Of a DNA stretch of 51,451 nt, positions 1 through 51,451 are shown in pieces. Position 1 is the first letter of the stretch, and every line of letters begins with the position of its first letter. The notes under the pieces are model-generated. The model was not told the DNA's origin, made no database searches, and saw only the letters and a program-made list of their open reading frames with translations. A program made the translations under genes and the position numbers. The DNA comes from Methanolobus sp. (GTDB lineage Archaea > Halobacteriota > Methanosarcinia > Methanosarcinales > Methanosarcinaceae). The stretch lies in the NCBI RefSeq assembly GCF_016278385.1, contig NZ_JADQBY010000044.1:1-51451 (forward strand). The letters are read 5' to 3'.

Positions 1-2328
1 TGCTGAGGTATTGAAGAAGTTGTTGTAGATAAGATTCTCATTTGCAGAACTTAACAACATGCCACCACCACACAATTCCACCACATTGTCTGTTATAGTG
101 TTGTTGTAAGAAGTATTCAACTCTTGGATATATATACCCACGTTGTTCAAAATAATACCATATCCGGCAATATTCACTACAGTGTTATCAATGAGTGAAT
201 TATGACTGGAAGAAGACAAACGTATACCATCACCGTTTTGTTTGGTTACAATATTTCCAATCAACCTACTATAGCTGGTACCTTCCAAATAAATACCGGG
301 ACTTCCACCGATAGCTGGTTCCTCTTCTGGTTCATAATCACCCTCACCCTCAACCCTATTACCATCCAAATAGTGATTACTACCACTTACAACGATACCA
401 GCCTCACTTATTTGATCGCAATAAACGGTGTTATTTATTAGAGTATTGTTAGTTCCACCCATATGGAGAGGAGGCGTAGTACCCATAGGAACATAAACAA
501 TATTATTGAGCAGTATGTTGCCCTCAGCATCACCAGCCACTTCAACACCTGCAGCATTATTATTGATTAGTTTGTTTCCATTTGAATTTATAACATTAAT
601 ACCTGGTAAAACATCAGAACTAACCGCATCGTTGTTGGTTATTATGTTGTTATTAGAATGAGACAAAAAAATCTCTCCACGACCGCCTCCATTGCTGTCT
701 AATATGTTATTATCAGAATAACTAAGGCTAATACCTCCCGTGAAATATTCACCATTTATAATATTACCGGTTAAGTTGTTGTCGTTTGAAAATACCAACA
801 CTATACCTTGCTCATTATGTTGTAATAAATTACCATCCAGGACGATATTTTCAGATTTACTCACGGAAATTCCTGTAAAACGATCTTCTATAATATTATT
901 GGAAACTATACTTCCACTGGCTGAAAAAATATGTATACCGAGTCCATCATCGCGTGATACGAAATTACTATTAATATTAAATCCATTAATATAGAATCCA
1001 TTAATAGTCGTTTCATCTGCTGAAAGATTGAACACTGGATCACTTGAAGTACCAATAACATTTGTTACATCAGCACCATCTGTGGATCCAATAATCACTG
1101 ATTTATCCACATCAACATTCTCATTATATGTGCCCGGCGATACAAGAATAGTGTCGCCTGCGCTGGCAGCATCAACAGCAGCCTGTATTGTAGTGAAATC
1201 TGCACCGCCATCATCATCTACAGTAATCACACCATCACTTACAAATGCCTCTTTCAGGTTTATTACCCATATATCACCAACAGAAGCAAAAGCTATCTTT
1301 GTTCCATCAGGACTCCATACAGGATTAGTATTACCTACAGAGCTTGTTGTTAATTGAGTTTTATTGCTTCCATCGGCATCCATTATCCATATATTGCGAT
1401 CTTCACTACTAGATAAATCAAGATTAGTATATAAATAGACTATTTTACTTCCATCTGGTGAGAAAGATGGTTGTTGACTGATTTCATCTTCCAGCATATT
1501 AATATTGGTTCCATCTGAATTTACTATCCAGACTGAACCTGCTACACCTTCATGAATATCGTCGGTTTGAGTGACTATCTTTGATCCATCAGGAGACCAT
1601 ACCTGACTTTGCCAGGGCTGCGTCTGTGAAACAAAATAATTGATACCATATGCTCCCGTATGGACCGGGTTCGTACCATCTGCATTTAGTACTGTAAGAT
1701 AAATTTCACCTTCGTTACCCATTGATTCCTGAACCACTATTTTAGATGAATCAGGTGACCATGCTAGAGCCGCAAGAAACACTTGCCATCCGGTGCCATC
1801 ACCAGGATATTCTGGTTGAGTATAGATTACCTGTTTATTTGAACCATCCGGCTCTATTATTATCAGCTCAGTATCGTGTGTATAAGCAATCTTTGTCCCA
1901 TCCGGGGACCATGCAAAATATGTTACTACATCATCTGTATTTGGTATTTGTCGTTCTGAAGAACCGTCCTTGTTCACAATCCAGAGACTACCATTTAAGA
2001 AAATTACTTGATTGCCGTCAGGCGACCACTTGCCACCAGGCACATCCAGCTCAACCTCTATTTGATCTGCCAAAGCCATCTTGTAAATAGTACCATCCCT
2101 TGAATAAATCATTTCAGTACCATCTGGTGACCATACTGGTGATCCTTCGTTCCCGCTTCCGCTTGTAAGTTGCACAATACTATCAACTTCAAGAGGAGCT
2201 GCTGATGCGACACTGCTCATTAGTAGAATAAAAGCAAAAATTATACCAATCAGGCATAATTTGGTGTTTAAGTTATATTTCTTGTTAGTAGTATTAACTA
2301 ATCTCAACCCTTTTTTGAAAGCTTTCAT
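1..2328 (-). CDS. Secreted surface protein: TolB-like beta-propeller plus NosD-type beta-helix (3' end outside window)
   Basis: The frame stays open for 776 codons from the ATG at 2326-2328 to the left edge, so the C-terminus is missing. The N-terminus is basic, followed by a hydrophobic segment (about residues 25-43) ending in SVASAA, consistent with a signal peptide. Residues about 50-340 carry seven WSPDG/FSPDG-type repeats (PD40/TolB beta-propeller). From about residue 345 the motif TIQAAVDAASAGDTILVSPG starts a right-handed parallel beta-helix (NosD/PbH1), continuing as many N-x-I-x-x-N ladder repeats to the edge. Such proteins are common on the surface of Methanosarcinales and are thought to be S-layer-associated or adhesive; no enzymatic residues are evident. 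An AGAGGTGG ribosome-binding site precedes the start. The architecture is clear, the biological role is not. Confidence 0.85.
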   Translation of the reverse strand, partial: MKAFKKGLRLVNTTNKKYNLNTKLCLIGIIFAFILLMSSVASAAPLEVDSIVQLTSGSGNEGSPVWSPDGTEMIYSRDGTIYKMALADQIEVELDVPGGKWSPDGNQVIFLNGSLWIVNKDGSSERQIPNTDDVVTYFAWSPDGTKIAYTHDTELIIIEPDGSNKQVIYTQPEYPGDGTGWQVFLAALAWSPDSSKIVVQESMGNEGEIYLTVLNADGTNPVHTGAYGINYFVSQTQPWQSQVWSPDGSKIVTQTDDIHEGVAGSVWIVNSDGTNINMLEDEISQQPSFSPDGSKIVYLYTNLDLSSSEDRNIWIMDADGSNKTQLTTSSVGNTNPVWSPDGTKIAFASVGDIWVINLKEAFVSDGVITVDDDGGADFTTIQAAVDAASAGDTILVSPGTYNENVDVDKSVIIGSTDGADVTNVIGTSSDPVFNLSADETTINGFYINGFNINSNFVSRDDGLGIHIFSASGSIVSNNIIEDRFTGISVSKSENIVLDGNLLQHNEQGIVLVFSNDNNLTGNIINGEYFTGGISLSYSDNNILDSNGGGRGEIFLSHSNNNIITNNDAVSSDVLPGINVINSNGNKLINNNAAGVEVAGDAEGNILLNNIVYVPMGTTPPLHMGGTNNTLINNTVYCDQISEAGIVVSGSNHYLDGNRVEGEGDYEPEEEPAIGGSPGIYLEGTSYSRLIGNIVTKQNGDGIRLSSSSHNSLIDNTVVNIAGYGIILNNVGIYIQELNTSYNNTITDNVVELCGGGMLLSSANENLIYNNFFNTSA

Positions 2329-2400
2329 GTGTGTACCACCTCTGCCATATCCTCTACCCTATTTCTGACAGAATTGAATAAAGAGTACGATGTAAAAAAA

Positions 2401-2410
2401 CTATATAAAC
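2401..2410 (-). promoter_or_regulatory. Probable TATA box of the beta-propeller/beta-helix gene
   Basis: On the minus strand this reads GTTTATATAG, a good archaeal TATA box. It lies about 73 nt upstream of the ATG at 2328, implying a 5' leader of roughly 45 nt. Confidence 0.45.
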
Positions 2411-2690
2411 ATTATGAAAAAATTTGAATTGTATATGAACTATTAATATATACTCACTTATATTTAACTTCCTGAACTTGAGCATTGTACCATCAAATAA
2501 GTTGTATCAAGCCATCTGGAAAGTTACTATACACACCAGCAAATGCTCGAATACACTGAAACAATGCATAAACAATGCAAAAATCTTGAAAAAAAGAGCA
2601 GATAAGAGAGAGAATAACATCACACCTCTTTCAGCATTCAGCTTGCTTTCTGGAGTCGCGAATACTTAGATCCTATAAAAATGATACGAA

Positions 2691-2874
2691 GAACACCGAT
2701 AGTGAGTATCGGTGTTCATGGTGGTTTGGGGTGGTACTATTCAAAAATAGTGTCCATACCACTAATGACAAAAATACTATAAAAACACTTACATTTCAAA
2801 TAAGTTTGAAATATCGACTTGTAGGACCATTTAGGGTTGCTAGAGTTTTGCGGTTTATGTGCGTCCTACAAGTC
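2691..2874. ncRNA. Candidate structured RNA or palindromic element
   Basis: Two perfect 11-bp inverted repeats lie close together. GAACACCGATA (2691-2701) pairs with 2707-2717 across a 5-nt loop, and GACTTGTAGGA (2816-2826) pairs with 2864-2874 around a 37-nt loop. A smaller one, TTTCAAA/TTTGAAA, lies at about 2794-2811. The spacing suggests a multi-stem RNA or a small palindromic mobile element. No known RNA family was recognised, and strand and ends are unknown. Confidence 0.3.
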
Positions 2875-3228
2875 ATGGGAAGAAATGGTAGTAAAACTTC
2901 CCTAAGTAGCCATCTAATAACAACTTAATATATATAATTCTAGCATAATAATTGCATATTAATGTACATTATACTTTTTTGCTAGCTGGTCTATATATTT
3001 TAAAATCACGCTTTAAAGAAGGACTTTCTTGGGGTTATTTATAGCAAGGTATTCCCGGCGTCTACTAGTATAATCTCTTATTTAGTTATGAGCGATAGGA
3101 GCTATATAGATTTTCGAATCAATCTCCTGTTCCGTCTTCTACATATGAATAGTTTACCTACGGGAAGACGACATCAAGATAATAGAATAAATATAACTGG
3201 CTTGGAAGCATACAATAAAGAGATTAAA

Positions 3229-3450
3229 ATGATGAAAATAGAAGTGAAAAGAGAAGTTGGTAAGAATGTCATTGTACTGACTGACGAAGCCAACGGAAAA
3301 GAAGAAGCTATTGAAAAAATAAAAGAGCTTGAAGATATTATTGAGTCATCCAAAAAGTCAAAAAAGGAAAAAGGAGCAGCTTCTAAAAAGCCGGAAAAAG
3401 AAAAGATAGTGACTGTAGGCGATCAGGCTAAGGTGTTAAAAAAGAAATAA
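3229..3450 (+). CDS. Small lysine-rich hypothetical protein
   Basis: A 73-residue protein starting at the ATG at 3229. The frame is open further upstream to 3088, but that extension looks non-coding (SDRSYIDFRINLLFR). The N-terminal part (MKIEVKREVGKNVIVL) resembles a short beta strand/turn/strand. It is followed by an acidic-lysine helix (KEEAIEKIKELEDIIE) and a Lys/Glu-rich low-complexity tail ending VLKKK. It is likely a soluble cytoplasmic protein. I do not recognise the family. The charged composition fits a real methanogen small protein rather than random sequence. Confidence 0.55.
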   Translation: MMKIEVKREVGKNVIVLTDEANGKEEAIEKIKELEDIIESSKKSKKEKGAASKKPEKEKIVTVGDQAKVLKKK

Positions 3451-3758
3451 ATGTGGATGCTTAGAAAAGAAGATTGGACCATAAATGGCAATTCCCTATT
3501 AAAAGTCCAATCATTTGGTTTAGGTATTATTTGCCATTAACAAGTGCTCAATTTATTTTATAACTTAGTTTTTCTGTAACCTTTCCCATTATAATGAAGT
3601 AATGGTTATTCCGTTATAGCCCCACTCCAACCACCAGAAAAATGCTGCCATGATATTGCCCCGGTAGCCAGTATCTATATTTTGTAGAATGTGCGCGACA
3701 GGTTTATACATTTTTAAAGAATAGATTCCACAGGTTCGTTAAAATTTTCGGCGATATC
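3451..3758. other. Intergenic region
   Basis: No open frame of note. It contains a loose inverted repeat (AATGGCAA near 3485 and TTGCCATT near 3533) that may form a terminator for the preceding small gene. An AT-rich stretch near 3700 could hold the promoter of the hydrolase gene. Confidence 0.5.
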
Positions 3759-4706
3759 ATGAGTCAGAAGTACACTAACAAAAGAAAAAGGAAGGCAACT
3801 GAAAAGCAGAAAATGAATATCAAAATGCTGCCACTTATACTGGGAATTTTGCTCATGATAGCAGGTGTCGTCGGAATACTTAGTAGTTCTGACGAGCAGG
3901 CTGACTGGTCGGTTTCAGATGAAGGAATCCTTTCTTATTCACAAATTGAAGATATAGAATATACTTTAAACAATGTCACAACGATCCATGACAATGTCAC
4001 TCTCAAGTCAGTCACATTCAAAAGCAGGGACACAAAAATCGAAGGGTTGATAAGAATACCTGTATCCAATACAAGCGTTCCCGGTGTAGTGGTGCTTCCA
4101 GGTGCAGGAGTGTCCAAAGAAAAGCAAGTTGCAGTACCGGAATTGCTTTCAGAGATGGGATACGCTTCTGTAACAATTGATCAGAGGAATCTGGGCGGTA
4201 TTGACATGCAGTCAGACATGGAACTTTTTATGGCTGGCAGCGAACCAGTGGAATATATGATGGTATATGATGCACTGGCAGCTGCAAATGTTCTTGCTGA
4301 ACAAACTGAAGTTGATGACGAAAATATTGCCATGCTTGGACTTAGCAACGGAGGAAGGTTTGCCATAATTGCAACTGCGATCGATCCGTTGATAAAAGGT
4401 GTTGTGGCCATCAGCACAAGCGGATATGATGCTGATACCATTGTTGTTAATGAAAGCACAAACCTTGAAGCTTATCAGTTCTACAGATCCATTGACCCGG
4501 ATACTTATATTGGAGAGATAGCTCCACGAAAAGTTGTGATGTTACATTCACAAAACGATAGCATAATTCCATACGATCTGGCACTGCTTACGTTCAGCAA
4601 GGCAAATGAACCAAAGGCAATATATTCTGTCAACGGCAGTACTCACGGCTATTCGCCAGCTATGGCAGATAATCTCCAAAAAGAACTGGAAAACATATTA
4701 CAATAA
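3759..4706 (+). CDS. Membrane-anchored alpha/beta hydrolase (dienelactone hydrolase/acyl-peptidase-like)
   Basis: A 315-residue protein. After a very basic N-terminus (KRKRKATEKQK) one transmembrane segment, about residues 24-43 (LPLILGILLMIAGVVGIL), anchors the domain, probably outside the membrane. The hydrolase fold is indicated by the strand VPGVVVLPGAG and the nucleophile elbow GLSNGGR (Ser near residue 195). The likely acid is in HSQNDSIIP and the catalytic His in STHGYSP near the C-terminus, giving a complete Ser-Asp-His triad. The substrate cannot be told; esters or peptides are possible. An internal Met at about residue 19 is an alternative start. The gene is monocistronic and converges on the cupredoxin gene across a shared hairpin. 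Confidence 0.8.
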   Translation: MSQKYTNKRKRKATEKQKMNIKMLPLILGILLMIAGVVGILSSSDEQADWSVSDEGILSYSQIEDIEYTLNNVTTIHDNVTLKSVTFKSRDTKIEGLIRIPVSNTSVPGVVVLPGAGVSKEKQVAVPELLSEMGYASVTIDQRNLGGIDMQSDMELFMAGSEPVEYMMVYDALAAANVLAEQTEVDDENIAMLGLSNGGRFAIIATAIDPLIKGVVAISTSGYDADTIVVNESTNLEAYQFYRSIDPDTYIGEIAPRKVVMLHSQNDSIIPYDLALLTFSKANEPKAIYSVNGSTHGYSPAMADNLQKELENILQ

Positions 4707-4715
4707 ATATGCAAA

Positions 4716-4746
4716 AAATGGATTGATATGTAATTTCAATCCATTT
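4716..4746. terminator. Bidirectional hairpin terminator
   Basis: A perfect 11-bp stem (AAATGGATTGA at 4716-4726 paired with 4736-4746, 9-nt loop) lies between two convergent genes and overlaps the stop of the cupredoxin gene. It is flanked by A/T-rich sequence on both sides. Confidence 0.6.
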
Positions 4747-5899
4747 AATTCACAATAACAGTTCCTGACATGGCAGTGTTATCCTTTGCACTGTACGTAT
4801 AAGTACCAGATTCCTCAAAGGTATATGAGAAAATCTTACCATAATAGATGATCTGGTCATCCCACAGGTCATCCTCGCTCCTGAGCACAACAGGGAACTT
4901 CGGTCTTTGAAGATTTCTCCAGGTAACGGTATCTCCTGCCTCTATCTCAATCACCTCAGGAGTGGCTACACGGACCATAAGTATCTCATTTGTCATGCTC
5001 ATTTCCTGTGTCCTTTGCTGAGTCTCCTCCCTTACAGGTTTCATCCTGGTTTCACCAGCAGTGGTCTCAGTCATCATGATCACAGGTTCGGGCACTTTTG
5101 TAATATCCTCTTCAGTGGTATCCGACACGGACTTGACCTTTTTTTCGATGACAATAACTGTACCGGATAGCCGCTCATTATTCTTGTCACTGAAAGTGTA
5201 AGTCCCGGGCTCATCAAAAGTATATGAGAATATTTTCCCGTAGTAGATAGTTTCATCATCCCACAGGTCCTCATCGCTTACGAGAACAACAGGAAACTTA
5301 GGCCTTTGCAGGTTTCTCCATGTCACCGTATCTCCTGCATATACTTCCAAAACAGAAGGTGTTACTGTACGTACTATAAGGAACTCCTTCCTGTGAATCA
5401 TCAGTTGTTCCCTGACAGGAGCCATCATACCTGTACCTGCAGATGCATCATCCATCATTGCAACCGGTTCAGGTGCCTTTTTACCATCATATCCAGATAT
5501 GTCAGAAACAGAAAGCATCTTTTTTTCCAATACAATGATAGTTCCGGTCATTGCAGGATTATTCTCCACGCTGAACTTGTATGTTCCAGGCTTATTGAAA
5601 GTATATGAGAATATTTTCCCGTAGTATATAGTCTCGTCATTCCAAAGACCATCATCACTTACAAGCACAACAGGAAACTTGGGCCTCTGCAGGTTTCTCC
5701 AGGTAACGGTATCGCCTACTGATATCTCGATAAATTCAGGAGTTGCTATTTTAATAAGCAGGAATTCATATTTGTCACCACTTGCCAACATCATCGTATC
5801 ATCTGTATCTGAATTTGCTGCCAATGCAGCAAATGTTAAAAATACTGACCCTGCTATGAATAGGGCTGAAACTAATGCTATTGTTCTTATATATCCCAT
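4745..5899 (-). CDS. Secreted protein with three tandem cupredoxin-like domains lacking copper ligands
   Basis: About 384 residues from the ATG at 5897-5899, which has a GGGAGG ribosome-binding site 9 nt upstream; the frame is open further up to 6001 but without such a site. A signal peptide (MGYIRTIALVSALFIAGSVF...) is followed by three repeats of a plastocyanin/azurin-like beta sandwich. Each repeat contains GDTVTWRNLQRPKFPVV, then LW(N/D)DxxIYYGKIFSYTF, then SGT(V/I)IV. In a copper-binding cupredoxin the loop after VTW carries a His and the C-terminal loop has Cys-His-Met. Here those positions are Phe, Ser and Asn, with only Met or Leu kept, so copper binding is unlikely. The linkers are rich in Met, Pro and Thr. 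It is probably a surface protein using the fold structurally. Confidence 0.75.
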   Translation of the reverse strand: MGYIRTIALVSALFIAGSVFLTFAALAANSDTDDTMMLASGDKYEFLLIKIATPEFIEISVGDTVTWRNLQRPKFPVVLVSDDGLWNDETIYYGKIFSYTFNKPGTYKFSVENNPAMTGTIIVLEKKMLSVSDISGYDGKKAPEPVAMMDDASAGTGMMAPVREQLMIHRKEFLIVRTVTPSVLEVYAGDTVTWRNLQRPKFPVVLVSDEDLWDDETIYYGKIFSYTFDEPGTYTFSDKNNERLSGTVIVIEKKVKSVSDTTEEDITKVPEPVIMMTETTAGETRMKPVREETQQRTQEMSMTNEILMVRVATPEVIEIEAGDTVTWRNLQRPKFPVVLRSEDDLWDDQIIYYGKIFSYTFEESGTYTYSAKDNTAMSGTVIVN

Positions 5900-6117
5900 T
5901 AGATAATTCCTCCCGAGGTCCCTCTCCTCACTACATATTTTCAGCCGATTCCATATAGACAAAACTATGATGTATTGATAAAAGGCATTTGTATATTCCA
6001 ATACACTAGGAAAATTCTATTAGCATTGGAATAAGACAACATTGTTAGAATAATTGATATGAAACTTTTTTCCAATGACTATATATGCGTTTAAATGTAA
6101 ACTATTATGGGGGTTAT

Positions 6118-6957
6118 ATGAGGTCATCTTTAATTGACACTTTATTCCTTTCTGAAAAAAGAAAGGAATTACTGTTATTTCTCAAAGACGGAACTAAGAG
6201 CTCAGATGAGATAAAGAATGCCTTTGATTTTCCATGGAAGTCCATGATACCTCAGATAAGAAAACTTGTTGAATGGGACCTGATAACATACGATAAAGGT
6301 AATTGTACCCTTACGCCCATGGGGCATATCATTGTTAAGAACCTTGAAAATTTTCTGATGACTTTAGAAGTCCATGAAAAATACAGGAAATACTGGATAA
6401 AACATGATCTAAGCTCTATACCGGAAGGACTTCGTTGCAGAATAGGAGACCTTTGTGAATGTGAGATTCTTGAACCGGATATACCAAACATATTCGAACA
6501 ACATGAAGAAACACTGAATAGAATAAACGGCTCTGAGAGAATAATGGCTTTTGTATCAGTACATCATCCGGCACAGTTAATCGTCTATTCAGAGCTTATG
6601 GAGAAAGGAACAAAACTTGACCTGATAATGACCGAAGATGTTTACAGTATAGTCAAAGGGGATAGAACTCCAACCCTGAGCATTTTACAGATAGAAAGCC
6701 CAATATTCCATTCATTAAAAGAGAAGTATGAAAAAGAGATCGAAAACCTGTTCAATGACCCTCATTCATGTATATTTGTTTACAAAGGAGAGATAAAACC
6801 CCTTAATCTCATAGTAACTGACACTTTTTTCTCACTGACACTTCCAGATAGTGCAGGCAAATACAATAACTCCATGATCACAAGTTCTGAGAACTCTGCA
6901 ATTTTATGGGGTAAAGCATTGTTTAATTATTACGTGGATATATCGGATAAACTTTAG
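6118..6957 (+). CDS. Methanogen transcriptional regulator, winged HTH plus FilR1/DUF1724 domain
   Basis: About 279 residues from the ATG at 6118, preceded by GGGGG. The N-terminal 80 residues form an ArsR-like winged helix (LSEKRKELLLFLKDG, then SSDEIKNAF, wing near ITYDKGNCTLTPMG). Residues about 110-275 match the DUF1724/FilR1 middle domain typical of Methanosarcinales regulators, with FVSVHHPAQLIVYSELMEKG and the closing ENSAILWGKALFNYY. Members of this family (for example the Msr regulators of M. acetivorans) control methylotrophic and other metabolic genes. The gene is transcribed divergently from the cupredoxin gene with about 220 bp between the starts, so it may regulate that gene or itself. 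Its ligand is unknown. Confidence 0.8.
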   Translation: MRSSLIDTLFLSEKRKELLLFLKDGTKSSDEIKNAFDFPWKSMIPQIRKLVEWDLITYDKGNCTLTPMGHIIVKNLENFLMTLEVHEKYRKYWIKHDLSSIPEGLRCRIGDLCECEILEPDIPNIFEQHEETLNRINGSERIMAFVSVHHPAQLIVYSELMEKGTKLDLIMTEDVYSIVKGDRTPTLSILQIESPIFHSLKEKYEKEIENLFNDPHSCIFVYKGEIKPLNLIVTDTFFSLTLPDSAGKYNNSMITSSENSAILWGKALFNYYVDISDKL

Positions 6958-7036
6958 ACATAGAATTGTAAGTATAATATCAACTTTGACTATATATCCG
7001 CCATCATCCAAAAATAAGACATTCGATCTCTGGATT

Positions 7037-7189
7037 TTATTTATTATTTATCCGAATGAATGCCTGACCACATGAAGAATAAAAGCCATCTTCTTCACTT
7101 CGTATAGATACGTTTTCATCAGCTGTTGTTATTGCCTGCAAGCGCATAGAAGTATCACCCTTCTTTTGAAAGTTCATTTTTGTAACCAT
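7037..7189 (-). CDS. Possible small protein, 50 residues
   Basis: An ATG at 7187-7189 opens a 50-codon frame beginning MVTKMNFQKKGDTSMRLQAI and ending QAFIRINNK. Upstream on the minus strand are a GAGGG ribosome-binding site about 8 nt away and a TATATAAAAA box near 7237-7248. This is a complete archaeal expression context. A single Cys is present and no membrane segment. I do not recognise it. It occupies most of an otherwise empty 400-bp gap divergent from the HAD gene. Confidence 0.45.
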   Translation of the reverse strand: MVTKMNFQKKGDTSMRLQAITTADENVSIRSEEDGFYSSCGQAFIRINNK

Positions 7190-7362
7190 TGTTAACCCTC
7201 GTCAACGAAATTATCTGACAAACAATTCAGATGTTTTTATATACACGTGTGTTATATAAATAATTTTTTATAATATATGTTGCAGACGAATACCTGATAT
7301 ATGAATGCTGCATAATTCCGACCAGATAACTCACATAAGAATCCAAAAAGCAGGCTGATGTT

Positions 7363-8052
7363 ATGAACAACATAAAAATAAAAGGTGTGATTTTTGATAT
7401 GGATAACACCCTTTTTGATTTTATAGAAGCAAAAATTGCTGCCTGTACAGCCATTGTAGAATATATAGGAATAGGTGAACCCCATGAGCTCCTATCTTAT
7501 TTTCGCAGGAAGAAATATAGATTTGAAGACATTGAAAATATCAGTGATTACCTTGTAGAATATGGAAAATACACAGAACAGGTATTCAGAGAGTGTTGCA
7601 GTATATATGAAAGGGAAAAAATACGCACTATAGAACTTTATCCTGATGTTAAAAAGACAATGATTGATCTGAAAAGTATGGAACTTAGCATTGGAATACT
7701 CACTGATGCCGACGGAATAAATGCCAGAACACGCCTGAAAAAAGTTGGCCTTTGCGGATGCTATGATTCACTTTTTACCTTTGACATGACCGGATGGAAA
7801 AAACCCTCCCTGAAACCATTTATGTATGCGCTTGAAACAATGGAGCTTAAAGCCTACGAGACCCTTTTTGTAGGGGACAGCCTCATAAGGGATATTGCTC
7901 CTTCCAAACAACTTGGAATGATGACCGCACATGCGATATATGGCGACTGTAACCCTCCGGAAGATAACAGTTTGTCAGGCGAAAAACCAGACCATATAAT
8001 TAGCAATTTCAGAGATGTGCTTACAATAATACAGAATGGGAACAAATATTGA
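7363..8052 (+). CDS. HAD-superfamily hydrolase (phosphatase)
   Basis: A 229-residue protein with the four HAD motifs. Motif I is DMDNTLFD near residue 12 (nucleophile and general acid Asp). Motif II is the Thr in ILTDADG near residue 111, motif III the Lys in WKKPSLKP near 146, and motif IV VGDSLIRDI near 168. The helical cap after motif I is of the C1 type seen in phosphoglycolate phosphatase and haloacid dehalogenase-like proteins. The substrate cannot be deduced, though a sugar or nucleotide phosphate is most likely. The 3' end overlaps the next gene by 17 nt, so the two are co-transcribed and probably translationally coupled. A TATA-like element (TTATATAAATAA) lies near 7251. Confidence 0.85.
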   Translation: MNNIKIKGVIFDMDNTLFDFIEAKIAACTAIVEYIGIGEPHELLSYFRRKKYRFEDIENISDYLVEYGKYTEQVFRECCSIYEREKIRTIELYPDVKKTMIDLKSMELSIGILTDADGINARTRLKKVGLCGCYDSLFTFDMTGWKKPSLKPFMYALETMELKAYETLFVGDSLIRDIAPSKQLGMMTAHAIYGDCNPPEDNSLSGEKPDHIISNFRDVLTIIQNGNKY

Positions 8053-9256
8053 TATGACAGAATATGACGTTATTGTTGTGGGAGCCGGACCCATTGGCTC
8101 AACAGCAGCAAGATATGCCGCCATGCATGGTGCACGGACATTGATGGTTGAAGACCATTCCTTCATAGGAAGTCCCGTTGGATGCACAGGACTGTTGAGT
8201 ACAAAAGCAGTCAGTGAATGTGATATTGAACCATCGGATGATTTTGTTTATAATTCGGTAAGAGGTGCATTTGTACACCCAATGAATGGAGAGTGTCTTC
8301 CCATAGACGGGAAAAAGACAAAAGCCTATGTTGTTTCCAGGAAGATGTTTGACCGCCGGCTTGCTGTCATGGCACTTGAAGAAGGTGTTGAACTCAGTCT
8401 GAACACAAGAGTCAATGATATTGAAACATCCAGTGAAAAACAAAAAATATCTGTTGTAAGGAATGGACAGCCTGAAACAATAGAAGCAAAAGTTATAATC
8501 GCTGCAGATGGTGTGCGCAGCAAAGTTGCAAAAATGGCAGGTCTTGGAAATGTCAGCAAAGTCTTACCCGGAATTCAGGTAGAAGTACCTTATCGCTCAG
8601 ATGATACTGATTTTGTGGAGTTATTTGCCGGTTCACAAGTTCCCGGTTTCTTTGGATGGGCAGTTCCTGTTAATGAGAATATTTCCCGCGTAGGAATGGC
8701 AATTGACCCTAAATATGGCGTAAGCGCACATCAAGTACTTGAAAACCTTTTAACGCAAAATCCCCATGTTGCCTCAAGGTATGGAGGTGGAAAACTTGAC
8801 CTGGTAATGGGGGGGATACCACTTGGACCACTTGAGAAGACATATGCAAAAGGCGTACTGGTTGTAGGTGATGCAGCAGGCCAGGTAAAACCCACGTCCG
8901 GCGGAGGTATATACACAGGAGCAGTGTGCGCAAAGATAGCAGGAGAAATGGCTGCCAGGGCTTCTGCCGAAGAAGACAGCTCAGAAAACTTCCTTTTAGA
9001 GTATGACAGAAGATGGCGGGGAAAAATAGGAAAAGAACTTGCCATGGGAATGAGAATACACAATTTCATAGGCGGGCTAAAAGACAGTGAACTCGACGAA
9101 CTGATAGGCTCAATGAATAATCCTGCTATACTTGACACCATAACACGTTATGGGGATATGGACCATCCATCAATACTAATGAAGAAAATGTTGCACCCTT
9201 CAAGATCGGTGCACATACTAAAGGTCTTCCGTGCGTTTGCTAAAGCGGTCCTTTAA
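8036..9256 (+). CDS. Geranylgeranyl reductase family flavoprotein
   Basis: A 406-residue FAD-dependent reductase of the digeranylgeranylglycerophospholipid reductase family. These enzymes saturate the isoprenoid chains of archaeal membrane lipids or of quinone-like carriers such as methanophenazine. The N-terminal dinucleotide-binding motif is VVGAGPIGSTAA. A Cys-containing segment SPVGCTGLLS, where the active-site region lies, follows. The second FAD motif is VVGDAAGQVKPTSGGGIYTG near residue 280. The frame starts at 8036, overlapping the HAD gene. The Met at 8054 (MTEYDVIVVG) is an equally good start and matches the usual N-terminus better. Methanosarcinales carry several paralogs, so the substrate of this copy is uncertain. 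Confidence 0.85.
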   Translation: MGTNIDMTEYDVIVVGAGPIGSTAARYAAMHGARTLMVEDHSFIGSPVGCTGLLSTKAVSECDIEPSDDFVYNSVRGAFVHPMNGECLPIDGKKTKAYVVSRKMFDRRLAVMALEEGVELSLNTRVNDIETSSEKQKISVVRNGQPETIEAKVIIAADGVRSKVAKMAGLGNVSKVLPGIQVEVPYRSDDTDFVELFAGSQVPGFFGWAVPVNENISRVGMAIDPKYGVSAHQVLENLLTQNPHVASRYGGGKLDLVMGGIPLGPLEKTYAKGVLVVGDAAGQVKPTSGGGIYTGAVCAKIAGEMAARASAEEDSSENFLLEYDRRWRGKIGKELAMGMRIHNFIGGLKDSELDELIGSMNNPAILDTITRYGDMDHPSILMKKMLHPSRSVHILKVFRAFAKAVL

Positions 9257-9269
9257 AATGCAGAGTACT

Positions 9270-9782
9270 TCAATAGATGCTTACACCTTTTACAGATTCC
9301 AGCTTAAGCAAGTCTTCCACGATGCTGCCTGGAACCTTGGTGTCTGTGATAATCGTGAGTTTCGGATCGTTTGTGAAGAACGGATCGTCAGATACGGCCT
9401 GTCTTATGCTGATATTGTGTCTGGCTATGACTGTGGATACATCGGATATTATACCTTTATGAGAAGCATCATCCGGAGATATTATAATCACGCCCTGCCC
9501 CATGAGAGGAGCAACGTCACGGAGAAAAGGTATTGATCGTACATTCTGGAAGATTTTTTTTAGCTGCTCATCTGAAAGAATTACCTCGGTAGTGGAATCC
9601 ACAACACGCCTGTCAACACCTGCTTCCCTGGCAAGTTGTGTATGGGCTATTTCTATGGCACCGGAAGTAACCTTGCCCTCATCATTGACCTGGAAACCAC
9701 GTTCAAAAAGAAGCTTTAAGACTTTTTGCTGGGCCGGGTATTTTTCAAACTTGCTGAGTAATGTGCTCCACATATTAACCAT
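9270..9782 (-). CDS. HTH/ACT-domain regulator of amino acid metabolism
   Basis: A 170-residue protein of the archaeal family of predicted amino acid metabolism regulators (COG2150 type). Residues about 1-75 form a winged helix (QQKVLKLLFERGFQV, then AHTQLAREAGVDRRVVDST). Residues about 95-170 form a C-terminal ACT domain (GVIIISPDDASHKGIISDVSTVIARHNISI), which usually binds an amino acid and transmits this to the DNA-binding part. A Met three codons in is an alternative start. It converges on the geranylgeranyl reductase gene and lies 250 bp divergent from the Re-citrate-synthase-like gene, so control of glutamate precursor supply is plausible but unproven. Confidence 0.8.
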   Translation of the reverse strand: MVNMWSTLLSKFEKYPAQQKVLKLLFERGFQVNDEGKVTSGAIEIAHTQLAREAGVDRRVVDSTTEVILSDEQLKKIFQNVRSIPFLRDVAPLMGQGVIIISPDDASHKGIISDVSTVIARHNISIRQAVSDDPFFTNDPKLTIITDTKVPGSIVEDLLKLESVKGVSIY

Positions 9783-10035
9783 ATAATCATTTAAATTATA
9801 AAGATTTAAGGTTAATCAAAAATGATACAAACTAATAGAATATAGAAAATTTACCAAAGAAAAGACATTTTAAGTATGAGGTCGTGTATAGCATTCTGTA
9901 ATTCATCTTTCATAAAGATAATCATCCGGAGTATAATCGTTTTCTGATGTGATATTAGAATATTGGTATTAACTCATTTCTACAATTGATCATAAATTCC
10001 GGGATCTTCACGATTTACACCAAAGGAGGTATTGA

Positions 10036-11388
10036 ATGAAAATATACAAAGATTATGAAGACCTTCCAAAAATAAAATTACCGCTTGGCCAGGAAGTATC
10101 TATTAGCGACAGCACGATTAGGGACGGAGCACAGATGCCTGGTATTGTAATGAAAAGCCAGCAGAAGTTCCAGATATATGACTACCTACATAAGATAGGA
10201 ATAGAAAAACTTGAGACTTTTGTCTATAACGATAGAGACCGAAAAGCTATCAAGCTCATGATGGATCAGGGTTATGAATTCCCTGAGATCACCGGATGGG
10301 CACGTGCAAACCCTGCTGACATCGACATGGTCCTCAACATTGACGGCATAGAAGAAACCGGTATCCTCATGTCAGTTTCAGACCCTCATATAGTTGACAA
10401 GATGGGGCTAACCCGTGAAACAGCTGAAGAGAAATACCTCAATGCACTCCAATATGCAGTAGACCATGGCCTTCGTACCAGGGCTCACATCGAGGATATG
10501 ACCCGTGCCGATAATTATGATTTCACATTCCCACTTGTTAAGAGAATAATGGACATCGATCCTGATTGTACCATTCGTATATGTGATACTATCGGATTTG
10601 GAATACCATTTGTTGACGTTGATGAGCCATTCGGCATGCCAACAATTGTACAATACCTGAAGGATGAACTCAATGTGAAGAACATCGAGACTCACTGCCA
10701 TGATGACTTTGGTCTTGCCGTTGCTAACTCCATTGCAGGATACTGGCACGGTGCCAACTGGTCAAACGTGACCTTCCTGGGAATAGGAGAAAGGGCAGGT
10801 AATGCAGAGATGGAGAAACTCCTGCTCTTCCTTGCAAGACGCATCGAAGGATTTGACAAGTATAACCTTGAATGCCTTGTAGACTTTGCAAAATTTATGG
10901 AAAGAGAGATTGGTATCCGTGTACCAAGGAACAAGTCAGTTGTGGGCAACAATGTGTTCGCTCATGAATCAGGTATCCACTCTGCAGGTGTTATCAAAAA
11001 CCCGTTCACCTATGAACCATATCCACCTGAAATCGTAGGAGGCAAGAGGATATTCCTCATCGGCGACTCTTCTGGAATCGAAGTTCTAAGGTATAAGGTC
11101 CAGGAAACACTGAACGAACTAATGGACGTGCAGATAGAGATAGGAAAGGATGACAAACGTCTGCGGGCTATCCAGGCTGATATCCAGAAGCTCTACAATG
11201 ACGAGAAAAGAGTTTCCTGCATATCTGACGAGGAAGTCATGGCCTATGTGAAGAAATACTTCATGTTCAACCCGATGGTAAGCAAGGACATGCACCGCAA
11301 AGAAGATGAAGAGAACAACGAGCCTGAAATTGAAACAGATGATAATCTGGGGAACACGAAAGCTCGTATGCATGATGTGGTCGACTAG
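10036..11388 (+). CDS. Homocitrate/isopropylmalate synthase family enzyme, probable Re-type citrate synthase
   Basis: A 450-residue protein with a DRE-TIM metallolyase barrel. The catalytic motif is DSTIRDGAQMPG near residue 26, the metal-binding HxH is in ETHCHDDFG near 217, followed by GERAGNAEMEKLL and the closing FAHESGIHSAG near 310. The C-terminus is short, about 120 residues after the barrel, and lacks the leucine regulatory domain of LeuA. This architecture fits the Re-citrate synthases found in anaerobes. Methanosarcina relatives make glutamate by the oxidative branch (citrate, isocitrate, 2-oxoglutarate). The isocitrate dehydrogenase locus just downstream on the other strand supports that assignment, but homocitrate or citramalate synthase cannot be excluded. 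A perfect GGAGGT ribosome-binding site precedes the start. Confidence 0.75.
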   Translation: MKIYKDYEDLPKIKLPLGQEVSISDSTIRDGAQMPGIVMKSQQKFQIYDYLHKIGIEKLETFVYNDRDRKAIKLMMDQGYEFPEITGWARANPADIDMVLNIDGIEETGILMSVSDPHIVDKMGLTRETAEEKYLNALQYAVDHGLRTRAHIEDMTRADNYDFTFPLVKRIMDIDPDCTIRICDTIGFGIPFVDVDEPFGMPTIVQYLKDELNVKNIETHCHDDFGLAVANSIAGYWHGANWSNVTFLGIGERAGNAEMEKLLLFLARRIEGFDKYNLECLVDFAKFMEREIGIRVPRNKSVVGNNVFAHESGIHSAGVIKNPFTYEPYPPEIVGGKRIFLIGDSSGIEVLRYKVQETLNELMDVQIEIGKDDKRLRAIQADIQKLYNDEKRVSCISDEEVMAYVKKYFMFNPMVSKDMHRKEDEENNEPEIETDDNLGNTKARMHDVVD

Positions 11389-11422
11389 ATCGCACAAAGA
11401 CTATATCAATATTTGATCTATT

Positions 11423-11442
11423 ATGGTGGATTATTCCACCAT
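11423..11442 (+). terminator. Hairpin terminator of the citrate-synthase-like gene
   Basis: A perfect 8-bp stem (ATGGTGGA with TCCACCAT, 4-nt loop) lies 35 nt after the stop codon and is followed by a short T run. Confidence 0.6.
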
Positions 11443-11464
11443 GCACCTATTTTTGAAAAAATAT

Positions 11465-11483
11465 TGCAGATGTTTAATCTGCA
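11465..11483 (-). terminator. Hairpin terminator overlapping the yegP-like stop
   Basis: Read on the minus strand, TGCAGAT pairs with ATCTGCA around a 5-nt loop and is followed by ATATTTTTTC. The stem overlaps the stop codon of the yegP-like gene. Confidence 0.5.
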
Positions 11484-11662
11484 GGCTCTTCTATCTCGAC
11501 TACTTCAGCTATCGGAGCATTTTTCTTTATGGACTCAATTCCATGCATACAGGCAGCTTTGCTTGAATATCCCTGTCCTGTTGCTATTATCTCACCATTT
11601 CCGGCCTTCAGTCTGAATCTGTACTTTCCGCTTTTGTCTGTAAATACTTCGAATTTTGGCAT
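11474..11662 (-). CDS. YegP family (DUF1508) small protein
   Basis: A 62-residue protein starting at the ATG at 11660-11662, with AGGAGTGAG about 9 nt upstream; the longer open frame to 11710 lacks such support. One DUF1508 unit is visible: FEVFTDKSGKYRFRLKAGNGEIIATGQGY followed by KAACMHGIESIKKNAP. Family members form a small beta-sheet plus helix and are of unknown function. It is soluble, with an acidic C-terminus. It lies between the citrate-synthase-like gene and the isocitrate dehydrogenase locus. Confidence 0.8.
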   Translation of the reverse strand: MPKFEVFTDKSGKYRFRLKAGNGEIIATGQGYSSKAACMHGIESIKKNAPIAEVVEIEEPAD

Positions 11663-11840
11663 TTTATCACTCACTCCTGAATGCAAAACTGGGAAAATAT
11701 ACACTACCAATATTCTCCTCTAATAGACATTTATATGTGTCTATTAAAAAAGTTTGTGATTTTAAGCGCCCATTGAATAGAAAGTGTGTAATGTTTTCAT
11801 TAAACACAAAAAACGTGAAATGAGGAAAAAAGAGATGAAA

Positions 11841-12587
11841 TCACTTCATCTCAGCTTCGACGTATTTTACAATAGCATCGGTCATTTCGCTCATTTTAGC
11901 GTTACCGTCCAGGTCATAGGTCAGGTATTTGCCTTCGGTGATGACCTTCTCGGTAGCTGCGAAGATTGCCTTTGATTCTTCTTTCTCGCCAAGGTAATCG
12001 AGCATCCATGCGCCTGCAAGGATAGTTGCCACAGGGTTGACCTTGTCCATGCCTGCATACTTTGGTGCTGAACCTTGTGCTGGTTCGAACATTGCATAGT
12101 CGTCAGCGATGTTTGCAGAGTAGATGAGTCCGATACTGCCTACAAGTGCGGAGCATTCCTCACTGATAACATCCATGAACAGGTTTGTTGAAAGCAAGAC
12201 CTTGTTGTTGCAGAGCTGGGGTTTCTTGATAAGCTGCTGGGCGATGTTGTCAATATGATATTCCCATACTTCAATTCCATCATAGTCCTTACCGGCTTTC
12301 TCAACCTCTTCAAGGAAAAGACCGCATGTTCTTCTCAGGATGTTGCTCTTGTGAATAGCGACAACTGCATCGCAGTTTCTTCTCTTTGCTTCCTCAAAAG
12401 TATACTTTGAAACCTTTGCACTGGATTTACGTGTGATCTTCCTGATTGCAATTGATACATCTTCTGTGAGTTTTATTTCCTCACCATGTACATACCCTCA
12501 GTTCCTTCCCTGACACATACAAAGTCCACATCACCAAATGGCCTTGGAGTGTTTGGGAATGTCTTGATAGGTCTGACGTTTGCGTAG
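11841..12587 (-). pseudogene. Native archaeal isocitrate dehydrogenase, C-terminal remnant (interrupted and frameshifted)
   Basis: The minus strand encodes most of a homodimeric, decarboxylating isocitrate/isopropylmalate dehydrogenase family protein. From its 5' end it reads YANVRPIKTFPNTPRPFGD, then VDFVCVREGTEGMY, at which point the frame is lost. The next frame continues VHGEEIKLTEDVSIAIRKI, then VVAIHKSNILRRTCG, VLLSTNLFMDVISEECSALV, and FEPAQGSAPKYAG up to the stop at 11841. The frame change lies at about 12488-12500 and fits loss of one GTAC unit from an ancestral GTACGTAC (4 bp), producing a TGA at 12498-12500. The N-terminal part is absent here: similarity stops abruptly at 12587, the edge of a 15-bp repeat. 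A decayed N-terminal piece is found 2.6 kb away at 15164. Confidence 0.85.
12573..12587. repeat. 15-bp direct repeat, left copy (edge of inserted segment)
   Basis: CTGACGTTTGCGTAG encodes YANVR-type codons of the native isocitrate dehydrogenase on the minus strand. An identical copy lies at 15164-15178 in the same orientation. Host-gene homology continues leftward from this copy but not rightward. Confidence 0.85.
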
Positions 12588-12693
12588 GGGATCTATAACG
12601 AAAACTGACGATTTCATGATAGAAGACACATCTGTCTTCCCAACCCAAGCGGAAGCTTTAGCTCCCTAATCACATTGCTTATTTAGATACTAA

Positions 12694-12719
12694 AAAGCCC
12701 CGGCCGAAACCGGGGCTTT
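12694..12719 (-). terminator. Rho-independent-type terminator of the inserted icd
   Basis: On the minus strand a perfect 10-bp stem, AAAGCCCCGG with CCGGGGCTTT around a 6-nt loop, is followed by further T residues. It lies about 22 nt after the icd stop. This GC-rich, T-tailed form is typical of bacteria and unlike the weak AT hairpins elsewhere in the window. Confidence 0.85.
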
Positions 12720-12740
12720 CCTTTTGTTTCCACAATAAAA

Positions 12741-14987
<2,247 letters not shown>

Positions 14988-15163
14988 TTAATATTGCTCA
15001 AAATCAATACATTTTTTAACAAATTGTAATTTGACAGAAAACAAATAATTTTCTAAGAGTTCCGTTTTTCAGTATTAACTATATCCCCTAAGTATTGTAC
15101 GAGGGGACCAAATTTGAACTTATTCAAAATTAAGCGTACACTTTTTTCACTTTATATATATCC

Positions 15164-15178
15164 CTGACGTTTGCGTAG
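15164..15178. repeat. 15-bp direct repeat, right copy (edge of inserted segment)
   Basis: Identical to 12573-12587 in the same orientation. Here host homology continues to the right, into codons for SIRQKYNL upstream of YANVR. Confidence 0.85.
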
Positions 15179-15245
15179 AGGTTGTATTTCTGCCTGATAG
15201 ATACTGCCACACTTCTTAGAGCAAATTGCCCTATTGACGACTCCA
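15164..15245 (-). pseudogene. Native isocitrate dehydrogenase, decayed N-terminal fragment
   Basis: Reading leftward on the minus strand, the codons give ALRSVAVSIRQKYNLYANVR. This matches the strand and helix that follow the GGG(F/I)RSLNV motif in isocitrate dehydrogenases and directly precedes the YANVRPIKTF found at 12587. The GGG motif itself is already degraded, and nothing recognisable of the first 70-80 residues remains to the right. Confidence 0.7.
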
Positions 15246-15375
15246 TTATATATATGTCATACCCAGCAGGGAAACAAAGCTGCAACTAAGATTGTAACTG
15301 ATTTTACTGTCAGTTTTTAGAGTCGTTTGTTAATATAATTAATTGAAAAACGGTTTTTACAGAGTCATACGCAAT

Positions 15376-15609
15376 TCATTTCGAATTTATATACCCTGTG
15401 CTCTTTGCTAAATTTAATAACCTTAAAATAGTGACGGAAAAGATAAAGGTAAAACCAAGCAAAACAACTACAAGAACAATAGCCCTTTCTAAAGACACAT
15501 CTGTATAGAACAACATAACAGAAGCAATGGATATAATGATCATCTGCCCAAGCAACGAAAGCAAACTGAGCCTGACATACCTGTGCTTTAAGAACATTCC
15601 TAGATTCAT
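15376..15609 (-). CDS. Small membrane protein with two transmembrane segments
   Basis: A 77-residue hydrophobic protein. Two membrane-spanning stretches are visible, about residues 14-34 (LSLLSLLGQMIIISIASVML) and 42-66 (ERAIVLVVVLLGFTFIFSVTIL), joined by a short loop, with basic residues at both ends. This hydrophobic periodicity is much better than that of the overlapping frame. I do not recognise the family. It lies alone between the isocitrate dehydrogenase locus and a divergent TatD-like gene. Confidence 0.55.
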   Translation of the reverse strand: MNLGMFLKHRYVRLSLLSLLGQMIIISIASVMLFYTDVSLERAIVLVVVLLGFTFIFSVTILRLLNLAKSTGYINSK

Positions 15610-15707
15610 CAGGGCATATTAGTATTGAAGCCATTTATACATAATTACCCATTAATTTTGAATTTCACAACAGTATCATTTTACATAATGGTAACATATA
15701 TCCATAT

Positions 15708-16550
15708 ATGACACAAAGTTTCCCCATAACAGACGAGCACATGCACATAGACCTGCGGGCTAAGGGACTAAAAGCGGTCAAAGAGTTCCAGAATAATGGC
15801 GGAACACACATTTTTCTTGTAATGAAACCAAGCTGGACCCTTGGGATCAAAGTTACAAAACCTGAAGATCAGATCGCAGTCTTTGAAGAAACCGTTGACA
15901 TCTCACGTCAGATCAATGAAACAGGCGTTACATCCTTCCCCGTACTTGGAGTACATCCGGCAGAGATAACAAAGCTCACGGAGTACATGGAGCTTGAAAA
16001 AGCGGTGGAAACCATGAAAGGCGGACTGGATATCGCAGCAGGATATGTGGAAAAAGGACTTGCAGTGGGCCTTAAAAGTGGACGACCGCATTACCCGGTA
16101 AGCCCGGAAGTATGGGACGCTTCAAATGAAGTTATGGAATACGGATTCACACTTGCCGCTGACCTTGACTGTGCGATCCAGCTACATACCGAAAGCGTGG
16201 GTGAGCCAGAACTTATCGACATAGCAGAGCGGGCCAAAAAGACCGGGATCAAACTTCACAGAGTCGTGAAACACTACGCACCACCGCTTGTGGATGTTTG
16301 TGAAAGGCTGGGTATATTCCCCGGAGTGCTGGCAGGCAAAGATGCCATTGAGGAAGCACTTGAGCAGGGAACCCGTTTCATGATGGAAACCGACTACATC
16401 GATGACCCGGAAAGACCAGGGGCGGTACTTGGACCAAAAACAATACCAAGAAAGACATTAAAGCTTGTAGATAAATTTGGAGAGGAACCATTCTGGAAGA
16501 TCCATAAAGAAAATCCGGAAAAGGTGTATGATGTTGATATTGAACTCTAG
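15708..16550 (+). CDS. TatD-related metal-dependent hydrolase (TIM barrel)
   Basis: A 280-residue archaeal member of the TatD/amidohydrolase superfamily (COG1099-like). The first-strand metal motif is DEHMHID at residues 8-14. The His in FPVLGVHPAEI near 84 follows, then LHTESVGE near 165 and RVVKHYAPP near 190, and the C-terminal acid in METDYIDDP near 228, a full set of metal ligands. TatD relatives are metal-dependent DNases or phosphodiesterases, but the substrate of this archaeal branch is unknown. The last 4 nt overlap the 3' end of the convergent glycerate kinase gene. Confidence 0.85.
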   Translation: MTQSFPITDEHMHIDLRAKGLKAVKEFQNNGGTHIFLVMKPSWTLGIKVTKPEDQIAVFEETVDISRQINETGVTSFPVLGVHPAEITKLTEYMELEKAVETMKGGLDIAAGYVEKGLAVGLKSGRPHYPVSPEVWDASNEVMEYGFTLAADLDCAIQLHTESVGEPELIDIAERAKKTGIKLHRVVKHYAPPLVDVCERLGIFPGVLAGKDAIEEALEQGTRFMMETDYIDDPERPGAVLGPKTIPRKTLKLVDKFGEEPFWKIHKENPEKVYDVDIEL

Positions 16551-17872
16551 AACCTGTCAATCAGGATTATGTAAATATCCATTACATTGGTGCCTGTAGG
16601 TCCTGTTACAATAAGATCACCTGTTTCCTTGAAATAATAATGGGAATTATTAGTGTACAGCTCATGTCTTGCATCTATTTGTAGATCCTTTCCCCTCTGA
16701 ACGGTATCACCGTCAGCAAAAGCTCCTGCACTGTCAGTTGTTCCATCGTTGCCATCCGTACCGGCGGCGAGCAAAAGGACACCTTCCAGATCAGATACTT
16801 CTATTCCAAAAGAGAGTGCCATCTCCTGGCATCTGCCTCCATCTCCTTTGCCTTTCATGGTCACTGTAGTTTCACCACCAGCAAGAATACATGCCGGAAG
16901 TGGCAGGGGGTCTTCCCTCAACCTTTCCTCACGGGCAATTGCAGCAAAGACCTTGGCAACCTCCTTTGCCTCACCAATGATCGATGATGAAAGGAACATT
17001 GTATTATATCCAAGTTCAGATGCCTTTGTCCGTGCCTCATGAAGAGCAAGCGCATTGTTGCCGACAAGATAATGAGATGTTTTTTCAAATACAGTTGCTC
17101 CTGATTTAGGAGTTTCCTCTATTACACCTTCCAGACCATCTTCAAGTAATCCGGCAACAGCAAGTGATAAATTGATATTATACCTTCCAGTTATTTCGCT
17201 GAACTCAGCAAACGTAGAAGTATCAGGAACTGTTGGACCGGAAGCGATAACGTCAAATGGATCTCCTACAACATCTGAGAGAATAAGACTAATGGATTCA
17301 GAAGGATAAGCCATTTTAGCAAGTCCTCCTCCTTTTACAGCGCACAAATGTTTCCGGATTGTGTTTAGCTCATCAATTGTAGCGCCTGCGCGCATGAGAC
17401 CATCAGTAAGTTTTACAACATCAGTAATGGATACACCTTTGCGCGGATAAGTTACAAGAGCCGAACCTCCACCAGATATAAGGAAAAATATCAGGTCATT
17501 TGGACCTGTCTTTTCAAGAAACCCATGTATTGTTTTTCCGGCAGCAATACTATCGTTGTCAGGTATTGGATGACCCGCTTCATATACCTTCATTTTAGCA
17601 AGATCTCCGCCAAACCCATGCTTTGTAACCGCAATGCCACTTGTAAGGGAAGCACCAAGAATATCTTCGATGGCTTTTGACATCGATATTGCAGCCTTTC
17701 CAAAAGCTACAACATATATATTGTTATAATTTGAAAGCTCATAGGAAGCGCTATTTATAATAACACTATCGCCTTCCTTTTTAACAGCTCTGTAAACACA
17801 TGAAGAAGGCTCTACAGCAGCAATCGCCTCTGTCATAATCAAATAAGCATCATTTCTCATTTTATCAGCCAT
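16547..17872 (-). CDS. Glycerate 2-kinase (MOFRL/DUF4147 family)
   Basis: A 441-residue protein of typical length for the GckA/TtuD-type glycerate kinases, which phosphorylate D-glycerate with ATP to 2-phosphoglycerate. An N-terminal DUF4147 domain shows VVAFGKAAISM near residue 55, AGHPIPD near 95, and the phosphate-binding FFLISGGGSALV near 130. Residues INSxxSE-type SLILSDVVGDPFDVIASGP lie near 210. The C-terminal MOFRL domain has ILAGGETTVTMKGKGDGGRCQEMAL near 325 and AAGTDGNDGTTDSAGA near 370. It could feed glycerate into the pyruvate kinase encoded nearby. Confidence 0.9.
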   Translation of the reverse strand: MADKMRNDAYLIMTEAIAAVEPSSCVYRAVKKEGDSVIINSASYELSNYNNIYVVAFGKAAISMSKAIEDILGASLTSGIAVTKHGFGGDLAKMKVYEAGHPIPDNDSIAAGKTIHGFLEKTGPNDLIFFLISGGGSALVTYPRKGVSITDVVKLTDGLMRAGATIDELNTIRKHLCAVKGGGLAKMAYPSESISLILSDVVGDPFDVIASGPTVPDTSTFAEFSEITGRYNINLSLAVAGLLEDGLEGVIEETPKSGATVFEKTSHYLVGNNALALHEARTKASELGYNTMFLSSSIIGEAKEVAKVFAAIAREERLREDPLPLPACILAGGETTVTMKGKGDGGRCQEMALSFGIEVSDLEGVLLLAAGTDGNDGTTDSAGAFADGDTVQRGKDLQIDARHELYTNNSHYYFKETGDLIVTGPTGTNVMDIYIILIDRF

Positions 17873-17912
17873 ATGCCATCATCTATTTTTTGTATAACAG
17901 GATTTAAAACAT

Positions 17913-18590
17913 TCATGAACGACTGTATAAGCCTACAAGTTCCCCGTAGGCAATTATATGACCATTCATGGCATCTTCCACAAGACTCCTTTCAGAGCCA
18001 CTTTCAATATCCAATTCCGTGTCAAGTCCATAGAATTTAAAGAAATACCTGTGAGTTCCCGAAGGAGGACACGGACCAATATAAGCAGCCATACCAGCGC
18101 CATTTAAACCTTCAATACCCATAACATCATTTTCAGGTATCTGCTCTTGTGGATCGATGTTCCAGACAACCCAATGTGTAAATGTACCGGAAAGCGCATC
18201 GGGATCGTCCATGATCAACAAAAGTGATACAACATCATCGGAAACATCGCCGATTATAAGAGCCGGATTGATATTCACCCCATCACACGTGTATTTTTCC
18301 GGAATTATGTTGCCATTTTCAAAAGCCGGACTTGTCACAGTTAACTGGCCTATGGAAATACCATCTGAAGCAGTGTTTTCAGGAATATCTGAATTTTCAG
18401 AGGACTGAGCAGATTCGTACACATCCGGCATCTCATCAGGTTGTTCTTCACCTGATTCTACACAACCTGAAAATGATAAGGTCACTAATAATAACAATAT
18501 CACTGCGGCCATTGCACTAGCATGCCTTCTGCGACTAGTAAATTTACATGAACTATTATCAGGACTATTGACCCCGGACATATTTCCCAC
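17913..18590 (-). CDS. PEBP/YbhB-family protein, probable lipoprotein
   Basis: A 225-residue protein. Residues about 24-46 are hydrophobic and end in a lipobox-like LSFSGC, followed by an acidic Ser-rich linker, so it is probably anchored outside the cell. Residues about 78-222 are a phosphatidylethanolamine-binding fold: EKYTCDGVNINPAL, then the ligand-site strand MDDPDALSGTFTHWVVWNI, and PPSGTHRYFFKFYGLD near 180. Function in prokaryotes is largely unknown. Several in-frame Mets near the N-terminus (MGN, MSG, MAAV) are possible starts. Confidence 0.85.
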   Translation of the reverse strand: MGNMSGVNSPDNSSCKFTSRRRHASAMAAVILLLLVTLSFSGCVESGEEQPDEMPDVYESAQSSENSDIPENTASDGISIGQLTVTSPAFENGNIIPEKYTCDGVNINPALIIGDVSDDVVSLLLIMDDPDALSGTFTHWVVWNIDPQEQIPENDVMGIEGLNGAGMAAYIGPCPPSGTHRYFFKFYGLDTELDIESGSERSLVEDAMNGHIIAYGELVGLYSRS

Positions 18591-18659
18591 ACGTTATACA
18601 CTATTTGCAGGCTATTTATTGTTTGTTGTTTGTGGGATATTAAATTCCCAAAAAAAAAG

Positions 18660-18800
18660 TCATTTTGATAAAATGTAAAAAATGCCGTATCGATACATCA
18701 TTACTCCTTTTTCTTCACCTGTAAAATAGTACACAGCCCCGCCAACAATTACCAGAAGCAAAAGGATCCACAACCAAAGAGGTGTTATTCCCAGAACCAT
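18660..18800 (-). CDS. Possible small membrane protein, perhaps a gene remnant
   Basis: An ATG at 18798-18800 opens 46 codons with one strong transmembrane segment (LWLWILLLLVIVGGAVYYF) followed by TGEEKG. The same frame is open 5' of this ATG for about 28 more codons (WSNIYSIEDTEQIK), so it may be the C-terminal anchor of a larger decayed protein. No ribosome-binding site was seen. It lies on the same strand as, and 132 nt downstream of, the PspC gene. Confidence 0.35.
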   Translation of the reverse strand: MVLGITPLWLWILLLLVIVGGAVYYFTGEEKGVMMYRYGIFYILSK

Positions 18801-18931
18801 CTTGATCTGTTCTGTGTCTTCTATTGAATAGATGTTAGACCAGACAGAATATTCAATTACCCACTTAGTTGTAGAGATCTAAAAAGGATAAAATGAAAAG
18901 AGCAGACCAATGGACACAAAATATCCAGCAC

Positions 18932-19117
18932 CTATTCTTCAGGAATCACTATCCATGCGACCATATATACAAGAATGCCTGTCCCCATACTAAAGAGTGT
19001 AGCTAATGCCCAGACCAGTCTAATAACTACTGGATCGATCCCAAGATAATTTCCAAGACCACTGCAAACTCCTGCGACCATCCTGTCACTCATTGAACGT
19101 CTTAATAGTTTATCCAT
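18932..19117 (-). CDS. PspC domain small membrane protein
   Basis: A 61-residue protein that is essentially one PspC domain. RRSMSDRMVAGVCSGLGNYL is followed by DPVVIRLVWALATLF and a second hydrophobic stretch, GTGILVYMVAWIVIPEE, giving one or two membrane helices. In bacteria PspC takes part in envelope-stress sensing with PspA. In methanogens such stand-alone proteins are common but uncharacterised. No PspA is present in this window. Confidence 0.9.
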   Translation of the reverse strand: MDKLLRRSMSDRMVAGVCSGLGNYLGIDPVVIRLVWALATLFSMGTGILVYMVAWIVIPEE

Positions 19118-19204
19118 GATTACCTCTTAATGGTGTTTCCTATCTGTGATGCAAAAATATGAAAGTACTTATATGCATTTATAAGACCCGTGGCATCTGA
19201 ATTA

Positions 19205-19561
19205 TCACAGTTCGCAGGTCTTACAGTTGGTGCCACCACATTCAGGGTTCTCGAACTGCCACTTGAGACCCCATTGCTTGACATTCTGCAAAACATGCAG
19301 GAATTCCTCCCCGCTTTCTGTCAGAGAATATTCAGATTTGATAGGGAATATAGAAGCATCTACCTTCTTATCAACGAGGCCATGCTCTTCCAGTTCTTTC
19401 AATCTTGCGGAAAGGGTTTTAGGAGTCACATCCTGCAATTTACTCTTAAGCTCATTGAACCGTTTCTGCTTGTTTTCCCCCTTATACAACTCGTGTAAAA
19501 TACATAAAGACCATTTTTTGCCGATAATATCGACCGTTTTGTAAATAGTACAATCTTTCAT
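19205..19561 (-). CDS. HxlR-family transcriptional regulator
   Basis: A 118-residue protein starting at the ATG at 19559-19561 (MKDCTIYKTVDIIGKKWSL); an upstream TTG frame exists but lacks conservation. The winged helix is typical of HxlR/MarR-like proteins: KRFNELKSKLQDVTPKTLSARLKELEEHGL then the wing PIKSEYSLTESG. A Cys near the N-terminus (MKDC) and a C-terminal CGGTNCKTCEL cluster could sense redox state or bind metal. It is transcribed divergently from the sulfite reductase operon with 92 bp between starts, so it probably controls that operon. Confidence 0.85.
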   Translation of the reverse strand: MKDCTIYKTVDIIGKKWSLCILHELYKGENKQKRFNELKSKLQDVTPKTLSARLKELEEHGLVDKKVDASIFPIKSEYSLTESGEEFLHVLQNVKQWGLKWQFENPECGGTNCKTCEL

Positions 19562-19567
19562 AGTATC

Positions 19568-19617
19568 TAATAGGAAACCACCCAATATATAAGTGAGTAT
19601 CCATAATATACCTATTA
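19568..19617. promoter_or_regulatory. Divergent promoter region with inverted repeat, possible HxlR operator
   Basis: TAATAGG at 19568-19574 is mirrored by CCTATTA at 19611-19617. Between them lie AATATATAAG and ATAATATAC, TATA-like boxes for the two divergent genes. A regulator bound here could block both promoters. Inferred from position only. Confidence 0.4.
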
Positions 19618-19653
19618 TCCAGAAAAGAATTTTGGAAGAAAGGAGTTACCAAT

Positions 19654-20313
19654 ATGGCAAAAGATTTACTTGAAAAGGGAGCAATCCTACAGAGAGACCA
19701 GGAAACATATGCAATCGCACCGCACCTCCCTGGCGGAATTGTTTCAGCAGAAACACTTAGTAAAATAGCAGAAGTTGCTGCAAAATATGAAGCTGCAACC
19801 CTTAAAGTAACTTCATCTCAGAGAATTGCTATTGTAGGATTGAAAGAAGAAGATATAGACAGCGCATGGAAAGACCTTGGTGTTAAACCAGGTGCAGCTA
19901 TTGGACTTTGTGTCAGAAGTGTAAAGATTTGCCCAGGTACAACATTCTGCAAGCGTGGACAGCAAGATGCTGTCGGACTTGGCCTTAAACTCGACGAGAA
20001 ATACCACGGAATGGAACTTCCATGCAAATTCAAGATGGCTGTTTCCGGATGTGCAAACTCATGTTCAGAACCTGCAATTAAAGATATAGGTGTCATGGGA
20101 ACACCAAAAGGCTTCACAGTCATGGTTGGCGGAAATGCAGCAATTAAACCAAGACTTGCTGACGTAATTGCAGATGAACTTTCAGAAGATGAAGTTATGG
20201 CACTTGTAGAGAAGATCATAACCTTCACAAAAGCACACGGTTCAAAACACCGCCTTGGAAGAGTTATCGAAGATATCGGACTCGACAAATTCAAAGCAGA
20301 AGTTGGCCTATAA
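19654..20313 (+). CDS. Small siroheme/4Fe-4S sulfite reductase-like protein (P590 type)
   Basis: A 219-residue single-subunit member of the nitrite/sulfite reductase family. Residues about 1-65 form the ferredoxin-like half (LPGGIVSAETLSKIAEVAAKY, LKVTSSQRIAIVGL). The siroheme and 4Fe-4S site follows as C-x5-C (CPGTTFC near residue 94) and C-x3-C (SGCANSCSEP near 130). M. barkeri has a 23-kDa low-spin sulfite reductase of this size (P590), which reduces sulfite to sulfide in vitro; its cellular role is debated between assimilation and detoxification. It is the first gene of an operon with CGGC, ferredoxin and GXGXG genes. GGAG precedes the ATG by 8 nt. Confidence 0.85.
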   Translation: MAKDLLEKGAILQRDQETYAIAPHLPGGIVSAETLSKIAEVAAKYEAATLKVTSSQRIAIVGLKEEDIDSAWKDLGVKPGAAIGLCVRSVKICPGTTFCKRGQQDAVGLGLKLDEKYHGMELPCKFKMAVSGCANSCSEPAIKDIGVMGTPKGFTVMVGGNAAIKPRLADVIADELSEDEVMALVEKIITFTKAHGSKHRLGRVIEDIGLDKFKAEVGL

Positions 20314-20394
20314 ATTCATACAAGAATATCTTTCTTTAGGGGGTAGTTCCTCCTGCTTTTCTTATTTAGAAGATTCCTTAAAAACGGAGTTGTT

Positions 20395-20739
20395 ATCATC
20401 GAAGATGTTAAACCGGCCACCAGAATTGCAGTAATAAGGTGCGACATAGTCTCGGAAGCATGTCCGGGCGTAGGATGCTTTATGGCATTCAATAAGAAGA
20501 CCATGAACTTTAGTGATTATGAGCAAAATACAGAGATGGTTGCTTTTTTCACATGCGGTGGATGCTCCGGTCGCAGGATATACCGTCTGTTGAAATCACT
20601 GAAGAAGCGTGGAGTGGATGTTATACATCTGAGTTCCTGCATGCAAATGGAGAACTATCCAAAATGTCCACACATCGATGAGATAAAGAGAACAGTTGAA
20701 AATGCAGGAATTAAGCTTGTAGAAGGAACACATCACTAA
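20395..20739 (+). CDS. CGGC-domain protein with unresolved start
   Basis: The conserved family pattern starts well upstream of the first in-frame ATG (20482). The codons before it read RIAVIRCDIVSEACPGVGC and belong to the CGGC domain, whose other half is FFTCGGCSGRRIYRLL then IHLSSCMQ. No ATG, GTG or TTG exists in this frame back to the stop at 20344-20346. The best-placed initiator is the ATC at 20395, 5 nt after a GGAG. This gives about 114 residues. CGGC proteins are Cys-rich, putatively metal-binding and of unknown function. If translation began at 20482, four conserved Cys region residues would be lost. The gene lies between the sulfite reductase and ferredoxin genes. Confidence 0.7.
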   Translation: MIEDVKPATRIAVIRCDIVSEACPGVGCFMAFNKKTMNFSDYEQNTEMVAFFTCGGCSGRRIYRLLKSLKKRGVDVIHLSSCMQMENYPKCPHIDEIKRTVENAGIKLVEGTHH

Positions 20740-20756
20740 CAAACGGAGATAAAAAC

Positions 20757-21125
20757 ATGGGCCAGAGAATGATAGTTAAAATAGATGAGGAAAAATGTAC
20801 CGGATGTGGTAAATGTGTGTCTCCGTGTGCTGAAGGAGCCATAAAGATAATCAATGGAAAGGCAAAGGTCGTTTCAGAAGATCTCTGCGATGGTATGGGA
20901 TTCTGCATAGGAGTTTGTCCTGAAGGCGCAATCACCATCGAAAAAAGAGATGCTATTCCCTTTGACCTGAGAAAAGCCGAATCACAGCCAAAGAAGACAG
21001 ATATTTCAATTCACTGTTTCAGTTGCGGCTGCGGAGAGCAGGATAATTACCTGATGCCTGTAAGGCATAATATGGAAAGCCTCTGGGTTTGCACAAGATG
21101 TCTTCCAAAACTTATCCACGGATGA
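20757..21125 (+). CDS. 2[4Fe-4S] ferredoxin with extra C-terminal Cys motif
   Basis: A 122-residue protein. The first cluster site is CTGCGKCVSPCAEGAI near residue 14, with Ala instead of Pro after the last Cys. The second is LCDGMGFCIGVCPEGAI near 44-60, in the C-x5-C-x3-CP form. Residues about 80-118 add HCFSCGCGEQ and VCTRCLP, which look like a zinc or extra Fe-S site. It probably supplies electrons to the sulfite reductase-like protein in the same operon. A GGAGA lies 7 nt upstream of the ATG, and the gene ends 4 nt before the next start. Confidence 0.85.
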   Translation: MGQRMIVKIDEEKCTGCGKCVSPCAEGAIKIINGKAKVVSEDLCDGMGFCIGVCPEGAITIEKRDAIPFDLRKAESQPKKTDISIHCFSCGCGEQDNYLMPVRHNMESLWVCTRCLPKLIHG

Positions 21126-21129
21126 AATA

Positions 21130-22110
21130 ATGGTAATTGAGATTGAACTTAGCAAGAATGCAGACTACCTCTGCGACTACACTTTCAATTTTTATTGGCA
21201 TAACAAAAGCCTTGATCCCGATTCACTGATACCATCCCAGAAGGATACTGAATTGACATACAGAGAACTCGTTAATGAACTAAAGGCAGGTGGCGAGGTT
21301 CGTATCAAAGGCAATGTGGCAAAGAACTTTGCCTACAGCATGGGAGCAGACCTGAAGCACTTCGGAGGAAACGGAGAAGCAGAGAAAACAGGAAAAATAT
21401 TCATTCAGGGAGATGTAGGCCCTGAAGCCGGTATGGGCATGGTCTCTGGAATCCTGTATATAAAAGGCAACATCGAATATCCGATAGGTAACCTAGTTGA
21501 ACTTGAATCTGATGTCCATAGTTATCGAAAATTTCGCTCAATAACAGATATCCTCTGTAATGGTGCAGGAGAAGCCAAGCTCATTGGCAACGACTTTAAT
21601 GAAAAGGAAAGAACACTGATCCTTAAGGATGGCATACCCAGAGGTACTGTTGCTGCCAGGTGCCCATATGATGCGAAGGTCATCATAGAAGGCGATGCAT
21701 ATAACGGAACAGGAATACTGGCAAAAAAAGCTATTGTTATCGTGAACGGAAATGCAGGTATGAACACTGGTTCACATCTTAATGGAGGAACTATCGTGGT
21801 CCATGGAGATGTGGGAGAATTTGCCGGTGCTTATATGAAAGATGGAAAACTCATATTTCTAGGTGCTAAGGGCTTCATTGGTGCAGGAATGGAAGGTGGT
21901 TCTATATACTCAAAGAATAAGGCCAAAACAAACCCTCCTGCTGCAAAGTCCAGAATGAAAAGAGAGGATAGCGCGCTTATGAGAGAACTGATGGGTGCCG
22001 GAAGAGTTGAATCAATGCTCTACAACAAGTACGAGCCAGAAGAGGAAAAACAGAAATATGCAGAAGTCCACATGCGTGATGGTTCCATTGTTATGCGTAA
22101 GATAGACTGA
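21130..22110 (+). CDS. GXGXG-motif protein (glutamate synthase C-terminal/FwdC-like)
   Basis: A 326-residue protein whose middle (about residues 60-260) is a right-handed beta-helix with the glycine ladder of the GXGXG superfamily: VRIKGNVAKNFAYSMG, IFIQGDVGPEAGMGM, VIIEGDAYNGTGILA, IVNGNAGMNTGSHL, and VVHGDVGEFAGAYM. The fold is shared by the alpha-subunit C-terminus of glutamate synthase and by formylmethanofuran dehydrogenase subunit C. It has no catalytic site of its own in those enzymes. The context, downstream of a sulfite reductase and a ferredoxin, suggests a structural or channelling role in a redox complex rather than methanogenesis. It ends 2 nt from the convergent histidine kinase gene. 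Confidence 0.75.
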   Translation: MVIEIELSKNADYLCDYTFNFYWHNKSLDPDSLIPSQKDTELTYRELVNELKAGGEVRIKGNVAKNFAYSMGADLKHFGGNGEAEKTGKIFIQGDVGPEAGMGMVSGILYIKGNIEYPIGNLVELESDVHSYRKFRSITDILCNGAGEAKLIGNDFNEKERTLILKDGIPRGTVAARCPYDAKVIIEGDAYNGTGILAKKAIVIVNGNAGMNTGSHLNGGTIVVHGDVGEFAGAYMKDGKLIFLGAKGFIGAGMEGGSIYSKNKAKTNPPAAKSRMKREDSALMRELMGAGRVESMLYNKYEPEEEKQKYAEVHMRDGSIVMRKID

Positions 22111-22112
22111 AA

Positions 22113-23834
22113 CTACGCTTTTTTGAGCATTACCCAGAAAACAGAGCCCTTCCCATTTGGATTGTCTTCAACGCCAACGCTTCCATTGTGAATATCAACT
22201 ACCCTTTTAACAATAGCGAGGCCAAGACCACTTCCTTTGATACCTTTTTTGTCAGCTCTTTTGAATCTCTCAAAAATATGTATTTTATTTTCATCAGAAA
22301 TGCCGTCTCCCTGGTCTGCTACCTTTATTTTCCAGTTCTTATCCATTGAAACAATTTCAAACCTTATAGTTGTACCAGAAGGACTATATTTTAGAGCATT
22401 GGAGATCAAATTGGAAAATACATCCTCTATTGTAGCATTCACACTTGAAAGGTATTCACCTTTCAGATTAAATACAGGTTTGATATCCTTTACTGCAAAA
22501 TCCGGAGAAAATCTGTCGGCAACCATCCTTAGTATTGCACCAACATCCTTTACTTCAAATTCCAGTTCTTCGTATGATTCAAGTTTTGCAAGCTTTGCAG
22601 CAGAACCTATCATTGATATAAGATGGTCCGTATGATCATTTATCCTCTGAAGCTTCCTTTTTTTCTCATCATCTGTTTCTTCCACATACAACACATTACC
22701 GAATCCTTTGATAACACTTGCAGGATTCAACAGGTCATGCCTCATGATGTCTGTAAACAAATCTTTGAGTTTGTTTGAAGCCTCAAGCTTTAACTTCTTC
22801 TCCCTCTCCACCATTAAACGTGAATGGACCTCCACAGTCACAAAGAGCATAAAGATGAGAGCAAAAACATACCAGTGTTGTATGAATACTTCAGCGAGGG
22901 GAACCATTCCATAATTTATGTATGGACCAATCCTGAGATCTCTCATCAGGTTATCTATGGAACTGTAATCTTCCGGAACTGCCCAGCCGGTTGAATCAAG
23001 ATCCATTGCTGCAGTACTATTTGAAGGCAGCATCAAGAGGGCTATAGAAACCTCTTTGGAAATATCATCCGGTGTAAAACTCGTCTTTGCAAAAGCCCAG
23101 TCAGGATAAATATCGGTACTCACCAGAAGAGGATAATTCTCATATTCTTTCTGGTTAAGGACTTTAACATCCTCCATATCTATTTTGCCTTCGAGAACCA
23201 TTTTCTCTAGGGTTCCGGTTCCTACTGTACCGACATCCGCATATCCGTTAATAATAGCAAGAACCACATTGTCATGAGTATGACCAAATGTCAGTGATCC
23301 TATATCACTCCTGTAATCAATTCCGTCATGTAGCAATTCCCCCATGGGAATCAGAAAGCCTCCATCTGACTTTTCACTTACTGCCATGAAGGATTTACCC
23401 TTCATATCCTGCAAAGAATTGATGTCAGCTCTGTCAGCCCTGGTAAAGATCACACCACCAAGTCCTAAATAAGAAGAATTATTCCACATCGGCTGGAAAG
23501 TTGCAATTCTGCTGGATCCGTAGCTTCGTTCCATTTCAACATAGAGCATTGGATTGGCATAGAAAAAATCTATTTCATCATTGCTTACAGCAAGGACAAA
23601 ATCATCATAGTCAAGAGGAATGATTTCAAAATCAGAGTTTGGAATGCTCTCTGATAGATAATCTGCCGTAGGTGTCCATAATTCAATTGAATTTTCTTTT
23701 TCCCCGTAAACAGAAAGAACACCAATTTTGTAAATGTTGGGCTCACAGCTCACCACAGAAAGAAAAATAGAACTAAGAATGACTGTAAACAAGATTAATC
23801 CGGAAAAAAATCGCATTTTTCTTTTATTCAGCAT
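22113..23834 (-). CDS. Histidine kinase with PhnD-like periplasmic sensor (copy 1)
   Basis: A 573-residue membrane sensor kinase. An N-terminal signal/anchor (GLILFTVILSSIFLSVVSC) is followed by a PhnD/TtrS-type substrate-binding domain, about residues 32-310 (YKIGVLSVYGEK, DFFYANPMLYVEM, GGVIFTRADR, GYADVGTVGTGTLE). A second membrane helix (about 318-340) leads to a HisKA domain with the phospho-acceptor in MRHDLLNPASVIKGF near residue 380. The HATPase domain has an N box (NLISNALKYSP), G1 (DQGDGI) and G2 (GSGLGLAIVKRVV). No response regulator is nearby. It is a tandem paralog of the next gene, with about 200 bp between them. The ligand is unknown; relatives sense tetrathionate or phosphonate-like anions. 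Confidence 0.88.
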   Translation of the reverse strand: MLNKRKMRFFSGLILFTVILSSIFLSVVSCEPNIYKIGVLSVYGEKENSIELWTPTADYLSESIPNSDFEIIPLDYDDFVLAVSNDEIDFFYANPMLYVEMERSYGSSRIATFQPMWNNSSYLGLGGVIFTRADRADINSLQDMKGKSFMAVSEKSDGGFLIPMGELLHDGIDYRSDIGSLTFGHTHDNVVLAIINGYADVGTVGTGTLEKMVLEGKIDMEDVKVLNQKEYENYPLLVSTDIYPDWAFAKTSFTPDDISKEVSIALLMLPSNSTAAMDLDSTGWAVPEDYSSIDNLMRDLRIGPYINYGMVPLAEVFIQHWYVFALIFMLFVTVEVHSRLMVEREKKLKLEASNKLKDLFTDIMRHDLLNPASVIKGFGNVLYVEETDDEKKRKLQRINDHTDHLISMIGSAAKLAKLESYEELEFEVKDVGAILRMVADRFSPDFAVKDIKPVFNLKGEYLSSVNATIEDVFSNLISNALKYSPSGTTIRFEIVSMDKNWKIKVADQGDGISDENKIHIFERFKRADKKGIKGSGLGLAIVKRVVDIHNGSVGVEDNPNGKGSVFWVMLKKA

Positions 23835-24038
23835 TCATCCCTCATAAGTGCGGAACATCTATGCGATCGTATATATTTAGATATTACGCACTATTTATAG
23901 ATAAATATATAATATCCCATTATTAATATACTTATAGGATATTTGTCAGATTTATATGACCCTACAACGATGATCCAATGATCGAACCCATTTTAGTTTT
24001 TTGGATTCTCCTTAACCTGTGAAGAAGAAAAACTGATT

Positions 24039-25751
24039 TCATGCTTTGCCAAGCATTACCCAGAATATGGAACCTTGGCCGTCCGAATTGTCCTCAATTC
24101 CAAGATCACCTTTATGGAGTTCCACTACCCTTTTTACGATGGCAAGACCAAGGCCTGTTCCTTTTACACCTTTTTTATCAACCCGCTTGAACCTCTCAAA
24201 AACATATTCCTTTTGTTCATCAGGGATACCATCTCCCTCATCCGTGACCATCACTTTCCACGAATCGCCTGCATCGAGAATATCGACCATGACCTTACCG
24301 CCCATTGGACTGTATTTCAAAGAATTTGATATAAGATTAACAAAAACATCCTCGATAATATCATTCACGAGGGACGGATATTCACCATGGAAGTTCAAAT
24401 CCAGTTTAATTTCTTTTTTAGAGATTTCTAAAGAAAACCTTTCTACTACTCCCAACAGTATAGAACCTATATCCTGTACCTCGAACTGCAGGTCATCAGG
24501 GGATTCAAGCTTTGCAAGCTTTGCGGTAGACTCTATCATTGAGGCCAGATGATCAGCCTGATCACGTATCAACTCCAGATTTTCTTTTTTCTTAAGATTA
24601 GTTTCATTCATATAAAGGATATCACTGAATCCTCTTATAATATTTACAGGATTGATCAGGTCATGCCTCATAATGTCTGTGAAAAGGTCCTTAAGTCTGT
24701 TAGACTCTTCAAGTTGTGCTTTTTTTGCTTTTTCCAGCGTCAAACGTGAATGCACTTTCATGAGAAATATCAGCATGAGTATGAGAACCAGAACATACCA
24801 GCACTGAATGAGTAACTGAGTAGGAGACACTTTCCCATAATCTACATATAAGCTAACCCTGAGTTCTTTCATAAGATTATCTACAGGACTATAGCTTGCC
24901 GGAACTGACCATCCATTAGAATCAAGCTCAATAAAAGCATTGCTATCAGTAGGCATGCTTAAAAGGGCAATAGATACCTTATTGGAGATACCATCCGGTG
25001 TAGAAGCAATCTTTCCAAACATCCAGTCAGCGTAAAGGTCTGTGCTGACAAGGAAAGGATAACCCGTGTAATCCTTCTGATTAAGAACCTTGATATCTTC
25101 AATATCTATGCTACCCTCAAGAGCCATTCTTTCCAGAGTTCCTGTCCTGACCGAACCAGCATCTACATCCCCGTTGATAATGGCAAGGACCACTTTATCA
25201 TGTGTCTGGCCAAATGTCAGTTCGCCAAGATCAGTCTTATAATCTATGCCGTTATGTTTCAATTCTCCTGCAGGCGCCAGGAAACCACCGAATGATTCTT
25301 CGCTGACCGCCATGAAAGATCTCCCTTCCAGGTCCTGCAAGGAATTGATATCAACCCTGTCAGCCCTTGTAAAGATCACACCACCAAAACCAGTATATGA
25401 GGAATTGTTCCACATTGGCTGGAAAGTTGCTATCCTACCGGCTCCGTGAAGGCGCGCCAGTTCAACGCAGACAATGGGGTTCGCATAGTAAAAATCGATA
25501 TCTTCATTAGTTACTGCAGGGATGAATTCATCATAATCAAGAGGAATTACTTCAAAAGTCTCATTGGGAATACTAGTTGTCAGGTACTCTGCAGTTGGAG
25601 CCCATTGATCAATAGTGTCATTCTTTTCACCATGAACAGAAAGAACACCTATTATGTAATTATCCGACTCACAATTTACCACAGGAAGAAAGACAAAACT
25701 AAGAATCAAAAAAGCAAGCACTAACCGTGTATCTGAATACCCAGACCCCAT
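24039..25751 (-). CDS. Histidine kinase with PhnD-like periplasmic sensor (copy 2)
   Basis: About 570 residues from the ATG at 25749-25751, with a GGGAG site about 11 nt upstream; a GTG four codons further is an alternative. The architecture is the same as the neighbouring kinase: signal/anchor, PhnD-like domain (YIIGVLSVHGEK, DFYYANPIVCVELA, GGVIFTRADRVDI), membrane helix near residue 320, HisKA with MRHDLINPVNIIRGF, and HATPase with NLISNSLKYSP, DEGDGIPD and GTGLGLAIVKRVV. The cytoplasmic part is more conserved between the copies than the sensor part, suggesting duplication followed by sensor divergence. It is an orphan kinase, so its partner must be encoded elsewhere. Confidence 0.88.
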   Translation of the reverse strand: MGSGYSDTRLVLAFLILSFVFLPVVNCESDNYIIGVLSVHGEKNDTIDQWAPTAEYLTTSIPNETFEVIPLDYDEFIPAVTNEDIDFYYANPIVCVELARLHGAGRIATFQPMWNNSSYTGFGGVIFTRADRVDINSLQDLEGRSFMAVSEESFGGFLAPAGELKHNGIDYKTDLGELTFGQTHDKVVLAIINGDVDAGSVRTGTLERMALEGSIDIEDIKVLNQKDYTGYPFLVSTDLYADWMFGKIASTPDGISNKVSIALLSMPTDSNAFIELDSNGWSVPASYSPVDNLMKELRVSLYVDYGKVSPTQLLIQCWYVLVLILMLIFLMKVHSRLTLEKAKKAQLEESNRLKDLFTDIMRHDLINPVNIIRGFSDILYMNETNLKKKENLELIRDQADHLASMIESTAKLAKLESPDDLQFEVQDIGSILLGVVERFSLEISKKEIKLDLNFHGEYPSLVNDIIEDVFVNLISNSLKYSPMGGKVMVDILDAGDSWKVMVTDEGDGIPDEQKEYVFERFKRVDKKGVKGTGLGLAIVKRVVELHKGDLGIEDNSDGQGSIFWVMLGKA

Positions 25752-25856
25752 GTTGATTTCCACTCCCTGTTAGTATGCGCTAATATAACTTGTATAATAA
25801 TTATACACAAATGCAAATGCACATACCCCCTATATTAAGGTTACTGACTTGTCAAC

Positions 25857-27296
25857 CTATTTCACCTCAATGAACTTCAAAAGGTTAGTACCACCCGGCT
25901 TGCCATATCCTGTTGACTGGCCCTGAGTAAGGATCAGCATATCGCCTGCTCCAATCATATCTGATTTTGTAAGAGCATCCATTACAGATTCCTCCCAATC
26001 TTCTACTTTTTGACGAGCTAGAACAGGATAAACAGCATATTGCATTGCAAGCTGTTCGCATGTAAGCGGATAACGACTAAAGGCAAGTATCCATACACCA
26101 GGCCTGAATCGTGAGATATGCCGAGGTGTCTTGCCTGAAACTGTAGGAGTAATAACGTACTTTACAGGCAGATTCCGCAGAGCATCATTCACCTGGATGG
26201 ATATCATATCCTCAACTGTGGGATGCATTCTCTGAATGGCCTTTTTCATCATTTCAAGACCTATTGTAGTGTGATACCTCCACTTTTCCGTTGAGTGAGC
26301 TATCATTGCCATCATTCTGACCGTCTCAACAGGAAATTTTCCCACAGCAGTCTCGGCAGATAGCATCACTGCGTCTGTCCCGTCGATTATTGCATTTGCA
26401 ACATCTGTGGCCTCTGCCCTTGTAGGCCTGATGTGTTCTGTCATGGACTCGAGCATCTGGGTTGCTGTGATAACAGGAGTGCTCATGAGATTGGCCTTGT
26501 GTATGATATCCTTTTGAACGATAGGAACCTTCTGGATAGGGATCTCAACACCAAGGTCACCACGGGCTATCATGATGGCATCGCTCTCTTTCATAATAGA
26601 ATCGATGTTCTTCACAGCCTCCTCCCTTTCTATCTTCGAAACTATGAATACCTCTTTGCCCTTACTCGCAGCATAGTTCCTTACCAGCAGGATGTCATCT
26701 TTAGATTCTATGAAGGACAAACAGAATATACTTATGCCCTCCTGTAGACCGAAATCGATGATCTCCAAATCCCTGCCGGTTATCGGGTTGATCAGTATCT
26801 TTGAACCGGGAAGGTTGAGACCTTTTTTGGAAAAGAGCGGACCCCCTACAACGACATCACAATGGATATCCCCATCAATAATATCCTTGCAATCAAGCTG
26901 GATAAAACCATCGTTAAGATAGATAGGACTGCCTAGTGTGACACTCTCTGCAATCTGTTTATATTGAACAGGGATTATCAAATCCTTACCCACTACATCC
27001 TTTGGTGTCAGTACGACATGTAAACCCGTCGTGAGCATCATTGGCTCATCTTCAATTACACCAACTCTTATCTTGGGTCCGGGAAGATCAGCCATGATAG
27101 CTACCACCCTGTTGAGCTCATTAGCGATCTTCCGTATTCTCCTGATAATAACACGATGAGCATCAAGGTCACCATGAGAAAAATTCAGTCTGGCAACGTT
27201 CATTCCCTCAAGAATAAGGCCACGCAACACATCCTCTGAAGATGATGCGGGTCCGATAGTGCATACAATCTTTGTTTTATGATCCGGTAAATGCAT
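25857..27296 (-). CDS. pyk: Pyruvate kinase
   Basis: A 479-residue protein of normal length, catalysing phosphoenolpyruvate plus ADP to pyruvate plus ATP. Visible motifs: TKIVCTIGPASSS at residue 8, VARLNFSHG near 34, the K+-site region ADLPGPKIRVG near 70, the signature IMIARGDLGVEIP near 230, and TATQMLESMTEHIRPTRAEATDVANAIIDGTDAVMLS-type residues near 270-310 (seen in pieces TATQMLES and ADVANAIIDG-like). The C-terminal domain ends with a loop GYGKPGGTN. It is a single-gene unit. In methanogens the enzyme works in glycogen breakdown. Confidence 0.95.
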   Translation of the reverse strand: MHLPDHKTKIVCTIGPASSSEDVLRGLILEGMNVARLNFSHGDLDAHRVIIRRIRKIANELNRVVAIMADLPGPKIRVGVIEDEPMMLTTGLHVVLTPKDVVGKDLIIPVQYKQIAESVTLGSPIYLNDGFIQLDCKDIIDGDIHCDVVVGGPLFSKKGLNLPGSKILINPITGRDLEIIDFGLQEGISIFCLSFIESKDDILLVRNYAASKGKEVFIVSKIEREEAVKNIDSIMKESDAIMIARGDLGVEIPIQKVPIVQKDIIHKANLMSTPVITATQMLESMTEHIRPTRAEATDVANAIIDGTDAVMLSAETAVGKFPVETVRMMAMIAHSTEKWRYHTTIGLEMMKKAIQRMHPTVEDMISIQVNDALRNLPVKYVITPTVSGKTPRHISRFRPGVWILAFSRYPLTCEQLAMQYAVYPVLARQKVEDWEESVMDALTKSDMIGAGDMLILTQGQSTGYGKPGGTNLLKFIEVK

Positions 27297-27512
27297 GTTT
27301 CCTTCTCCCGGTTAGTAATTATAACTTTCTCCAGATATAAGTATGGAATGTGTTGGAAGATCCGGGACAATTTTGGAACATACACGGAACTGCCATAATT
27401 CAACCGTATTCTGCAGTATATAATTCAGTATATATAGTCCGTATATAGTCATTATCTTTGGTACAAATCATTAACATCTACTAAAAACAATATAACTTGT
27501 GGAGTTTTTATA

Positions 27513-30500
27513 ATGGGAAATACAATTCATGAACTATCAGACCAGCAAAAGAAAGAGCTTTCAGATATTTTTGGAAGTGGAGTAAACTTCAAAGACAAGG
27601 AACGCCACTTTTATACACATGATGTGGGAGCATTGCCATCCCTTATCAAAACCATGGTAGGAAAGGCAAAGCCTGCTGCCATTGTGAAGGTAAATAACGA
27701 AGAAAAAGCTGTTGAGCTCATCAATTTTGCACGTAAATATAAGATCCCTGTAGTTCCAAGAGCAGGAGCTTCTTCCGGATACGGTGGCATCATACCGACA
27801 AAAGGAGGTATCGTTGCCGATGTAACCCCAATGAGAGAGATCATAGATATTGATAAGGATAATCTCAGGGTGACAGTTGGTGCAGGTGCCGTATGGCATG
27901 ACCTTGAATCAAAGATCAACGAGGAAGGACTTGCATTGCAGGCTGTTCCTTCAAGTGCGATGTCGGCAACCGTTGGTGGATGGCTTGCCCAGAACGGTGT
28001 GGGTTACGGAAGTTACGAATACGGATGGTCACAAGACACCATGGAATCTGCAAGAGTGGTATTACCAACTGGTGAAGTAAAGGAGTTTTCCGGCGAGGAA
28101 CTTGGAAAGATCATCGGTACCATGGGCACTACCGGAATAATCACGCAGGTCACACTTAAACTGAGGAAATTCGAAAAAACTGCTGCAATTTCAGCTAAGT
28201 TCCCTGATGCATCCTCCATGAAGAGAGCCATTAAGATGGTCGGTGAGAAGAAAATCCCTATATGGGCAATCTCCTTCCTGAATCCTCAGTGGGCTGAGAT
28301 GAAGAACAAGTCCCCGTACAAAACACATTACGGAGAGACGATCGAGGAACACAGACCGGAATTACCACTTTCCTACATATGCAACTTCGCCTATCCCAAA
28401 TCAAGAGATGTCAGTGCCCTTGAGAGTGTGATCAAAGAAGCAGGAGGAGAGAAGCTTTCTGATGAGATCGCTGAGCATGAGACACAGGAATGGTTCAGGT
28501 CCATGAAGGTCAAGAGACTTGGCCCTTCATTCATCCCGGCTGAGGTTGTTGTGCCGGTTGACAAGATCGACACGATGTTCAACGAAATCGAGAAGAAGAT
28601 CGGCCTTCCAGTTCTTGTTGAGGGTATGGTGACAAAGGGCGACGAGGCTATTATGCTCTGTTTCATGCCACACTCAGAAAGATCATTCAAGTATAATCTT
28701 GCATTTCCGCTTGCACTGAGTATTGTAAAAATAGCAGAGGAAAATGGTGGAAGGATATACGCTTCCGGTCTTTACTTTGCAAGTCAGGCAGAAAAAGTGT
28801 ATAAGGATCGCTTTAAGGCCATTCAGGCTTTCAGGAAGCAGATCGATCCTGATGACATCATGAACCCTGAGACGATGACAGGTAAGTCCATGATTAATAC
28901 CGGACTTTCCCTTGCAAAGGTGTTCGAACCTATGGCCCGTATGGTGGGTAATATGTCAGGAGTTGGCAACCAGGAGTTCAAAGAGGAGAAAGGACTGCCA
29001 GGAGACATTATATCTCATGCTTACACCTGCGCTCAGTGTGGATACTGTGTTAACGAGTGTGACCAGTATTACGGTCGTGGCTGGGAATCACAGTCACCAC
29101 GTGGCAAGTGGTTCTTTATCAAGGAATACCTTGACGGAAAAATGAAACTAGACCAGGAGCAAGTGGATACTTTCCTTGCCTGTACCACATGTGAGATGTG
29201 TGACCATAACTGCCAGCTTGACCTGCCTATCGAGCGTTCATGGATGACACTCAGGGAGAACTTCGTCCAGAAGAGAGGCATGATGACAATCCCACCATTT
29301 GAGATCATGGCACAAAGTCTGGATAAGGAAAGGAATATCTGGGCAAACTACAGAGTAGACAGGGACAAGTGGCTGCCTGATGATATCAGGGCAAAACTCA
29401 AGGACAAGGCGGAGATTGCATACTTTGCCGGATGTACTGCATCCTTTGTGGAAAAGGACGTGGCAATAGGTACCGTTCGCTTGCTGGATGAAGCAGGTAT
29501 CGAGTTCGCATATCTTGGTGATAAGGAATCGTGTTGTGGAATTCCAATGCTAGTTGCCGGAAAATGGGATGTGTTCGAGAGAATCCTGAAAATGAACATT
29601 GCCAACATGCAGAAGATAGGTGCAAAGACAGTTGTTACCTCCTGTCCTGCCTGTCTGCTTATGTGGAGGACTATCTATCCTCAGTGGGCCGAGAAACTCG
29701 GAATGGAATTTGACATCGAAGCAAAGCACTATTCTGAAGTGCTCGTGGATAAACTTGATGTATTGAAACCAAAGTTCAAGATACCTCTGAACAAGACTAT
29801 TGCATGGCATGATTCATGCCACCTGGGAAGAGCCGGTGCAGGAGTATACGAGCCACCACGAGAATTGCTGAAAGCAATTCCTGGAGTGAAGTTCAAGGAG
29901 ATGGAACACAACCGTGAGAAGGCACTCTGCTGTGGTTCTGTTGTGACGCTTATCGACGAGCCGAAAGTGGCCAGTAAGATTGGAAATGTCCGTTTGCAGG
30001 AGGCTGTTGACCAGGATGCTGACATCATGGCGGCACTTTGTCCATGCTGCCTTGTTCAGTTCAGGGTTGCTGCAAGGGATAATAATGTCGATATAAAGAT
30101 AGAGGACCTTGGAGCACTGGCGGCACGCAGTCTTGGATATGACCTGCCGGATACGAATAATGATGCTCTTGTAGCATGGGCGACCTTCGAAAAGATGATT
30201 GAGCTGATGGAACCGGAGAATATGACCGAGATGATGGTGGAACTGCTGCCTGATATGATCGGTGCCATGCCTTCATACATGCAGGCTATGATGAAGACGG
30301 TAAAATATGTACCGGGTATGGATGTTCTTATGAAGCCAATGATGCCGATAATGATGCCTATGCTCATGCCTTCTTTGATGCCAAAGGTCATGCCAAAGAT
30401 GCTAAAGGCTGTCGAGAAGAGGGTTCCAATGCCAGATTACATGAAGGAGCAGATGCCAGACCTCATGCCGGATGCAATGGGTAATCTTTTGCCTAACATG

Positions 30501-30560
30501 CTTCCGCAGATCATACCTCTGCTGACACCGAAGATGATAGCGTATATTAAGGCGAACTGA
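27513..30560 (+). CDS. FAD-linked oxidase/Fe-S oxidoreductase fusion, D-lactate dehydrogenase-like, with Met/Pro-rich tail
   Basis: A 1015-residue protein with three parts. Residues about 50-460 are a GlcD-type FAD domain (PVVPRAGASSGYGG, QAVPSSAMSATVGGWLAQNGVG). Residues about 505-590 carry two 4Fe-4S motifs (CAQCGYCVNEC and CTTCEMCDHNC). Residues about 630-870 hold two CCG heterodisulfide-reductase-like domains (ESCCGIPML and ALCCGSVVTL). This is the layout of glycolate oxidase GlcDF or D-lactate dehydrogenases, so it probably oxidises a 2-hydroxy acid. The last 100 residues are dominated by Met and Pro (for example MKPMMPIMMPMLMPSLMP), which is not part of the usual enzyme. GGAG lies 8 nt before the ATG. 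Confidence 0.85.
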   Translation: MGNTIHELSDQQKKELSDIFGSGVNFKDKERHFYTHDVGALPSLIKTMVGKAKPAAIVKVNNEEKAVELINFARKYKIPVVPRAGASSGYGGIIPTKGGIVADVTPMREIIDIDKDNLRVTVGAGAVWHDLESKINEEGLALQAVPSSAMSATVGGWLAQNGVGYGSYEYGWSQDTMESARVVLPTGEVKEFSGEELGKIIGTMGTTGIITQVTLKLRKFEKTAAISAKFPDASSMKRAIKMVGEKKIPIWAISFLNPQWAEMKNKSPYKTHYGETIEEHRPELPLSYICNFAYPKSRDVSALESVIKEAGGEKLSDEIAEHETQEWFRSMKVKRLGPSFIPAEVVVPVDKIDTMFNEIEKKIGLPVLVEGMVTKGDEAIMLCFMPHSERSFKYNLAFPLALSIVKIAEENGGRIYASGLYFASQAEKVYKDRFKAIQAFRKQIDPDDIMNPETMTGKSMINTGLSLAKVFEPMARMVGNMSGVGNQEFKEEKGLPGDIISHAYTCAQCGYCVNECDQYYGRGWESQSPRGKWFFIKEYLDGKMKLDQEQVDTFLACTTCEMCDHNCQLDLPIERSWMTLRENFVQKRGMMTIPPFEIMAQSLDKERNIWANYRVDRDKWLPDDIRAKLKDKAEIAYFAGCTASFVEKDVAIGTVRLLDEAGIEFAYLGDKESCCGIPMLVAGKWDVFERILKMNIANMQKIGAKTVVTSCPACLLMWRTIYPQWAEKLGMEFDIEAKHYSEVLVDKLDVLKPKFKIPLNKTIAWHDSCHLGRAGAGVYEPPRELLKAIPGVKFKEMEHNREKALCCGSVVTLIDEPKVASKIGNVRLQEAVDQDADIMAALCPCCLVQFRVAARDNNVDIKIEDLGALAARSLGYDLPDTNNDALVAWATFEKMIELMEPENMTEMMVELLPDMIGAMPSYMQAMMKTVKYVPGMDVLMKPMMPIMMPMLMPSLMPKVMPKMLKAVEKRVPMPDYMKEQMPDLMPDAMGNLLPNMLPQIIPLLTPKMIAYIKAN

Positions 30561-30566
30561 GAATAA

Positions 30567-30593
30567 AAGGCCGATATGGCCTTCTTTTTTCTT
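30567..30593 (+). terminator. Terminator of the FAD/Fe-S oxidoreductase gene
   Basis: AAGGCC and GGCCTT form a 6-bp stem around GATAT, followed by CTTTTTTCTT, 6 nt after the stop codon. Confidence 0.75.
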
Positions 30594-30707
30594 ATTAATG
30601 TGGAGAACTAATTTAAAAAGTACCAGATAATTAAATATCTGCAATGGCATTGAGATACTATAAGAAATGAAGAACATGTGATCCAAGTACTTTTTCAAAA
30701 AATCTTA

Positions 30708-31179
30708 TTATTTTGTATCTGAAAGATAGGTATCATCTTGTTTAATTAATTTACCGCTTATATCTTTATAGGTTATATTTTTCAAAAGATTATCCCCAGA
30801 AGGAGCGTCAGTTGAACGATATTTAAATATCACCTTTTTAGAATTCGGAATTAATTGTTTTGTTTGAGATTCACCTTCTGGATTTACGTGCTCTTCGTAT
30901 AAATGCTCAGGAATTTACTGAATCCATATATTCAAGATTATATTTTATATCATATGCAGGACCTTTGCCAATATTTTCAACATACATAACTTCTTTATAA
31001 CCATCGTTTTCTCTTGAATATTTCCTCTCAAAATATAGAATCGGTTTATTTTGGAGAGAAAACTGTTTTGTAGAAAAATACAATGCTATCAAAGACACAA
31101 TAAAAGCAAATATAGCGACTATATTATTTTCTAAAAATAATATTATGTTTAGCAAATTGAAACCTCCAATTATATACAT
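30708..31179 (-). pseudogene. Frameshifted membrane-anchored protein of unknown function
   Basis: The 5' part (31179 down to 30907) encodes about 90 residues with a transmembrane segment (IVAIFAFIVSLIALYF) followed by LQNKPILYFERKYSREN and VENIGKGPAYDIKYNLEY. The frame then hits TGA near 30907. An adjacent frame continues without a break as EHLYEEHVNPEGESQTKQL to LSDTK with a stop at 30708. A one- or two-base change would join them into a protein of about 155 residues with an extracellular-type beta domain. A strong GGAGG just before the TTG at 31155 suggests the true start may lie there rather than at the ATG at 31179. It is a real frameshift or a sequencing error. Confidence 0.6.
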
Positions 31180-31822
31180 ACCATATTACATAACTTAAAT
31201 AATATACATAGTATTTAAAAATATATTATTGGTTTTGAGATTAATTATTAGAAAATGTAACTGAAGGCTAAAGTCGTAGATACCCATCAATTTTCAATCC
31301 CATGCCTAGACAAGTTAAGAAAATTAGGGAAACTTGATTAATTCTGCAGACATTTTCAGTTAAACAAATAAATAACCCATACATTGCTTTAGAGCAGTGT
31401 CAATTTCTTATTTAACATTAATAGATTGCTTTTTTGGATTTGACTGGAGGTGTGATACCATAATAGTCTGTTTTTTGCTTGTTCAAAATTTCCGATTAGT
31501 CAGCATAATAGGAAAAAACCGTCCTTCGCCTTTGCAGGCTTGCAGTAAACCGATATTTCTTAAAGATAGAAAATTTTTATAACAATGCTGTTAGAAGGTT
31601 TACCTTTATTTGGCGGTTAGACAACTTGATTTTTGTACGGAATATCAAACATAAATGTCGTTAATCTAAATGTTATTAATTTAGACAATAGTCTGCAAAT
31701 ATATATATTGAAAAAATGGCAATTTTGATGTTTAATCATATTGTAAAATGATTGAATGCATAAGATTTAACCTATTGAATCATTAGATATTTTATGTTTA
31801 CTCATTATGATGGATGTGTAGA
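31180..31822. other. AT-rich gap with one decayed gene
   Basis: Very AT-rich sequence without an intact gene. Apart from the decayed Cys-rich gene at 31425-31590, nothing is recognisable. Confidence 0.5.
31425..31590 (-). pseudogene. Decayed copy of the small Cys-rich gene at 33565
   Basis: Minus-strand codons give NKQKTDYYGITPPVKSKK in one frame, parallel to GKARTEHYGVTPDKPIKK at the end of the intact gene at 33565-33759. Upstream in another frame is ACKGEGR, parallel to VCKGARAG. The intervening part contains stops and a frame change. No start codon is preserved. Confidence 0.5.
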
Positions 31823-32461
31823 ATGTCTAAAAAAGATTTAGAATCAATTGATGAACTCAATTTAGAAGCAAAAGAAATAATAGATTTATCTAAAAAGTTC
31901 TTCTTATCGGTTCCAATCGAAAACAAAAGGCAAGTAATCTCAACTGGCAACCATATATATTCATTAGATGGCGATATTAATAAAAATCCAACCACGTATT
32001 CTAATTATTATACATGGGGCAAACTTTCTATGGAAATGTTAACCTTACAAAAAGAGATACTTGATAAATATGCATCATGGTATGAAAATAGTAAACCATT
32101 AATAGAAGTATATAACCCAAGCTGGCGTAACGCTTTCAATGAATACAATAAAATAATCAATCGCCACATAAATTTATCTGACCAAACAATCGAGGTCAAT
32201 AATGAAAAAATATACCAAGTATTCATGAACTGTTTTAGATATCAAAAGAATATGGTTGATCCCATAACAGACATAATTCAAAGCCAATACATTTTTTTTA
32301 TAAACAAAAACAAAATAAACCAAGCATTTAGAATAGCTTCTAAAGTAGCTAAAAAACAATGGCAATACATTATTGCCTTATTAATTTTTATTGCTTTACT
32401 CGCAGATGCCATTAATGGTTGGTCAGTAATAGCTGCATTTATTAACACAACTTTAACTTAG
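31823..32461 (+). CDS. Hypothetical protein with C-terminal membrane anchor
   Basis: About 212 residues from the ATG at 31823 (MSKKDLESIDELN); an upstream in-frame ATG lies 9 nt earlier. Most of the protein is helical and polar, with aromatic-rich segments (YSNYYTWGKLSMEML and YNPSWRNAFNEYN). Near the C-terminus a single transmembrane segment (YIIALLIFIALLADAI, about residues 180-200) leaves a short tail. The AT-rich, Asn/Lys/Ile-rich codon usage is lower in GC than that of the core genes around it, suggesting recent transfer. I do not recognise the family. Confidence 0.6.
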   Translation: MSKKDLESIDELNLEAKEIIDLSKKFFLSVPIENKRQVISTGNHIYSLDGDINKNPTTYSNYYTWGKLSMEMLTLQKEILDKYASWYENSKPLIEVYNPSWRNAFNEYNKIINRHINLSDQTIEVNNEKIYQVFMNCFRYQKNMVDPITDIIQSQYIFFINKNKINQAFRIASKVAKKQWQYIIALLIFIALLADAINGWSVIAAFINTTLT

Positions 32462-32645
32462 ACTCCTACTCCTCACATTTCAGCCTTAAAATAAAATATT
32501 CTTCCTTTACTTGACAGACTGGGAAAAATGCGGTTGACGAATCGCTCAAATGGGAACGAATGGTAGGGCAAAAAATTAAATTAAAAACGATTTGTATTCG
32601 GATGTGACCTGCTTTTTATAGCAAATAGCCACCCCATATACAATA

Positions 32646-33392
32646 TTAGATATTCTTCTGAAAAATATAGAATGCATAACCATATTCATCCGGGCGTTCT
32701 CTGAAGAGCTTTATCTCTTTTCTGTTAAACTCAATTATCATTTCTGCTTCGGTGTTTCCTTTATAGTTATCACTGATGTCATCAACTCTTTTTTCCAGAT
32801 TGGAATAAAAATCATACCAGACAGAAACTGGCAATTTAAAATGCTCAATGATATCATATCCTACTGCCGTGATAACTTTTTCAGTGTCAGGTATGTTCAT
32901 GATACCGGGATATATCTCCTGCCAGAACTGAAGCACTTCCGGAGAAGGTTCATCCGTGAACCATGTGTTCTCTGTCACTGCCATATAACCCCCACTTTTA
33001 AGAAACTGTTTCCAGTAGCTAAGTCCTTTTTCAAAACCAATGACAAAAATAGAGCCTTCAGCCCAGATGATGTCGAATTCTCCCGCTTCAAATGGCAGGT
33101 CATCCATGGAGGCACAAACTGTGGTAATCCTGTCGTCTACTCCTTCTTTAATCGCATTTCCCATCAGTTTGTCCAGAAAAGGCTGGTAAATGTCAGTTGC
33201 AGTGATGTGACAGTCGTTGCAGATCTTCGCAAGATGTATTGTCTGCATACCCACACCACAACCAATGTCAAGGATTTTACTTCCTGCAGGAAGGGAAGAA
33301 AGCAAATTAAAGGCTTTTTCAGTACATTCATTACTGCCAGGACCCTGTCTGGGTAAACCGTCAAATATCTCAAAAATAGGTGATTCACTCAT
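32646..33392 (-). CDS. Class I SAM-dependent methyltransferase
   Basis: A 248-residue methyltransferase. Motif I is ILDIGCGVGMQTIHLAK near residue 41, followed by the acidic ITATDIYQPFL (ribose-binding Asp) and motif IV-like FDIIWAEGSIFVIGF near 105. The downstream VTENTWFTDEPS is typical of small-molecule or arsenite/ubiquinone-like methyltransferases. The acceptor substrate is unknown. It is a single gene with no obvious operon partners. Confidence 0.85.
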   Translation of the reverse strand: MSESPIFEIFDGLPRQGPGSNECTEKAFNLLSSLPAGSKILDIGCGVGMQTIHLAKICNDCHITATDIYQPFLDKLMGNAIKEGVDDRITTVCASMDDLPFEAGEFDIIWAEGSIFVIGFEKGLSYWKQFLKSGGYMAVTENTWFTDEPSPEVLQFWQEIYPGIMNIPDTEKVITAVGYDIIEHFKLPVSVWYDFYSNLEKRVDDISDNYKGNTEAEMIIEFNRKEIKLFRERPDEYGYAFYIFQKNI

Positions 33393-33535
33393 AAATATTT
33401 ATGAGAAAAATCTTACTTAAATCTGTTGTGGTACTGCGATAATGATTGTGTTTTTTAAAACCTACATGCATCAGCAAGGTATGGAACAGTACGACAAAGT
33501 ATTATCAAATAAAATCGAATTAGAAAAAGAGATAT

Positions 33536-33555
33536 AAAAGGCTGGTTTGCCTTTT
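33536..33555 (-). terminator. Hairpin terminator of the Cys-rich gene
   Basis: AAAAGGC and GCCTTTT form a 7-bp stem with a 6-nt loop, about 10 nt after the stop of the gene ending at 33565. Confidence 0.5.
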
Positions 33556-33564
33556 ATTAATACA

Positions 33565-33759
33565 TTATTTCTTAATCGGCTTATCAGGCGTGACACCGTA
33601 GTGTTCTGTTCTTGCCTTGCCCCATGGACAACCTTTTTTCCCGAATATCTTAAGTTCAAGGTTCTGTATAGCCTTGCATAAACCGTTACCTGCACGTGCA
33701 CCTTTGCATACAAGACAGTATTTCTCACAGAATACAGGAGCTTTCTTCTGGTCTGTCAT
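33565..33759 (-). CDS. Small Cys-rich protein, 64 residues
   Basis: The sequence begins MTDQKKAPVF and carries the pattern C-x3-C-x2-C (CEKYCLVC) followed by C28 in GNGLCKAI and C-P at KKGCPWGKA, i.e. five Cys that could hold a metal or Fe-S cluster. It is soluble with many Lys. It lies 68 nt downstream of the flavodoxin gene on the same strand, so it may be co-transcribed and work in the same electron-transfer step. I do not recognise a named family. A decayed second copy lies at 31425. Confidence 0.7.
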   Translation of the reverse strand: MTDQKKAPVFCEKYCLVCKGARAGNGLCKAIQNLELKIFGKKGCPWGKARTEHYGVTPDKPIKK

Positions 33760-33827
33760 AAATTATCCCCTCCGTTTGTTTAGACTTGTCTGACGTTTTT
33801 CCAGATAAAGATAAGTTAGACAGGTTA

Positions 33828-34301
33828 TTATAATTTAGCCTGTACTTCCTTTGCGAATGCTTTTGCTTTCTGTACACAGGATTCGTCAGGCTGTCCCTTT
33901 GTAGATGGACCCATCTCACCGAATGCTTTCATCTGAGGGTCATCTGCCTTGAGCAGCATGTCAATCACTGGCTGGGCAAGCTCTCCCTGACAGTCAAATG
34001 TACCAAGAATGTTTGCACCTTCTGCAGCCTGGGCGCAGGAACCTGTCCATGAGTGTATAGCCTCAAATCCTTCAGGCACAGCGTGAGTCATGAATGTGGC
34101 AATGTTCTTACCTGATGTTTTCCCGGATAAAAATGTCTTTACATTTGCAGGAACATCGAACTGAAGCACGGGGAAACCTATGAAGGCAAGGTCATATCCT
34201 TCAAGGTCTGTAACTTCACCTATTGGTTTGATATCTTTCTCGCCTTCGAGTTCGCCGTAAATGGCTTCTGCTATTTTCTGTGTATTCCCTGTCTGGGTCA
34301 T
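33828..34301 (-). CDS. Flavodoxin family protein with premature stop near the N-terminus
   Basis: A 157-residue frame from the ATG at 34299-34301. The FMN phosphate loop TQTGNTQKIAEAIY is intact, followed by DLAFIGFPV and a C-terminal helix. The true N-terminus appears to lie 7 codons upstream: an ATG at 34320-34322, preceded by GAGGT at the correct distance, reads MKTLVT and then a TAA (34302-34304) before MTQTG. In this family that position is normally Tyr, so the TAA looks like a nonsense mutation of TAT or TAC. Reinitiation at 34301 would lack the first beta strand and has no ribosome-binding site. It is therefore likely a recent pseudogene, or a sequencing error. A TATA box is near 34362-34375. 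Confidence 0.75.
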   Translation of the reverse strand: MTQTGNTQKIAEAIYGELEGEKDIKPIGEVTDLEGYDLAFIGFPVLQFDVPANVKTFLSGKTSGKNIATFMTHAVPEGFEAIHSWTGSCAQAAEGANILGTFDCQGELAQPVIDMLLKADDPQMKAFGEMGPSTKGQPDESCVQKAKAFAKEVQAKL

Positions 34302-34322
34302 TTATGTTACGAGTGTTTTCAT

Positions 34323-34713
34323 GTAGATACCTCTGTTTTTTGATGATTTAGTGTATCTACTATAGATTTATATAGCTAAGCGTTAGGAAACTGTAGTGAA
34401 TCTTGTTTGATACAAAAAAATAACCTTGGTGAGGGTTTTGATTGGATGGTGTTTCAGGGGAGTAGAAAGAAGATAAGGAAAACATGGGACATTAATTTGG
34501 GCACTTCTGCCGTGGAGAGATTAATCACCATCTTACATGGACTTTTTTTTATTTTTACTGGATAATATTGTTATTGTTGTAGATGTGGAAAAAATATAAT
34601 CAAGCAAAATTGATGAAATTAAAAATTTTCATACAGAACTGAATTTGCAGCAAATTATTTACACTATAATGCGTTAAATGCGGTTAAGGTTATGATTGAA
34701 CAAGGAGTATTTA
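34323..34713. other. Intergenic region
   Basis: The part near 34360-34375 holds the TATA box (CTATATAAATC on the minus strand) for the flavodoxin gene. The rest is AT-rich with a T tract near 34540, and I see no gene. Confidence 0.5.
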
Positions 34714-35781
34714 ATGAACCCACAAATAAAAGATGATTTCTCCTTTTTGAAGGTTATGATTAATGATTCAAAACGTCAATCTAGTAGTCTTTATCGTCCC
34801 GGACCCTATTGGAATTATAAAGTAAAAAGCGCAATATCTGAAATAAAGAGATGCGGAATAAAAGATTTCAGAGGTTCGTCAAATCTAATTGGCCTTTCTT
34901 ATGCCGATAATTTAGTAATTGATATCCGAGATGCGTATAATTATGGATTTCGTAAAATCATAATATGGGGGACAAAATTATTTCCATTTAGTAAGATATA
35001 TGATGCCCAATTAGCACAGACACGTAATTATGCTGCCGAATCAATACGAAATTGCCAAGAAAACCTCAATTCAAAACCTCGAGTCAGAGAATTATTAGGA
35101 AAATATAGACTTCCATATTCCCTGCTTGGCGGATGTAAAAAAGCAGTCAACATCAATGGGCAAGATTATGCAATTCATTATCTTAATGTTCTAGAACAGC
35201 ATGATAATGTGGCCGCTCACATTAGATATGATATGGCTCGAACTGTTTTTGAAATAGGAGGAGGGTTTGGAGTTAATGTCCATCTCTTAATTGAAAACTA
35301 TCCAAATATCAGGAAAGTGATATATCTTGACATTCCACCGAATCTGTATGTTGGAACGCAATACTTAAAGGCTTTCTATGGCGAGGCTGTTTCTGACTGC
35401 AGAAAATTCCAAAATTTGGAAACAATAAAATTTACAGATACAGATGATCTGGAGATTTTTTGTATTGCACCATGGCAAATTGAGAAATTGCAAGCCCAAG
35501 TTGATATTTTTATAAATGCGCATTCATTTGTTGAGATGCCTAAAGATATCGTTTCAAATTACGCACACCACATCATGAGATTAAACAGTTCAGATAAATC
35601 GGCAATTGCACTAATTTCCTATGATTTATTTGATTTGACAACTACTTTTGATCCTGCGAACTTGCCACAGTTTTTCCCGGGCAGAAAATTTCAATTTTTT
35701 GAGCATGAGGGATTGGTGGATTCTTCCAGAAGGAATCTATATTATGTGTCAAGTGGAAACATTCCGGTTGAAGAGAGTTAA
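34714..35781 (+). CDS. Putative sugar O-methyltransferase
   Basis: About 355 residues from the ATG at 34714, which has AAGGAG 7 nt upstream; a TTG 18 nt earlier is in frame but less suited. The protein matches the putative sugar O-methyltransferase family: a helical N-terminal part (RPGPYWNYKVKSAI) precedes a Rossmann-like core with VFEIGGGFGVNVHLLIENYP near residue 185, then VIYLDIPPNLYVGTQYLKAF, and DIFINAHSFVEMPKDIV near 270. Members are usually found in polysaccharide or glycan loci. The gene stands alone next to a transposase fragment, so it may have arrived by transfer. Confidence 0.75.
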   Translation: MNPQIKDDFSFLKVMINDSKRQSSSLYRPGPYWNYKVKSAISEIKRCGIKDFRGSSNLIGLSYADNLVIDIRDAYNYGFRKIIIWGTKLFPFSKIYDAQLAQTRNYAAESIRNCQENLNSKPRVRELLGKYRLPYSLLGGCKKAVNINGQDYAIHYLNVLEQHDNVAAHIRYDMARTVFEIGGGFGVNVHLLIENYPNIRKVIYLDIPPNLYVGTQYLKAFYGEAVSDCRKFQNLETIKFTDTDDLEIFCIAPWQIEKLQAQVDIFINAHSFVEMPKDIVSNYAHHIMRLNSSDKSAIALISYDLFDLTTTFDPANLPQFFPGRKFQFFEHEGLVDSSRRNLYYVSSGNIPVEES

Positions 35782-35889
35782 CGTGAGTCTAATTAAGTAC
35801 TTCCATAATTTCCCGGCACGAAATAGAGGATGAGTCCATTTCAAAAGTATAAATACAACTTCATGCAATAATTGCATGAGGGGTTTTGA

Positions 35890-36111
35890 ATGAAGTTCAG
35901 AGAATTCTCTGATGAACAATGGAAGTTTATTAAGCCACATTTGCCACCACAACCAATAACCGGAAGAAAGATAGTTGATGACCGTAAGGTCATCAATGGT
36001 ATTCTCTTTGTCCTAATAAAAGGTTGCAGGTGGGGTGATACGCCAGAATGTTATAGTTCAAATGTAACTGCAATTAAATCAAAGCTTTTTAAAATTATCC
36101 TCTTAGAATAA
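35890..36111 (+). pseudogene. Truncated IS5-like transposase N-terminus
   Basis: A 73-codon frame begins MKFREFSDEQWKFIKPHLPP and continues DRKVINGILFVLIKGCRWGD, the helix-turn-helix N-terminus of IS5/IS1031-like transposases. After TPECYSSNVTAIKSK the similarity ends, so the DDE domain is gone. An inverted repeat (TCATGCAA/TTGCATGA near 35861-35879) lies just upstream and may be part of the old element end. Confidence 0.75.
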
Positions 36112-36343
36112 TGTGTAATTTCTCAATTATCCTTATCTAGAATACAAATCTAAACTTTACTGTTATCACCGCTTCCTTTTCTATGGAATCTCAAAAACAT
36201 TCACCCACGAAAAAATGAACCGACAATCATAATATGAGATATCGGATAGTTCCTCTAAAAATAATTAGACTCAAGTTGCAAAAAAAGGTTTTGTGTCCAA
36301 ATAGGACACTATTCAATTTCATCTTTATTCAACGGCATATTGC
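36112..36343. other. Gap between transposase fragment and surface pseudogene
   Basis: AT-rich, no open frame or repeat that I recognise. It may include the remaining debris of the insertion sequence. Confidence 0.4.
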
Positions 36344-37321
36344 TTATTTTGCTACTACTCTAACAGTATCAACAAACGCATCTTCCCGTGAATTGGACAT
36401 CTTTCCCCGGAATTGAAGTTTGAGGTTGTTTATGTCGTTCAATTCAACGCTCGCGTAGTGCCATTGATTTTCCGTATCCATATATCCTCTTAAAATTGCT
36501 TTTTCAGTCCAGGTAGCTCCTCCATCTGTGGACACATCAAATGCAAGGTATTCTCAGACCACTTTCAATGTACCAGGAGAAGGTAATTGTAGCGCTTGTT
36601 TTACCATCCAGATCTATATCTCTAGAGGTTTATGGTGCATCCCTAGCCCATCCATCGACTTCAGCAGAATATTTGCCATCTACTGCCCGCTGAACTGAAT
36701 CGTACCCGTAGCTTCGTCTGCCTTCAGTCCATAGTCCATTCCATGCCCCCTGCTCAAAACTATCATAGAATACCTCTTGGGGTTCACTGGATGCTTCTTT
36801 AATAGTCATAGTCGTATTTTTAATCGAGGTACCTATGGAATTTCCTGATGGATCACTTATAATCACGTTCTTCAGAGAAATTGTTGATGTGCTTGTAGCC
36901 TGCTCTTTTACACTCATTGTGATGCTTGAAGGACTCAGGTTCTAAGATGCTTGAAGGACTCAGGTTCTAAGATGCTTGAAGGACCCAATACCACACCATA
37001 AATATCTGAAAGTATCCCTGCATTGTTGTCTATATTTCCATAGCTGACGAATGTTGAAGCACCTTTCGAGCTTAAGAATCTACCTTTAGATACATCATGT
37101 ACCTGTATCTTTGAGCTATCAAACTCGAGATTGAACTGTAATCCGGCAATTGCAGAATCTGGTGTTATAAAAACATCTACTGTGAAATCTTCACTGGGTG
37201 TGACGATTTGAGTTGATGGTTTAAGTGTTACATTTGCTGCAGTCGAATTAAAACAACCGAAAACAAGAAGAAGTAAAAATATAGTAACCTTTGTAATGTT
37301 CTTGATAAGGTATAGCCTCAT
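36344..37321 (-). pseudogene. Secreted cohesin-like surface protein, broken by at least three lesions
   Basis: The start at 37321 gives a signal peptide (VTIFLLLLVFGCFNSTAA) and a cohesin-like domain (TVDVFITPDSAIAGLQFNLE, KGRFLSSKGASTFVSYG). The frame ends at the 25-bp repeats near 36935. Removing two repeat units restores VVLGPSSITMSVKEQA and the domain DSFEQGAWNGLWTEG. Next is a TAA after GWARDAP (near 36630), then DIDLDGKTSATITFSWYI, then a one-base shift near 36560. The last frame (EYLAFDVSTDGGATWTE to VRVVAK) ends at 36344. The intact protein would be about 310 residues. It is probably S-layer-associated, by analogy with similar methanogen proteins. Confidence 0.8.
36921..36984. repeat. 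25-bp tandem repeat inside the cohesin-like gene
   Basis: Two perfect 25-bp units (36921-36945 and 36946-36970, starting GATGCTTGAAGGACTCAGG) are followed by a 14-bp partial unit. Each unit shifts the reading frame by one base, so 0 or 3 extra units leave the gene in frame while 1 or 2 extra units break it. Confidence 0.9.
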
Positions 37322-37451
37322 TATTTAAGAGCTTGTAGATTTATAAGCACATATAATTATTTGATTTTATTGATAATAATATATTATTTGTGTTAAACAA
37401 TACTGTTTTGGTACATCTCAAATAGAGATTTCATAAGAAAATTCATAGTTA

Positions 37452-37616
37452 TCACACTTCTTTTCTATGGGTAATCTCCCCTACCTTTTCCACTTTTACA
37501 CATCTGATTCCAGAAGTACAGAGCCACTAAATATAATTGGGATTTCCACCACCTTTTAAACCTCTTGTATCCTTTTTACCACAACATTTTCCATAAATAC
37601 TAACTGTTTTCGCCAT
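37452..37616 (-). CDS. Possible small Cys-rich protein with in-frame TAG
   Basis: An ATG at 37614-37616 preceded by AGGAAG about 6 nt upstream opens MAKTVSIYGKCCGKKDTRG. The frame meets TAG at 37527-37529 after NPNYI, then continues with coding-like sequence WLCTSGIRCVKVEKVGEI to a TGA at 37452, 54 residues in all. In Methanosarcinaceae TAG can be read as pyrrolysine. Alternatively this is a 29-residue peptide or a relic. Four Cys flank the TAG. No family recognised. Confidence 0.3.
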
Positions 37617-37769
37617 ATTTTATCTTCCTATGAGAATTTGCCCACAACCATACCACAAAAAACTTATTTGTTCTTTTTTGTCGGTAAGAAATAATTATTA
37701 CTTTCACTCGACTTACTATGGGTTTTTATTGTACATGTCACATAAAATAACTTGAAGTTGAGGTCGGTG

Positions 37770-38264
37770 ATGAATTTGGAAATTATAAACGAAGCAAAGA
37801 TTACAGAATTAGAAGAAAGAAACGTAGCATATGTTTCATTTATCGGCAACTACATAGGAAATGTCAAAGTGTTTGAAGATTTATTTGGCAAACTTGGCAG
37901 CTGGGCAGGTCCGAAACAATTGATGGGAACAGACCCTCTTTTTATGTCTGCATATTATGATGATCCAGGCGTTACCCCTCCGGAAGAACTTAAGCTGGAT
38001 GTGTGCATGACCAGCCGTTATGATGTTGAAGTTGAGGGAGACATCAAAAAGCAAACACTTCCCGGGGGAAAATACGTTGTAATGCGTGCAGAACTAGCAG
38101 GACCGGAGGAATATGGCCCTGCATGGGAAAAGATTGTTGAGTGGCTGATACAAAATAACCTTAAAATTGATATGGCCCGGGCAAGTTACGAGATATATTT
38201 AAACTCCCCCGAAGAACACCCGGAAAAACATCATATTCTTGATATATGCATGCCTGTCAAGTGA
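37770..38264 (+). CDS. GyrI-like/AraC effector-binding domain protein
   Basis: 164 residues from the ATG at 37770, with GAGG 8 nt upstream. The GyrI-like small-molecule-binding fold is seen as NEAKITELEERNVAYVSFIG, FEDLFGKLGSWAG, KLDVCMTSRYDVEVEG and the strand GGKYVVMRAELAGPEE followed by the terminal IYLNSPEEHP. Such stand-alone domains bind hydrophobic or cationic compounds and some act as hydrolases or drug binders. There is no DNA-binding domain in the protein. It is followed by a hairpin terminator. Confidence 0.85.
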   Translation: MNLEIINEAKITELEERNVAYVSFIGNYIGNVKVFEDLFGKLGSWAGPKQLMGTDPLFMSAYYDDPGVTPPEELKLDVCMTSRYDVEVEGDIKKQTLPGGKYVVMRAELAGPEEYGPAWEKIVEWLIQNNLKIDMARASYEIYLNSPEEHPEKHHILDICMPVK

Positions 38265-38292
38265 ATCAAACATAATAAACTTTAAAAAAGTA

Positions 38293-38312
38293 ACTCAATC
38301 AAATGATTGAGT
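38293..38312 (+). terminator. Hairpin terminator after the GyrI-like gene
   Basis: ACTCAATCA pairs with TGATTGAGT with only AA between, about 29 nt after the stop. The A run that follows serves as the T run for the opposite strand. Confidence 0.45.
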
Positions 38313-38325
38313 AAAAAAATATGGT

Positions 38326-38346
38326 GCAGCTCTTTAGAAGAGCCGC
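38326..38346 (-). terminator. Terminator of the chemoreceptor gene
   Basis: On the minus strand GCGGCTCTT pairs with AAGAGCTGC (one G-U pair) around a 3-nt loop, and a T7 run follows shortly after. It lies about 33 nt past the stop of the gene ending at 38379. Confidence 0.65.
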
Positions 38347-38378
38347 ATTTTAACACTAATTTTCAGAATCCTTCAACA

Positions 38379-41300
38379 TCAGACTAATGCATCCTCCGGG
38401 AAGTCATAGGTCATTTCTTCCACATCTGATAAGAACGAATCATCCATATCATCTGATTTCGCATAAGCATTAGCACTCACAGTATCCAGCTTGAACCTGG
38501 ACACCACCATCCGCATATTAGCTGCCACATCTGCAAGTTCCTGAGCAGATTTTGATACTTCCTGCATAGATGATGTCTGCTGTTCCACGGAAGCAGCCGT
38601 TTCCTGTGCCCCTGCTGCCGATTGTTCAGATATTGCAGACACCTCTTCGACAGAAGCTGTGATCTCCTCTATTGAAGCTGACTGTTCTTCAGCGGCTGCA
38701 GCAATTTCCTGAACCATCTTGACAATTATACCTCCGGTCTCAACAACTTCACCAATTGCCTTAACCGATTTTTCAAGGGAAACAGCCCCTGTATCAACCT
38801 CATCAGCTCCCTTTGCCATAGACGTGACTGCATCTCTTGTTCCAGTCTGTATCTGACCTATCAATTGTGCAATTTCATTAGCTGCATTACCGGAGTCTTC
38901 AGCCAGTTTTCGAACCTCGTCAGCCACCACAGCAAATCCACGGCCATGTTCTCCTGCACGTGCTGCTTCTATAGCAGCGTTTAGTGCAAGCAAATTAGTT
39001 TGATCAGCGATACTTGTGATAAGATTGACTATCTCACCTATCTGCTTGGATTTTCCATCCAATTCATTAATAACATCTGAAGATTCGCCAACTGCCGATT
39101 TTATGCTTTCCATCTTCAACATAAGATCATTGGATATTTCACCAAGGCCCTGTATGAGCTTATTGGAGTCAACAGCACTTTGTGCAGCATTCTCGGAGTT
39201 AGCAGCTACCTCCTGAACAGTGAGATTCATATCATTCATTGCCCTTGAGACCTCTTCAGCCTTGACGGACTGCATCTGCGTACCCCTTGATATCTCAGCT
39301 ACGATGTTAGTCATGTCTTCTGAAGTCGCTGTCAATTCCTCACTGGAAGCAGACATTTCCTGAGCAGTGGAAGCAATACTTTCAGCGTTATCAGTCACAA
39401 GAGTTACTATCTCATTCAATGAAGACCTGCACTTCTCCACACCTTCTGTAAGTTGTATGAAGTCTCCAACTCCATTAATACTAACCTTTCTTGTCAGGTC
39501 ATTGGATGATATTGCATCGAGGACAGCACATGAATCACCGATAATACTCTGCAGTGTATCACCAAAACCATCAAGTGTGTCACCCAATTGTTTGAAATCA
39601 CCTTCCACATCTATTGCAAATCTTGCATTCAGATCACCTTCAGCATAGGCGGTGATAACCCTTGCAGTTTCGTTCACAGGACCAACAACAGCATCAAGAC
39701 AATTGTTGACACCATCAACTATTTTGAGATAATCTCCCTGGTGTCTGGAAGTGTCAGCACGGGTATCAAGCTGCCCGTCAACACCGGCCTGAGCAAGAAT
39801 ATTTGCATCGGCTACCAGAGTATTGATCGCTTCAATACAAGTATTCAAATTGTTCTTAATGGTATTGAAATCACCATTGTACTCATCTTTGATCTTTTCA
39901 GGAATATTTCCTTTGGAGATATTTTCCACATAATCTGCAGCCATGTTAAGTGGTCCAATCACAGCATCAAGTGTGTCATTAACACCTTCTATTATCTTTC
40001 GATAATCTCCCTGATGTCTGGATGTGTCAGCACGATTATTAAGTTTCCCTTCAACTGCACCTTCTGACAACATATTTGCATCGACAACAAGCGCATTAAT
40101 TGCATCAATACACTGATTTAGGTTGTTCTTGATTGTGTTGAAGTCACCGTGATAGTCATCAGTGATCCTAGAAGGAATATTTCCATTGGAAATCTTATCC
40201 ACATAATCTGCAGCCATGTTAAGCGGTCCGATGACAGCATCAAGTGTGTCATTCACACCTTCAATAATTGCTCTGAAATCACCATTTTGTTTGGAGGCAT
40301 CGGCACGGATGTCAAGTTTACCCTCAACAGCAGCACGGGACAGCATGTTGGCATCATCGACAAGTGCATTGATAGCATCAATACACTGATTCAGGTTATT
40401 CTTGATCTCATTGAAGTCACCGTGATACTCATCGGTAATCTTGGAAGGAATATCACCATGAGATATTCTGTCAATATGTTCTGCCGCCATATTGAGTGGA
40501 TTTATCACAGCATCCAGAGTGTCATTAACTCCCTCAATGATTGCCCTGAAATCACCATCGTGTTTGGAGGCATCGGCACGGATGTCAAGTTTACCCTCAA
40601 CAGTAGCATTTGACAGCATATTGGCATCATCAACAAGTGCATTGATAGCATCAATACACTGATTCAGGTTATTCTTGATCTCGTTGAAATCACCACTGTA
40701 TTCATCGGTGATCTTGGAAGGAACTTCACCATGTGAGATTCTATCAATGTATTCTGCAGCCACGTTTAGTGGACCAATTACTGCATCGAGAGTATCATTA
40801 ACACCTTCAATGATCACCTTATAATCACCTTGATGTTTGAAAGCATCAGCACGAACATCGAGCTTACCTTCAACTGCAGCTGCCGACAACATATTAGCAT
40901 CATCAACAAGCGCAGTGATAGAATCAATACACTGATTCAAATTAATCTTAATTGTGTTGAACTCACCATTGTAGTCATCAGTGATTTTAGGGGGTATTGC
41001 ACCTTTAGAAATATTGTCAACGTAATAAGCAGCCATGTTAAGTGGATTAATTACAGCATCCAGTACCTGATTAAATCGTCTTGGTATTGCCTCAAAATCG
41101 ATTCCTACATCAATGTTTGCTCTTCTGTCAAGCTTACCTTCAAGAGTATCTTTGGATATCGTGTCAAAGTCTGTTACTATTTTCTTAATTCCTCCTGAAA
41201 TAGACCTGCTTATCAGGAATGCAGCAATACTGCCCAGAACTACAAAAATCAGAATAGCCATTATCAAACTGTTCTTGATAGCGTTTAAAGGTCCTTCAAA

Positions 41301-42167
41301 TTCTTCAGTATAAGCACTTGATACAATGAACCAGTCATTTGGCTCGTAGTAAGTGTAACTAGCAATCTTCTCACGGCCCTCCCATTCATAAGTGATCGTA
41401 CCTTCTTTAGTTGCAATGATCTCTTTTATGAAATCATTGTCAAAAACACTCTCTCCTTCAATACTAGGGTGGATTGCGAGATTACCGTTAGAGTCCATGA
41501 CATATATGTATCCAGTCTCACCAACCGTTATCTTCGACATCTGATCCTTCATAATGACCCTGTACTGCTCTTCAGGAATGCCGACGAAAAGAATACCAAT
41601 GACCTCATCTGAGCTATCTTTTATTGGTTCATATATACTTACATACCAGGAACCAAGCACATCAGCCCTCCCTTTGTAGGTTTGACCCTGCGTAACAACA
41701 GCATCGTATACTTTATCAGAAACAGTAGTCCCTACAACACGGTCTCCATCCTGATTGATAATCGTAGTACTAATACGAACTGCGGAGTCGCCCTTGATCT
41801 GGAATATAGTTACCTCCCCACCAATATCCTCCTTAATCCAGTCAACCATATCGAAGTTATTGTTGACGACATAGTTTCCACCAAGTACCATTTCACCATT
41901 GATTATGTCAGGGTTACCACGAGTATAGAATTCGTAACGTACGAGACTCAGACTGGTTTCAAGGCTTTTTTGGGCAACAGAGAATACGGAATCAATATAC
42001 TGTTTTTCAAGAAATACCTGGTCACCTAAGTTTGCCTCTAATTGATTACTGGTGGCAGAAGCTGTTTGTTCATATGAATAAAACCCAACCAGCGTGACTG
42101 GCAGAATAGTAAGCAGTAGTGATACTGCAATTATCCTTTGACTTATGGTTATATTTTTTAAGTTCAT
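38379..42167 (-). CDS. Methyl-accepting chemotaxis protein with dCache sensor and poly-HAMP repeats
   Basis: A 1262-residue receptor. A membrane helix (about residues 10-30) precedes a Cache-type extracellular domain (about 50-295, including [37 protein letters not shown] and [12 protein letters not shown]). A second helix follows (about 300-322), then HAMP. Residues 369-824 hold five 91-residue tandem repeats, each starting LDAVI(N/G)PLN and containing EGKLD-RAD, i.e. ten alternating HAMP-like units. The signalling domain contains the hairpin tip segment [20 protein letters not shown] near residue 1056 and is followed by EVRKLAEDS. It should steer archaella through CheA, though no che genes are in this window. 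The long repeated linker is unusual. Confidence 0.92.
39698..41063 (-). repeat. Five 273-bp tandem repeats in the chemoreceptor gene
   Basis: The LDAV motif recurs at residues 369, 460, 551, 642, 733 and 824, exactly 91 codons apart each time. Neighbouring units are very similar at the DNA level too, especially the central ones, which suggests recent unequal crossing-over or homogenisation. Confidence 0.85.
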
Positions 42168-42732
42168 TTGAATCCAACCTTTGTGAGGGCACGCAATTCA
42201 TGCCTTTTGGAATGATAGAATGTAGTGTATTGAAGGATACAATTTGTAGCACAGGAATCTTAATTTGCAGCCTTCTGTTGTATCTTTAAATTATCATCAA
42301 GAGTGACAATTCCCACTAAACACAATTCCCATCTTTGATGGCTACTGGCATTACTGTGCAAACACTCACTTTTGTGAAAAACAATGCTGTTATTATATAT
42401 AACAATTATTATACATACACTTGCATATATCTCGTGTGCTATATTTATATGAATATTATTGCACTGTTTACATTAACTAAAGTTGTAACCAATAAAATAA
42501 GAACAGATATTTGCGTAACACTTTCACCCCGCTCACATCACCCATATATACCCAAACTCCCAATTAACAATCCAATGACAGAATTCGAGAGAAAAGTAAA
42601 GATCATGACCCTGATTCGTAGCATGCAAAAAAGGGATGCATCAAGCAGAGAAAAGGTAAAAATGCAAACTCTTTTTTAAACTTTTGTAGTTCACCGTAAA
42701 CTATACCTATTAACCACCTCATGAGATAAACA
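42168..42732. other. Intergenic region between divergent chemoreceptor and uvrA
   Basis: AT-rich, with TATA-like stretches near 42390-42450. A 114-codon frame here (42335-42679) is rich in Tyr, Ile and Asn without domain features and lacks a good ribosome-binding site. Only its last 34 codons ([20 protein letters not shown]) look protein-like. I see no certain gene. Confidence 0.5.
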
Positions 42733-45561
42733 ATGTCTTTGAGCAGCATCAGGATTAAAGGTGCTAAGGAGCACAATCTTAAGAATATAGACCTCACTCT
42801 GCCTCGTGACAAACTTATAGTTATCACTGGGCTTAGTGGATCGGGTAAATCTTCACTTGCTTTTGATACCATTTACGCTGAGGGGCAACGCAGATATGTG
42901 GAATCACTTTCTGCATACGCCAGACAGTTCCTTGGACTTATGGAAAAACCAGATGTTGAATACATCGAAGGTCTTTCCCCTGCCATATCTATCGAGCAGA
43001 AAACTACCAGCAAGAATCCACGCTCTACAGTAGGTACTGTTACTGAAATTTATGATTACCTGAGATTGCTTTTTGCCCGCATAGGAATAAGGCACTGCCC
43101 AGAATGTGGGCGTATTATTGAAACTCAGAGTGTTGACCAGATAGTTGACAGCATCATGAACCTGCAGGAAGGTACGAAAATACACGTACTTGCCCCGCTT
43201 GTGAGAGAAAGAAAAGGAGAGTACAAGAAACTCCTTATCGACCTGCGCACCGAGGGTTTCACACGCGTACGTGTGGACGGAGAAGTTCATCTACTGGAAG
43301 ATGCCGAGAATATAGAACTCGGTCGTTACTTTAAGCATAACATTGACATTGTTGTGGACAGGCTTGTAATCAAGAAAGGAATTGAGGAAAGGCTATCCGA
43401 TTCTGTGGAAACAGCTCTTGAGAAAAGTGGAGGGACACTTACAGTTCAGATTATCGATGGCGAGGAACTTACATTCAGTGAGAAACTTGCATGTACTGAA
43501 TGCGGGATTGGTTTTGAAGAGATGGAACCGGCAGCATTCTCATTCAACAGCCCGCAGGGTGCATGTCCGCAGTGTCACGGACTTGGAACTTCCATGGAAT
43601 TCGATCCTAGCCTGATAGTTCCCGACAGGGCACTCTCGCTTAACAAAGGAGCAGTGGAACCCTGGTACAGCAAGAAGGCTGACGGATATTACATGCAGTC
43701 ACTTCAATCACTGGCGAATTACATGGAATTCTCAATGGATGTCCCATTTGAGGAGCTGAAACCTGAGGTACAACATCTCATATTCTACGGCAGTGAAGAA
43801 CTCATACCTTTCGTGCATGTGGGAAAGAACGGCGGTATGTGGAAACACAAAGGACGCTTCAAGGGAGTCATTGCAAACCTCTCTAAGATATATGAAGGCA
43901 CGGAATCAGAGACCAGTAAGGACAAAATGAGCAGGTACATCAGCACAAAACCATGCCTGACCTGCCATGGCAAGCGACTAAAACCAGTAAGCATTGCCGT
44001 AACCATTGATGAAAAAAACATAATCAACGTAACTGAAATGTCCGTTGAGGAAGCATTGGAATTCTTCAAGGAACTGGAAACTAAACTCAACAGCAGGGAA
44101 TACACCATTTCCCGCCTGATACTCAAAGAGATCAAGGCAAGGCTTGGTTTTCTGGTTGATGTGGGTCTGGACTACCTGACACTGAGCAGGTCTGCTGCAA
44201 CGCTTTCTGGGGGTGAGGCACAGCGTATCAGACTTGCAACACAGATCGGATCCAGCCTTATGGGTGTGCTCTACATACTTGACGAACCAAGTATCGGTCT
44301 TCACCAGAGGGATAATCTCAGGCTCATTACAACACTAAAACATCTGAGAGACATAGGAAATACCGTGATCGTTGTCGAACACGATGAGGAAACTATAACC
44401 AGTGCCGACTATGTTGTTGATATGGGGCCCGGGGCAGGCATACATGGCGGAGAGATCGTTGCCGAAGGCACTCCTAAAGAGATAATGAAGAACGAGAGTT
44501 CCACAACCGGTAAATATCTGAGCGGAAAAGTGAAGATTGAAGTCCCGGAAAACAGAAGGGAGGCTACCGGCATCATAATCCTCAGGGGTGCCAGCCAGAA
44601 CAACCTCAAATTAATTGATGTGGAATTCCCACTTGGGGTCCTTGTCTGTGTTACCGGGGTATCAGGTTCAGGAAAAAGTACACTTATCAATGAGACTCTC
44701 AACAAAGTACTCGCAAAGAATCTTAACAGGGCAAGGGAAATACCCGGAAAGTACACATCCATAGATGGGCTGGAAAATGTAGACAAGGTCATAACCATAG
44801 ACCAGTCACCCATCGGCCGCACACCAAGATCAAATCCTGCAACTTACACTAACCTTTTTACTCCTATCAGGGAACTCTTTTCCCAGACAAAGATGGCACG
44901 TGCCAGGGGTTATAAACCAGGACGTTTTAGTTTCAATGTTCGTGGCGGCAGGTGTGAAGCATGCTCAGGTGATGGCATAATCACCATCGAAATGCATTTT
45001 TTGCCTGATGTTTACGTTCCATGTGAAGTATGTCATGGAAAACGCTACAACAGGGAAACCCTGGAAGTAACCTATAAAGACAGGAATATTGCTGAGGTTC
45101 TTGACATGACTGTTGAGGAAGGCTTTGAGTTCTTTGAGAATGTTCCAAAAATCAGCAAAAAACTCCAGACACTAAACGATGTTGGTCTTGGCTACATAAA
45201 ACTGGGACAATCGTCCACTACACTGTCAGGCGGAGAAGCACAGAGAGTAAAACTTGCAACTGAACTAAGCAAACGTTCTACCGGTAAGACTGTTCACATA
45301 CTTGATGAACCAACAACAGGACTTCATTTTGATGATGTAAAAAAGCTACTTGAAGTGCTGCAACGACTTGTAGATGCCGGCAATACCGTAATAGTCATCG
45401 AACACAACCTTGATGTGATCAAAACTGCAGACTGGCTAATTGATCTTGGACCTGAGGGTGGAGACCGTGGCGGGGAAGTCATTGCACATGGAACTCCTGA
45501 AGAAGTGGCAAAGAGCGATATTTCCTATACAGGGATGTTTTTGAAGAAAATGCTTTCATAA
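42733..45561 (+). CDS. uvrA: Excinuclease ABC subunit A
   Basis: A 942-residue protein of full length. As a dimer with UvrB it recognises bulky DNA lesions in nucleotide excision repair. Two ABC ATPase modules are visible. The first has Walker [10 protein letters not shown] near residue 33 and signature [11 protein letters not shown] near 490; the second has GVSGSGKST near 640 and [11 protein letters not shown] near 830. Zinc sites are [10 protein letters not shown]...CPQCHG near 255 and CEACSGDG...CEVCHGK near 740. The diagnostic [19 protein letters not shown] is present. uvrB and uvrC are not in the window. UvrABC is a bacterial system that many mesophilic methanogens acquired by transfer. 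Confidence 0.97.
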
Positions 45562-45789
45562 AACTCAGACAACTCCTGTTTATTTTCATTTGTTTTTTTA
45601 GAGACTGTAGGATAATACTAGATAAAGTTTTCATCCTAACAATTAAAGAGCAAATTTGAAAGCATGAACTCGTTTTTGGGAGAGTCCGTCATCTGATTGA
45701 TATTTCTGCCAAACAGACCATTAATATCCGCTTAAATACCATAGCCTCATTCAATGTTTTTTCCTTTTCAACATAATCTCCCACAGTTA
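45562..45789. other. Intergenic region after uvrA
   Basis: No gene or clear terminator seen. Confidence 0.4.
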
Positions 45790-46180
45790 TCGCAACTCAT
45801 TTTAACAAATCTCTTGAGATTTACCACAATTCCAGTTAACATTGCCTGAACATTTAGTTTCTCTATTCCCACATAACTTTGCTCTTTCCAGTCCATGAAA
45901 TCTTTTCATATCTCCTTGTTTTGGTTCGATGTGTGCTCTCATTTTCATGTCATCTTTAAAATCAGGAGATTCACTATATCTCTTAGCCTCCTCAAAAATA
46001 GAATAATGTTTACTTACTGTGATAGTCTTGTGGTCAAGTTTTGCACAGTTTTGTTTCAAAGTGCAGTTATGACAATCACTTTGATGAAATGATAAAGAAG
46101 TGTGCCCGTTTTCTTGTTGTAATTTGAGATTATTGTTCTGTAACCAGCAGGACAGGTAACACTCAATTCATCTATCATGA
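45790..46180 (-). pseudogene. IS1182-like transposase relic
   Basis: Minus-strand frames give MIDELSVTCPAGYRTII, then after a shift LQQENGHTSLSFHQSDCHNC, then CAKLDHKTITVSKHY and MRAHIEPKQGDMKRFHGLERAK, and after another shift AMLTGIVVNLKRF. These are the C-terminal zinc-like Cys region and DDE-proximal segment of IS1182/DDE_Tnp_1_6 transposases. The N-terminal half is missing and the frame is broken at least twice. Confidence 0.75.
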
Positions 46181-46528
46181 AATTGCTTGTGAGTAATAAT
46201 CACCAGACGTATTTGCATCCTTACTCACTAGTGCAATTTATAATGCCAACTATTGTTGGTATAATAAGCACGTCCCAGCTTTGAAATATCGTTTATGCAG
46301 CGAAAGTGCAGGAATTGGCAAATAAGGCGCTTTCTATGTTCAGATAGTTTTCAATTGAATCCTCAAAGTGGACCCTTCCACACATTATAAATCTTTAAAA
46401 CATAAGAGGACATGCATATGATATTTATAGCGATTACCTCTCGCCAAAAAAAAGGAAAAGCTTTTAAACTGAAGTTTTAATTAGAAGGCTTCTTTTTTGT
46501 CAGTATACTTTTTTAGTGGGTAATTCAC
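46181..46528. other. Intergenic region
   Basis: No gene seen. An A/T-rich stem-like area around 46440-46500 with long A and T runs may end the polysaccharide operon. Confidence 0.4.
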
Positions 46529-47581
46529 TTATTCAATCAACTTTCCATAATTCTCAACATAATCTACCATATATGCAGTTACATCGATCATATCCTTTAC
46601 AAGATATTCACCCTTTTTTCTTCCTTCTTCTTTCAAACTAGGATTCCTAATAAGTTCAGACACTTTTTCAATCGAACTGGCCTGTCCACCCTTATCGAGT
46701 TTGAAATTGTATACAAGGTCATATTTTTCTTCTTCTTCGTCAGTGTATCCCCTACCAGCAAAATCACAAAATATTGAATGGGTCCCCAATATGGCGCATT
46801 CTGATGCCATGGTAGCACTTTCTCCATAAAGAAGAGTTGCATAGTAAAGAAGGTCATGCATTTTTTCAGGAGAAACAGAGACCCGGTATTGTTCAAATTC
46901 AGCATCCAGCGGTTTTTCAGATGTAATCATAACACGGCCATATTCTTTTAAAATCCTTATAGCCTCCCTTTTTGTTTCCAGTGTCAGACCTGTTTGTCCT
47001 ACATCATGGTTTGCTTCCCATGAAACAAATCTTAAAACACTGAATGTGTCATTTTCTGTCAGTCCGATCTCCTGTAATGTCCCTGGATTGGGGCTGAAAT
47101 AATCAGGATGCAAATATGCAAGTTCATGGTTTCCTTTGTATCGGATCTGCTTGGCACCCAAATCTCGTTTGAAACAAATTGGTGTTAGTATTGCATCCAT
47201 AAATGGAAACACTATTGAATCCACAATTGTAGAATGCTCTGTATCATTAAATGAAATAGAGGAACTCCTGAAGAGTCTGCTCATATGTGCGGAAAAAGGA
47301 GAACCACGGGAGATAAACATATCAGGTTTGAATTTTCTTGCTATGCTGAACATCTTCAACTCTGATTCTATAAAGAAGGGAATTTTTCCAATTATTCCCT
47401 TTCCCCGGTTTACACCCAGTACCTCATACTTAAATCCATAAGCATCCAGTAAGTCAAGTGATACCTCTTTATCGACAGCACATACAAGTATCTCATGACC
47501 TTTTTTTTTAAGCTCCCATATCATGTTCTTAAAGTGGTGTACATGTGCAGGATGTCCGATTTCAACAATTATTTTCATCAT
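46529..47581 (-). CDS. DUF354 family glycosyltransferase-like protein
   Basis: About 350 residues from the ATG at 47579-47581 (MMKIIVEIGHPAHVHHF); the open frame runs further up to 47608. It has the two-domain layout of GT-B-type enzymes of the DUF354 family: an N-terminal Rossmann segment (HVHHFKNMIWELKKKGHEILVCA), FKPDMFISRGSPFSAH near residue 90, and the C-terminal YATLLYGESATMASECAILG near 260 where the donor usually binds. The family is found in surface polysaccharide clusters. It starts directly at the stop of the upstream FemAB-like gene, so the two are translationally coupled. Confidence 0.8.
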   Translation of the reverse strand: MMKIIVEIGHPAHVHHFKNMIWELKKKGHEILVCAVDKEVSLDLLDAYGFKYEVLGVNRGKGIIGKIPFFIESELKMFSIARKFKPDMFISRGSPFSAHMSRLFRSSSISFNDTEHSTIVDSIVFPFMDAILTPICFKRDLGAKQIRYKGNHELAYLHPDYFSPNPGTLQEIGLTENDTFSVLRFVSWEANHDVGQTGLTLETKREAIRILKEYGRVMITSEKPLDAEFEQYRVSVSPEKMHDLLYYATLLYGESATMASECAILGTHSIFCDFAGRGYTDEEEEKYDLVYNFKLDKGGQASSIEKVSELIRNPSLKEEGRKKGEYLVKDMIDVTAYMVDYVENYGKLIE

Positions 47582-47582
47582 T

Positions 47583-48620
47583 TCACCCGAAGTTCTTAAA
47601 CAGTACATTACTGAACTGCTGATAGATTGGCATTGGGATTCTTTTCATCATATTAGTAGCAATTTTAAATTTCATGTTATCTCTGTTTTCAACAATGGAC
47701 ATTGGATTTTCCGGATAAAATGAATAATAAAGTTTTTTCTCGACGGTACCCCATCTGGATTTAAAGAACATTAAGCCCTCATTATCATATGATACTCTTC
47801 CAAGATCATAGTATTTGTAATTACTTTTTGATGAATCCTCAATCGTCTGCCAGTTCAATATATTATATGGTCTCATGTTGACAAATTCAGGATTTGACGC
47901 TGCATATCCTGCAATAACAGTATCCTTGTAATAAATTCGAATGCCGCCTGCAATCATCTCATCATTATATTCAACAATATAAAGTGAAATGTTTTCCTTA
48001 AAAATATCAAATAGGTTTCTGAAAAATTTCCACGGATGACAGGGCACACCTATTTCTTTTTTTGTCATAGAATTTATCTGATAAAATGATTTAAGGTCGT
48101 CCATATCCCTTGTGACCCGTACACTTAAGCCATTTTTTTTAGATTGTCTGGTGCTCCTTCTTGCATTACTCGATAATTCTGTCCATAATACATCAACATT
48201 TTTGGAAACATCAAGTATGTAAGTCGAAAACGAATTGTTGATCTGGAACTTATTTGAATTGACACTATCCCGAATCTCAATATATTTTGCATCAATCGTT
48301 CCAAAAATATCCAGAGATCTATTTATCAAAGAATCAAATGACTCTTGATTACCAACCAGACCACATGAATGAGAAAATGGAGTGGAACATAGTCGATTGC
48401 CGGTTAATTTGCTTTTTATATAAAACAAAGGTAACATGCCTGTTATCTGCCCCGTATCATCCTTTGCAAAGATATGAAGTGGCTCATAAGCAAAAGTATC
48501 CTTTAAAAACCTCTTCCATTCGGGAGTGTGGTAGATAGTTGCTTCATCGCAATTATCCAAAAATGATTTCCATTCCACCTCGCTGACATCGGTCACAATA
48601 TCCATCATTTTCGCATCCAC
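47583..48620 (-). CDS. FemAB/GNAT-fold acyltransferase-like protein
   Basis: A 345-residue protein with two tandem GNAT-like folds as in FemAB aminoacyltransferases and related proteins of exopolysaccharide loci. Visible segments include IYHTPEWKRFLKDTF near residue 30, TPFSHSCGLVG near 80, and the GNAT core LYIVEYNDEMIAGGIRIYY near 215, followed by YAASNPEFVNMRPYNILNWQTIE and YYDLGRVSYDNEGLMFFK near 275-305. It probably adds an acyl or aminoacyl group to a surface glycan. The 5' end overlaps the deacetylase gene by 16 nt. Confidence 0.8.
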   Translation of the reverse strand: MDAKMMDIVTDVSEVEWKSFLDNCDEATIYHTPEWKRFLKDTFAYEPLHIFAKDDTGQITGMLPLFYIKSKLTGNRLCSTPFSHSCGLVGNQESFDSLINRSLDIFGTIDAKYIEIRDSVNSNKFQINNSFSTYILDVSKNVDVLWTELSSNARRSTRQSKKNGLSVRVTRDMDDLKSFYQINSMTKKEIGVPCHPWKFFRNLFDIFKENISLYIVEYNDEMIAGGIRIYYKDTVIAGYAASNPEFVNMRPYNILNWQTIEDSSKSNYKYYDLGRVSYDNEGLMFFKSRWGTVEKKLYYSFYPENPMSIVENRDNMKFKIATNMMKRIPMPIYQQFSNVLFKNFG

Positions 48621-49384
48621 CTCAAGATAGCTTTTGCAGAATTATATCCAAGATCCAGTACCCAGGCAAAACTCCAGCCTGAAAGATTTGCGGACCATCT
48701 TTCCGGATGTAAGGTTATATACAAATTATCAACCTCCCCTCTTTCTATTAATCCTATTAGATTGTCAGTTGTGTCTGCAAAGATCCTTTTATTCTTTCCC
48801 GGAATAAAGTCTCTCAAATTGCTCTTTGAATTCCAGCCTCTTCCTGTATCAGTGAAATAATTCAACTCATCACCAACGGATAGATAGGCCTCACCAAGAA
48901 TTCCGAAATCCCTGAAATCATATTTATTCCATAAGTCTCTGTTATCATGTTTTGACAGTGAGGCACCATGCATACATATGGTTTTAAGAGTACATATCTC
49001 CCTGAACCTGTTGACATCCTCTTCAAATAAGCCAATCGCTTTTTCATAGTCACCATCTGCAGTGCTTAAATTCTCATAGTGATAACCAACTTCATGTCCC
49101 ATCTTTTCTATTTCCTTGATGATTTGAGGAACAAAAACATTATTTTTGGTTCGGAAATAATAAGTTGCCTTTAACCCAAGATCCTTTTCGACATGAGCAG
49201 CCCTCAAACCTGCTTTTGGCCATTTATCAATATCATGACGCATGATAACAAAACGCTCAGGAAGGTCATTTCTTGAAGACAAATAATGTTCCATGGTGAC
49301 AGGCACATAGTTGTTATTCACTAATGCGGAACACAACTTGTGAAACTTAACAATCGTAAAATCAAGTTCATTAAAATCTAACAT
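48605..49384 (-). CDS. Polysaccharide deacetylase-like protein (NodB fold)
   Basis: A 259-residue protein. The metal motif FVIMRHDIDKWP (catalytic Asp-Asp/His set) lies near residue 45, followed by KATYYFRTKNNVF and the second motif GHEVGYHYENLS (H-x3-H-like) near 95. A C-terminal LYITLHPERWS near 220 supplies the third His. No signal peptide, so it may be cytoplasmic. It is the first gene of a three-gene operon with a FemAB-like and a DUF354 gene, which together suggest surface glycan modification. Confidence 0.85.
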   Translation of the reverse strand: MLDFNELDFTIVKFHKLCSALVNNNYVPVTMEHYLSSRNDLPERFVIMRHDIDKWPKAGLRAAHVEKDLGLKATYYFRTKNNVFVPQIIKEIEKMGHEVGYHYENLSTADGDYEKAIGLFEEDVNRFREICTLKTICMHGASLSKHDNRDLWNKYDFRDFGILGEAYLSVGDELNYFTDTGRGWNSKSNLRDFIPGKNKRIFADTTDNLIGLIERGEVDNLYITLHPERWSANLSGWSFAWVLDLGYNSAKAILRWMRK

Positions 49385-49436
49385 TGAATACCCCAGGCAA
49401 AATTAAAATTCTATAGGATTCATACAACTTACGTAA

Positions 49437-49658
49437 TTATAGTGTACCAACATAGTTTTCCCAAAGTTTGCTATCTGATCTACATAATAGTACAAACTCC
49501 ATTCCATTATATGTGATGACCATCTTTCCATAAGTATTAGCATATATATTTTCTAATTTCTTGCTTCCAATTAATTTGATAAGATTATTAGTGTGTTGAC
49601 AAGGACATTTTCGTTCTTTTCAGGTATAAAATACCTGATATTTTTCCCATGTGCTCAT
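49437..49658 (-). pseudogene. Small gene with in-frame TGA at codon 13
   Basis: The ATG at 49656-49658, close behind GGGAGG, opens MSTWEKYQVFYT, then TGA (49620-49622), then KERKCPCQHTNNLIKLIGSK and so on to TL and a stop at 49437, 73 sense codons in a single frame. The C-terminal part has Cys in CPC and LLCRS. The TGA sits in a CAGGTAT/ATACCTG palindrome. The simplest reading is TGG (Trp) mutated to TGA, or a sequencing error. Family unknown. Confidence 0.45.
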
Positions 49659-49986
49659 GTCCTCCCATTATATAATAATTACATGTGGATAATAGTATAA
49701 TAGCTTTTGTCTAAATAATATGAGGTTATCTGGAGGATATCTAATTAGCTCCAAAATTCTCCTATTCCAATTAGACAACTTATGTTGGAAAAAGCTAGGA
49801 GTGAAGTTTTGAAATCGGCTCATTGTTAAATCGTGAATATGCAATGATCAGAAGATGTCTGCTTATTAGTTCATAACTTAGCTATGTATTAAATTAAGTA
49901 TGGATAACAACTTCTTAACCAGATATCCGAAAATCAAGAGGAAAAACTATAAAGAAATGATTTAATGTGTTTAAATTTCTAACATA
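49659..49986. other. Intergenic region
   Basis: AT-rich. An imperfect inverted repeat runs from about 49747 to 49827 (AATTCTCCTATTCC on one side, GGAAAAAGCTAGGAG on the other). No gene seen. Confidence 0.4.
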
Positions 49987-50013
49987 GTGCCTCATGTGCA
50001 TAAAGTAAGAATT

Positions 50014-50286
50014 ATGCTGATTATGATAATAAAACGAGCTTTGTACATTATTACCATATTTGTAGTTTTGATGGTATCCCATATCAATGTTGGTGGTGCA
50101 TCTGTTGTATATGTTGCTGATGATGGAATCGATGATCATGTAGAAATTAACAAGGCGCTTGATTACGTTGAGTCTATTGGCGGAACAATCTATATGAAGT
50201 CAGGTACTTTTGTTAATAGTGGTCCCCTTAATGTAGCTTCTAACACTATTTTGACAGGTAGTTATTGCTGTTTAATCAAAAAGTAA
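50014..50286 (+). CDS. Truncated beta-helix surface protein (N-terminal remnant)
   Basis: About 90 residues from the ATG at 50014 (an upstream GTG frame begins at 49987). A signal peptide (ALYIITIFVVLMVSHINVGG) is followed by VVYVADDGIDDHVEINKALD and IGGTIYMKSGTFVNSGPL, which parallels the N-terminus of the neighbouring gene at 50816. The frame ends abruptly after TILTGSYCCLIKK, where the paralog continues with LTGDSNAKLM. A good terminator lies just after the stop. It is probably an internal deletion derivative of a longer gene and may encode only a short secreted peptide. Confidence 0.6.
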   Translation: MLIMIIKRALYIITIFVVLMVSHINVGGASVVYVADDGIDDHVEINKALDYVESIGGTIYMKSGTFVNSGPLNVASNTILTGSYCCLIKK

Positions 50287-50297
50287 ATAGTAAATGG

Positions 50298-50321
50298 AGG
50301 CGCTTTACATGCGCCTTTTTT
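50298..50321 (+). terminator. Terminator after the truncated beta-helix gene
   Basis: AGGCGC and GCGCCT form a 6-bp stem around TTTACAT, followed by T5, 12 nt after the stop codon. Confidence 0.75.
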
Positions 50322-50815
50322 AATTCCTGTATGAATATCACATTATTGATCAATTATTTTTATAGCTACCTTTTTTAGTTAACTGAGAATAACAAAGCTC
50401 TTTCGAAAGAGATGGACATCCTTACAAGTACAAAATCGAAATGATTATGTTGCCTGGTCATATGACAAATCTTATGATATCTTTTTTAACCTTCTCTTTG
50501 AGGTTAAGCAGAAAGTATTATTAATATCATGTTCCATGTCCATAATCAGTTAGCATGTCAAAGAGACTTCACTAACTATTTTAGGACCACCCGTTTGTTT
50601 TCTATTGCTATTGTTTATATCGATAAAAGTGATTTAATGTGTATTCTGCATTCTCAGGAAGTTCATCATACTTCATTCAAACCGCCGATGGTATAATAAG
50701 ACAATTTTACTGTTGAATAAATGTAAGTACGCTTTCATATTTTAGTGCCAAACTTATGGACATACATGCACATGGAGTTTATATTCATGTGCACGATTAG
50801 TATATTTTGATTAAT
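50322..50815. other. Long leader region of the right-edge surface gene
   Basis: No open frame of note. A palindromic CTCTTTCGAAAGAG lies near 50398-50411. A perfect 8-bp inverted repeat (TGCACATG at 50767-50774 and CATGTGCA at 50786-50793) lies 22 nt before the start codon and may be an operator or a hairpin in the leader. Confidence 0.45.
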
Positions 50816-51451
50816 ATGGCAAAACGAAAGATGTTAATGGGTGCAATTTTTGTTTTTTTACTTGTATCATTTACTGCTCTGGGTAGTGCAACTACTGTAT
50901 ATGTTGCTACTGACGGCAGTGGTGATTACAATTGTGACGGAAAAGATGACCACGTACAGATAAACCAGGCACTTGCTTATATCCATTCAATAGGCGGTGG
51001 AACAGTCTATCTGAAATCAGGTACTTACAGTGCAGGAGATCCTGTTAAGATAGGTGATAATACTGAACTTACGGGCGATTCTAATGCAAAACTGATGATA
51101 GAAAACAACGCATATTTTGGAAACTATGTCCCTCTTATAAAAAATATGGGTTCAGTTGGAAATATCAAAATTCATGGTTTTGAACTAGATGGTAACTATG
51201 AAAATAATGATGAACAGATACTTGGAGTACCTATGTATTATATGTTGATTTTCATCCAGGATGTCGATAACATTGAAGTCTATGACATGTATATGCATGA
51301 CAATGCATACGATTTGACACACTTTAACCGATGTTCAAATGTGTCTGTCCATGATAATATAGGAAGGAATCAAGGACATGAATTTATCTGGGTCTTTTAC
51401 TGTGATGGTGTAGAGGTCTACAACAATGATATGTCTACTCAGATTAATACG
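50816..51451 (+). CDS. Secreted beta-helix surface protein (3' end outside window)
   Basis: 212 codons from the ATG at 50816 to the window edge, still open. The signal peptide (MLMGAIFVFLLVSFTALGSA) is followed by TTVYVATDGSGDYNCDGKDD and GGGTVYLKSGTYSAGDPVKI, the start of a pectate-lyase/right-handed beta-helix domain. The ladder then continues (IKIHGFELDGNYENN, VDNIEVYDMYMHDNAYD, CSNVSVHDN). Such proteins are common in Methanosarcinales envelopes. It is probably a surface adhesin or glycan-binding protein; no lyase residues can be claimed from the part seen. Confidence 0.85.
   Translation, partial: MAKRKMLMGAIFVFLLVSFTALGSATTVYVATDGSGDYNCDGKDDHVQINQALAYIHSIGGGTVYLKSGTYSAGDPVKIGDNTELTGDSNAKLMIENNAYFGNYVPLIKNMGSVGNIKIHGFELDGNYENNDEQILGVPMYYMLIFIQDVDNIEVYDMYMHDNAYDLTHFNRCSNVSVHDNIGRNQGHEFIWVFYCDGVEVYNNDMSTQINT

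Follow-up and report, generated by a model that had tools for sequence, protein, structure and literature searches.

Domain architecture of the receptor

The window analysed here is a stretch of 51,451 nucleotides from a Methanolobus species, a methanogenic archaeon, and the gene of interest is a single open reading frame on its reverse strand that encodes a protein of 1262 amino acids (Table 1). Pfam profiles place a Cache_3-Cache_2 sensor towards the N-terminus, followed by six stretches of HAMP_2, a HAMP domain and an MCPsignal domain. The Cache and MCPsignal domains, together with a transmembrane stretch preceding the array, mark the protein as a transmembrane methyl-accepting chemotaxis protein (MCP), the chemoreceptor that the preliminary description had taken it to be; its homologues have two transmembrane stretches and a sequence search of the PDB matched solved MCP tips. 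No kinase domain (HisKA or HATPase) appears in the Pfam result and the output domain is MCPsignal, which separates the receptor from the fungal group III histidine kinases. Counting the membrane-proximal HAMP, five full pairs and a diverged last pair, the protein contains about 13 HAMPs, of which the last is the least certain. A 128-amino-acid open reading frame with a cohesin-domain match (36935-37321, reverse strand) adjoins the neighbour gene of the receptor.

Table 1. Features of the poly-HAMP receptor gene in window coordinates (aa, residues of the protein)
Feature	Position	Strand	Evidence
Whole gene: transmembrane MCP with poly-HAMP array, 1262 aa	38379..42167	-	Open reading frame and Pfam domains
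Cache_3-Cache_2 extracellular sensor, aa 42-299	41271..42044	-	PF17201, E=3.5e-65
Second transmembrane helix, ~aa 297-320	41208..41279	-	Hydrophobic stretch
Membrane-proximal HAMP, B-type, ~aa 321-368	41064..41207	-	HAMP-B profile built in this analysis
HAMP-pair unit 1, aa 369-459	40791..41063	-	Profile score 171; PF18947
HAMP-pair unit 2, aa 460-550	40518..40790	-	Profile score 175; 85.7% DNA identity with unit 3
HAMP-pair unit 3, aa 551-641	40245..40517	-	Profile score 175; centre of AlphaFold2 model (aa 546-695); Foldseek
HAMP-pair unit 4, aa 642-732	39972..40244	-	Profile score 176
HAMP-pair unit 5, aa 733-823	39699..39971	-	Profile score 167; orthologous to last unit of arrays in other species
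Degenerate terminal HAMP pair, aa 824-913	39429..39698	-	Profile score 24; PF00672 on aa 827-873
MCP coiled coil and signalling tip, aa 914-1262; MCPsignal aa 1026-1179	38382..39428	-	PF00015, E=8.5e-46; conserved tip

The periodicity of the array is exact. The motif LDAV[IV][NG]P occurs at residues 369, 460, 551, 642, 733 and 824, always 91 residues apart, TRF reports a 273-bp period with 4.9 copies, and self-identity at a lag of 91 residues is 78%, whereas 500 shuffles never exceed 16%. The preliminary description had counted five exact 91-residue repeats between residues 369 and 824, which is correct for their spacing and length, there being five full units (369-823) and a degenerate sixth, but not for their sequences, which share 63-89% protein identity and 67-86% DNA identity. 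The sixth pair (824-913) is only 18-20% identical in amino acids to the other units and its profile score is far below their typical value of about 170. Near-identity of the central units at the DNA level had also been proposed; this fails for the present gene, where units 2 and 3 are the closest pair, but holds in relatives (L083, L074 and L046). Given the DNA identities and third-codon differences of 31-62% between units, the units of this gene are old duplications under purifying selection rather than near-identical copies. With a DNA divergence of at least 14% between units, a collapsed-repeat assembly artefact is improbable for this gene; it is possible in relatives such as Methanolobus bombayensis (G010), where contigs end within the array.

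Profiles and structure of the repeat units

The repeats match the Pfam profile PF18947 (HAMP_2) with E=3.4e-180 over the six stretches, and PF00672 with E=3e-16. A sequence search of the PDB recovered the Aer2 HAMPs 3vol (5e-5) and 3lnr (0.58), as well as an entry labelled 'histidine kinase,Gcn4p', 9trk (6e-15). For structure prediction by AlphaFold2 we used a 150-residue segment spanning three HAMPs (aa 546-695), modelled as a monomer from an alignment that also contained 27 segments of other loci. The model has a pLDDT of 91, with helices of 20-32 residues at positions 2-24, 39-69, 84-115 and 130-149 separated by 14-residue connectors, and thus shows the AS1-connector-AS2 arrangement with AS2 running on into the next AS1. 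A longer model of 286 residues, built from 8 sequences, had a pLDDT of 38 and was left out of the fold search. In that search the three best Foldseek matches were Aer2 poly-HAMP crystal structures, 4i3m (E=5e-4), 4i44 and 3lnr, each with a probability of 1.00, and entries for the Af1503 HAMP were prominent among the weaker ones. The repeat units are therefore HAMP pairs, as the preliminary description had read them; profile search and structure prediction both find the repeats to be HAMP-related.

The two HAMPs of a unit can be distinguished by sequence. HAMP A has an invariant glycine (G38 and G129 of alignment A3) within a GDFN-type motif, while HAMP B has a near-invariant glycine (G84) within a GDFR-type motif. 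There is therefore a single conserved glycine at the connector-AS2 junction in place of DExG, which is the mark of the divergent poly-HAMP class that includes Aer2 (PMC3570549). Aer2/McpB of Pseudomonas aeruginosa (3LNR, 4I3M) resembles the Methanolobus receptor in having concatenated HAMPs, each AS2 being continuous with the next AS1, within an MCP. Aer2 is, however, a soluble receptor with a solved poly-HAMP of three HAMPs, whereas the Methanolobus protein is a membrane-bound Cache receptor whose HAMPs number about 13, ten of which form near-uniform 91-residue pairs.

Distribution of HAMP-pair arrays

A scan of bacterial and archaeal GTDB genomes, using the alignment of units as the query, gave at least 554 confirmed stretches, of which the 79 top-ranking loci come from Methanolobus, Methanomicrobiales, Geobacteraceae, Ignavibacteria, Rhodocyclaceae, Methylomonas, Holophagaceae and others. 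The preliminary description held such arrays to be known in some histidine kinases and rarer in chemoreceptors, and the scan contradicts the latter. In a tally that covers the roughly 80 most similar loci and is silent on more distant HAMP arrays, 64 proteins have a complete C-terminus; the MCP tip motif is present in 61, the other three are MCPs by eye (KGFAVVANEVKELA, RGFTVVAHEIRTLA), and a histidine-kinase motif is present in none of the 64. Long rods of stacked HAMPs are an established and common feature of this receptor class.

The loci yield 145 gap-free runs of at least four HAMPs, and in every one HAMP types A and B alternate strictly. A spacing of exactly 91 residues separates successive A-type HAMPs in 374 instances; the pair is the quantum by which arrays change. 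Bacterial arrays contain 2, 3, 4, 5, 7, 8, 11 and 15 units, and neighbouring bacterial receptors may differ (2 and 3 units at L149). The longest is a gammaproteobacterial MCP of 2213 amino acids (L154:1927-8631) whose 31 recognised HAMPs alternate strictly and make 15 units. The HAMP_2 (PF18947) arrays of bacterial and archaeal MCPs share with the Methanolobus receptor the 91-residue A/B unit, the strict alternation and the MCP output, and differ from it only in sensor, unit number and the spacing of the signalling domain.

The fungal group III hybrid histidine kinases CaNik1p and DhNik1p are also alike in carrying about five repeats of about 92 residues, each a concatenated HAMP pair (PMC3848655), but their output is kinase and receiver domains rather than an MCP tip. 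In these kinases the HAMP pairs measure 90-92 residues and are reported to sense osmolarity, and deletion of repeats alters responses to osmotic stress and fungicides (PMC3848655). The shared pair size and concatenation raise the possibility that the Methanolobus array, too, acts as a sensor in the cytoplasm, perhaps of osmolarity. We consider this very unlikely, as the receptor has an extracellular Cache sensor of its own, the fungal proteins are kinases and osmosensing would be assigned here by analogy.

Unit number in Methanolobus

Among the 15 transmembrane arrays of the genus, five units are found in the window gene (genome G000) and twice in G026, two units in G007, and eight units in G001 (twice), G005, M. 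bombayensis, Methanolobus profundi (G016), G019 (twice), G024 and G025 (twice). A second gene in G024 has a PAS domain in place of some units and a similar total length, and counting it as an eight-unit equivalent brings the eight-unit class to 11 of the 15. Arrays of 6, 7 or 9 units were not seen among the complete transmembrane arrays of Methanolobus. The values 2, 5 and 8 suggested a general rule that unit number equals 2 modulo 3, which we reject because of the range of bacterial counts; inside Methanolobus the rule rests on three values and is weak.

The closest homologue of the five-unit window gene is the eight-unit gene of M. profundi, with which it is paired in a tree of Cache domains, and from this we conclude that unit number changes within Methanolobus; it is not constant across the genus. 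The orthology of the two genes, which have 69% Cache identity and no common flanking genes, comes from the Cache tree only and is weakened by the one-HAMP receptors, which have most of the Cache similarity too. None of the genes flanking the window gene (uvrA, a GyrI-like gene and the cohesin open reading frame) was found beside any related array fetched. Relatives that combine this Cache sensor with a single HAMP are about 680-715 residues long, and a G002 receptor (L187) has a spacing that fits three HAMPs (D=277). The transmembrane receptors of the genus thus have 1, 3, 7, 13 or 19 HAMPs, always an odd number.

Turnover of interior units

A tree of 93 units unites the last units across genes in a single clade (support 0.96) that includes window unit 5, which is 87.9% identical in amino acids to unit 8 of M. 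profundi. For 37 of the 67 interior units, by contrast, the closest unit belongs to the same gene. The M. profundi array falls into two groups, units 2-4 (89-94% DNA identity) and units 5-7 (89-92%), L072 has a pattern of two-unit blocks, and interior units of L074 and L046 are 89-98% identical in DNA, with units 2-4 and 6-7 of L074 at 94-98.5%. The strongest case is a soluble poly-HAMP MCP in G002 (L083:2983-6246), where five consecutive 273-bp units share 99.3-100% DNA identity, which marks a very recent expansion or conversion. Ends that stay fixed around a turned-over interior are what recombination inside an array leaves behind, whether by unequal exchange or by gene conversion. The preliminary description had attributed changes in unit number to recombination, a claim that stands for the family, with its 2, 5 or 8 units and homogenised interiors, but does not follow from the DNA of the window gene.

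Exchange also takes place between paralogues, as unit 2 of L060 groups with units 1-2 of L068. A foreign HAMP pair lies mid-array in both L068 (five units) and L069 (eight units), where it matches McpB_HAMP_2 and HAMP_N3 in L069. Relative to L069, L068 lacks two units before this pair and one after it, so that at least two events, summing to three units, separate the two arrays. This pair is of the Aer2/McpB type (about aa 787-871 in L069), is present in L070 too, and leaves the array register intact overall.

Unit number and species

Five genomes carry two transmembrane arrays each, and in every one the counts are equal (5,5 or 8,8), with a permutation P of 0.022 that ignores both phylogeny and recombination between paralogues of the kind seen in L060 and L068. 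In a tree of uvrA sequences the eight-unit genomes form one clade (support 1.0) that encloses the two-unit species, while the two five-unit species fall elsewhere in the tree, each in a different clade. The Cache lineage and a second sensor lineage both have eight units within this one species clade and five outside it. As a lead that is not proven, unit number would track the species and not the individual receptor. What was known already is the long HAMP rod; what was unexpected, again as a lead, is the orderly change of module number between species.

Equal counts and parallel differences of 5 versus 8 suggest selection for a common receptor length. One way to read this is that the array is mainly a spacer, whose length sets the distance from membrane to baseplate, with the receptors of one cell selected to a common unit number for packing. 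The discrete distances from first HAMP to tip motif in the transmembrane arrays (about 459, 732 and 1005 residues) agree with it, as do the paired events that bring L068 and L069 to a difference of three units, and the total of eight reached by L046, L072 and L074 through different internal duplication histories. Against this, unit number varies freely in bacteria, one-HAMP receptors are present in the window genome, gene conversion could homogenise interiors with no change in number, and the independent changes are few; we regard the spacer reading as somewhat unlikely. In a more specific form the array would be a molecular ruler, selection keeping all long membrane receptors within a given Methanolobus species at the same unit number (2, 5 or 8). 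If this were true, receptors with unrelated sensors could share one chemosensory array and their unit number would shift jointly when a lineage changed the height of that array, but we consider the ruler unlikely.

Alternatively, unit number may be neutral, with repeat recombination altering it in the absence of selection and the species differences reflecting drift and shared ancestry. Bacterial counts from 2 to 15 follow no rule, and the single clade of eight-unit genomes needs few independent changes. The predominance of eight units in the genus despite varied internal duplication, and the absence of 6, 7 and 9, argue the other way, and we put the chances of neutrality at about even.

Many soluble PAS/poly-HAMP receptors (L067, L071, L076-L078, L081 and L084-L096) have first-HAMP-to-tip distances of about 998-1009 residues, near 1005. 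We set this match to the eight-unit length aside, as PAS residues do not convert to rod length and the families are few; it could be coincidence.

Proposed signal transmission through the array

Taken as a whole, the locus very probably encodes a Cache receptor in which a rod of about 13 HAMPs relays to an MCP tip, and in which the array changes by pairs through recombination. Ligand would bind outside the cell to the Cache module, and the change would cross the membrane into a dimeric rod of concatenated HAMP four-helix bundles, each AS2 continuous with the next AS1. The signal would then be relayed from bundle to bundle to a standard MCP tip controlling CheA/CheW. Recombination between units would alter the array in whole 91-residue pairs. 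The two end units, as the junctions with the membrane and the tip, would keep their identity while those of the interior are duplicated, lost or converted. Work on Aer2 indicates that HAMPs take two conformers with opposite outputs and that tandem HAMPs switch alternately (PMC3570549). Because the quantum is a pair, the polarity of alternate HAMPs would be preserved, and the always-odd HAMP counts may be read in the same way.

A geometric survey of chemoreceptor arrays treated receptors with 0-2 HAMPs, stating that few have more, and the longest receptor it modelled measured 545 Å (PMC6628036). At up to 35 Å per HAMP (PMC6628036), a rod of about 13 HAMPs would by itself span up to about 450 Å. 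A genus with natural receptors of such varied HAMP number provides a ready length series, which could be used to test the reach of the HAMP relay, the dependence of polarity on HAMP parity and the sorting of receptors by length in arrays.

CheA/CheW-type matches and archaellins are present in the window genome. The archaeal adaptor CheF (PF04283) had no match in the window genome; of 27 Methanolobus genomes, 5 gave matches, all weak and partial. No cheW gene lies directly downstream of the window receptor gene. Several receptors of the second-sensor type and of the soluble poly-HAMP type (L068, L072 and L083) do have cheW directly downstream, and CheW matches near such receptors are found at G024:C1:2707688, G026:C1:2857635, G005:C1:380141 and G002:C1:2171000.
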